Shown in pieces: positions 1 to 64,000 of a stretch of 64,000 bases of DNA. Both the position numbers and the translations under genes were made by a program. Source of the stretch: Todiramphus chloris collaris (lineage: Eukaryota; Chordata; Aves; Coraciiformes; Alcedinidae); contig JANVCC010000077.1 of assembly GCA_025345505.1 (NCBI GenBank), forward strand, positions 269,800-333,799, given 5' to 3'. Under the pieces are notes generated by a model. That model did not search any database. It saw only the letters and a program-made list of their open reading frames with translations, and was not told where the DNA came from. The first letter of the stretch is position 1; each line of letters begins with the position of its first letter.

Positions 1-73
1 AACCACTCCTTGGAGGTAATGTTCCTGGGGCATGTGCCAATGCAGCACTCGTCTCCCACTCTCCCCTTTGCAG

Positions 74-463
74 CCACAACTATGTCCGGGGGTCCATCAC
101 CCTTTACATCATCAACCTGCATCGCTCCCGGAAGAAAATCAAGCTGGCAGGGACGCTGCGGGATAAGATCGTCCACCAGTACCTGCTGCAGCCCTATGGC
201 AAGGACGGGCTCCACTCCAAGTAAGTGTGATGCTGGCAGATGGGGCTGCCACCGCCACCCTTGATGCTACCGCCCTGCCCCTCTCCTGGTCTTACAGGTC
301 AGTCCAGCTCAACGGGCAGCCATTGGCCATGGTAGACGATGGGACTCTTCCTGAGCTAAAACCTCGTCCACTGCGGGCTGGCCGCACCCTGGTCATCCCC
401 CCACTGACCATGAGCTTCTACGTGGTGAAGAATGTGAATGCACTGGCCTGCCGGTACCGATAG
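74..463 (+). CDS. HPSE2: Heparanase-2, last two coding exons (partial gene)
   Basis: Two exons, 74-220 and 298-463 (stop TAG 461-463), encode the C-terminal ~104 residues of heparanase-2. The gene starts upstream of the window, and bases 1-73 are intron ending in CAG. The first exon begins in phase 1 with the HNYVRGSITL segment. It ends TCC-AA at a consensus donor (gtaagt), and the next exon completes the Lys codon before SVQLNGQPLAMVDDG. The frame closes on NVNALACRYR, the known C-terminus. Heparanase-2 is a secreted, heparan-sulfate-binding, catalytically inactive relative of heparanase; human mutations cause urofacial syndrome. These exons form the C-terminal beta-sandwich, not the TIM barrel. 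Identification is by residue-level match to the remembered human protein. The 3' UTR follows directly and runs into the HPS1 CpG island. Confidence 0.95.
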
Positions 464-1206
464 CCTGCGGCCCAGAACGGACCTGCCGGCCCCACTCCCG
501 CCCCCTCACCCTCCCCAGGACATGCTCAGCAGCCCGTGTAGCCTCGCAGCAGGGCCACGCTGGGCAGGCACCGTGCCATGCTCTCGTCCTTGCACCCTGG
601 ATGCCCTCTGGCCTGGCACCCTCTCCCGCCCTGTGACCGCAGAGCTCTGCTGGCCCTGGCCGCCATCCCGCTGGAGCGGTGCAGCGCAAATTTGCAGGGC
701 CAGCCGCAATCCATCCCACAAAGCTGCAAGAAGCACCCAGGGTCCAGTGCCCACCGGCTGCCGGGGAGGGCTGGGGTGCTGAGCCCTGACACAGCGCGGG
801 ATGGGTATCCCCCACGGCCTAGTGCCCCTCAAGGTGACCCCTCCAGCAGCCGGGTCTGCCTCCCCTCTGCACCTCCCCGGGCGGCGGGCGGCGCTGCCGG
901 CGCACAAAGCGCATGGAAGCAGCTCCCTCTGCTGCCGCCAGCCCGGGCGGGACCGGCGCGGGGATGCTACAGGCAGGGCGGGCCGGGGGAAGGGGGCCGG
1001 GTCCGCCCCGGGCGGGCGGGGCTCGACGGTCAGCGGCTGGAAATGTTGATAATTAAATTATACGGCCCGGAGCGGAGCGGCGGGAGGCGGGGCCGGCGGG
1101 CAGGCCCGGACCCTCCGGTCCGTGAGTGCGTCCTGCCCGGGAGAGGGGCGGTGTCGCGGGCAGGAGCAGCCGGGACGCGCCGCGGCGCTACCGGAGGTGT
1201 AATAAA
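464..1206 (+). terminator. HPSE2: HPSE2 3' UTR and poly(A) signal
   Basis: No coding exon is seen after the HPSE2 stop. A canonical AATAAA lies at 1201-1206, followed by a GT-rich stretch, which fits a cleavage site near 1220. An earlier ATTAAA at about 1052-1057 sits inside a short AT inverted repeat (1048-1061), isolated in very GC-rich DNA, and is an alternative signal. The UTR therefore ends inside the CpG island that should contain the HPS1 promoter. Confidence 0.6.
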
Positions 1207-2050
1207 GTTGGTCTGTCAACCGCGCCGCTGCCTTCTGTCCGTCGCGGGCCGCAGCGGGAGCGCCGGGGCGCAGGGCCGCGCCGGGCCGCCGGGGGCGCTG
1301 CGCTGCGCGCGTGGGCGCGGGGATCNNNNNNNNNNNNNNNNNNNNNNNNNNNNNNNNNNNNNNNNNNNNNNNNNNNNNNNNNNNNNNNNNNNNNNNNNNN
1401 NNNNNNNNNNNNNNNNNNNNNNNNNNNNNNNNNNNNNNNNNNNNNNNNNNNNNNNNNNNNNNNNNNNNNNNNNNNNNNNNNNNNNNNNNNNNNNNNNNNN
1501 NNNNNNNNNNNNNNNNNNNNNNNNNNNNNNNNNNNNNNNNNNNNNNNNNNNNNNNNNNNNNNNNNNNNNNNNNNNNNNNNNNNNNNNNNNNNNNNNNNNN
1601 NNNNNNNNNNNNNNNNNNNNNNNNNNNNNNNNNNNNNNNNNNNNNNNNNNNNNNNNNNNNNNNNNNNNNNNNNNNNNNNNNNNNNNNNNNNNNNNNNNNN
1701 NNNNNNNNNNNNNNNNNNNNNNNNNTGCGCGCGTGGGCGCGGGGATCACGCGCGGGCGCGGCGGTCACGCGCGGCGGCGGAGCAGGAAGCGGCGCGGGCG
1801 GGCGGAGCCGTGCGGTCCCCGTGCCCCCCTGCGCCGCTGCCCCCGGGCCGGGCCATGCGGTGCGTCCTGATCGCCAGCACCGCGGCCGAGCTGCTCTTCT
1901 ACTGGGCCGATGCCGCCTTCCTCCGCCGGCTGCGGCCGCCCCACGCCGGGCAGGTGGGGGGGGGGGGGGGGGGGGGACGGGGAGGGTGCGGGGAGGGTGT
2001 GCGGGGTGCGTGGTCACGCGTGAGCGCTGACCCGGGAGCGTGTGCCCCAG
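860..2050. promoter_or_regulatory. CpG island at the HPSE2/HPS1 junction (HPS1 promoter region)
   Basis: The region is extremely GC- and CpG-rich on both sides of the assembly gap and ends in HPS1 coding exon 1. It probably holds the HPS1 promoter and 5' UTR exon(s). I could not place a transcription start, because 400 bases are unknown and no TATA box is visible. Confidence 0.6.
1326..1725. other. Assembly gap of 400 N, flanked by the same sequence
   Basis: Exactly 400 Ns. The 22 bases just before the gap (1304-1325) are repeated exactly just after it (1726-1747). Either a GC-rich tandem array lies in the gap, or two overlapping contig ends were joined with an arbitrary gap size. Confidence 0.95.
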
Positions 2051-5000
2051 GGCCCGGCGCTGGAGGACAGCCTCAACACCCTCTTCGCCCCCCTCATCAT
2101 CTCCTGCGCGGCACTGCTGGAGAAGCTCGCCGACACCTATACCTGCTTCGCGACCGAACACGGGCGGCATCTCCACGTTCTGCACATGGTAGGGCTGGCA
2201 CCGGCACCGGGCACCGGCGTGTCCTGGCCGGCCCCCACCTGACCCCACTGCCGGTTGCAGTTTGGGGACTGCCTGTACATCGCAGTGAACGGGGACGGGA
2301 CAGAGAGCGAGGACGACCTGCGCCGGACGCTCTTCGTGCTGCGGCGCTTGGTGGAGGCTCACTGCGGCCTCATCACGCTCGACTCCCACCTCATCCGCAA
2401 GGAGTGAGCGGGCAGGGCCGGCCGGGGCAGGCTGGCACGCCGGGCTGCCGGGGCAGCTGCCCAGCGGTGCCTTCAGGCAGCCCTGGGGTGATGGGAGAGG
2501 GGATCTGCGAGCTGGGGACCCCGCTTTGCAGCAGGACCCGCTGCCTGCTGGGCTGCAGCTGGGTTTGAGGGGGCCCGTCTCACGCAGGGAGATGCTGGCT
2601 GGCTCTCGGCTCACACTCCGTGCCTGTTGCAGGTTGCGTCCAGCCGATTCGGAGCAGCGAGAGCGTGTCTGGAGCCTGCTGCGGGGTCTACTGGAGACCT
2701 ACAGCCGTCTGCGGGAGGAGGACCAGAGCTTTGCTGTGGAGGTACTGTGCCCCAGGGCGTCCCTTGCCTTCGGGGCTTCCCAGGGGTGTGGAGTCTCTGA
2801 ATGTGGGGAAGGGCTCTGGGACAGGGACTTCTGGGCAGGTCTCTGGAGCAGTGGAAGCTGGAACCTTCCCCCTGGGCTGTGTGGCTGCATCTGGGGGTCT
2901 CAGTGGCCTTCCCCCACACCTGCACCCCAGGCTGTGGAGCGACTGATTCACCCTCAGCTGTGTGAGCAGTGTATCGAGTTCCTGGAGCGGCAGGTGGTAC
3001 AGTACATCAACGCCAGCCCCGAGCGTGGTGGGGATGAGGTGGGCCATGCCTTCCTTCTGGTGCACACCAAGCTGCTGGCCTTCTACTCCAGGTGAGCCTG
3101 GCCCCAGCTCCACCACCCTCCTCAGGGTAGCCTCTCGCCCTCATGACTGACTCTTCCCTTCCCTGGCCTGCAGCCGCAACGCTAGCTCCATCCGCCCTGC
3201 AGACCTGCTCATCCTCATCCTCCTGGTGCAGGACCTGTACCCCAGCCAGATTGCTGAGGAGGAAATCAGCCCCCAGGTGCTCTAGAGCAGGGTGCCCCTG
3301 TAGGGTGATGCCTTAGCAGCCAGGGCTTCATTTTTTCCCCCTCTTTTCAAAGCTCACAACAGGGAAGGTGCCCCCTGAGGGACCCAAGAGAAGCGAGAGC
3401 ATCCCAGTGAGCAGCCCTGGCTCCCACAGCACTGCGGAGAAGGACTCAGATGACCAGGTGAGTCCCTGGGGTCAGGAGCTGCAGGGTGGGATGCTGGCTG
3501 GGCTGCCTGCATTGCTCCCATTGCTGACCCAGCTGTTCTTGCTGGCAGGACACAGATGATCTCTCTGTGTCTGAGGTTTACTACACACCCGAGCCCTCAC
3601 CAGGCGGGCACAGCATGGGTGAGTGCCCAGCCGGGCAGCAGCGCTACCCCATGCCCCCAAGCCCTGCTGAGGCTCCAGAGGCAGGTACGATGGTCTGTTG
3701 TGCTCCCTGCAGGCAGTGAGACCTGGTCGGAGGGCGCTGAGATGCTGAGCACTGGAGAGGCAGATGCTGCAGATGTCCAGGTGAGCAAAGGGTCTCACTG
3801 TCCCTCCTGGCTCCACACCCTGGGTCCTGGTACTCTTTGCAGCTGTGAGTGCCCCAGGCTTTAGGACAGGGGATGCCCCTGGCATCTGCTGTGTTGGGTG
3901 TAACCGTGTGAGGGCTCCTTCTGAGGCGTTGCTTATAGTCTCCCTGCCCAGAACTGTCAGCACAGAGAGGCTGGGGCTGCCTTGGAGCAGTCTGGTGTCT
4001 CCCTCTGCTGCCTCTGGGCTTTCTGGGCTGCTTCCCACTTCATCTCTGCAAGCGAGTGCTGGCTGCGATGTAAGAGGCCAACCTGTGTCTTTATAAACAG
4101 CTTCCCCTCTATCTGATGCTTTTTTGAGGTCCCTGGGCACATCCCTTGCTGCTGATCTTTTGCCACACAGCCTCTTCAGCTCTCAAGGTTCAGTCATGCC
4201 TGGTTGCAGCTTCAGGGCATTGCTGCATCACTTCAGAGCGTCTTGGGTCGGTGCAGCCTGTTTTGTCCCTTTGGGGAGGCTGAGTATCTCCGTTCTCTCC
4301 AGATGGCAGAGGACTTGCTGCAGACCTTGGGGCCTCTGGTCCCTGAAGCTTCAAACCCCAGAAGGATCTTTCTGGATGCCAACCTGCGGGAAGGTTACTG
4401 CCCCTTGCTGCCACACACCATACACTGCCTCCCTCTCTGGCCAGGCATCTCCCTCATCCTCCTGACCAAGGTAAGCTGCTGTCTCTAGGGTGAGTGAAGT
4501 GATGTTGGCCTGGGTCCTGGCTGATCCACCTCTCCCCTTCCTGGCAGGGTCCCACAACCCAGGTGGCTGTCACCTTGTACCAGCTGCTGGATGGGTTCTT
4601 GGTGCTGGAGAGGAAGCTGGAAGAGGGGCCAGAGGCAGGAGCCCCACGCTCCTACCCATTCCTGGTGGAGCTGCGGCAGCGCATGGACAAGTTTGTGAAG
4701 AAGCTGAGTGGGCAGGACATCCAGGTGAGAGTGGGGATGCAAGGACCCTCTTCTGCTGTCCCTACAGCCTGACACTGAGCCCTGTCCCTCTCTAGTTGCA
4801 GAACGCCTGGGCAGACTTCAAGAACAAGATATTTTCCCGGAGTGAGCCTGGGACCTCCCTGGAGTGAGTATGGGGTGGCCAGGGAAAGTACCTGGGGCAG
4901 GTGGGGACCTTTCTCAGTACTGGGGGTATCTGGGGGTGGCATGGCTGCCCCTGCAGTGCCAGGGACCCAGGAGCCAAACTCAGCACCGTCAATGTCTCCC

Positions 5001-6520
5001 GGCTCAGGCTACTGCAGGCAGTGTCCAACGTGAAGCGGCAGCTCTGCTATGTATACCGCCAGCTCTTCCTGGCCTCCACTGCCCACAGCCTGTCCCAGGG
5101 GCTGCGAGATCGTGCCCAGAAGCTGATGAGGTGAGTACATGGCGGTGTCCAGCATCCCCAGGGGGCTGCCCCATGCCCAGCTCTGCAGGGACTTGGTGCC
5201 AGGCTCTCACCACATCTCTTCTCTGCAGGGAGAAGCTGCTGGACTGGCGGGACTTTCTGCTGGTGAAGAGTAGGCGCAATATCACCATGGTGTCATACCC
5301 ATCCCTATGTCTGGGAACCCAGCCCAGTGAGGAGGGGTCCCCAAGGGGGCAGCAGAGGTGGGAGTTGGACCCTGTCCCTTCATCACTGGGCTTAGAGGGA
5401 GGAATGGTGGGCTACGGTGGTCTCATCAAGGCTCAGGGACTTTCCTGGAAGGGCACCACAGTTGTTAGACACCCTTAACCCACCTCACATACCTGGAGGA
5501 TTTTCCTGGCCTGGTGCACTTCATCTATGTGGACCGCACAGCCGGGCAGATGATAGCACCATCACTCAGCGTGACAGAGAAGTCCAGCTCAGAGCTGGGC
5601 AAGGGCCCCTTGGCCACCTTCGTCAAGAGGAAGGTACTGCTCATGGAGCTGGGAGTGGGATGAGGACCACAGGTGGGGGTGAGAGTTGGAGCACCTGAAG
5701 CCTGAGTGGAAAGCCCTCCTTCTCCCCGAGGTCTGGTCCCTGATCGCGTTGGCCCGGCGATACCTACAGAAGGGCTACACGACACTCATGCTGCAAGATG
5801 GTGACTACTGCTGCTCCTACTTCCTCTGGTTTGAGAACGAGCTGGTATGTGGGGTCAGGAAGGGGCTGAGCCCCTCCTCCCCAACACCTTCTGGGTGCTG
5901 GGAGTAGGGCTGTAGGAACAGCCAGCTCCAGCTCCTCAGCAGTCTCTTCCCTGCTCCTGCCCTCTGCTCTCATCTCTCCCCAGGGCTACAAGCTGGAGGT
6001 GATGGAGGTGCCAGTTCTCTCCGATGATTCTGCTCCCATTGGGATGCTGGCAGGAGACTACTACAGGTGAGCAGCTCCCAGCCCTGTGGTTTGGCACCAG
6101 GGCCCAGGACTGTGCTGACACGGGTGTCACCATGAGTGATGCTGTTCTTGCTGGGATGTTGTTGCAGGGTGGTACCAGTGCTGTGGTGTCGGTGGGGTTG
6201 CACCAGCCCATCTCCTCAGCCTGGTGCTGCTTTTCTGCTAGTGGACAAGGCACTGAGTCCCTTTGGGGAGGCTGAGTATCTCCATTCAAGGAGGTGGTTA
6301 TAAAGAGCATGCCAGTCTGTGCTGTGCCTGCTGAGCCCCCTGTGTTCTCCTTCCCAGGAAGCTGCTGCGTTACTACAGCAAGAACCACCAGGCAGAGGTA
6401 GTGAAGTGCTACGAGCTGCTGACTGTGCACTTGGGCATCATCCCTTCGGAGCTCGTGGTCCAGCAGGGCTGTGACTTGGCCCGGCGCCTCTGGGAGCCCT
6501 CCCGCATCCCCCTGCTCTGA
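1855..6520 (+). CDS. HPS1: HPS1, BLOC-3 complex subunit 1
   Basis: Eighteen coding exons: 1855-1953, 2051-2188, 2261-2403, 2633-2741, 2931-3091, 3174-3276, 3353-3457, 3549-3618, 3713-3780, 4303-4470, 4548-4724, 4796-4863, 5008-5130, 5229-5294, 5489-5633, 5731-5844, 5984-6066, 6358-6520. Phases agree at every junction and sum to 2103 nt, 700 residues, the human length. The start [17 protein letters not shown] matches the human N-terminus, and the end is [15 protein letters not shown]1 pairs with HPS4 as BLOC-3, the guanine-nucleotide exchange factor for RAB32/RAB38 in melanosome and platelet dense-granule biogenesis; loss causes Hermansky-Pudlak syndrome. Most conserved here are the N-terminal longin-like part (exons 1-6) and the C-terminal part from exon 10. 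The middle (exons 7-9) is a low-complexity Ser/Glu/Pro linker. All introns are GT-AG except the one after exon 14, which is AT-AC. The gene is compact, with an intron 1 of only 97 nt containing a 21-G run. Confidence 0.96.
4265..4291. repeat. Dispersed repeat, copy 1 (HPS1 intron 9)
   Basis: Twenty-seven bases here are identical to 6257-6283 in the intron before the last HPS1 exon. The reverse strand, with a GGAGATACTCA core, resembles the 3' part of CR1 LINEs, so both may be CR1 remnants. This copy leads directly into the acceptor of coding exon 10 (4302/4303). Confidence 0.5.
5295..5488 (+). other. HPS1: HPS1 intron of the U12 AT-AC class
   Basis: No GT donor fits the end of exon 14. The protein requires ...NITMVS joined to YLEDFPG. 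The intron runs from ATACCCAT (5295) to CAC (5488), with CCCTTAAC at 5472-5479, about 10 nt from the acceptor, matching the U12 branch-site consensus TCCTTAAC. The tetramer ATAC occurs at both exon boundaries, so the junction could slide by four bases. Only the AT-AC reading gives proper U12 ends. From memory the human HPS gene has an AT-AC intron after exon 16, which is the same position when its two non-coding exons are counted. Confidence 0.85.
6257..6283. repeat. Dispersed repeat, copy 2 (last HPS1 intron)
   Basis: This is the 27-base exact match to 4265-4291, and similarity fades on both sides. It is possibly a CR1 3'-end fragment in reverse orientation, which is tentative because only a short core is shared. 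Confidence 0.5.
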
Positions 6521-6547
6521 GCTGCCTCCAGCCACCTTGGGGCCAGG

Positions 6548-6553
6548 ATTAAA
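6548..6553 (+). terminator. HPS1: HPS1 poly(A) signal ATTAAA
   Basis: ATTAAA lies 28 nt after the HPS1 stop and is followed at once by a GT-rich element. No AATAAA lies nearby, so the 3' UTR is very short, about 50 nt. Confidence 0.75.
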
Positions 6554-6569
6554 GTGGGTGCGTGCGTGT

Positions 6570-7749
6570 TCCCAGCACCTGGGCTGCTTTTTGGGTGTCT
6601 GTGTGCCATCAGCTGTGCCTGCAGGCAGCCTTCCCATCTTCCAGCCTGGCTAGGGCTGGCAGTGCCCTCCTACCCACTCCCCAGTGGCTTCCCTGTCACC
6701 CAGCAGCCTCCAAGCACAGGCAGAGAGCAGGGCTATGAGGTAGCTGGCAAATCACCATCTTGCTGAAAAATGCATTTCCAAAGTGGTATTTATAGCATTG
6801 GCTTGGCATCGCCACCAGGCTTTGGCCGGAGAACAAAATGGTGTAGCCATACCTGTGTGGAGGAATGACCCAGGGTGCATCCTCTTTCCCCCTTGTCCAC
6901 AGATGCAGGGTGCAGGGCCCTCAGGGGCTTGGTAGGGTCTGGGGAGATGCAGCCTGTCCTCCAGCCCCTTCCTCACACCCAGGTTTCCAGGCACCAGTCA
7001 GCTGCAGGGTTGAGCTCAGCTGTGAGCAGGGAGTAAAGCTGAGGCAACTTAACACATTTTCCATGTACCCTTGTGGGCACAGCTGGGGATGAGGCCAGTC
7101 CTGAGGGCGTCTGGCAGGTGCTGCCCCTTGTCACTTTGCATCACTCACTGACACTGGGGACAGCAGTTCAGGGAGCACTGGACCACAGCAGGGCCTTTGC
7201 CCTGTCCTGCTGGGCAGGAATTTGCCCCACGAAGTAATAGCACTGGTTTCGGAGCCAAGCTTACCCCAAAGCTGTGTCTTTTCACACTGCTTTCAGGGCT
7301 GTGCTTGGGGCTTGCCTGCTTGTCCTGCAGTACTTGTAGGACCACCACCCCAGCCACAAGCCCCTGAGTCCTCCGTGGAGCAGAAGAGGGGTTGGGGGGC
7401 TCTCGGGCCTCTGCCTGCCTGCCCAGCACCTTCCTAGAGAACAGGCTAGGGAGCACCTGGCATCCTGCTGAGCACCTGCCAGAATCCAGCTCTGTCTCCT
7501 TCTCAGCACTGGGGCTGATCTCTGCTCCCCTGCAAGCCCCCAGCAAAGCTCTGCCAGGGTCAGCCAGGGGGCAGTGCTTGGTATGTGCTGCTGTCCTGCC
7601 CAGCCACACTGCAAGCCCTGGGACCCGGTGTCCAGCCCTGTGCCAAGACGTCCCCTGTTCTGGCCCCTCCGTCCTCTCCTCGTGCCCGGAAGCCCTGGGA
7701 AAAGTTCTGCCGTGAAAGCAAAGTCCAGGCTTCCGCTTGCAGGGCAGCC
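6570..7749. other. HPS1-PYROXD2 intergenic region
   Basis: About 1.2 kb with no exon that I can support. It holds an AT-rich patch near 6765-6800. The last ~200 bases before the PYROXD2 ATG should contain its 5' UTR. No TATA box or clear CpG island is visible. Confidence 0.5.
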
Positions 7750-10700
7750 ATGGCCAGGCACTGCAGAGCGATGGCAGTTGGGCTCCGGGCAAGACTGGGC
7801 ACAGGCTGCCCTTCCCGCTGGCTGCAGGGCTGGCATCCATCCCCGGGGCTGCTGGGAGCACGGCTGGCCCATGCTGGGGCTGCAGACCGGCTGCAGCGGG
7901 AGTATGACGCAGTGGTGATTGGGGCAGGTAACACAGGGTGAGGGGCCAGTGCTGGGCTGCAGGAGATCGTGGGGACCCCCAGATGCCCTTCTCCCAGGGC
8001 AGGCAAGGGGAGATAGTGGCTGGGTGGGGACCACAGCAGTACTGGTCATGTTGCAGACCCCTGGCATGCTCCTTGTGCCAGGGAGGATGCAGGGGTCTGG
8101 GACAGCCAGGCACGTACTGCAGCTCTGCAGCGTGCAGGGCACAGCTGGGGCACCTGCCCTGAGCACCAATCTCCCCCTCCCCTGAACCGTTAGGGACAGG
8201 GGGGTGTGCTCCCAGGCATCTGTATCTCCAGAACCCTCTCATTTGGGCGGTTGCGGCAGCCTCGCACCCCAGGCGTGGCAGGGTGCCCTGTGCTGTGGGA
8301 CTGCCCCACAGCTGGGCTCGGCTCACCTCCCTCTCTCCTTGCAGGACACAACGGGCTGGTGGCAGTGAGTACCAAGAGTGGGGTGCTGTCTCTCCTTCAT
8401 CCCCGGGGGACAGCAGGGGACCAGAGGGTCTGCACCAGGGCAAGGGAGGGTGTTGGTGGTAGTGGCCGTGGACCTGGGGGTTCTCAGAGGGCTGTGGGGA
8501 GTGGGGCCTCCCAGGAGGGTGACTGGGGGGACAAGGCCACGTCCCACCTGGAGGGACGGGCAGTGTGATGCTGTGCTCCCCGCAGGCTGCCTACCTGCAG
8601 CGGGCAGGGGTGCGCACAGCCGTGCTGGAGAAACGCCACGTGCTGGGTGGTGCGGCTGTCACAGAGGAGATTGTGCCAGGTACCTCTGCACCTCCCCCAT
8701 GCCCCTGTCCCCCAGCCAGCCCCAGACATGGGCATCCCCCACTGCCCCACATCTTCCAGGCTTCAAGTTCTCCCGGGCATCGTACCTGCTCAGCCTGCTG
8801 CGGCCACAGATCTATACTGACCTGGAGCTGCAGGTACTGGCACCCATCCTTTGCCTCTGGGCATGCTGGCAGGGTGAGCCAGCTGCCAGGCAGGGACCAC
8901 CTGGGTGGTCCTGCCATCCCTGTCTTGCAGCGGCATGGTCTGAGGGTGCTCCCACGAGACCCCTACTCCTTCACCCCACTGCTGGAGGACAGGAGCCCTC
9001 CCCGCTCCCTCTTGCTGGGGCATGACATGGCCCAGACCCAGCAGCAGATTGCCCAGTTCTCCCAGAAGGATGCCCAGGTACCATGGGGGCAAAGCCTCCA
9101 AAGGACTGCCCTTCCCATGGAGCAGCAGGGATGCTCCTGGATGGATATCCATTGCACCCACCATGGTGCAGTCCCTGCTGTCCCTCCTCTGTCCCTTTTC
9201 AGACTTACCCTGAGTATGAGGCATTCATGGGTGTCTTGGTGTCAGCCCTCGAACCGCTGCTGGATGCCCCCCCAGTGAATACAGCTGCCCTGGGGCAGGG
9301 CTCCCTGCTGCAGCAGCTCAGGGCCCTGCGAGCTCTGCAGCCCCTGCTGCGGGCGGGTATGTCTGGGATGCTGGGGGACCTGGATAGCAAGGGTGTTTGC
9401 CTGCACCTGGGGTGGGCAGTGAAGAGCTACCCCTTCCAGCTACACTGACAGGCTTGCCCACCTTGTTCTTGCTGCCTGACCTCCACACAGAGCTGGGCCT
9501 GGGCAGTCAGCCTGGGCACAGCCATGCAGGTCTTACACCAGTTCTCCAACCCCAGGGCTGGCGCTGGGGCGGCAGCTGCCCCGCTATTATGAAGTGCTCA
9601 CAGCCCCCATCTCTAAGGTGAGTGCCAGCAGCAGCAGTGTGGAGTCACTGCCTATCTCACCGCCTGCCTGCAAGGGTGCTGTGGCAGCCCTCCCATCCAG
9701 AGCCCAGCACTCTCTTTTTCTCCTGGACCAGATCCTGGATCAGTGGTTTGAGTCAGAGCCCCTGAAGGCGACTTTGGCTACTGATGCGGTGATTGGAGCC
9801 ATGGCCAGCCCCCACACCCCTGGCAGTGGGTGAGGGTCCCTTCCCCTTGGGTCTCATGGTTGTCCACCTATGTCATCCTCTGTGCCAGCAGCTTCTCAAC
9901 TCTGCTGCATCTTGGTACCTCATGCCCTGCCCTGTTGCCTCTCCCTCCCACCACCTCCGCCTAGCCAGGGTGGCTCAGGGTTTGTGGCTGTGCAAGGGGC
10001 TGTCCCCCATCCCTGACATATGCCGCTCCTGAGTGGTCCCTACCTGCCCTTTTGCTATTTGGACAACTCTGTCCCCAGGTCAGGTCAAATCCTGGCTGGT
10101 GGGTGCTCCCTGTAACTGAGCTGACATCCTACGAGCTGGCACGGTCCCATCTATATGGGTTATGGCATCATTCTCACTATTCTCATGCAGACAGCAACTA
10201 ACCTGGGGTCCTATCGCTGCAGGTATGTGCTGTTGCACCATGTGATGGGTGAGCTGGAGGGACGGCGGGGAGCTTGGGGTTATGTGGCCGGTGGAATGGG
10301 GGCCCTGTCCCAAGCCATTGCCCATGCAGCGACTGCCCAGGGAGCTCACATCTTTGCTGAGAAGGTACAGGGTGTCTGGGCATAGAGAACTGCCTCGCCA
10401 GCCTGCAGGCAGTGGGGTTGCTTTTGGTGAAGTCCTGCCTCCTCCACCCACGCAGGAAGTGTGCCATGTACTGCTGGGAAGGGACGGGCAGGCGCAGGGC
10501 GTCGCACTGCAGGATGGGACGGAGGTGAAAAGCAAACTGGTGCTGTCCAACGCCTCCCCCCAAATAACATTCCTGGAGCTCATCCCCCAGGTATGGGGCG
10601 CATGGGGGTGGTGGGGGCTTGGCGTGGTGGTGTCCCCCTGGCTGCACTGCTGCCCTCTGACAGCCAGCCTCTGCACTGGCATCTGTCACCGCAGGAGCAG

Positions 10701-12087
10701 CTGCCAAAGGATTTTGTCCAGCGAATCCAGCAGGTTGACACACGCTCCCCTGTCACCAAGATCAACGGTAGGTACTGGTGAGGCCACCTCCTCTGCCATC
10801 CCCACTGTTGGGACACTGGCACCAGGCTCAGCAAGAAGCTGCACCCCACTTTCTCCGTCCCCTCCTCCTGCACCCAGTGGCGGTGGATCGGCTGCCCAGC
10901 TTCCTGGCTGCCCCCAATGCCCGCGATGGCCAGCCACTGCCCCACCACCAGTGCTCCATCCATCTCAACTGCGAAGGCACCCACCTCCTGCATCAGGCCT
11001 TCACTGAGGCCACCCAGGGGCACCCCTCCAGCAGGTAGGACCTCACACTGACAAACCTCAGGGCACCAGGAAAGGGGCACAATGGCCATGGTGGGTGGTG
11101 CTGGGGGAAGATGTTTGGGGTGGCTGAGTCCCCCTCTGCCTGCCTGGCTGGTGTCCTGCTACCCCAGGCCCATGATTGAGCTCTGCATCCCCTCAACGCT
11201 GGATCCAGGACTGGCCCCCCCAGGCTGCCATGTCGTGTCCCTCTTCACCCAATACACCCCCTCCATGCTGGCAGGCGGGCGGCCATGGGACGAGCAGGCC
11301 AGAAATGCATATGCAGACACAGGTATGTAATGCATACATGAATGTGGGTACGTAATGCGTACAAGGACCCAGGAGCGCTGGTCCCTGCCCATGGGCAGAG
11401 TCACTTGCAGCAGCTCCAGCCACCGTGCTTCCCCAAGCTGCCCACCAGTCTCTCCATCCCTCTCTAGTGTTTGACTGCATCGAAGACTATGCCCCGGGGT
11501 TCAAGGCTTCCGTCATTGGCAGGGACATCCTGACACCACCAGATCTGGAGAGGATCTTTGGGCTGCCTGGCGGGGTGGGTACCATGCAGGATCAGCTCTG
11601 AGCATCACTCCAGTGCCAGAGCTGGTAAGTACACAGCCATAGGCCAATCATAGTCAGCTCACATGGAGATCTGCTTGCAGAACATCTTCCATGGAGGAAT
11701 GTCTCTGGACCAGCTATACTTTGCCCGGCCAGCACCATCCTATTCAGGCTACCAGTCCCCAGTTCCAGGCTTGTACCTGTGTGGAAGTGGAGCCCATCCT
11801 GGTAAGCAGGCCTGGGAGCTGGGACTTTCCTTGGGGGCTGCAGGAAGAGGGCAGGGGCACGTGGAAGATGTGCAAGGGCAGCTCAGGGCAGGGATGTCAC
11901 CTCTCCTCTCTGCCCTTGCACAGGCAGGCAGGTGGTGCAGCTCCACTGGTGCAGCCCTGGGCCCCATCTCCTGGGACTGAAGCAGCCCACCACTCCCCAT
12001 TTCTGCTCTCTTGCAGGAGGAGGAGTGATGGGAGCAGCAGGACGTAATGCTGCCTTGGTGGCCCTCAAAGACTTCAGACGCCTGTGA
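7750..12087 (+). CDS. PYROXD2: Pyridine nucleotide-disulphide oxidoreductase domain protein 2
   Basis: Sixteen exons: 7750-7927, 8345-8364, 8586-8679, 8760-8833, 8931-9077, 9203-9356, 9556-9617, 9732-9829, 10223-10364, 10456-10590, 10695-10767, 10878-11034, 11168-11322, 11468-11574, 11681-11801, 12017-12087. Phases fit throughout, giving 595 residues (human about 581). The Rossmann dinucleotide-binding motif [12 protein letters not shown] lies at about residues 52-63 and is split by an intron. The C-terminal [21 protein letters not shown] is typical of the phytoene-desaturase-like FAD flavoprotein family. The protein is reported as mitochondrial, and its enzymatic substrate is not established. 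The N-terminus is Arg-rich with no acidic residues for ~48 codons, fitting a targeting presequence. I chose the ATG at 7750 (context gcagccATGG). An in-frame ATG at 7585 would add 55 unconserved residues, and one at 7771 would remove seven. Exon 2 is only 20 nt. Confidence 0.94.
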
Positions 12088-12377
12088 TGGCAGTGGTGAC
12101 GCTGATTTTGCCTATGCAAGTCCGTGACTGTAGAGAGATCTGTTGATCTCATTCAGAACTCTGCCTGTCCCCAGCTTGCTTCCAGGCACTGCAGGGCAGC
12201 AGCATCCCCTGAGAGCTGGAGGGCATAAGCTGGCAGGGTCCCTTGTGCCCCTGGCTGCCCCCATCACCTTGAACATGTGTCTGCTCCGAGCTCGCTTAAG
12301 CCCAGCCTTATCCAAGTGGCTCCTGGACACCAGGCAGCTATGTTGAGCCGTGCTCAGCCCCTTCCTGCACCCAAGGA

Positions 12378-12383
12378 AATAAA
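12378..12383 (+). terminator. PYROXD2: PYROXD2 poly(A) signal AATAAA
   Basis: A canonical AATAAA lies 290 nt after the PYROXD2 stop, and a GT-rich stretch begins about 30 nt downstream. No other signal lies between them. Confidence 0.8.
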
Positions 12384-12409
12384 CTCTGGGCCAGGCCCTG
12401 ACTGAGCAC

Positions 12410-14600
12410 TCTCGCTGTGGTTTTTCATCTCTTCATGTAGTTCCCAATGTGCCAGCAGAGGGGAGCTGCACTATGCCACCTGCTCTGTGGATGGTGAAGC
12501 AGCCCTGGGGGAGCTGCCTGAGTGGGGTAGGCAAGTCCTAGAGCAGTGAATGGAGACAACAAGCCCCTTGCCCTCTCCACTGAAGAGCATGAAGGGCTAT
12601 TTGGCTGGAGTCACCCATCCCAGAGCTGGCCTAGACCACCCCAACATGCCTAGAACAAGGAGGGATTCACAGAGCTGCTTGAGACCTGCTTTTCTACCTG
12701 GAGCCTCCAACCTCTGTCCCTATGGCCCAGCAGCTCTGAGACTACAAGAGCCAGGACTGGCAGTTGTCCCCTTGCCTGCCCAGCCCCCTACCCTGCCTAT
12801 TCCTGCCGGGAGCTGCCTGCACGTGTTCCGGCCCCGTTTCTCCATCCCCAGGGCAGATGCTCCGTGCAGCCCAGCAGCTCTCACTGGCCACTCCTAAAGC
12901 GGCGGCAGGCCCGGGGTGTGCCCATATCCCGGGCTGCTCCCGGAGCCGCTCGCTGCAGATTACAGAGCTCACATCCTCTCCCTGCCCTCTTCCTCCCCCG
13001 GACAATGCTCCCGATTCAGCCGCCCGCCTCGCCTCCCCCCGGGCCCTAAATACGGTGCTGCCAAGCTGAGCTGTTGCACCTGAGCTGGCTGAATCAATAT
13101 TGACCGGCCAGGAATAGTCCCGCAGCCCTCTGAGAATAGCCCCGCACGCCGCACCGCTGCCCACAGCTTCCCGCGCACGGGGCTGCTCTGCGGCAGGCAG
13201 CCTATTTTTAGCTGGCTGCCTGGGGCTGCAGGTGCTGGCACCCGGTGAACCTCGGAGGGTGGCAGCAGCAAGGATGCCAGCCAGGGGAGGCACCTCCAGC
13301 CTGCCCCGGCCGGATCAAAGGGCAGGACACTGTCCCCGCTGTGGCAGGTTGGGGCTGGCAGGTCCCAGGCGTGGGAGACCCCACCAGACCCCCGCTGCCC
13401 TCTTCCTGCTGACCCCAGGAGCAGAGCTGGGAGCACGACCCGCACGCACCTACACCGCTGCCAGCATCTGCCTTGGGGGAACTCGGAGGAGGCTTCTGGC
13501 CTCACACTTGAGTAATTGAGCTTCAAAACGTCGAGACACGAATGAGTCACGGGCTCCGCTGCTGGCCCCCGCCCTGCCCCTCCTTTCCGTGGCCCCGATG
13601 TTGCGGCTGGACGATGCCGGGTCCGGGCAGGGACTGCCACCCCCAGCAGAAGCTCCAGCGTGCGCCCCAAGCCCGGCTGGTGCGCAGGGCTGAGATGAGG
13701 ATGCCCTGCGAGGGGGTCCCGGACCACGCACCCCTGCACGCCCGGGGGTGCTGGAGGCTCCCGCGGGACGTGGCGATGAGCTCACGGGCTATTCCCGGCC
13801 GTGTTGATCCTGGCTCCTCCCGACAGGAACCAGCTGCTTTGACTCCAAACAAACAGCCCGGTGGCCACCGGCACATTCCTGGCCGGTCCCTGGCCACGGC
13901 GAGGGCGCAGGGCTTCCTGTTTATCCCCTTCCCACGGCGTGGCACGTTGGGGCGGGTGGGCAGCGGGGAGCCCCGGGGACTGGCAGAACCCCAAGTTGGA
14001 GGTTGCTCTCAGGGCAAGTGGCGGGAGAGGGGGGAGGCATCCCCCGTCTCCACGTGCCATGGAGGATGACTGTGACTGAGGACCCCCACAGCCAGCCTGG
14101 CTCAGGGGTGGCACAGGTGATACCCTGAACCCCGGGAGGACTCTGCTCTGAGCTCCAGGTACCACCCCACAACCTTCCCTGGTCTCTGTGCCCCTCAAGT
14201 CCTGGCCTCGTTGCAACAGCACCATGGACCACCTGCCTACACATCTGCTAGGGCTGCTGCGTGGGGTGGGAAGGGGCAAGTGGTGTCGTTTTAGGGTGTC
14301 CCTAGTGTGACAGTTTATCACCCCCATAACCCAGCCCCCCCCCCCCCGCCTGGCTGGGGGCCATTGGGTTCATTCTGTGGGAGGGGATCCAGGCTCACAG
14401 AAGGTAGGGGCTACCCCGGGGGGTGCTCGGACTCCCAAGTTGAGGGGAGAGGCGGGGGTTGGGTCAGGGGACCAGTTTGCCCCAGTTTGGCAGAGGAGGG
14501 CCGGGGGACACACACAGGGTGTAGGGCTGGGTTCAGGCAGGGTGCGGGGGGGCGGGCTGGGCAGTGCGGGCCCCCATCCGGGGCGGCCCACCCCGCCGCA
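12410..14600. promoter_or_regulatory. PYROXD2-LOXL4 intergenic region, GC-rich regulatory candidate
   Basis: There is no supported coding exon. The stretch at about 12900-13950 is CpG-rich but not directly at the LOXL4 promoter. It contains TGAGTCA (AP-1) at about 13543, a CTATTTTTAG box at about 13202-13211 (MEF2-type), and AT-containing cores such as AATCAATATTGA near 13091, all within GC-rich DNA. A 13-C run lies at 14335-14347. Function as a distal LOXL4 element is inference. Confidence 0.4.
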
Positions 14601-14601
14601 C

Positions 14602-14727
14602 CATAAAAGCGGCGGCAGGCGGTGCGCAGCAGCAGCAGAGCCGGAGTGAGCCAGCACCGCGGCCCCTCGCCACCGCCTGCCCCCCGCTGCTGCTTGTCCC
14701 GCCCTGCCACCCGCCCCCCGCGCCAGG
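14602..14727 (+). promoter_or_regulatory. LOXL4: LOXL4 core promoter and non-coding exon 1
   Basis: A TATA-like CATAAAAG lies at 14602-14609 in GC-rich DNA, so transcription should start near 14632. A consensus donor (gtgagt, 14728) ends a probable non-coding first exon of about 95 nt. The next acceptor in use is at 15188. This agrees with LOXL4 having an untranslated first exon in mammals. Confidence 0.65.
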
Positions 14728-15195
14728 GTGAGTGCCGGGGATGGCCCCAGGGAGGATGTAGGGGATTTGGGCTTCTGGACGGGGCGTATGCAGCAACTCC
14801 GCTGGTCCGCTGAGTGGGGATGCAGGTGGGGTGATGGGGAGAGGGTCTGTGTGCAGGATGGTGAAGGGACCCTGGTGTCCGGCACAGGGTTCATCTGGGG
14901 GATACATGGGGGGGTTTGTGGGGCCCCCACCCATGGCCAGAAACATGGGGCATGCCGGAAGCAACAGGGACAGGGCAGTGCTCGTGGGGCTGCCTGTGCA
15001 TGGCAGGGACCAGCCCCTGTGCTGCCCACAGGGCAGGGACAGGGATGTCAGTGCTGTGCGAGGAAGCATGATATCCCTGCACCACCACTCAGTTTCTGGG
15101 GCACAGGGGGGCTGCAGCAGCACCCCACGTTCTGCCATGATTCCCAAGGGTTCAGTGTTGGGCTGTCCCCAGGCATCCCCAACCCCAGAACCACG

Positions 15196-20185
<4,990 letters not shown>

Positions 20186-20533
20186 CCTCCTGCCATTGAC
20201 ATGCTCCCAGCAGCACCGTGGGGCAGCCCCATTCTTGCACCCTGGCCCCTGCACCCCGGCAGTACCAGACTTTGCTCAGGGACTCCAAGACATGTATTTA
20301 TTAATGCTGCTGCAGAGGACGGAGAAGAGCACTGGGGCTGGTTGGAAGCACACAGGGGTGCCCAGCCCAGAGTGGCCACCAGGACCTGTGAGGGGGGCCC
20401 AGGTACCACACCAGCCCCCACCTCTATGGATTTGGTGGCCCCCAGGATGACTACCTCAGCCTGTGCACCCGGCTCTCCTTGCCTCAGCAGGCTCAGGACA
20501 GGCCTCTGCCACCCATGCACTAGTCCTGTCCTC

Positions 20534-20539
20534 AATAAA
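20534..20539 (+). terminator. LOXL4: LOXL4 poly(A) signal AATAAA
   Basis: A canonical signal lies about 350 nt after the LOXL4 stop, followed by a G/T-rich stretch. A further AATAAA on the same strand at about 21095, in an AT-rich patch, could serve a longer 3' UTR. Confidence 0.75.
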
Positions 20540-22160
20540 GGTGCTGTGCAGTGGGATATGGGTGCTGTACTACGGGAGAGGGGTGCTCCTGCTTATCAAC
20601 CCCACCGTTCCCTGCTCCTTTCTCTCCGTTTTTCACCACCAGGACCATGAAGCTGATCCACAGGCAGGAACAACCCTGGTCTAGGCCATGTCCCCCTGGC
20701 CAAGCAGTGTGTCCCTCTGCCACACAGGGCCACCAGTGCCCAGCTGCCTATGTGTGGCCAGTGCTAAGGAGCTCCTGCTGGCCACCAATGGTTCCCCCCC
20801 CCCCAGCCAGGGCACCCTGGCCCTGAACTGGCTGACCCTGTGAGCACAAAGACACCGGGCCAGCTCTGTGGCAGTGCAGGCCAGTAGCCAGCCCACTGGC
20901 CGCTGTGGCTGCAGATGCCATGCTGGGCTTTCCCAAGCTGCTCTGGCAGCTTCCCAGCCCTGGGAGCAGGGATGGGGCCACTCTGCCCCTTGAAGACATT
21001 GCTTCTGGGCACAGGGTGGGGACACAGGGAACACTGTGCCCTTGCTCTCTGTTTCTTTCCTCCTGTGGTTTCGAGCAAATTTTTTTTAAAGGAAATAAAT
21101 AGGAATATACACCACCCACCCACACTTCACACTGCCTGGCCCCCAGCAAGGCACCTACCAGGCAGGGTGACCCACCCTCGCACACCCCTGCACATCCCTG
21201 GCTTGTCGGCAGACACCGGGGTAGGACGCTGACAGCACCTGCATCACCACTGCACAACCCAGCCAGGCTGGGCTGTACCCACACGTGACAGTCCCCACAC
21301 GTGGAGGAGCTGCTGGGGACGGTGGTGACACACTGGGGTGAGACTGTGGTGAGGTGCATGCCAGCAGAGCCATGGTTGGGGTTCAAGGGTTGCCAGACGG
21401 AAGGAAAGATGCTTTCCGTATGAGAGCAGCTTCATGGCCTGAGCTTTCCACCAGCCAAGCCACCAGCGACAGCCAAGCCAGCACCCAGCTGGCAGCAGTG
21501 CCAGGCAGCTGCTGCCACGGGGTCATGACCGGCTGCACCGCTGCTAAGCTGGGGGACAGCCAGGGGACACAGGGCAGCCACACCAGCCCTTCAGAGCAGG
21601 CTGGGCAAGGCAGCCACGGTAGAAAACACGGAAATCACAGGCAGTGGTGGCAGAAAAGCACTGTCCCCATCATTACCTGCTGTGAAAGGGACGCAAGCCC
21701 CACAGCCTGTGGCCTTAGAGTTCGGGGGGCTACAGGGTGGGAGCGTTCAGGCATGCAGGGCTGGTTGTTGGGTGCTGAGAGATGATGCAAAGCAGAAGAG
21801 CCAAGGGCAGGTCCCAGCTGCCTACCCACGCAGGGCAGGGCAGGAAGCCCCCAGCTCGCCAGGGCCGGCAGCACAGCCACATCACAGCCCCGCACGGGCC
21901 TGGGGACGTGGCCCTGCCTGCACACCAACAAGGGCCCCGCTGTTCAGGGCTGCAGCTGCTCTGTGGAAGTAAACAGGGTCCCTGCCAGCACATTCCTGCC
22001 CATCGCCCTGCCCGGCCCGACACCTCCTGCCTGCACCCCCACCCACACCGGGGACACCCACCCCCTGGGAGGGGTGGACGTTCCCTCAGCTGCATGGCAG
22101 CCCCCAGCACACAGGACTCCCGGCAAGCAGGATCATGGAGAGCCACAGCCAGGCCAGGCA
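20540..22160. other. LOXL4-R3HCC1L convergent intergenic region
   Basis: No exon is supported between the two convergent 3' ends. One AT-rich island at about 21070-21115 stands out. Otherwise the sequence is GC-rich and unstructured. Confidence 0.5.
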
Positions 22161-22177
22161 CAGTAAAATAAAGGGCA

Positions 22178-22183
22178 TTTATT
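22178..22183 (-). terminator. R3HCC1L: R3HCC1L poly(A) signal (AATAAA on the minus strand)
   Basis: TTTATT on the plus strand reads AATAAA in the direction of R3HCC1L, about 335 nt beyond its stop codon. Two AATAAA motifs also occur on the plus strand close by, so this small A/T-rich spot could end transcripts in both directions. Confidence 0.7.
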
Positions 22184-22518
22184 AGCAAAATAAAGGAGAG
22201 AAACTCTCTTTCACAAGGCTCTGCCAGGGGGCCAGGGCTGCCCCACGTGCTCGCTGCAGAGCTCCCCATGTCCCACCAGCTGCTCCTGGGGTCCTGCCCT
22301 GGACAGGAAGGGCAGGCAGCACTGCCCAACAGTGACAGCATCCACACAGCACCAACCAGCTTGCGCGCATCCTGCTTGGCCTTTTTGCTGGCGCAGCTTT
22401 TGGATGCAGGGCAGCATCCATCCCAGTTCCTAGATGTAGGGTGCCCTGCCTGCCTGCAGAGAGGGGCCCGGGCACCCCAAGGGCGTTCCCAGTGGGGCTG
22501 AAGGTGTAGCCTTCTGGC

Positions 22519-28488
<5,970 letters not shown>

Positions 28489-29019
28489 GGTGCCACCGCT
28501 GCCTGCCAAGGAGAGACAGCATCACTGCCCTGCCCACATCCCAGTGTCCCTGCAGACAGGCACACAGTGGGCAGCTCCTGCTTGGGTCAGTGGGTCGAGG
28601 TCCCAGCCTGGCACCCACCCTCACTCCCACGGCAGCTGGCACACAGCGATGGATAGCAGAGCCCCAGTGCTGTCCCCGTGGTAGTGGCTCTGCAGACAGG
28701 GTTTGGTGCCTGGAGCACCCCGCAGCCCTGCAGCCTTCTTTGGGTGTATTAGGCATGGGGGAAACAGGGAAATCCTGCCAGCATCACCAGGGTGCCTGCT
28801 GTGCTCCAGCACAACCTGCTGCAACCTGGTCCCAGGTTGCCTGGGACCAACCAACCCCAGGGGCCAGTGGCCACAGGCAAAGCAGGACACAGAACCCTTG
28901 CACCTTTCATGCATCGAAATACACAGAGAAGCCCACGGCAGCCATGGAGCACCAGGAACCAAACCTCAGCCCAGGGACACCCTGGCACACCACAGCCCTG
29001 CTCACCTGCTGCCCCATCC

Positions 29020-29420
29020 CAGCAGAGATTTATTTTTCATCATCTTTGGCAGCAGCAGGCACGCCGCGAGCTGCCAGGCCCCCCTGCCCCTATAAATATG
29101 CATCTGGCAGGGTTTATGGAGACGGATGGTGTGGGGGGCTGCGCTGCGGTTGAGGAGAAGGCAGAGTGGGGCTGGGCCGGGGCCCTGTGATTAATCACTG
29201 CCCACTCTGTTTAGGGGGATTCATCACGGGCCGCTGTCAGGTAAATCACTGGAAAAACACCTCTTCAGTAATTAATGTGAAGTGACGGATGGACAGCCCC
29301 TGGGCCCATTAATCTGGACCATCAGCGCCGACTGAGATTATGAATGTCAGGATGCATAAACTGCCGGCGGATCAATAGGGCCAGGAACCCATCCAAGGTT
29401 CTCATTTCCGAGGCACCTCC
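29020..29420. promoter_or_regulatory. Candidate conserved non-coding element (R3HCC1L 5' intron, first)
   Basis: A 400-base block of alternating AT-rich motifs (ATTTATTTTTCATCATC, TATAAATATGCAT, GATTAATCA, CAGTAATTAATG, CCCATTAATCTGG) has no CR1 signature and no reading frame. Motif density suggests homeodomain or MEF2-type sites; this is inference. Confidence 0.4.
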
Positions 29421-29809
29421 GGTACATTAGCCTCCCCTCCCCGCAGTCCCAGACCGAGGCGCGAACGCTCCCCGCAGCCCCTCACCAACAGCCGGCAGCG
29501 GTGCCGGGAAGGCGAGGGGAGGCCAACCACTGGCTGGAAAGCGGCCGGGGCTGCCCGTGCCGCACGGCATCATCCCCTCCTCCTGATGGACAGCTGCCTT
29601 GGTGTGATGGATGGGTCTCCCATGGCTCTCTGAAAACCGCTGGCGAGCCCAGGCAGGGCAGCGCTCCCCAGCATCACCATGGTTCCTGTGCCACAGAGGT
29701 GGGCAGGAGCGTGTGTGCTTGTGCCCACCTCTGCAGCATGAGGCACAGGTACGGGCGCCGTGGCGGTGCTGGGCACTGTCTCGGGGCTGCCCCAACCATT
29801 TTTCTGCCT

Positions 29810-29970
29810 CTGCAGCTCTCGTAATTTTTTTCCCCCCTCTTTGATACACTAATTTTGCTGGCAGAACGATCCCCTTTATCTTTATTGATCGCAAGAAAAG
29901 AACGTATCCAACAAACCCTCCAAGGTCTGGATTAGTCATTTTTCAGCAACAAGGCATTATACATTTTCTC
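29810..29970. promoter_or_regulatory. Candidate conserved non-coding element (R3HCC1L 5' intron, second)
   Basis: This AT-rich block begins at a T-run and includes CTTTGATACAC, CCCTTTATCTTTATTGATCG and related motifs (TCF-like and GATA-like). It is separated by about 390 bases of ordinary GC-rich sequence from the first block. Confidence 0.3.
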
Positions 29971-32869
29971 ACCGAGCGGCAGCCTGGATGCAGAGGGGAG
30001 GGGGCACTGACAGCCTTCCCTGGCACCACCATTTCCAACCATGCAGAGCTTCCAACTGCACCAAAACACGTTCTGCTAAAGGACTTGTCCCAGCCAAGCC
30101 CTGAGTCTCAGCCCACGAGACATTACCAAATGCCTGGCGGGGGGTGGGATCGGTGCTCCACACACATCCCAAGTCACCTCCAAGAAGAGTCTTCACACGC
30201 ACGATTTATGGGCTCCTCGAAAGCTTGCTGTTCACCTTGCCTCACCCTCCAGAGCAGATGGTGCAGCATTAGTCAGATGGCTGGTGCTGGGAGCACCCTC
30301 TCCTCACACAGCTTTGCCTCTGCTTGCCACACACTGCTGGGGAAGAGCTGTTTCCCACTGCAAGGCAGTGGCTGGCCCGCACTGGCAGGGATGCTGCAGC
30401 ACTTTGTTTTTTCCTGCAGGGCAGCACAGGTCCTACCCCCAGCCTATTACACACTTCATCGATGCTACAGCCACGCGTCGGCACCAACTGATTTCATGCT
30501 CTGGGAGGCAGAGCAGTGGCCGCGGCTTTGGGTCTCATTCACACTACGCTGGGTAGGGCACCTCTGCCACTCCCAGACTCTGGGATCAAGCTCACCTCAC
30601 AAAGCCACACAGCAACAGGCAGCGCATCCCCAAAAGGGCCCGTTGTGCTCCAGGTGCTGCCCTGCTTTTTGGAGACAGCTACCAAAACAGCTTGGTATTG
30701 CAGCACCAAGCAGGGAAAGGCAGCCCCAGACCGGCCACCATGGTACCACGGTAAAAGTGGCTCTAGAAGCACTGTCCAACTGCCTGGCACAACAGAGCCT
30801 GCCGCGGCCAGAGGCATGCTGGAGCACCAAGCAGGAGATGGCCAGAGCTCCTCGCAGATACAGGCTCCCCTCACACTGTCCCCAGGAATACACTGCTCAT
30901 GGGGACCTTGTGCTCATGGCATGAGTTTGTGAGGTCTCAGAGCAGCTGAGTGATGTACCAAGCCTGTGTTTTTCCTCTAACAACCATCTACAACACAGCC
31001 AGGCAACGTTTTATCCCCCATTTCTCTCCCCTGCCCTTCCAGGGAAGGACCCCATGAACAACAGCAGGACAAGGCTGACCACACCACAGACCCTGCTTCT
31101 CACTGCACAGCACATTACCAAATTCCTCCATCGTCTGCATCCTTGCCTGGCAGGTGAGGACACCTACAGCACAGCTTGGATGGCAAAGCCAGGGCTCCCA
31201 CCGCCTTCTGCTGCAGGCAGAGATGCCAGCCACAGGCCCACACAGAGAGCCTGGAGACAGGCACGGATGCTAGGCTGTGGAGTTCACAAGGAGCATGCCA
31301 GTTCCAGGAAAAGTTTTGGTGCCACCCAGTGCCCTCCCAGCAGGCTGCCGCATTTCCTGGCAGGCAGCTGTATTTTTAGCCTTCGAGGTTTCTAATTCCA
31401 CTCAATCCATACTCGCGTCAATAAGAGCAGATAACCTTAAAGCCCTGACAGCAAACGGGGATGGCAGCACCAGGGGACCAGAAGCCTTGGGGAACCAGAC
31501 ACAGCCTCGGCATGCAGTTTGCACACCCACAATGTCACTCTTTACAGCCTGCCGCTGATTGGGCTCTTTGAGGCGAGGGGGGAAATAGATAATAACAAGA
31601 TTCATGGAAAGGCAGGTACAAGGAGATTCTAAACAGCTCCGCTGGGGAACGCGCTGCTCGCAGGGCTCATCCCATGCCAGGCACGTGCCATGGCACGCTT
31701 GTCGACTGCACAACACCAGCACCTGGCAGCCCGGGTAAGGATCATCAAGAGGTTTTTACTACCCTGCACCTCTCCTGCTCTCAGGAGAGCTCCAGCCCAG
31801 CCCTCCCAGCTCACGTGACAGGTGATGGGTCCGGGAAAGGACCTGGATACCTGGCAGGGAGTGGCAGAGCAAAGGCAAGAACACAGAGCCATTGGCATAA
31901 GGCAAAGCAAAGCACTTCTAGGAGTAGAGAGCTGTGTCCCAGGCAATGCCTGCCTGCTGCCCCGTGGGCTTTAAGATGTCCCTGTGCCCTGCTGCCAGGA
32001 GAAAGATGCTCTCCAGCCGGAGCAAACTCCAGTTATGCAAGGAGGCAGTGAAGGCGCCAAAGGCGCTGAGGAAAGAGAGAGATTTCAATTGTGCCTTTCA
32101 CTTGTGTTGCTCTTAACAGATACCCGGAACAGATGCTCTTAGGAGATACCTGGAACAAGAGAAGGGGAACGTTTCAGACAGGAGAGGATTTGTAAGTCAA
32201 TAGTGTCCCCTCGCAGCTGCAGGGGGGAAAAGGGACAACAAACCAGCAGAAGGAGTTAACAGCCAGAGTGCTAAGGAGAATACAAAGGACTTTACAAATA
32301 TACCCAGGCAGAATCAGCACAAAAATGAAAAGGTCTATTAATAAACAAGGAGGGAGAGAAAATTAATGATGGCTCAAAAATAAAGATGACTCAAAAGGGC
32401 AAAATTACTGTTTTTAACCAGAAAAATGCAAATGAGGTGGATGCCTCACAAAAACAGCTGCAGGGAAAGCAAAACCAGCATCTCCAGATAGACACAGTCA
32501 CCTGGCCAGTGCAGCATGTGCCCAGACAAACCGATTAACCTGACAACACACACACGATGCCAGGAAGAATGCAGGTTCCTGGGCAGAGCAAACCAGGCAC
32601 TGATTTTCTGTGTGAGAAAGGACACTAAAAGTGGAGCCGGGTGCAGAATAAATCCTGTGCCCATTCCTAGCACAGAACATAACAGGCAAAGGAGCCTGCA
32701 CACCCACTGTGATGGGAGCACAGATGAAGGACATTGGCTTGCTTGGCAGGAGTTATTCTTGAATTGTTGGGCAAAGCTTTTGGATAAGGCACGCAAAATG
32801 CAATTTAGCTGAACTTCAGAGCATTCTTTATACACCATCTCCCAAATATTCACCTGAAGAGTGAATTGT

Positions 32870-32945
32870 GACTAAATTTCCAGATGATACTGAGCAGAGA
32901 GGTGTTGTAAACACCATCCAGAGCAGAGAAGTCATTCAAAGGATC
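32870..32945 (+). mobile_element. CR1 reverse-transcriptase remnant
   Basis: The plus strand reads TKFPDDTEQRGVVNT...EVIQRI before a stop. This resembles the CR1 segment around the catalytic (F/Y)ADD box, where a typical copy reads KFADDTKLGG(V)V...AIQRD. The catalytic Ala is changed to Pro. Only about 25 codons are recognisable. Confidence 0.6.
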
Positions 32946-33559
32946 TGAGAAACGTAGGCAGGAAACAAAGGGAAACTCAGTCTGAAAATATGAGGGTAAA
33001 ATAATCCAAAGCAGCTACTCAGTAGGCAGGAGCAACCAGGAAAGCAAGGCCCAGAGCCCTGTGGTGCATTTAGATCAGAAAGCAGGTGGCCAGGGTGGCC
33101 ACCCCTAAAAGTGCAAAGGGCAGAAGCTGGTCACCAGCATCATGGCACAGCCCCACAGCGGGCAGCACACAGAGGCCTGCGGATGATGTGAAGGAAGGAG
33201 GGGGCACCAAGGGCAGGAGGTAGCTGTGGAAACCAGCGCCCAGCACCTGGGAGCGCTGGATGCATGCTTTATGAGCCATGGGACCCTGGTGCACCAAGTG
33301 CCCAGGGATGCCGTATAACTCCCCTGCCCCCGAGGGCTGTCGCTGCTGACATCCCCCCGGGACTCATTAAGCTGGGGAGAGTTACGGGGTCTGCAATGTG
33401 CCACGTTAGCCAGGTGCTCGGGGGGCTGCGTGCCAGCACAGTGGGGGACAGAGCTGGGACAGGGGGTGGGGGTCAGAGCTGAGGAGTGGGCAGGGCTTGG
33501 GGCTGGATATGGGGTGGGGGTCAAGGCAGGGACAGGAGCTGAGGGGCAGGGCTGGGACA

Positions 33560-34450
33560 AGGGGCGGAAGGAGAGCGGGGCGGGGGGCACGGTGTGCAGC
33601 CCGGGGACCGGGCAGGGCGCACACCCCGGGCTACTGTGCCCCCGTCCCGAGCGCCCCGCCGACCCGGGCCACGCCGCCTGCCAGGCCGCCGCCGTTACCA
33701 GTGGCCGCGCCGGGTCCCCCGCCGCTCCGCGCCGCCGCCGCCGCTTCCGCCGCGTCAGCTCCGCCCCGTCCCGCCCCGCCGCGGGGAGCGCCGGGACTTG
33801 TAGTGCGGCACCGGCACCGGCACCGGCACCGCACCCTCTGCCTCGCCGGGCAGGCTCGGCGCTCCCCGCGCAGCGGTGGCACCCCCTAGAGCACATGGGC
33901 CGCTTCGCCCCGTCCCGCCCCGCCCCGCTCTTCGGCTCGTCCCCGGAGCCGGGACCGCCACCGGCAGCCCCGCGGCCACCGCGGCCCGGTCCGCCCCCAG
34001 GCACGGCCCAGCAGCCGGGGAAAGGGGGCCGGGGGCATGGTGCTCCGTGGCGGGGAGGGGTGGGGGACACAAGGCTGCGGGAGGGTGAGCGACCCCCGCT
34101 CCTAGGCGACCCCACGGGAGGCCACCGTGGGTTTCCGGTTGCACTTAATGTCGCACAGTAGGCGGAAACAGCGGTGCTGGCGGGGCTGGCACAGCCCCGC
34201 TCCCGCCTGCCGGGGGGCACCGGGGGAGTCGCCTGCCAGGGGCTCGGGCAGCCCCGGGCCGCATCCCGCGCTTCCGCCGCAGTGCCGCGGGCTGCCCGCC
34301 GAGCCGGCTGCCCGGACGCCCGGCCGGGAAAGGGGTCTGCGCCGAGCGGGTTTGCTCCGCTTCCCGCCTGGGGTTTGTCGAGGAGCAGCCTGCCTGTGCC
34401 TGGCAGCCCAGGAGCGGGGCCCGGGCGCTGGCAGGCAGCGAGCGGAGCGT
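33560..34450. promoter_or_regulatory. R3HCC1L: CpG island, probable R3HCC1L promoter
   Basis: This is a very GC/CpG-rich island upstream of R3HCC1L on its 5' side. On the minus strand a plausible donor (CTG|gtaacg) at plus position 33698/33699 could end a non-coding first exon starting near 33850. It includes a run of the repeated hexamer GGCACC at about 33810-33832. No TATA box is visible. Long apparent ORFs here are CpG-island artefacts. Confidence 0.5.
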
Positions 34451-35479
34451 GCCCTAAGGAAGCGCTGGAGCCGCGGAGCGCTCCTGATCTAGGGCCTGAG
34501 CTGGCGGGGAAAGGATGAGGCCGCCGGGGGAACAGCGCTGGACGGGGAGGCCCAGCGGGTGCAGGCGGGCGTGCAGCTTGCTGTCGCTGTGGGCCAAGGA
34601 CAGAGCGGGGCCGTGACCTGGCTTGCTGGGGCAAAGGGCTGTGAAGTCTTTGGGCAAGCTGGTGCAGCTGCCCTGGTTTGTCTGAGGTCTCTGCACGCCC
34701 CCCTGACTGCCCCAGGAGTGCCTTGCTAATAAGCCAAAGCTCTCTGATGCAATTCATAAGTAGTGGCTTCCCAGGCAGCCTCATGGTGTGAGTAAGGGAG
34801 GAGTGATGCTCCATGGCATGCACACTGCCTGTGTGTTGTGGGGCACAAGGCTGGTAGCTGGGCAGCCGGCAGCCAACACAGCTTCTGCAGCTCCCCAGGG
34901 GCTGCGCAGCTGCTGAGGGACCAGCAGCTGTTACCCTGGCAAGGTGAAGCTTTGCATGGAGCATCAGTGTGTGGGGCTGTGCCAAGTATCTTATCCCTCC
35001 TTGGGTGCAGCTACAGGGCTGGACTGCTGATGCCTGAGGTCTGGGATGTCCTGAAGTACGTGGACCTTCCTGACTGCCCAGTGTGGGTCCCAGTACAGCC
35101 AGAGGGGCTCAGCACACAGGGTACACGAGCCCCAGAAACCTGGTTCTGTGCTGAGTGGTGGACCCAAGCAATAATGTATTTTACCTTTGATTTCCTTTTA
35201 TTTGGGTGCAGGTGTGAACAAGGCAGTACCTGGAAAGGAAGCTGTGTTCCATCATCACGGTCCTGTGGGATCACTCCTGGGACCAGGAAGGGAGGGCTGG
35301 TCAGGGCAACTCTTGGGAAAGACACACACGAATGGGTAGAGTCAGCCTGCCCCAGCCACGTGGTCTCATGCAGCATAAGGAAGACTCACACCCCGCAGGG
35401 CCATCCAGTACTCCCCAGGGAGCAGCTCCTGTCCCTGCCCCAGCATGTCTTGGCACACAGGGGACCGTGGTCCCTCTTG

Positions 35480-35620
35480 AAGGTAATCGATGGCAGCAGA
35501 TCCCGATCGCTTTCATTATTATTATTTTCTTATGCATGTGCGCACAGGAGATTTATCGCCAGCTACGGAGGCAAAATCAATTATTCATGTTATAAATTAG
35601 AAAATGATTTATGTTTGTGG
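35480..35620. promoter_or_regulatory. AT-rich candidate enhancer in the R3HCC1L-CRTAC1 gap
   Basis: ATTATTATTATTTTC, TTATGCATG (octamer-like), ATCAATTATTCATG and AAAATGATTTATG occur within 140 bases of otherwise GC-rich DNA. There is no LINE signature. A regulatory role is inferred from motif density only. Confidence 0.35.
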
Positions 35621-38600
35621 GAGGCCAAGCAGCATGGAGCCCCTGGCCGCATGGGAGCTGGGTTTGTCTGGGAATGGCACCAAACACCCCCCTGCCAGCA
35701 CTTCCCCAGCCATTCTGTCACTGCCATTCCCACCCAAGGGTACCCCCATCCTGTGACCCCGGGATCATCACTGGCAGGGATTACCCAGCCTTTCCCACTC
35801 TGTTAACACAGGTGCCCACAGAGCTCAGGGACCACAGTGGCCTGGTTGACCTGGCCAGTGCAGCAGGATGATGCTCAATGACAGTTTCCATGGCAGCAGC
35901 AGCAGCAGCAATGTCCAAGCACTGAGAGGTATGGGTGGCAGAAGTATCCCCTTGCTTTCCACTGCTGGAGATACCCTCGTGTCCCCTCCAACCCCAGCAG
36001 CTGTGTCTGTCCTCCTGCCTCCTACAAGGGGCACCATGATGCCCTTCAGATTGCCACCCATAGGGACAGAGACCCATTGCACTGCTGACACACACATTTT
36101 CCCCAGGAAAGAGAGGATGCGTGAGGGCAAGGGGACAGTGCACCAAAGGCACCCCACTTGCATCAACCTCTGAGGCCAGCTGCCCAAGAGCAGTGGAGCT
36201 GCAGGTCTTTGCTTTGCCATGACCCACCTTCTCCTGGGATGGGTGTATGTGTGTGTGTTTCTCAGAAGTCTCGGGAGTCTTCCCAGGCATGGAGATCACA
36301 TTCCCCGATGTCTGACTGATGCTCAGCAGGATGGCACTGGGCTCCCATCTCTCCCAATTCTGGGCAGGGGGTTGACATTTGCTGAGGTCCACCCTCAGTT
36401 CAGCCATGCCCTGGGTACTCAGCCCAGCACTGGTGGGAGCTTCAGCATCCTATGGCTCTGCATCCGGGGGCCCAGTACCCCAGTCCTGGATGCCTCCGTA
36501 TACTAAAACCCCCAGCCAGTGGGAGTGAGTGCTGGGAGCCAGCCCGACGTTCTCTGCTGATAGCCAGGGCTGCTCTTGCTTCCGAAGAGTCTTGATCTAA
36601 AGCTGCCATGCCTTTGCCTCCCAGGGGACAGCGGAGCGGGACGGGAGTGCTGCCTGGCTCTCCTTGTCTGTTCATCTGCAGCTGCGTCAGCCAGGGCCGC
36701 GGGGAGGCACAGGCTGAAAGGAGCAGCACGGGAGAGAAAGGAGCTGTCAGCGGCCCCAGATCTGGGTCTGATCACAGGCGAGCTGTGCATCAAGCTCCTG
36801 CTCACATAGCATCCTGCGCTGGGCTGAGCCCTGGCCCTCAGGATTGGAAGAGGCGACTCTGGCTCCCTAAGCAGCCTTTTCTCTCCCAGACCTGCCTTCA
36901 AGCCCTGGAGCCTCCTCACCAGAGAGGATGGAGCCTCCTCACCAGGCACCCTCTGTGACACCCAGGGTTCTCAGGCAACTGAGAACTTAGTGGCTCAACA
37001 CAGACATAGGGGTGTCAGAAGGGTCAGGGATTTTGGCTGCCCCCCTCTGGCTCCCTGCCTGTGGGCAGGAGGAACACTGACACCCAGGCACAGTTGAGGG
37101 ACAGGGAGCCACCTTATCCTGGGGTACCAAGGCTGCTGCAGCCACATCAGCCCCCAGCCAGCCCTGGGGACCATCTGGGACCACACACGATTATGTGCAG
37201 AGGAGTCCCTCCTTACTCCACTCTGACTTTAAAGGAGACAGACAACTCAGGGAGCTCAGAGATCTGCCAGTGTGGCCTGGGACCTCCCCACAAGGTGTGA
37301 GCCCTGGGCTTAGCACTGAAACACCAGGAAATAAAAGATTCATGTTCTGAGGCAGAGCACTGGCTCAGGCACCTCGCTGCATTCAGGTCCCTGGCAGCCC
37401 AAAGCCAGCCTGTACTCATGAGCATCCCTCTGAGCAAATGCTTACAGAGTGCTTTTGGCTGAGAAAAGCCCAGGGGAATCACAAGGAGCACTCAGGGGTA
37501 AGGAGGAAATCACCCATCAGCTGCAGCATGCTGGTGCACCCAGAGCACCCACAGCCCTGAGTGCCTCCCCCATGTCCAGCCAGGAGACACATTCAGCCCC
37601 ACAGAGAGAAGACTGCAGAGAGCTTTGGGCTGGGGAGGATTAGATCTGCTTTGCATTATTGCACCAAGCACCTGGGGACTCGGTGGCTCATGACAGCACT
37701 GTATAATGTGGGGAAGCAGCCAGCAGTGCGGGCAGGAGACGGTGCTGCTGGCAGCTCGTGGGCAGGGAGGTGATGGGGCTGTGGCCCTAGGAGCGTGGGC
37801 TGGCTGTGGAGGGGACAGTCAGGGTCTCTGTTTTCCTGCATATCTACAATGGATAGGCACAGAAGGCAGCACTTGTGCTGCAGGAATCAATACAGCTCCA
37901 GGAGCAGCCTGGGTGCTCCTCCCTGAGCTCCCTGGGAGCCTGTGCCTGAACACCTCTCCCTGAGCTATCACTGTTGCCTCCTTCACGCTATTGTCTCAGT
38001 TTCCAGTGCTCTCAGCAGGACCATTCAGCAGCCTGAATAGGCTGGCTCCTTCAGGAGATGGTAGAAATAAGCAGAAGAGACCTCTTGTAGGGTGATCCTG
38101 GTTTTATCCTGACTCAAGGTAGCCCACGTTGTCACCATGTCACAGTCCACTCCATTGTGGTCCGTCCTGCCACAGTCCTTAGATTGTACCAGGGCACCAT
38201 GGCCAGCTCCAGCAGGTGATGGTGCTGCCAGAAGGTGGTTTCTGCAGGGCAGACAGTGCTTGGGGATCCTGTGGATGGAAGCAGCTCCCAATCTCACCCA
38301 ACACTGACCATGGCAGGGCCACCGTGTCAGATGCTGCCCTGTGGGAAGGAACCCAACTGCTTCCAATAGACTGTGATTTGAATTGATCCATCACCGGGAT
38401 CCACTTGGAGCTGATAAATCTTTCAGGAGCCCTGACAGAGGAGGCCGAGCTGGGCAGCCTGGGCATCCCCCAGCAGCTGCAGAACTCTTCCAAAGAAGCT
38501 GGCTGCCTGGAGAGCACACACAGCCCCATGGGTCCTGCCAGCCCCAGCCAGCTGCCAGCAGTGCCCTGGCAGCCTGTTTGCTCTACCACAGCAGGGCACG

Positions 38601-39959
38601 TTGCCCAGGTAGGCTGGAGCCCAGCCTACTGCCTCCACCCTGCTGAGACCCTCCAGCTGCAGAACCACCGTCATCTCTGGCCAAGAAGACCTGATGATCC
38701 CTCTCTCCATTGCAGCACCAGCCAGGTCCCTCTTTTGGCTTTGTGTCCCCTCTCCTGGCAGGGGCCAGGGTAGTCCCCAGGCTGAGTGCTGGCACTGGTG
38801 AATCTCCATGCCAGCCACAGCTCCAGGATCCTGGGGGGGCAAGTCCAGCTTGTCCCATGGGACCATGTCCTACAGAAGGATGGGGGACTGCCCTCATTCC
38901 TTCACCCTGCGGCCCAGCAGGTAGCAAGGGAAAGCAGGGACGGGGACTGTGAGGCGGGAGATGAGTGTGGGAGGATCCGGTTACAAGCAGCATGGGGCAG
39001 AGATAGACAGAGAACAGCAATGCAGCAAAAAGGGCTTTTAGTGATAATTAATAATTAACATTTCTAATGATGTCCCGGCGACAGGAAGAGTCCAAGTGGG
39101 GACCCAGGGGCACTGTGCGCAGTGACAGGAGTGGCTGGGGGCCGTGCAGGGACCAGAGAGGCTGAGCAGAGCTAGAGGATGGGGTGGGAGAGAGCTGCAG
39201 GGCCAATGGTCCAGGAGCAGGGACTGGACACCCCCGGGGACTCTTGGCTGGGCAGCACCCAGGACCCAGTGTTCATGCCTGGCTACATGCCTGGGTACTG
39301 CCAAGGGTACAGTAAGCCCATGATGCAGGGGACTGGAAAATGATATAAAACACACCTTGGGGTTGAGCTGGCCTCTGTGATAACACCTCAACAGGGCATC
39401 CTGTGACCAGCAAGCACCTAACAGGGACTTCACTGGCAGGAGGAGTGGACCAGGGAAGGGTGCTGGGAGGCAGTGGCTCATGGGAAGCCACTGGGATGGG
39501 TGACAGTCCCCAGGCCCCTGACAGCCCTGGCACAAAGAGCGCCCCAGGCTGAGAGGTGTCTAGGCACCAAGGAGCAGTGGGGTGGCCCAGGGTGCAGGAC
39601 CAGAGGGGCAGGGATCTGTGGACAAGTCACGAGGTCAGGCACTGGGGGACAGTGACAGAGAGAGGATGTCAGGGAGGAGAGGGTTAGAGACAGCAGCCAG
39701 CTGAGTGTGGGATTCCACTGCTGTGAGCTTCCAGTCGTGGGAGAGGCAAAAACAACCCTAGGACTTACCAGGAGAAGTATTTCTGGCAGGGCTGGGGACT
39801 TGCTTGCATCCCTGCATAGGCACCGAGGGACCTGCCTGTGCTGGAGCCAGCCTGGGAGAGGAATAGAAGCATCACAGGGCTGCCAGGGGAAGCAGAGCCC
39901 AGGAAACCCATGACGGAAGGACAGCAGCTCGTGCCCAGCACAGGCTGCAGGGGAACAGT

Positions 39960-40095
39960 ACGCTCACTATAAATACATCAGAGTGGTAAACGCCAGGGAG
40001 GAGAAGAGCTATTTCAGCTAAAAGACAATGTTAGCACAGGAATGACTGGGGATAAATTATCCATGAATACATTTAGGGTAGAAATTGGACCCTCA
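39960..40095. promoter_or_regulatory. AT-rich block, candidate element
   Basis: It holds CACTATAAATACATC, AGCTATTTCAGCTAAAAG, GGATAAATTATCC (inverted repeat) and CATGAATACATTTAGG. It is distinct in composition from both sides. A shorter similar patch (TGATAATTAATAATTAAC) lies at about 39040-39060. Confidence 0.3.
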
Positions 40096-40294
40096 GAGCA
40101 GGGAGGTCCCAGCACAGCCCCTCCAGGGAAGGAAACACTGCCAGGCAGGAGCTGGGGTCGCCTCAGGGGCTGAGGGATCCCACAGCGTGGTGCAGTGACA
40201 GCATGTGCCCTCCTTTAGCCACTAAAAGCTGCAAGGGTAGCTGGTGCAGCCCACCCGGCTGCGCTGGTGGGGGCAGCGAGCAGCAGTGTGCAGG

Positions 40295-40500
40295 GCAGTG
40301 CACACAGTGGGGTGTGTGAGTGCAGATCTGTGTGTGTGCATGGGCTGCGTGCACGTTTGGGCAGCTCACCAGCCATGTGTGCATGTGTGTGCACAGAGTG
40401 TGTGCAGACTGGCATCTGCACACAGGCTGTGTGAGCACATAGGTACATGCGAGTGTGCTGACAGCGTGTGTGCTGTGCACCCACCAGGCTGTATGCAGGT
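40295..40500. repeat. Imperfect TG/TGTGC tract
   Basis: A degenerate alternating purine-pyrimidine tract (GTGTGTG, GTGCATG, TGTGTGCA units) runs for about 200 bases. A related tract lies at 41700-41890. It is an ordinary degenerate microsatellite with Z-DNA potential. Confidence 0.6.
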
Positions 40501-41699
40501 GTCTCAGCCTTCACGATGTGCTAGAAAGAGGAATGACAGCCCCAGTGAAGTACCCTGGAGGTTAGCGTCTTGAGTCAGCACTGCTCTGCTCACCTGCTCC
40601 TTTGTGTTGCACCATCTGGAATGTGCCAGAGGGGACAGACTGGGTGCTCCACGAATCCAGCTGATCCTGGGTGGATCCCTGTCCTGCTGAGGTTCCCACA
40701 GCTCCCCAGAGAAGTGTTGTCCCTGTGAGGGCCATAGAGGGTTCACCTGTCACTGCCAATCCATAAGGTCACCCTGGCTGGCACTGCCAGTTGACAGCCC
40801 TGTGCCACCCCTCTGCTTATTGAAATTCAAGTAAGGGGCAAACTGATCCTCGGTATCCTGCTCCCTTCTCCTCAGAGAGATCCCAGAGTGGCAGATGAGA
40901 CAGCAGGCACAGGGACACAGGGTGTCAGGGCTGACGGCTGCAAGAGGGTCCCTACTCCCAGGGACCTGGGTCAGCATGGATGGGTCAAGCACCCCAGGAG
41001 CAAGGGCCAGAGAAAGCTGGGACACCTCTGCCCTGGGGATGGGAAAGCAGGGTCCCAGGTGTCAGGAGGTGACTGGTGACTGGCCCCAGCTCAGCATAAG
41101 AGCCTCCACCTGCCTGCATGCAGCCCTTGGTGGAGCACAGCGGCTCCCTTCCCCCTGCAGCGTGTCTGGCTGCTGCTTGCTCTAATTTCCTGTGCATTGT
41201 CCCCACTGCCGTCACCACCACCGTCCCCTGCTCATCCCCCTGTGTGCAGCACAGCCAGGCTCCTTACACCTCACTTCCCCATGAACATCCCCACATGCAT
41301 CCCAGCTCATTTCACTGATGTTCTATGCTCTTCTCCACAGTTCCTTGCAGACACCTATGTCCCATCTTGGGGTTCTTGCCCCACCATGCCCCCAGCACAG
41401 GTGTGAGCAGAGGGATAGGATAGAGATAGCTGGGTCAGCACAGGACACAGGGACTGATGCAGAGCTGTGGTGTACGGCCATAGCAGTTGTTAAGCTAGTG
41501 TGCCTACTGGCTGCTCTTGTCCACCAGAGTAATGTCTCAGCCCAGCAAGATGGCATCATCCATGGGAAGGGCTCCGACAGCGGGTATTGGGAATCACCTT
41601 GCAGCCCCCCGAGTGGAAAATCATCCCACTGGGTGCTGGTAGAATGGGCTGGGGGCTGCAGCGTCCAAGGCGCTCTTGGCGCATGTGTCCCACAAGCAC

Positions 41700-41890
41700 A
41701 GCGTGTGTGTGTACCCACGGGGTGTCACGGTATGAGTACATCTCTGCTGACACCCGAGGAGATGTGTGTGTGCACGCCACGCTGCGTGTCTAGCTGTGTA
41801 CCTCATGTGTGCACGTGCACAGTGTGCTGGTGTGCCAGCAGGCCTGCCTGCGTCTGCCAGCGGGTGTGTGTGTGCGCTCAGGGCTAGGGC
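41700..41890. repeat. Second imperfect TG/TGTGC tract
   Basis: GTGTGTGTGTACCC, GATGTGTGTGTGCACGCC and GTGTGTGTGTGCG units are scattered over 190 bases. It resembles the tract at 40295-40500. Confidence 0.55.
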
Positions 41891-42577
41891 CCAGCTCCCG
41901 TGTGCCTGCACACCATGTTTGCCGCCCCGGGGAGCTGGTGTGCCCCGCACCATTCACAGCCTCAGCATGCTCAAGCTGGCTTCCTGACGATGTTTGTGTT
42001 CTGTACCTGCTGGTGTCAGGGAGGGTGTTAGAAGCTGTCTTGCAGAGTTTGTGCTAATAATTACCCAAGTGGTTACTAAATCTGGGATGAGCCAACAACT
42101 CAGCAGAGGGGGTGCTTGCTCTGGGCACACACACCCACACAAGGCTGCAGCCAGGCATCAGCGCTGTGGGCTACCAGTGGGCAGAGGGCACCCACAGCTG
42201 CAGGGTGCACAATGACATGTGAGCACAGCACTGCACACTGTGACAGTCACACCAACCTCCCAGCTCTGGTGGGTTTGCTCGGCTTCCCAACCTCCCCATG
42301 GCAAATGCAGAGAGCAGGAGTAGTTCCTGTGCCACATCAGTGCCCCGCAGCAGGTTCCCCATGCCCAGACACCATTGTGCTCGTTGTGAGGACCCTGAAG
42401 CAGGCAGGTGCGCAGCAAGCCCAGTGCTCAGTCAGGCACCCTGTGAGAGGGGGGTCATCGGAAATGAAATCAAGGGATACTTGACAGCCACATAGAAGCA
42501 TCTTCATGGGAGACAATCACTGGGGCTGGAGAGCTCTTGAATCTAGCCAGGAGAGAAGAACCAGGAACAACAGGCAG

Positions 42578-42645
42578 AATCATGGAATCATAGAATTGTT
42601 TAGGTTGGAAAAGACCCTTAATATTATCAAGTCCAACCAATAGAA
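42578..42645 (-). mobile_element. CR1 LINE 3' end
   Basis: AATCATGGAATCATAGAATT...GGTTGGAAAAGACC is the reverse complement of the well-known avian CR1 3' terminus, including the (ATTCTATGATT) tail repeats and the GGTTGGAA block. This is the clearest lineage marker in the window and supports an avian origin. Confidence 0.9.
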
Positions 42646-43399
42646 GCTGTATCCAGACACATTTGAATGAGAAATAAGTGTTCTAGCAGGGCAGATGATT
42701 AGCCACTCAAAACAGCCCAAACAGTCTGGGGTCCTGTAGCTCCTGCTGTCTCTCAGGGGCATGACTCTCCTGGTGGCCACAGCCCCAGGCTGTGCTGGGA
42801 CACCTTCAGACATGCTCCACTGGCATGACCTGGTAGACTTGTGCCCTTCTAGCACTGCCCCAGTCCCTGCCACAGCCACTTTCTGCATCCAGAGACACAG
42901 AGAGCTCTGTGCCTAGCCCCACAGCAACACCGCACGAGAAAGACGTGTCAAGAAAGGCAGGCTTGCAGACTAAGTGTGATCCTGCCTCAGGCATCCACTG
43001 GCTACATGATCTGGGGCACATCAATGCCTGGCATGGCCTGAGACGGGGCCTTTCTTGGTTTGGACTGGCTGTCAGGGCACAGCCACTCCCCAGGTGTCTG
43101 CAAAGAGAGGTGGGTGCTGAGCCCTGGGGGTGCAGCTGGTTGATGTGTTCCAGGGGCTGCCCAGCTCTGCTCCCTTTCCCCACCCCATGCCCACAGCTGC
43201 ACTGCTCCGTGGGGCAAACCCCCACTGCACCCAGGCTGGAGCATGTTGCTGCCTCTGCTCACCCCACCACCCCAGTTGACTTGCAGGAGGTGATGAGCCG
43301 TGCCCAGCCGTGCCCCGAGTGCCATCTACCCCCAGCAGCCACAGGGCAACCCCAGGGGTGCATCTCCTCTCCCGCGAGCCGGGACCACCACGGAGGCAG

Positions 43400-43777
43400 C
43401 CAGCTCCCCGGCGGTGGCTCCGGCTGCCCGAGAAGCGACGCCCCGCTCATCCTGGAACCCCCTTCCACTTCCAGCCCTGGCGGGCTGAGTGCCCGGGGCG
43501 ACGCTCCCCGGCAGATCCCCCGCAGCATCTCCGATGGGGACAGTAAATCAGTGCGGCGCGGCCCCACCTACGCGCTCTCCATTGGCAGCGGCGCCCCTCA
43601 CCGCGCTCATTGGTGCTGCCGCGGCCGCCCGGCCCTACATAAGGAGCCGCTCGGCCCGGCCGGCCCCGTCGGAAGCCAAGGAGCGGCGGAGCCGGAGCCG
43701 GGCGGCGGTGCGGAGGCAGGCGGCCGTGCGGGATGCGCTCCCGCCGCCGCGGGGGCTCCGCGCAGTCCCCCTGGCCC
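43400..43777 (+). promoter_or_regulatory. CRTAC1: CRTAC1 CpG-island promoter and first exon
   Basis: The island has two inverted CCAAT boxes (ATTGG at 43581 and 43609) followed by a TATA-like TACATAAG at 43636-43643. Transcription should therefore start near 43665. The first exon ends at a consensus donor (gtgagt) at 43778. Spacing of CCAAT boxes, TATA and donor makes this a convincing core promoter. Confidence 0.7.
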
Positions 43778-46700
43778 GTGAGTAGGGGGTCGGTTTGCTG
43801 CTGCCTGAAGTTTCCCGGGAGGGGGTGGGTTTCAACTCTGGCACGGTCACCGGCCCAGAGAGAAGTTGGTGGTGGGCGGAGCAGGACCGCGGGCACGCAG
43901 CCTGTCCCCCGCAGCATGAAGGGGATACGGGTTGCAAGTCTCCCGCCTTGGAGGGATGAAGGCTGGGATGAGGATGGAGATGGAAGGATGGCGGGCTGTG
44001 GAGAACAGAGCTCGGGAGGATGGAGGCGTGATGGGGGGTGTGGACTGGGACTAGGGGAGTGCTGGCAGGGGCTGTATCAGGGTGGTGAGAAAAGCAAGGG
44101 ACTGCTTCTCTTTCTAGGGGCACTTGTGCTTGGTCGTGGGTCTAGTCGCGCATCTACCTGCGTGGAAAGGGGTTGGCTGTGTGCTGGTGGGTTTGAGCCC
44201 ACCAAGAGCCTGGTGTCCCTCTGAGCTGAGCTTGAAGTCTGAGGTGACTGCTCATCTCCACACTGCATTAGCTGCTGCTGGCTAAGCCCCAGTGTGCCAG
44301 GTCCAGCACTGAGGAGTCCTGCATAGGAGAGGACAGGGATGGGCCAGCCAGCAGCTGGGGGATGTGAGCCCATCAGAAGCAACATTATGGGATGCATGTA
44401 TGGGTCAGGGGCTGCAAGAGGGGTGTGGGAGGGAGCGGTGCTGAGCCCATGGCAGCAGCAAGCAGATGGGGCAGTGGGACCAGGGCTCGCAGGCTTTGGC
44501 CAGAGCAGAGTCACTGCAGGGACTGGGCTCTTTGGGGCTGAGGTGCTGTGAGGGGACACTACTGTCATCTCTGGGTGGCTTAGCCCCTGTGTGAGCGGGG
44601 CTGCTGGCTCTGTGGGATGTGTCCTGCCTGTCCTCTGCCCTGGTGGGTACAGCTGTGGCAGCCTGGGAATGGGAATATGATGATGTTGGGGCACATGCAG
44701 CATGAAGTCATGGGGTGCAGTGATGTCACCATGTTGTTACTGCCCTGGGGTGCCTTTGGGGTGTGATGAGGCCCCTACTGCGTGATGTCGTGCAATGTCA
44801 TAGCGGTGCTGGAGGTGACTGCGGCCCGGAATGGGATGTCGCTGCAGTGGTGGAGCATGACATCACTGGGGTGCATGGTGTGGTGGACAGCAATGTCACA
44901 GTGGTATGTGGGATGGGATGGCCTCACAGAGAGCCAGCTCCCACCCTTCCCCTGATGTGGGCTGCGGGCTGGGAATGTGCATGTGGGTATATGAGGAGCC
45001 CGATGGACAGCACCTCTCCACCTGTGGTGAGGATTCTGGGGCACAACCCCCTGCATGCCCCATGGCTCCCTTTCCAGTCCCATTCCACCCTCCTTGCAGG
45101 GCACTGCCAGACACGGACATTTCTGGGAACACATGAGACCTACATGGCGCATTCCTCTCATGAGGCCAGCACCCTGTCCCTGCGCTGCTTGTCTGCACCC
45201 TGCACGGGTGCCCATGGCATGCCCTGCCTTGCTCCCACCCTCCTGTTGCCTCTCCCCCTGACTGACACCTTGGCTTCGTGTCACCAGGCTTAGCCATGCT
45301 GAGCAGGCACCCTGAGATGATCGCAGTTCCTGGGGTCACCTTGCCACCAGATGCCACAACACAAGCTAGGACGTGGCTCTGCTGGGACAAGACAGGCTGA
45401 GCTCTGCCCTACGTACAAGCAAGACCCTATAGCCTCAGACCTCAGGTGGAGCTTCATGTTGGGGCTTTGGTGTTATCAGCAGCATGCTGGGAACCATAAG
45501 GCCTTTCCACTCTGAGCCTCTCTCTCTCCCCCTTCCCAAAATGGCCTGGCTCTAGGCTGTGCATCCCTTCCCCATGGCACCAAGCACTGGATCATGTGGG
45601 AAAAGCCTTTCGTCTCCAATCAGGAACATTGTTTTCTCCTGGAAAGGCTCCATCCAGCCTGGAGGAATTTCAGCTGCAGCTGGATGGGGTGTGGGGGGGT
45701 ACCTGGGGAACAGGCCAAGCTGTAGGCAATGGGAGCTGGATGGTAGGGCAGAGCCTGGACAGCCCTTGCTGTCACCTGGCTGGGGGTGAGGGGACACTGA
45801 TCTGCATTGGCAGGGGGCTCACATGGCAGCCCAGCACCCATATGTCCACATATGGGTGGCTCTCCTCCACACTTACTTTGAGCCCAACATCATGCTGTGG
45901 CAAAGGCTTCCCCTTCCTCTGCCTGGCACTGCAGTGACACCCAGGCACTGTCCCATTCCTGCACAGCCCAATGGAACCCTGCACTCATTGCATGTGCCTT
46001 GCATGGGGCATCTGCATCTGGGAAAGACCCAGGCTCCTGCCCTGGAGCATGGTGCTGTTCCTGGGTCTGTGGGAGGATGTGGGTCAGGCCAGAGAGAGAA
46101 AGAGCAGCACAGAGTAGAGCTGAGGGGACACGGACACACACACACTTATCCTTGCAGATGGACCTAGGGAATGGATGGGATTGGAGAGGGAAGGGGATCA
46201 GGACTGCTGCAGTGGAATGCAGGGCTCTGGGTGTGCTGGGCAGTGGGGTTCAAGGTGTCCTCTGCAGCTGGAGGACATCCCCTTCCCACCTAGCCTGGTG
46301 GACCTGGAAGCTGATTGTGGCAGGGAAATCCTGACACACACAAGCACCACCTCATCCTCCAAAGACCCTTGGGACCATCTCTATACTCAGGGGAGGCAGC
46401 AGCAGGCTGTTCCCCACAGCCCAGTGGATCTGCCAGGATCTAAGCCTTGGGCACCTTCCCCTCTCCAAGCAGGCACATGTGGCACCATGCAGCTGCCACA
46501 GCTCCCTTTGCTTACTGACAGGGTCCACAGCATGAGGACCCACTGGCATTGGGGCCATTAACCCCTGTCTGCCTGCCAGTGCTGGCAGGGCTGTTGCTGG
46601 GTGAGGGGGCAGCCCTGCCCAGGTGGATGGCACAAGCACATGGAGCAGTGTCCTTCACCTTGGTGTTTGGGTGCCCCAGCCATCCCTCTAGTCTGTGAGA

Positions 46701-49700
46701 GCTGGACAGCCTGGTTTTGCTCCCAGCTGAAGCACTGGCACCTGGGTTCAGGCCCACAGCCCAGGGCTGCACAGCTTGTTGCTGGGCTCTTCCCCACTGG
46801 AGGAGATGCCTGGCCTGGGGTGAGGGCTGACCATCCTGTGCCATGTTGCTTGTCACCTGTGCTATGGCCAGGTCAGAGCCAGCTACAAAATCTCCGCAGC
46901 CTTGCCAGCAGTGCTGGCAGGCACCATCCTCCGCAGTCCAGGTTAATTGAGCCTCTCCTCCCAGTCTCCCATTCCTCCCAGCAATTCCTTCCTGTGGCTG
47001 CATCCTTGTACAGAAACCTTCCCCAGCTAGCCTGGGAGGAGGTCATCCTGCAGAGACCCTGGGAGGAACAGTGACAGTGGGGTGGGGAAACTGAGGCACA
47101 CAGGACTCACCTGACAGAGTACACCCATGTTCTTCCCGTGGCCTTCCCCAGCTCTGGAAAACCATCTGGACAGAGAAAGGCTCCCCATCTTGGCGACTGC
47201 CTGCTTCCTCCAGCCCTGCCAAGGGAGCAATGATTGGCATTGTGACTTGCCAGGATCTTAGGTGCCAGTAGCCCCTCAGGGCAGGGTGAGCTGGGGCTGA
47301 GCCCATATTTGTCAGCAGCCCCAATTGCTGCTTCCCCAGTCCCTCCCATGGGATGGGCTTCTAAGCTCTTGCTCCTGCTCATCCCTGGCTGCCAGCTCTC
47401 TGGGGTACAGTCTTGTCCCAGGGAAGCCCTGTGGGTGAGCTGCACCCATGAGGGTCCGTCCATGGGGATGCTAGAGCTGTGGCAGTGCCCAAGGGTCAAG
47501 GGGCTAGTGGGGTGGCACAGGCTGAGGTGTGTGACAAGGGGTGGAAAGTCTCCTGTACGAGGGCGATGGGGTTGCTGGACACCAAAGAGCAGGGTCTCCT
47601 CCTGGAGCTGATGGGCTGTAGGTCTCTTCCAGGTGCCCAAGATGCTGGTGCTGTGCCTGCTGTCCCTGGCCTGGCTCAGTGAGGGCTCCCAGCGCAGCGA
47701 ACCCATGTTCACAGCTGTCACCCACCGCCTCCTCCCGCCTGACTATGACAGCAACCCCACACAGCTCAACTATGGCGTGGCTGTCACTGACCTGGATGCT
47801 GATGGTGACTTCGAGATTGTGGTGGCAGGGTGAGTGGTGCACCCACTGCCTTGGTAACAGTAGGACCTGGTGGCACTGCAGGGCCCAGGTCTTCTCACTC
47901 CTCCATGGGCATGTGGCCAGCTGGGGGTTTGTGCACAAGGGTGGTGGGATGGGGGTCTGCATGCACCTACTTGTGTTTGTGCATTCACATAGGGTGCCAG
48001 CGGTTCCTCCTTCTATGGGGCAGTGGCAACTGCCCAGAGGTGGGGGTCCACCCTGCAGCGCAGAGCCAGCGTGTCCCCAGGCCGGCTCAGCTCCGCTGAC
48101 AGGACTCAGTGCTCTCTGGAGATTCGGTTAATTGGCTGGAGGTTTTTTATAGCCCTTTATTGGAGTGATGGCTCGGAAGGGCTGGCAGGAACCAGGGAGG
48201 CAAAGAGCCGTGTGCTGTGCTCCCAGTGCTGAAGTGGGGTTGGACATGAAGCAGCTGCTGCCAGCAAGTCCCTCCCCAGCTGGGGACAGTGGGGACCACA
48301 GCACAGGCACTGCATGCATGTGCTGGCACGGCTGGGTACACACTGCCGTGCTCACTCCCAAGGGAGGCTTGCACACACACGTGTGCTTACTTGGAGGGGA
48401 CCCCTCACCCCCACAGAGTCCATCTTGGAGGGGGATAACTACAGGAACCATGGCACCACAGTGGCAGGCAGAATCCAGCCCTGCCACCACTCAGCATCAC
48501 CCTGGGACAGCAAACCACAGGCAGCACTGGTGACCCCCCCAGTGGCCCAGGACACTGCTTCCAGCCAGGCTGAGCCAAGAACCCAGCCCACAGTTTTGTA
48601 AGCAGCCCCAATGCCCGTTGTATAACTTGTTTACTGGCATACCCGGCAGGGAGCCGATGGGGTGCAGCGTGCTGACAGGATTTGTTTTGTGTGCTGGTTT
48701 CCCTGCCCTGGGAAATGTCTGCAAGCAGGGACCTGCACCCCGTCCTGCCCTGCTGGCCACCCAGCCCCTGCCATGGCATTTCCCTGGGGTACCCAGGTGA
48801 GGTAGACACAGGACGCCTGAAGCATGCTGGAACAGGTCCAGGGTGAGCCCTCCCCATTGGCAGCTGGGACCCAGCCCCACATTCAGGTGCTGAGGGCAGC
48901 CTGGGGCCCTTGGCTTCCATGGACCACATAGGTCTCTGCTGTGCCTGTAGCAGGGAAAACCTGGTGTCACACCCAGTGTCCCCCCTAAGGAAGGGATGGG
49001 GGCTTTTATCCTGTACCCAAGCCTTGGGGAGTTATAGTCCCTGCTTACACCCACAGGTACAACGGCCCCAACCTGGTGCTCAAGTATGATAAGGCACGGG
49101 GGAGACTGGTGAACGTGGCAGAAGATGAGCGGGACTCCCCATACTATGCGCTGCGGGACCGTCAGGGCAATGCCATTGGTGTGACAGCCTGCGACATCGA
49201 CGGGGACGGCCGTGAGGAGATCTACTTCCTAAACACCAACAACGCCTTCTCCGGTGAGCTCTGCTGGCGGTCATGCCCCCAGCCCCAGGCGCGGGGGGAG
49301 CTCCCGGCACAGCCGCCTGTGACCTTTGGTGTGTGAGGGATGTGTGCGGGCTGGAGTTAATTTCTCAGTTGAGTGGCTCCATTGATTGATGGCAGCACGG
49401 GCGGGATGCTGAGCCCAGCCAGCCGCCGAGTCAGCATTTCCAGCTGCCCACCGCCCTCCTGACGCACCCTGAGTGGGATGGCAGTATCCCCCCCACCCCT
49501 GGGGCTGCCCTGCCACAGGGATTCTGTGCTGCAAATCCCCTCTGTGCCCACAGCTCCCCTGTGCCCACCGGACCAAGCCAGGTCTGATCTGGCCCTGGTG
49601 GTGGTGTCACAGCTCCCGGGATGCCAGCTGTGGGGAGGAGACCTGCATGCCCCAGCCTGGCACCAGGCATTCCAGGAGCTCCCTGGGTCAGTGCTCCAGC

Positions 49701-52700
49701 CCAGCTCTGCCCCACGTCCCTGTCCCACAGCCCTGACCTCCAGGCAGCAGATCTGTCTTCCTGATGCTCCCAATTACCCGGGCTGGCGGTGGCTGCTGAC
49801 ACACCTGTCCCTAAATCAGGCAGTGCCATCGGCGCTGTCACGGGCGGCGCAACTCGCTGCCTGGGCCTGGCACTCAATCGATTTTTCTACCTTCCTGGGG
49901 ATGATCTACAGGGCTGCACCCCTCTGGGACACATTTTACCTTAATGAGTTGATTCTTCTGCGTGTCTCCTGGCAGCCCTTAAGGGTCACAGGGGTTCTTG
50001 CAGTGGCAGCCCGGCCCCATGGCACTGCTGGGGGGTGCAGGGGACAGAGCAGAGGTTTGGGGTGCTCCAAGAAAAGGACTGCCTCTTCCACAGCCTCCCC
50101 TGCTGCAGGGTAACCTCCTCAGGAATAGGAGGGATGCTGCAGCCCCCTGACCCGTACCTGTCACCCCCCGCCCCCAGGCATGGCCACCTACACAGACAAG
50201 CTCTTCAAGCTCCGCAACGGGCGCTGGGAGGACCTTCTGAGCGATGAGGTGAACCGGGACGTGGCCAACCGCTTTGCTGGGCGCTCCGTCGCCTGCGTGG
50301 ACCGGACGGTGAGCAGGCAGGGCCTGAGAGTTCTCTGCTCCCTTCTCACCTCCCATGTCCCTCCAGCCCTCCCCTGCAGGGTCTCAGGGGACCTCCCCCC
50401 TCACCTGGGCATCAGCCCCATCCCACCTCCCACCAGGGCTGGGGGTGCGCCCCAGAGCCCATGACTGTCAGGGCTGGCAGCCCCCCAGCTGTGAGGACTG
50501 CGGGCGCCTGTCCACACTGTTGCTGCCAGCTGATAAACGTTCCTGTCGAGGTGATTTATGTTACTGTCACCTGCTCTTTCTTCTTCCTCCTCCTCCAGCA
50601 GTTTGTTTCCAAATGATTATCACTAAATCAGGGTCCAGCTGCTGCATGGGACAAGGGGGGTGGGGGGGACCTGGCACACCAGAGGTGCGGGGGGGACAGG
50701 CTGCCTTGTGCTGGCACTGTGAGCCCAGGGACCACAGAGCTCCTGCAGGCAATGGGGCACATCCTCACACCTGGGGTGCTTTTCACCATGGCCTTTGAAG
50801 AGCTCTTGCTCAGCACATAACAGCGGTTCCTGGTCCTGTGGAACCGTGAGAGTATCCAGCCCCATGGCAGGGATCCTGTGGTCCTCATGGAGATGGGTTT
50901 CAGGTGGGTGGGTGCTGAGGAGGTGCCTCTGTCTGCAGGGCTCCGGCAGGTACTCCATCTATATCGCCAACTATGCCAGTGGCAACATAGGCCCACACGC
51001 CCTGATCGAGATGGATGTGGCTGCCAGTGACCCTGCCCGTGGCATCGTGGTGTTGGTGGATGTGGCCACCCAGGCTGGTGTCAGCAAGTACACAGGTACC
51101 TGGCTGCTGTGGCCCCATGGAGCAAGCGGGGCACTGCCGGGCACAGTGAGTGGGAGTCCCCATTGCAGGCAGGGCAGTGCAGGCACTGGCCCATGCCATG
51201 CGTTAGGCTGCCTGACTGCCCCATCTAGTGGCAGCCCCACGGCCCGTGCAAGGGACCAGGGCCATGTGGATGCCCACGTGGCAGGACCCCTGTGCCCACC
51301 AACACCTGGGCTGATCCCCCCCCAAGCCCACAGCATCTGCAGGGCAGGCAGCATGGCACCGGGGGGTGGCCACACGGGTGGGGCTGTGGGGAGTGTGCCA
51401 GCCTGCGCCCCACTGCTTCACCACCGCGGGGACTGCTGCCTTGCCCCGTTCCCCAGCGGTAAATTGTCACTAATCGGGAGTGTTGTCACCATGGCAATGT
51501 CAGTGATTAGGGCTGGGAGTAATACCAGCAGCTGTCAGGCCCAATTAGTTCCTGATGAGAAGGATTTAAGGTGTGAGGTGGTCAATGAGTGGACACCTTG
51601 GGTCCTGGGAGCACTGGGTGGGCATCACTGAGGGAGCATGGGAGACATGACCTCCCCTGGGGCAGGGTATTAGCTGTCCCCTCACCCCTGGGCTGCTGTC
51701 CCCAGGGGGCCGTGGGGTGGCCGTGGGCCCCATCCTGAGCGACAGCGCCTCCGATATATTCTGCGGTAATGAGAACAGCCCCAATTTCCTCTTCCACAAC
51801 TGGGGGGATGGAACGTACCGGGATGTGGCTGCTGCTGTGGGTGAGTAAGGGGAGCAGTGGGAGCACCCAGTCGTTGGGGACCTCAAGGCAGGGCTGGCTC
51901 TGCCTGCCCCTGCCTGGACACGTTCATTAAGTGCAGGGTGAAGGGACAGCCCTGGGGACCCAGAGCCCTGCTGACCACCGGGGGTAGCTGAGGTGCACAA
52001 GGACATCTGTCAGCACAGGGATGCAGCCCTGCGTGGGGAGGACCCGTCTGGGGACCATGAGATACATCCCGGGAGGCACCCCAGGGAGATGGAGACAGGG
52101 AGGGGGTCCTGTCTCCCCCCATCCCCTTGTGGCTCCCCAGGGCTGGATGACCCCTACCAGCACGGACGCGGCGTGGCACTGGCTGACTTCAACCGTGACG
52201 GTCGGGTGGACATAGTCTATGGCAACTGGAATGGGCCGCACCGCCTCTACCTGCAGAGTGGGGCCCGTGGGCGCGTCCGATTCCGGGTGAGGGCTGAGTC
52301 TGGGACCCCCCAACTGCTGGCTTTGTGACTGAGCCTCCTTGGCCAAGGGGGTGGCATTACCCTCATTTGCTTTGAGCCCCAGTTTCCAGCAAGGACAGGA
52401 CCCGAAGCACCAAAGTAGGAGCCGGTGTCCTGGTCCTTGTGCTTGTTGTCACCCCACACCCATCCCTCGTGCAGGACATTGCCACCCCCAAGTTCTCCAT
52501 GCCATCCCCTGTCCGCACCGTCATCGCAGCCGACTTTGACAACGACCAGGAGCTGGAGGTTTTCTTCAATAACATTGCTTATCGCGGCTCCTCCGCCAAC
52601 CGCCTCTTCCGGTAGGAACCCGGCAGGTACCGGGAGCCAGGACAGCCCCCACCTCGCTCTGGGGGAGGGCAAGCAGCCCTCACGGTACAGCCAGCCTCAT

Positions 52701-55700
52701 GGGGCTCCTCTTCAGCAGTGCCGCTGCTTGGGCTTGGCTAATAAAAGGGGCCGTGACTGAGCCCTTCCCGGTGTCATTACCAGCCGCTGTGATCGTGCCT
52801 TCAGCAGCCCCCAGGGTCCCTGGCACCACTGATTAGCAGACACGTGGAAGCTTGTTCATGGCTCCTGTAAATTGTGGGGGTCAATTCCTCATTACCGTTG
52901 TGTGACATCTCCTTGCTTTGCATGTGGGGTAGAGGGGTCTGGTTGTCCACCAAGTGCAGGCACCTTGGGTGGGTGGAGGGCAGCAGTGTGGCAGGGAGAC
53001 CCTGGGGGGGTGGGGTGGGCTGGGGTGTGCCCTCCCGTCCTAGAGGGATGCAGCAGTGTTTGAAGATGGTGTTGTTGCTACACTGTTCAAACCCCCAAGA
53101 GCCAGACTCTCATTACATCCCTGTCACCCCTGCATGGAGCAGGCACATGAGGTGCTAACAGGCCGGGGACAGTCCCACCCCCCCATCCACCCTGCATAGC
53201 TACTGGGGCTCTCACCTCTTTACCGTGCTGCTGTGGGAGGGGACAGGTACTTCCCAGGAAGGTGCTCAGGACTGTAGGGCTGGCACTAACTCCCTGTCTG
53301 TGCTCACCAGGCTCATCCGCAGGGAACACTCAGACCCCATCATGGAAGAGCTGAATCCGGGAGATGCACTGGAGCCTGAGGGACGGGGCACGGGTGGGTC
53401 CCCCTGGCCCTGGCAGTGGGGCCCATGCTGGGGCTGTGCCACAGCACCACCTGGCACCCTCTGGGTCTGGGGATGCTGCATGCCTGGCCAAGTTACCTGC
53501 CTGCCCCCACCAGCATCCTGGAGCCCCCACCATCCAGGAGCAGCCCCGTGCTTTCTCCCTCCAGCCATACCCAGCTAATGGTGCTGCCTCCAATTTGTCC
53601 TCAGACCTTCACTCCTCAGGGGCTCCTTCCTGGATCCGTGCTGTTCAAAGCCAAACTCTCTATTTGGGAGTGGCCAGGCAACCTCCCATGTCTCATAGCC
53701 CCCCAGGCACTGCCTGTTCTGGGAGTTGACCACTTGCTTGCAGGGTGTCACCCATATAAGGACCCGTACTCCTGCACTGAGGTCACCCCATCTTCTCAGT
53801 TGCCCGAGCATTGCTGCCACTTGCAGGAGCCTACATCAAAAGCAGGGTGTAGTGCTGGGAGACATAGGGCCAGGACCCAGGCGTGACATGATCCTGTCCT
53901 TGCAGGGGGTGCAGTGACAGATTTTGATGGTGATGGGATGCTGGACCTCATCCTGTCCCACGGTGAATCCATGGCACAGCCAATCTCCATCTTCAAGGGC
54001 ACCCAGGTGAGTCAAGCAAGGCCCTTGCATTGTCCCTTTCCCTTCCACCTGTCCTTGTTCAGCTCGCCCTCTTCCCTCCTCCCTTGCAGGGCACCAGCAA
54101 TAACTGGCTGCGAGTCATCCCCCGCACCCGCTTTGGGGCCTTTGCACGGGGGGCCAAAGTGGTGCTGTTCACACGGCACAGCGGGGCCCACCTGCGCATC
54201 ATCGACGGGGGGTCAGGGTACCTCTGCGAAATGGAGCCCGTGGCGCACTTCGGACTGGGTGAGCTGGGGGGGCAAGGGACTGCCTCCATCCCCAACCTTC
54301 CCCAGCATCCCCCTGGGCAGGGGCCACCTCTGCTGCCCCAGTGCCGTGCAGCATGGTAGTCACCCGTGACCATTGCCCTGGGCATGGTGGGCTCTAGGGG
54401 AGGCTGCGGGCAGGGTACCCAGCCACGGCAGCCCTGCTGCAAGGGCAGCTGCCCCCTTCCCCACCTGCTGCTTTGCCCAGGCACCAGGCCTTTCCCTGTT
54501 TATTAACCCTCCCCTGGCTCAGCAGGGCTGGAAGCCAAGCCTGCAGGGGTGTCCCTGCCTGCTGACAGAGCATCCCAGCATCCTCAGTACACCCCGAGGA
54601 CTGACTGCATCCCTGCGAACGGGCTGTAGGCACAGTCACCTGGGGCCCGTCTCGGGGAGCAAGGAAAGGCTTTGCCCCTCCATCCCTACCACTCCCCTGG
54701 CCTCCTTTCAGCCCCTGCCTGCCCTGGAGACCCCCCCTCTGATGGGCTGCCCGCCTGCAGGGCACGACAAAGCCAGCAGCCTGGAGGTGACCTGGCCAGA
54801 TGGCCGCGTCGTTGTACGAGCTGTGGCCAGCAGTGAGATCAACTCTGTCCTGGAGGTCCCCTACCCCCTGGATACAGAGGAACCCCTCGTGCCTGCCCCA
54901 CTGGAGGTGAGGGACAGGTGTGGGTGCAGGGTGGGAGGCTTTGGGGGCAGGAACAAGGGGCTGGGCTCTGCTGTCTCTGGCTGCCCAGAGATGATTCTCC
55001 CCCATCCTGGTGGTGTCTGCTTCTCCCCAAATGCAGTGCGGGCAGGGATTCTCCCAGCACGAGAACGGACGCTGTGTAGGTGAGTGGCTGCTGGGGGCAT
55101 AGACATGCCTGCACCCGGGGTTCTGCAGCACAGCCCTAAGGGGTGCACAAAGGCAGTACCCTGCTGTGGGGAGGTGGCACCCAGGGAGGCTGCTGGGCAT
55201 GCAGGCACAGCTGCTGCACAGCTCAGTGATGGGTAAGGCTGCCTGCCCTGCATGTGGCCTGAGAACAAGGGTGGCAGCTCAGGTCTAGAGGGGGTCTGTG
55301 TTATTACAGGGAGTGGGGATAGTGCCGTGCAGGAGGCATGGCTGGCATGCGGTAGGCATCACACTAGTGCCATGAGCAATGGTGGGGCAGCAGAGGTGTG
55401 GCAGGGTGGCTGTGGACGTGCATGAGCCTCCTGGACAGAGGCATGGCTTGTGTGTGGCTATCTGTGGGGGGGTCATCCAGCATGTGCAGGGAGAAACTGA
55501 GGGGCCATGGCCAGCAGCCACAAGCTCACAGCTCAGCCATCTCACACCAAGGCCCCTCTGCTTGCAGACATAGACGAGTGCACAGAGTTCCCCTTTGTCT
55601 GTCCGCGGGACAAGCCTGTCTGCTTCAACACCTACGGCGGGTACCGCTGCCGCAGCAACAAGCGCTGCAGCCGAGGCTTTGAGCCAAATGAGGATGGCAC

Positions 55701-58700
55701 AGCTTGTGTGGGTGAGTGATGTCAAGGATGCCCTGATCCCATGCCACCTCAGCCTGGCGAAGCCAGTGGGCAGCAGCCCCAAAGCACTTGGATGCTGTTG
55801 CACCCCTGCCAAAGGCCTGGTCATGTCCTGCAACTTGCCAGGTGGCCGCCCAGCCACCTCCACCCTGGCTCCATAGCTGTTCACCCTGTGCCTCCTGCTG
55901 AGCCGCCACTGATTCCCCTTTTCTCTCTCTCTTTTTCTTTCTTGCTCCTTCTCTGTGTAGCTCAAGTGGCCTTTTTTGGGGGATACCCCTCTGCTGGGAG
56001 CTGGCCCAGGCCCCCCCCCAGTGCTCTCCTCCTTCTAGTCCTTGGACTCTGCCTTTGTGTCTATGCACTTTAACCCCTGCCCATAACATGCCAGAGCAGC
56101 CTTGGTGGAAGGACCAGACGGCTTCTGCCTGTCTCTCTTTCTCTCTCTTTCTCTCCATGTCAAACTGCCTGGAAGTGCCGGCTGTGCCCTGCCAGGGCGG
56201 CCCGTGATGGGATGGGCTTGGAACCCCACTGCCCCTTGCACCATGTCTGGGAAAGCAGCCCCGGGGCAGCACCCCTTCACTGGCACCCCCTGCTCCTGCC
56301 CTGCCCGTACCTCCCAGGCAGCTGCTTGCTCCGTCGCCTTGATACTGTACCATGTGCCTGCTGGTTTGGCCTGCGACGTGTGTGCTTCGTTTGCCCCCTC
56401 CTTGGTGATGGGAACCCCTCTCCCCAGCCTTGGCAGAGGAGGAGGACCCTGGCCCTGAAGAGGAAGGACCCTCCTGGTCTGTTTTTTAATGTATTGACCC
56501 TACTGTTTGGAGTCAGACCCTACTCAGTCTTCCAGCCCCTCTCCTGGAACCCCCCCACTGAATAAACTATATCCTGTCTATTAGTCTGGCCTGCTGCGCT
56601 GTGTGGGGCAGGGCTATGCCCATCCTTCTGCCCACTCTGCCCCAGGGCTGTATGAGGAGGCAGCTTGGGGATGGGGAACACGCCCAGCATCCCTCAGTTC
56701 TCCCTGCCTCAGGGACACGAGCTGGCTGGAGGGTGCACAGCAGCCCTGGGCAGCTCTGCCCCTGCCCAATCCTGCTTCCAGCTGAGGGGACACAGCCAGA
56801 TGTGCAACACCGGAGGGGCTGGGGTGCATCAGGCAGCCCTACACAGCAACAGGGCTGTGCTGCCTTCCCCCAGTGCACTGTAACCCTGTGCCACTTTCTT
56901 CCCCACCACCAGATATCGACGAGTGTGCCCAGGGCTTGCACAACTGCAGCCAGCTTTGCACCAACACCCCTGGGGCACACTCCTGCCACTGCCGCCCGGG
57001 CTTCAGTCCCCTTGATCCTGCTGCCAGACAGTGCGTGGGTGAGTACCTGCAGGCAGCGGGGCTGGCAACCCCCAGTGCCCACCCACCCACTGCTGCCAGG
57101 CACAGCCATGCTGCCCTGGGAGCAGAGGTGCTGTCCCCTGGGGTGCCCTGTTGTGCTCACAGTCCTGGTCCTGGCCAACCCAAAACATGGGGGTCAGAAT
57201 GGACAGAGTGCGGCTGCGCAGGAGTTGATGGAGTGAACCCAGCAGACTCTGCTATAAACGCTGACAGGCATGGGTGATGCCTTCATCTCCCAGCTTCCCT
57301 CAGCCCAGACCTGCCCCATGTTCCCTCCAACCCCTGCCCTACCTATGCCAGGTGAGTCCCATGTTCCTGGTGCATCTCTGACCCTCTCCCCTTCTTTTCC
57401 AGACGTAGATGAATGCCAGGCACAGCCTGGCCCCTGTGACCATATCTGCCACAACAGCCACGGCTCCTTCCACTGCCACTGCCACCAAGGCTTCTCCCTG
57501 GGTGCAGGTGGGCGCTGCCGGAAGAACTAGCCTGTCCCAGTGCAGCTGGGTGCCCCCTGCTGCCCCCTGATCACCCCCGGGCCTGTGCTGGTTGCAGCCA
57601 GTGCCGACAGAATAAACCCTTTCCTGTGCAGTTTTCCTTGTGGGTCCCTGTCACTGGGGCCACATGACTGCTACACAGGTCTGTCCCCATCCTGCCATGG
57701 ACTGTCCCATCCCTCCCCTTTATTTCCCCTGATGTTCACGCTCCTTGTGGGGGTCCACGCAGCCTGGTGTACTGGGGGATGCACAGCCCAGTCTGCTTCT
57801 GCGCCCTCCAGCAGCAACCCACTCTCCCCTCTGACATAGGAGGACAAGGGATAGACAGCAGAGTATGAAGCATGGGGTTTATTGAGGAAGGTCTCCATGC
57901 AGGGGGGCCCCAGCGGGAAGGGTGGGGTGAGGGCCACCCCGCACACATCACATGACTGAGCCAAAGAGTCCCACAGGGCAGGGTCCTCCCTCCAGGACCC
58001 TGGGAGAGCAATACCAGCTCTGTTCAGCCCTGCATTCACAGGGGGTTTCTTCTCCTCAAGGTGCTGGATGTCACAGGGACCCTCTTATTTCCCCCCATCT
58101 GACCCTGGCCCATGAATCCCCACACCTTGCAACTTGGCCCAGATGCCCCTCGAGGTCCCCGCCACATGCCAGACTGAGAATGGGGGTGCTGGTGGCAGGC
58201 GCATGCAGGATGTGTGGGCAGGGTAAGGCTCAGCAGCAGGAGAGGTGCTGCTCTCTCAAGCACCCTCTCAGCAGAGCAGGCTGGGGGCTGCTGGCATCCA
58301 GGAGCAGGCAGGGACTGGGCAGGGAGTCCAGCTCGCCCATGCGACAGCTCAGCCTCCACTATACTGGGCAATGTATGAGCCCAGGGCAAGGCTGCCCCGT
58401 GCCATCTCCCTGCCCTGGGCATGGAGCTTGGGAGCTTTCTGGGTCGGGCTGGGGATGTCACTGTATCAGGCAGGGAGCAGGAACAAGTGCTCAGTGTTGT
58501 GGGCAATGCTGGAGGATGCTGCTAGCGAGGATGTTGCTGCCAGATGGGTGAGGACATTTGGGCATGACTGGAGAGCAGCAACGGGCAGCTGTAGGGCAGG
58601 GCTGGGGTGAATGCATGGCACCATCATGCAAATGAAGCAGCACCAGGACTCTGCCAGGCACCGTGGGCAGTGGGCACACAGCAGCTGAGCCCATCCTGCA

Positions 58701-59306
58701 GCACCAAGACCAGGACACCTCATGGAGAGGGTGCAGCAAGGGCTTACAGGGCACATGAGTGTGTGCCCTCCCCTTAGCACTGCCTAAGGCTGTGCCGGTC
58801 CTGCTGCTCCTCGATGCTCGGCATGCAGGGTGCTGCCAGTTGAGGCTGCCCATGGCAGGCTAAGCTCCTTTGTTTGTGGCAGGGGCAGCAGCACCAAGCA
58901 CCTGGGGAGAGCTGCAGGAGCCCCTTGGCACTAGATTGGCTCAGTGGGAAGCACCTGGGATGTCCCAGCAACAGCCCCTGCCCACAGTGGATCTGAGAAG
59001 GGGCAGCGTGACTGCAGAGGGCACAGAGCAGAGGAGGGTGGGCAGCCCTGCTGGGCAGCCCCCAGCCTCTCCCTACCACCTGCCCTGGGCTCAGAAGCGA
59101 GTGCTCTGGTAATGCAGTCTGCGGAGCTCGGAGAGGCCACTGTCCCGGCAGTACAAGTCCCTGCAGGGACTCCCTGCCAGTCACCGGCCCCCCGCCCCAC
59201 CCCCACCACTGCTGCTGCTGGAGCTGCCACTGCTGGAGCTGCCACTGCTGCACCGGTCTTCATAGATGGAGATCTCAATCTGGACCTTGCTAAGGATCAT
59301 CAGTGA
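43733..59306 (+). CDS. CRTAC1: Cartilage acidic protein 1 (LOTUS), long form
   Basis: Common exons: 43733-43777, 47633-47829, 49057-49253, 50178-50308, 50939-51095, 51706-51840, 52141-52286, 52475-52611, 53311-53393, 53906-54006, 54090-54258, 54761-54906, 55037-55079, 55568-55711. Spliced to 59167-59306 they give 656 residues (human 661). A signal peptide ([15 protein letters not shown]) is followed by an FG-GAP/VCBS propeller with calcium loops ([45 protein letters not shown]), an UnbV/ASPIC domain ([21 protein letters not shown]...[18 protein letters not shown]) and a cbEGF domain ([12 protein letters not shown]...). The protein is secreted or surface-bound and is reported to antagonise the Nogo receptor. 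The start is uncertain: exon 1 reads in frame, adding 18 residues before the exon-2 Met at 47642. Every splice after the EGF exon is phase 1, so several 3' ends are compatible. The final exon lies antisense within GOLGA7B. Confidence 0.92.
43778..47632 (+). other. CRTAC1: CRTAC1 intron 1
   Basis: 3.85 kb between exon 1 and the signal-peptide exon. It holds only the TGATGTCA cluster. No other exon or repeat was recognised. Confidence 0.5.
44715..44905. repeat. Cluster of TGATGTCA-like octamers in CRTAC1 intron 1
   Basis: TGATGTCA (44721), TGATGTCG (44783), TGACATCA (44868, the reverse complement) and several AATGTCA variants occur in under 200 bases. It may be a degenerate minisatellite or a cluster of CRE/ATF-like sites. 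Confidence 0.4.
48115..48180. promoter_or_regulatory. AT-rich patch in CRTAC1 intron 2
   Basis: GGTTAATTGGC and TTTTTTATAGCCCTTTATTGG stand out in a GC-rich 1.2 kb intron. The last motif has a CArG-like look. Function is unknown. Confidence 0.25.
49345..49970. promoter_or_regulatory. Candidate conserved elements in CRTAC1 intron 3
   Basis: Two patches stand out: 49350-49400 (GAGTTAATTTCTC, CCATTGATTGATGG) and 49780-49965 (CCCAATTACCCGG, TCAATCGATTTTTC, CCTTAATGAGTTGATTC). They have the composition of developmental enhancers, but no exon signal is present between 49254 and 50177. Confidence 0.3.
50520..50640. promoter_or_regulatory. Candidate conserved element in CRTAC1 intron 4
   Basis: AGCTGATAAACG, GTGATTTATGTTACTGTCACC and CCAAATGATTATCACTAAATCAGG lie around a long pyrimidine tract. 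It differs in composition from the flanking CG-rich intron. Confidence 0.3.
51455..51580. promoter_or_regulatory. Candidate conserved element in CRTAC1 intron 5
   Basis: GGTAAATTGTCACTAATCGG, GTCAGTGATTAGGG, GGAGTAATACC and CCCAATTAGTTCC occur within 125 bases. The TAAT cores repeat at roughly 40-base spacing. Regulatory function is inferred. Confidence 0.3.
55961..56073 (+). CDS. CRTAC1: CRTAC1 alternative 3' exon encoding a hydrophobic tail
   Basis: After the EGF exon (ends 55711, phase 1), the acceptor TGTGTAG at 55960 opens a frame reading [15 protein letters not shown]... and ending in a hydrophobic segment ([17 protein letters not shown]) before TAA at 56071. From memory, a human short isoform ends in a closely similar AQVAFLGGYSSA... 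sequence finishing LQLYAL, which supports the exon as real. With the common exons the product is 647 residues. The terminal hydrophobic run with nothing after it is compatible with a GPI-anchor signal, which fits a membrane-bound form; that is inference. A very strong pyrimidine tract precedes the acceptor, and the exon has its own poly(A) signal at 56561. Confidence 0.85.
56561..56566 (+). terminator. CRTAC1: CRTAC1 short-form poly(A) signal
   Basis: AATAAA lies about 490 nt after the TAA of the hydrophobic-tail exon. It is the first of two plus-strand signals that must be bypassed to make the longer CRTAC1 forms. Confidence 0.75.
56913..57038 (+). CDS. CRTAC1: CRTAC1 additional calcium-binding EGF exon
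   Basis: This is a symmetrical phase 1-1 exon with a CAG acceptor at 56912 and gtgagt donor at 57039. It encodes [16 protein letters not shown]...[13 protein letters not shown]...QCV: six Cys in EGF spacing and the D-I-D-E-C calcium-binding start. It can splice in frame from 55711 and on to either 57403 or 59167. I do not recall it in the human protein, which has one EGF domain. The exon could belong to no other gene, as no start codon, signal peptide or promoter is near. Confidence 0.75.
57403..57530 (+). CDS. CRTAC1: CRTAC1 terminal EGF exon with stop
   Basis: The CAG acceptor at 57402 opens in phase 1 to a third EGF-like unit, [16 protein letters not shown]...[19 protein letters not shown], then TAG at 57528. 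AATAAA follows at 57611-57616. Spliced through 56913-57038, the product would have three EGF domains and 694 residues, lacking the Ala-rich tail. Splice signals, phase, cysteine spacing and poly(A) signal all agree, but expression was not tested. Confidence 0.75.
57611..57616 (+). terminator. CRTAC1: CRTAC1 three-EGF form poly(A) signal
   Basis: AATAAA lies about 80 nt after the TAG of the terminal EGF exon, with a GT-rich sequence next. It is only about 260 bases from the opposing GOLGA7B signal. Confidence 0.75.
57878..57883 (-). terminator. GOLGA7B: GOLGA7B poly(A) signal (minus strand)
   Basis: TTTATT on the plus strand reads AATAAA for GOLGA7B, about 1.3 kb beyond its stop codon. The 3' UTR would then cover 59180-57860. 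No other minus-strand signal is obvious in this stretch. Confidence 0.7.
59167..59306 (+). CDS. CRTAC1: CRTAC1 canonical last exon, antisense to GOLGA7B
   Basis: The acceptor CTGCAG (59161-59166) opens in phase 1 to [19 protein letters not shown]..., then [18 protein letters not shown] and TGA (59304). Human CRTAC1 as I recall it ends with the same Thr/Pro then Ala-rich block followed by APVLVDGDLNL. The Ala-rich run carries potential O-glycosylation sites. The exon contains the whole last coding exon of GOLGA7B (59181-59279) on the other strand and the branch site of the GOLGA7B intron. No clear poly(A) signal for this form was found in the following kilobase. Confidence 0.88.
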
Positions 59307-61383
59307 GATAGGCTAGCCCAATTGCCCAGCACCCATTCCCAGTGTCCCAACCCCTCCTCACCCTTGTCACCCTCCCAGCATCCCACTGCCCAGAGGATAC
59401 AACCCTCATGCCACGCTCCAGAGGGTCAGTAAGTAGCAGCCCCCGTGGCGCATAGATCTTTTCATTCTGCTCCTGGATGTACTTGGAGATCTTCTTCAGG
59501 ACCTGCTGGCACATGAAGGGACACTTAGGTCCTGTCAGCACTGCTGTCTGCTCCCTGTGCCATCTCTGTGCCCAACACCAGGCCTGCAGTTATGCCCATC
59601 CCTGAGCCCTCCCCTGGACCTCAGAACCTTCTCATAGTGCGTCTCCATGCAGAGGAAGATGAAATAGGCAGTGGCGCAGGCCAGGCACCCCTCCAGGTAC
59701 GAGCTGCCTCCAATCTTCTCCGCCTCAGCATAGAAGCCATTAAGGGTTTTCACAGTTTCCTCGAAGAGCTGCCGCTCAATCTAGAGCAGAAATTGAGGTG
59801 AAAAGGAGTTTGGCCAGAGGCTGACCCCCTGCACTGCCCTCTCTCCATCCCCTCTCCTCCCTGCCCAGCTAATGCCTCATTTCCCTGGCCCTGCCCACCT
59901 CCCACCCATGCCAAGACATGCTGAGCCTGCAGCCACTAACCAGAGCCTCCTGGTCCCAAGGAACACCCAAGCCCATGCAGACCAGGTAAGGTGGCTGTGA
60001 TTGCATGCAGCCAGTAGCATCAGCTGCCCTAGGGCCATACAACACCCCGGGGGGTCCTCATGCCTTCATGCGTCCCTCCCCCTTGAACATCCATAGGGCA
60101 CCAACATAGGGCAACCTGCACCCTGTCAGCCTGCCAGGCTCCCTACCCGGCTCTCCAGCTCAGGGGGGAACTTTGTCTGGAATTGGCACGTGGTCCCGTC
60201 GCTGTAATCCCGCTGCACGAAGACCTTGGTGGCCAGGGATGCGCTGCGCCGCAGCTCCTGCAGACTGTGCACCTGGGGGGAGCAGGGTGAGGCCGGGGGT
60301 GGTGCAGCTGGCATTGCTGGGCATCCTTGAAGGGGGCTGTGAGCCCAGGGAGCAGTGCCATTCCCCCAGCGTCAGGGGCTGCAGGCTCTCACACCCCACA
60401 ACAGGAAGTTCCCAGCACGGTCTGTGTCATGCCGTGAGCACAGCTGGGCACTGAAGGTGCGAGGCCAGGGGCGAGGGGAGGATGCCGAGGCAGGTCCCGG
60501 CTCGGAGCATAGGCAAATAAACGCATGTTATCCCTGCCGCGGGCTGCCGCCTGGCCTCACCTGCACCGGCTGCCGCACGCGTGGGTGTGTGTCCCCCGGT
60601 GAGCCCCGCAACCCCCCTGTCCCCAGCAGCGCCCCAGCACACAGCCACCGCAGCACCTCCCAGGCAGGGGGAGGGAGCGAGCCGAGGAGAGCAGGGGCCC
60701 GGGCAGCACGTCTGCGGCGGCAGCGCAGCGGGCAGCAGGCTGCAGCGGGGCGGCTGCACAAAAGGGATGGCAGTCCGGGCCGCAGGCGCTCCGCTCAGCC
60801 CAGCTCCGCCAGCCCTGACACCCCACGGGGGACAAAGGCCCACGCCAGCTCCCCCAGATGTGGGGCAGCTGTGAGGGGCCGGAGAGGAGGATGGAGGGGC
60901 CAGCTATGGGTGTAAGACCCCTCCCTGCACTTCCCCTTGGGTGACATGGGGCCACCGCCTGCCGTGTGCCCCACAGCACCTCTGCCCCCATCAAGGGTCC
61001 CCCCCCACGGTATCTGGAAGACGGACCCCCAGCCCCACAGCCACCCCCTCTACCGGGGCACCCTACCCCAGCCCCACACTGCTTCCTTCAACAAGGACAC
61101 ATGGCAACCCACCCCCTACCACCCCATCCCTCCCGGCATGCCACGTGCCCTTCTGTACACACGGAGCACGCACCCCTCACAGTCCCCAGCCCCACACAAC
61201 CCTCCCGCCCCCCAGTAACCCCCGCGGAGCCCAGCCGCGCACCAGCCCCCAGGAATCCCCTTCCCCCTTCTCCCTCCAGCCGATGCCGACGGGCAGGGGA
61301 GGGCAGAGCGAGGGGCTCCGCAGCAGCCCGGCACCGGGAGCTGCCACACCGTTCCACGGCCGCGCACCTACCTCCGTGGCCAT
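59181..61383 (-). CDS. GOLGA7B: Golgin A7 family member B
   Basis: Five coding exons on the minus strand: 61383-61372 (MATE only), 60272-60147, 59780-59628, 59502-59401, 59279-59181. All junctions are phase 0, giving 163 residues (human about 167). The product reads [20 protein letters not shown]..., then [20 protein letters not shown], a cysteine-rich membrane-associated segment [34 protein letters not shown] and [10 protein letters not shown] with a Ser/Gly-rich tail. GOLGA7 proteins are palmitoylated accessory subunits of DHHC acyltransferases; GOLGA7B has been linked to ZDHHC5 at the plasma membrane. The start is set by the conserved MATEVH N-terminus in a CpG island. The last intron looks U12-type, and the donor of exon 3 (AAG|gttctg) is unusually weak. 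Confidence 0.94.
59280..59400 (-). other. GOLGA7B: GOLGA7B last intron, U12-type GT-AG
   Basis: On the minus strand the donor is GTATCCTCT (59400-59392), against the U12 consensus GTATCCTTT. TCCTTAGC (59296-59289) lies about 11 nt before the acceptor AG (59281-59280), close to the U12 branch consensus TCCTTAAC at the right distance. No pyrimidine tract is present, as usual for U12 introns. The branch site and acceptor lie inside the CRTAC1 coding exon on the other strand. Confidence 0.8.
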
Positions 61384-61790
61384 GGCGCGGCGTACGCCCA
61401 AGCCGGGCCGGGCCGGGCTGGGCTGGGCCGGGGGCGACGGGCGGGGAACCGGCGCTGTCACCAGGGCCGTGCCGAGCTGCGCGGGGACCGGCGCTGTCCG
61501 CGGTGCTGCTGTGCCGAGCGGCGGAGGCGGGCCCGGCCGCCCCGTGTGCGCAGCCGCCCGGCCCGCCACGGCCCGCCCCGAGGCGGCGGGGATGGGCGCC
61601 CGTCGCTACCGGCACCGAGCCCCTGGAGGACGCGGCCCCGTTGATGGGCACGGCGGTCGGTACCGGTGTCCGGCTGCTCCGGGGCTGGCCCCGCTCGGGA
61701 AGCTACGAGGGGAGGGGGCTGCTGCTGTAGGTCCCGGGGGTCCGACCGACCCTGCGAGTACCGGGTCCGGGCTGCCGGGGGGATGCGGCT
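60530..61790 (-). promoter_or_regulatory. GOLGA7B: CpG island, GOLGA7B promoter and first intron
   Basis: Dense CpG surrounds the GOLGA7B start codon (61383), with strongest enrichment at 61270-61770. Transcription should start between about 61400 and 61700 on the minus strand. GC-box-like GGGGCGGGCC motifs are present (minus strand, about 61565-61580). No TATA box was seen. Confidence 0.65.
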
Positions 61791-61959
61791 GTAGCTCCCT
61801 GAAGTGAACTGTTTGCAGAGTTTTTTGGAGGTAACCGGCGGCCTGGGCGGCCGTGGGGCTGGCCCGGTGCGGATGGGAGTGGCTGACCGTGGGGCTGGCA
61901 GCCTGCCGTGCCCAGCGGCCTCGTCTCAAGATGTTTGTTTGTGAAGGATTTGCAGCTAG

Positions 61960-62065
61960 CGCTGCGCTCCGGAGCGAGTGCTGCAATTGCAGCACGGGTA
62001 GACATCAAAGACGAGATAACGAATTCCCTGTTATCTCTGCCCATTGACAGCTCAATTAGAGCCGG
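61960..62065. promoter_or_regulatory. Palindrome-rich candidate regulatory element
   Basis: An 18-base perfect palindrome lies at 61978-61995 (core TGCAATTGCA). An inverted repeat GAGATAAC...GTTATCTC lies at 62013-62020 and 62030-62037, with a 9-base spacer containing GAATTC. Both arms carry GATA-type cores. CATTGAC and CAATTAGAG follow. The block sits just upstream of the GOLGA7B CpG island. Confidence 0.45.
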
Positions 62066-63432
62066 AGAAATGCCGAACGAGGGCAAGAGAGGCTCTCTCG
62101 AGAGGCAAAGGAAAGGTTGCTCTCAGCTGGGGCCGTGGTAGGGCGGGAGGGCCGCGGTGGCTGGGCACAGAGCCCTCGTCAGGCAGGAGAGCAGCCAGCC
62201 TTTCCCTCAACACCTGGGAGATGCTGGAGGCAGCTCAGGGCCCTGCCAACATGTCTGCTTAGGCTGCTAACACAGCATGGCTGGGTGCCCACAGCACAGG
62301 GACCCTGGAAAAACAGGGGCAGCTTCGTCTGACTCCTGCTTCCTGCCCTGAACACCAGCCCAGGCTTCAGGCAGAGCGAATAGAGGCAGAGCTTTGGGGT
62401 GGCTGGTGGGCAGCCCCCGTGGCAGGGTTTGTGACCAAGGGACCAAAGGACATGTGCACACAGGGACTCAAGTCAGAGGACTCAGCTCCCCTACAAACAC
62501 AAAGCTACAGATCCCATAGCTTCTGAGAGGAACCAGATTCTCCAGTTGTTCAGAGCAGCTCTGCCAGTACACACCTCAGAGCAGTGGGGTACACCCTGCC
62601 CAGATGGTGCCAAAGGACCCCCTCGGAATGCAAAGTGAACTCTCCTGTGCACACACAGACACATGTGCATGCACACAGACGTAGACATTCATGCATGCAC
62701 TTGGATGCCCGAATCTGCCTGCACCCCCAGGCACCCACAGGGACGCACCCAGGTACATATGCTCTCACTCACACACCCAAGCATGTCCCCAGATGTCCCC
62801 AAACCAAGGCTCTGCATCTCAGCTCCTTCTCTTGCCCACGTCAGGGCTCGCCTGCCCGCCTGGCAGCGCCCTGCCTGTTGCCATGGCAATGCTGCTCCTG
62901 CCAGGAGATGAAGTTTGCTCTCCCACGCAGCGGTGAGAGGCCAAAAGCAGATGAGGGGGCCCAGCTGTCTCTGCCATCCCAGGCTCTGTCCATCTGCTTG
63001 GGGTGCTGCCCCAAGGATGTCTCTTCTCTGACTGCACCAACCCGTGCCAGACACCAGACCCTCAGTTCTGGGCTCCAACTGCCTTACAAGACATGGACCT
63101 GATGTCTGCAGGACGAGGGTGTGTGTCAGGGAATGTCCTTTGGTTGTGCATCTTCACCCTATCATGGGGAGCTGCCTTCTGCCAGCCAGGAGCGAGCTTT
63201 GCCCAGTGACAGGCAGCTCATAGACATCATGGACCTTCCCCGCAGTGCTCCCCATCCTTGCACAGCCCCTGGCCCTGCCTATGGTACTCACAGCCTCCAG
63301 CATTTCTGGAGGCTACAAGGGTCTGCTAGCTCCCCCTCCCCGACCCCGCAGGATGCATCATCATGGGCTTTCCAGTTTTAACCAGAGCAGGGGTAGCTCC
63401 TGATAGTTTTCATGTAGAGGGGACAAGCTGCT

Positions 63433-63462
63433 GCCATGCCATGCCGTGCCATGCCATGCCAT
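63433..63462. repeat. Short (GCCAT)n tandem repeat
   Basis: Six near-perfect copies of the pentamer GCCAT with one C-to-G... variant unit (GCCGT). It is a simple satellite of no evident function. Confidence 0.8.
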
Positions 63463-64000
63463 ATCACAACATGGGTCCCAGCAAGGTGGGGCAGAGGTGG
63501 AGGGGTGCTGGCATAGCTGATGGGATCCCAAGCAGTAGGAGCAGGGGGAGAGGGAGCTCGGGGCAGCCCCAAAGTGCTGTGTGTTTCTGTTGCACCCCCA
63601 GCCCCCAGCACTGTGCAGAGGGACGGCAGGATTCCTGCAGCAACAGGGCTCTGGCCCTTCTGCTCCATCTGCTGAGCCCTGAGTGGCTATTTTTAGGCTG
63701 CCTGGCAGTGGAGGCAGGTACCACATGTGTGTCGGCTGCCAAAACTGCCTTTACTCCCCTCCCTGGGTTCTCTGCTGTGCCTGGAACAAGGGGTCTCTAA
63801 CTTGTCCCGCAGACAGACCCTGCATATGTCTCCTTGTCCCCAGCTCTGGCTGACTGCCCGAAGTCCCTGCCCATAGCCCCATCGGACAGTCATGGGACAC
63901 ACTTGGTGCCTCTACTGCCAGCCATGCACAGACAGAATGCCCATGCCCATTACACTGTCATAGTCATGACCCAGCAGTCCCCCTGCTCCATCCCTCCACT

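Follow-up and report, generated by a model that had tools for sequence, protein, structure and literature searches.

Predicted alternative last exon of CRTAC1 in antisense codon register with the last coding exon of GOLGA7B in the genome of Todiramphus chloris collaris

The window, by which we mean the whole 64,000-nt stretch of DNA that was analysed, carries the 3' part of CRTAC1 on its plus strand and the complete coding sequence of GOLGA7B on its minus strand; both are genuine protein-coding genes, and they run toward each other. GOLGA7B comprises five coding segments, which together encode 163 amino acids with a single stop, at the end. The first segment (61372-61383) encodes MATE and is followed by exon 2 (60147-60272), exon 3 (59628-59780), exon 4 (59401-59502), and a last coding exon of 32 codons plus TGA (59181-59279). 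The donor after exon 3 (59620-59627, minus strand) reads GTTCTG, a poor fit to the consensus. The encoded protein matched the Pfam Erf4 family (E = 5.6e-35; 120.3 bits, cut-off 29.3) and thus carries the GOLGA7/ERF4 family domain, and its residues 14-144 aligned to a solved chain of GOLGA7, its paralogue. The solved GOLGA7 chains share the motif VIEI(S/T)IYEDR with GOLGA7B, GOLGA7 itself reading VIEITIYEDR. A PDB search with the GOLGA7B tail alone returned one chance match (E = 4.6), and a search for GOLGA7B relatives in viral_contigs and genome_contigs yielded 4 and 45 pattern stretches, respectively, none of which was confirmed as a relative.

The plus-strand gene was identified from an UnbV_ASPIC domain (2.1e-11) and three exons with calcium-binding EGF domains. 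The part from the ASPIC domain to the first EGF exon (55568-55711; EGF_CA, 1.4e-14) aligned to the solved CRTAC1 chain 9etn (1.3e-84), the alignment stopping at the end of that exon. The names CRTAC1 and GOLGA7B given in the preliminary description of this DNA are therefore borne out by both Pfam domains and PDB matches. A run of 400 N at 1326-1725 marks an assembly gap.

The first EGF exon is the common 5' partner of three possible CRTAC1 ends in the window, and the donor phases fit each of them. From the donor at 55711, the transcript could continue into the predicted last exon of form B (LOTUS-like; 55961-56073), into two further EGF exons, or into an exon at 59167-59306; the last of these can be joined either directly to 55711 or after the second EGF exon (donor 57038). 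The form-B exon encodes a hydrophobic C-terminus and is followed by AATAAA at 56561; a long pyrimidine tract precedes its acceptor. The second and third EGF exons lie at 56913-57038 (EGF_CA, 2.4e-11) and 57403-57531 (EGF_CA, 1.8e-10), and the third ends in TAG at 57531, followed by AATAAA at 57611. A single EGF-like domain is given for human CRTAC1 (PMC10477339), whereas the gene in the window has these two extra calcium-binding EGF exons; the three-EGF end may be a lineage-specific third CRTAC1 terminus. Poly(A) signals of the two strands face each other in this region (plus-strand AATAAA at 57611; minus-strand AATAAA at 57883 and 57724), and if form A were absent, the genes would meet approximately tail to tail, their exons overlapping slightly or not at all.

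The exon at 59167-59306 is predicted to serve CRTAC1 as an alternative last coding exon (form A, similar to human exon 15A). It begins in phase 1, has an open frame that ends at a TGA stop (59304-59306), and wholly contains the last coding exon of GOLGA7B, read on the minus strand from 59279 to 59181. All 33 codons of 59181-59279, the stop included, pair as codon-on-codon complements between the strands, so that the positions, strands and exact codon register claimed in the preliminary description proved correct. Translation of the minus strand gave 32 residues, and translation of the plus frame from 59169 gave 45 residues. Bases 59167-59168 complete the codon split at either donor, and both joins (55711 to 59167 and 57038 to 59167) produce a single open frame through to the form-A stop; both genes have open frames across the shared bases, each in phase with its upstream exons. 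The GOLGA7B stop TGA corresponds at 59181 to a plus-strand TCA (Ser), and the CAG of the GOLGA7B splice acceptor corresponds at 59280 to a plus-strand Leu codon. A 15-bp tandem repeat (59215-59250; 2.4 copies, 100% matches) underlies a Ser/Gly run on the minus strand and an Ala/Thr/Gly run on the plus strand. By eye, the predicted form-A tail is Pro/Thr/Ala-rich and non-hydrophobic, and it ends in DLAKDHQ. The sole plus-strand AATAAA past the form-A stop in the window (60516-60521) is 1.2 kb beyond that stop and within GOLGA7B intron 1; a form-A transcript ending there would therefore be antisense to GOLGA7B exons 2 to 5.

Two terminal exons of human CRTAC1 have been described, 15A without and 15B with a transmembrane domain; form A was assigned to cartilage and lung and form B to brain, and 3'RACE of mouse brain and articular cartilage recovered form B only (PMC4945026). 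The preliminary description took the exon at 59167-59306 for the last coding exon of a long form of CRTAC1. The open and correctly phased frame agrees with that assignment, whereas its use as a CRTAC1 exon remains a prediction in the Todiramphus genome and the mouse result speaks for form B.

The effect of the register on the two proteins was evaluated by going through every single change that the 32 sense codons of the overlap allow, 288 in all. Changes at GOLGA7B position 2 altered both proteins in 96 of 96 cases. At position 3, 60 of the 96 changes were silent in GOLGA7B and altered CRTAC1, 30 changed both proteins, and 6 introduced a stop in one of the frames. Position 1 showed the reverse pattern: 84 of 96 altered GOLGA7B and were silent in CRTAC1, with 8 changing both, 2 introducing a stop, and 2 silent in both, the last being the only doubly silent changes in the entire set (2 of 288). 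This count supports the earlier statement that the two proteins share second positions and that the synonymous sites of one face the first positions of the other. The further statement that each C-terminus constrains the other was not supported.

We evaluated whether the open plus frame exceeds chance expectation. For the protein that GOLGA7B encodes, the probability that the aligned antisense frame is free of stops is 0.36 at the gene's GC3 of 0.77 and 0.093 at a GC3 of 0.5. The other GOLGA7B exons served as controls: the aligned antisense frame contained no stops in the 42 codons of exon 2, none in the 51 codons of exon 3, and one in the 34 codons of exon 4. A second plus frame is likewise open across the overlap, and the plus frame of the CRTAC1 exon is open from 58935. 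Since the frame would often be open by chance and was open in two of the three control exons, its openness is no evidence, and the argument that an open frame proves coding was rejected. We were also unable to demonstrate avoidance of TCA, the codon that creates an antisense stop: it was used for none of the 13 Ser codons of the tail, but also for none of the 8 in the remainder of GOLGA7B. Codon avoidance in the tail was rejected as evidence because these Ser codons are too few and too repetitive.

For comparison with human, presumed sequences of both tails were used. We take the human CRTAC1 tail to be 56 residues after the EGF cysteine, and the presumed human pair shares 36 sense codons, compared with 32 here. 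The presumed CRTAC1 length equals that of the segment printed for human in PMC10477339, in which the 661-residue form is described as having a low-complexity, O-glycosylated tail of 56 residues. When the presumed CRTAC1 tail was set against the reversed presumed GOLGA7B tail, 37 of 37 positions were complement-compatible at one offset, the next best offset reaching 28 of 37; none of 20,000 shuffles reached 37 (maximum, 28). The complement rule that the preliminary description had proposed for the human proteins thus held on the presumed letters, and, if these are right, this is a lead, backed by a good internal consistency, that the human coding exons would overlap in the same register. A literature search of main texts for the presumed tail peptides gave no match.

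The similarity between the bird and presumed human CRTAC1 tails was greatest in a ten-residue block, in which 8 of 10 residues matched by eye; the differences (F/L and I/V) fall at positions that are silent in GOLGA7B, in its E and Y codons. The ten GOLGA7B residues facing this block correspond to IEITIYEDRG in GOLGA7, with 8 of 10 identical and a ninth differing as S/T. Because the paralogue carries nearly the same residues, GOLGA7B explains the likeness of the block. Outside the GOLGA7B exon, ungapped comparison by eye matched none of the 7 residues past the Leu at 59280 and 2 of the 4 (T and Q) before the Ser at 59181, so that the similarity of the CRTAC1 tails extends over roughly the length of the GOLGA7B exon. 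Conservation of the overlap between birds and mammals, suggested in the preliminary description, consequently does not support the CRTAC1 side: little of the likeness reaches beyond the GOLGA7B exon and its acceptor CAG, and GOLGA7B is conserved on its own account. Two random synonymous codings of the ten GOLGA7B residues shared at least 8 antisense residues with P values of 0.011 to 0.061, depending on GC3, and a random coding shared at least 8 with that of the window with P values of 0.010 to 0.032; these values treat silent sites as fully saturated between bird and human and so overstate the case against a passive tail. The 8 of 10 identity is somewhat above neutral draws, which could reflect incomplete saturation or splicing signals.

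The acceptor at 59167 scored -2.2 (the 78th percentile of all AGs) in a simple scheme with assumed weights, compared with 1.3 to 10.0 for six other predicted CRTAC1 acceptors. However, the last acceptor of GOLGA7B itself (59279) scored still lower, at -2.7, so the weak score at 59167 is not decisive. An in-phase CAG/G, with its AG at 59165-59166, sits at the spacing predicted by the presumed human junction VG/TxxQSP (the slash marking the junction). AG occurs at 4960 positions of the 64,000-base plus strand, which corresponds to a chance of approximately 8% of finding one at a given place. The AG at the presumed human spacing and the fit of the presumed human tails look like more than chance if those human sequences are right.

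In our judgment, these observations are best explained by an alternative secreted tail of CRTAC1 that was overprinted on an older GOLGA7B exon and is used in human and perhaps here, with constraint coming mainly from GOLGA7B; we assign this a probability of roughly 0.55. GOLGA7B would be the older and dominant reader of the shared DNA. CRTAC1, its convergent neighbour, would pass over the terminal exons closer to it and join the donor at 55711 (or 57038) to the antisense of the last GOLGA7B exon. Where form B has a hydrophobic, membrane-bound tail, the resulting form A would carry a Pro/Thr/Ala-rich, potentially O-glycosylated secreted one. The sequence of this tail would be dictated by the GOLGA7B codons and splice acceptor; CRTAC1 would need little beyond an open frame, and the constraint would thus be mainly one-way. 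The motif shared by the solved GOLGA7 chains points to GOLGA7B as the older frame, and one-way constraint is suggested by the majority of third-position changes, which are silent in GOLGA7B and alter CRTAC1, the F/L and I/V differences being of that kind. We infer that the form-A exon is homologous between human and the Todiramphus genome and that it is used here. Against this explanation stand the two nearer CRTAC1 termini with their own AATAAA, the weak acceptor, the distance of 1.2 kb to the form-A AATAAA, and the recovery of form B alone in mouse.

A rival reading is one in which the predicted form-A exon is not spliced in here and CRTAC1 ends as form B or as the three-EGF form, the openness of the frame and its likeness to human being forced by the GOLGA7B protein, codon bias and the triplet repeat. 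This reading ranks close behind the overprinted tail, and we regard it as a serious possibility at somewhat below even odds. It accounts for an antisense frame that is equally open in GOLGA7B exons 2 and 3, neither of which is proposed as a CRTAC1 exon, and for a likeness to the presumed human tail that stops near the edges of the GOLGA7B exon. It also agrees with the complete nearer termini (AATAAA at 56561 and 57611), the weak acceptor at 59167, the detection of form B alone in the mouse tissues tested (PMC4945026), and the precedent of the Rev-erb-alpha antisense strand in platypus and birds (PMC4569393). Counting against it, an in-phase CAG/G acceptor lies where the presumed human junction places it, outside the coding part of GOLGA7B; the weak score is compatible with use, the last GOLGA7B acceptor being weaker still; and the 8 of 10 identity is slightly more than neutral synonymous coding would give (P values from 0.010 to 0.061 across the methods and GC3 settings).

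A stronger form of the overprinted-tail explanation, and hence one whose probability overlaps with it, is that both tails are functional across amniotes and that each limits the other. The shared second positions, the scarcity of doubly silent changes, and the presumed human pair, which obeys the complement rule at all 37 positions, are in its favor. We nevertheless consider it unlikely, as form A was absent from mouse 3'RACE (PMC4945026), the likeness to the presumed human tail was poor outside the GOLGA7B exon (0 of 7 and 2 of 4), and TCA avoidance was not demonstrable; the observed asymmetry argues against strong constraint from CRTAC1. A related and tentative proposal, which we rate as somewhat improbable, is an amniote-wide dual-coding exon: 59181-59279 would have encoded both C-termini in perfect codon register since before the bird-mammal split, making it older than the mammal-only TRalpha2/Rev-erb-alpha overlap, and growth or shrinkage of the triplet repeat would have resized both tails at once. 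The exon might also start further upstream, at 59095, where an in-phase acceptor scores -0.6 compared with -2.2 and from which the plus frame is open; this is very unlikely, because the presumed human junction fits 59167 and the 24 residues that a start at 59095 would add have no known counterpart.

Overlaps between coding sequences on opposite strands are rare and disfavored in animals. In one study, they made up 51 of the 615 overlaps between different strands in human and 28 of the 497 in mouse (PMC2335118), and they are reported to be strongly underrepresented in the metazoan genomes of a second study (PMC2330155). The proteins concerned here are CRTAC1, a secreted or membrane-bound neural/cartilage protein, and GOLGA7B, a palmitoylation cofactor. 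If true, a codon-aligned case shared by bird and human would provide a clean test of how far a second frame can be constrained. It also serves as a warning: with codons paired in this way, a conserved protein on one strand makes the protein on the other strand look conserved as well, and similarity between tails is therefore no proof of a gene.

Among the closest known systems is the human pair itself, CRTAC1-A (exon 15A) and GOLGA7B. These two genes are stated to overlap in human (PMC10477339), and a pig annotation table places CRTAC1 at 14:109,223,293-109,390,691 and GOLGA7B at 14:109,210,866-109,225,153, an overlap of approximately 1.9 kb for which the table gives neither strands nor exons (PMC11594135). 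Among the matches listed in our main-text search, which included papers naming both genes, we found no description of a codon-for-codon overlap of their coding sequences; we suggest, as a weak statement, that it was not previously described. In its register, the overlap belongs exactly to the frame 0 class of antisense open reading frames, in which stops arise solely opposite sense CTA, TTA or TCA (PMC11266595); the frames of that report are from yeast and fly, whereas the present frame would be reached through splicing out of CRTAC1, an established gene of vertebrates.

The arrangement most similar in kind is that of TRalpha2 (THRA) and Rev-erb-alpha (NR1D1), likewise convergent genes in which an alternative last exon of one lies over the terminal coding exon of the other; the overlap affects both C-termini and involves a splice variant of one gene, while the partner's protein shows strong conservation (PMC4569393, PMC3047299). 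The two systems are likened here in their gene arrangement, and they differ in that one frame of the CRTAC1/GOLGA7B overlap is a low-complexity, triplet-repeat tail. TRalpha2 has been reported in mammals only, being undetected in opossum and lacking the necessary elements in platypus (PMC4569393, PMC3047299), whereas the CRTAC1/GOLGA7B arrangement would, provided that the presumed human tails are correct, be present in human and in this bird. The antisense strand of Rev-erb-alpha in platypus and birds nevertheless translates into a sequence closer to eutherian TRalpha2 than marsupial sequences do, with no stops in platypus (PMC4569393); such a ghost-like frame in animals without TRalpha2 is a direct warning for the present case. 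CRTAC1/GOLGA7B would be a new, and possibly older, example of the kind known from TRalpha2 and Rev-erb-alpha.
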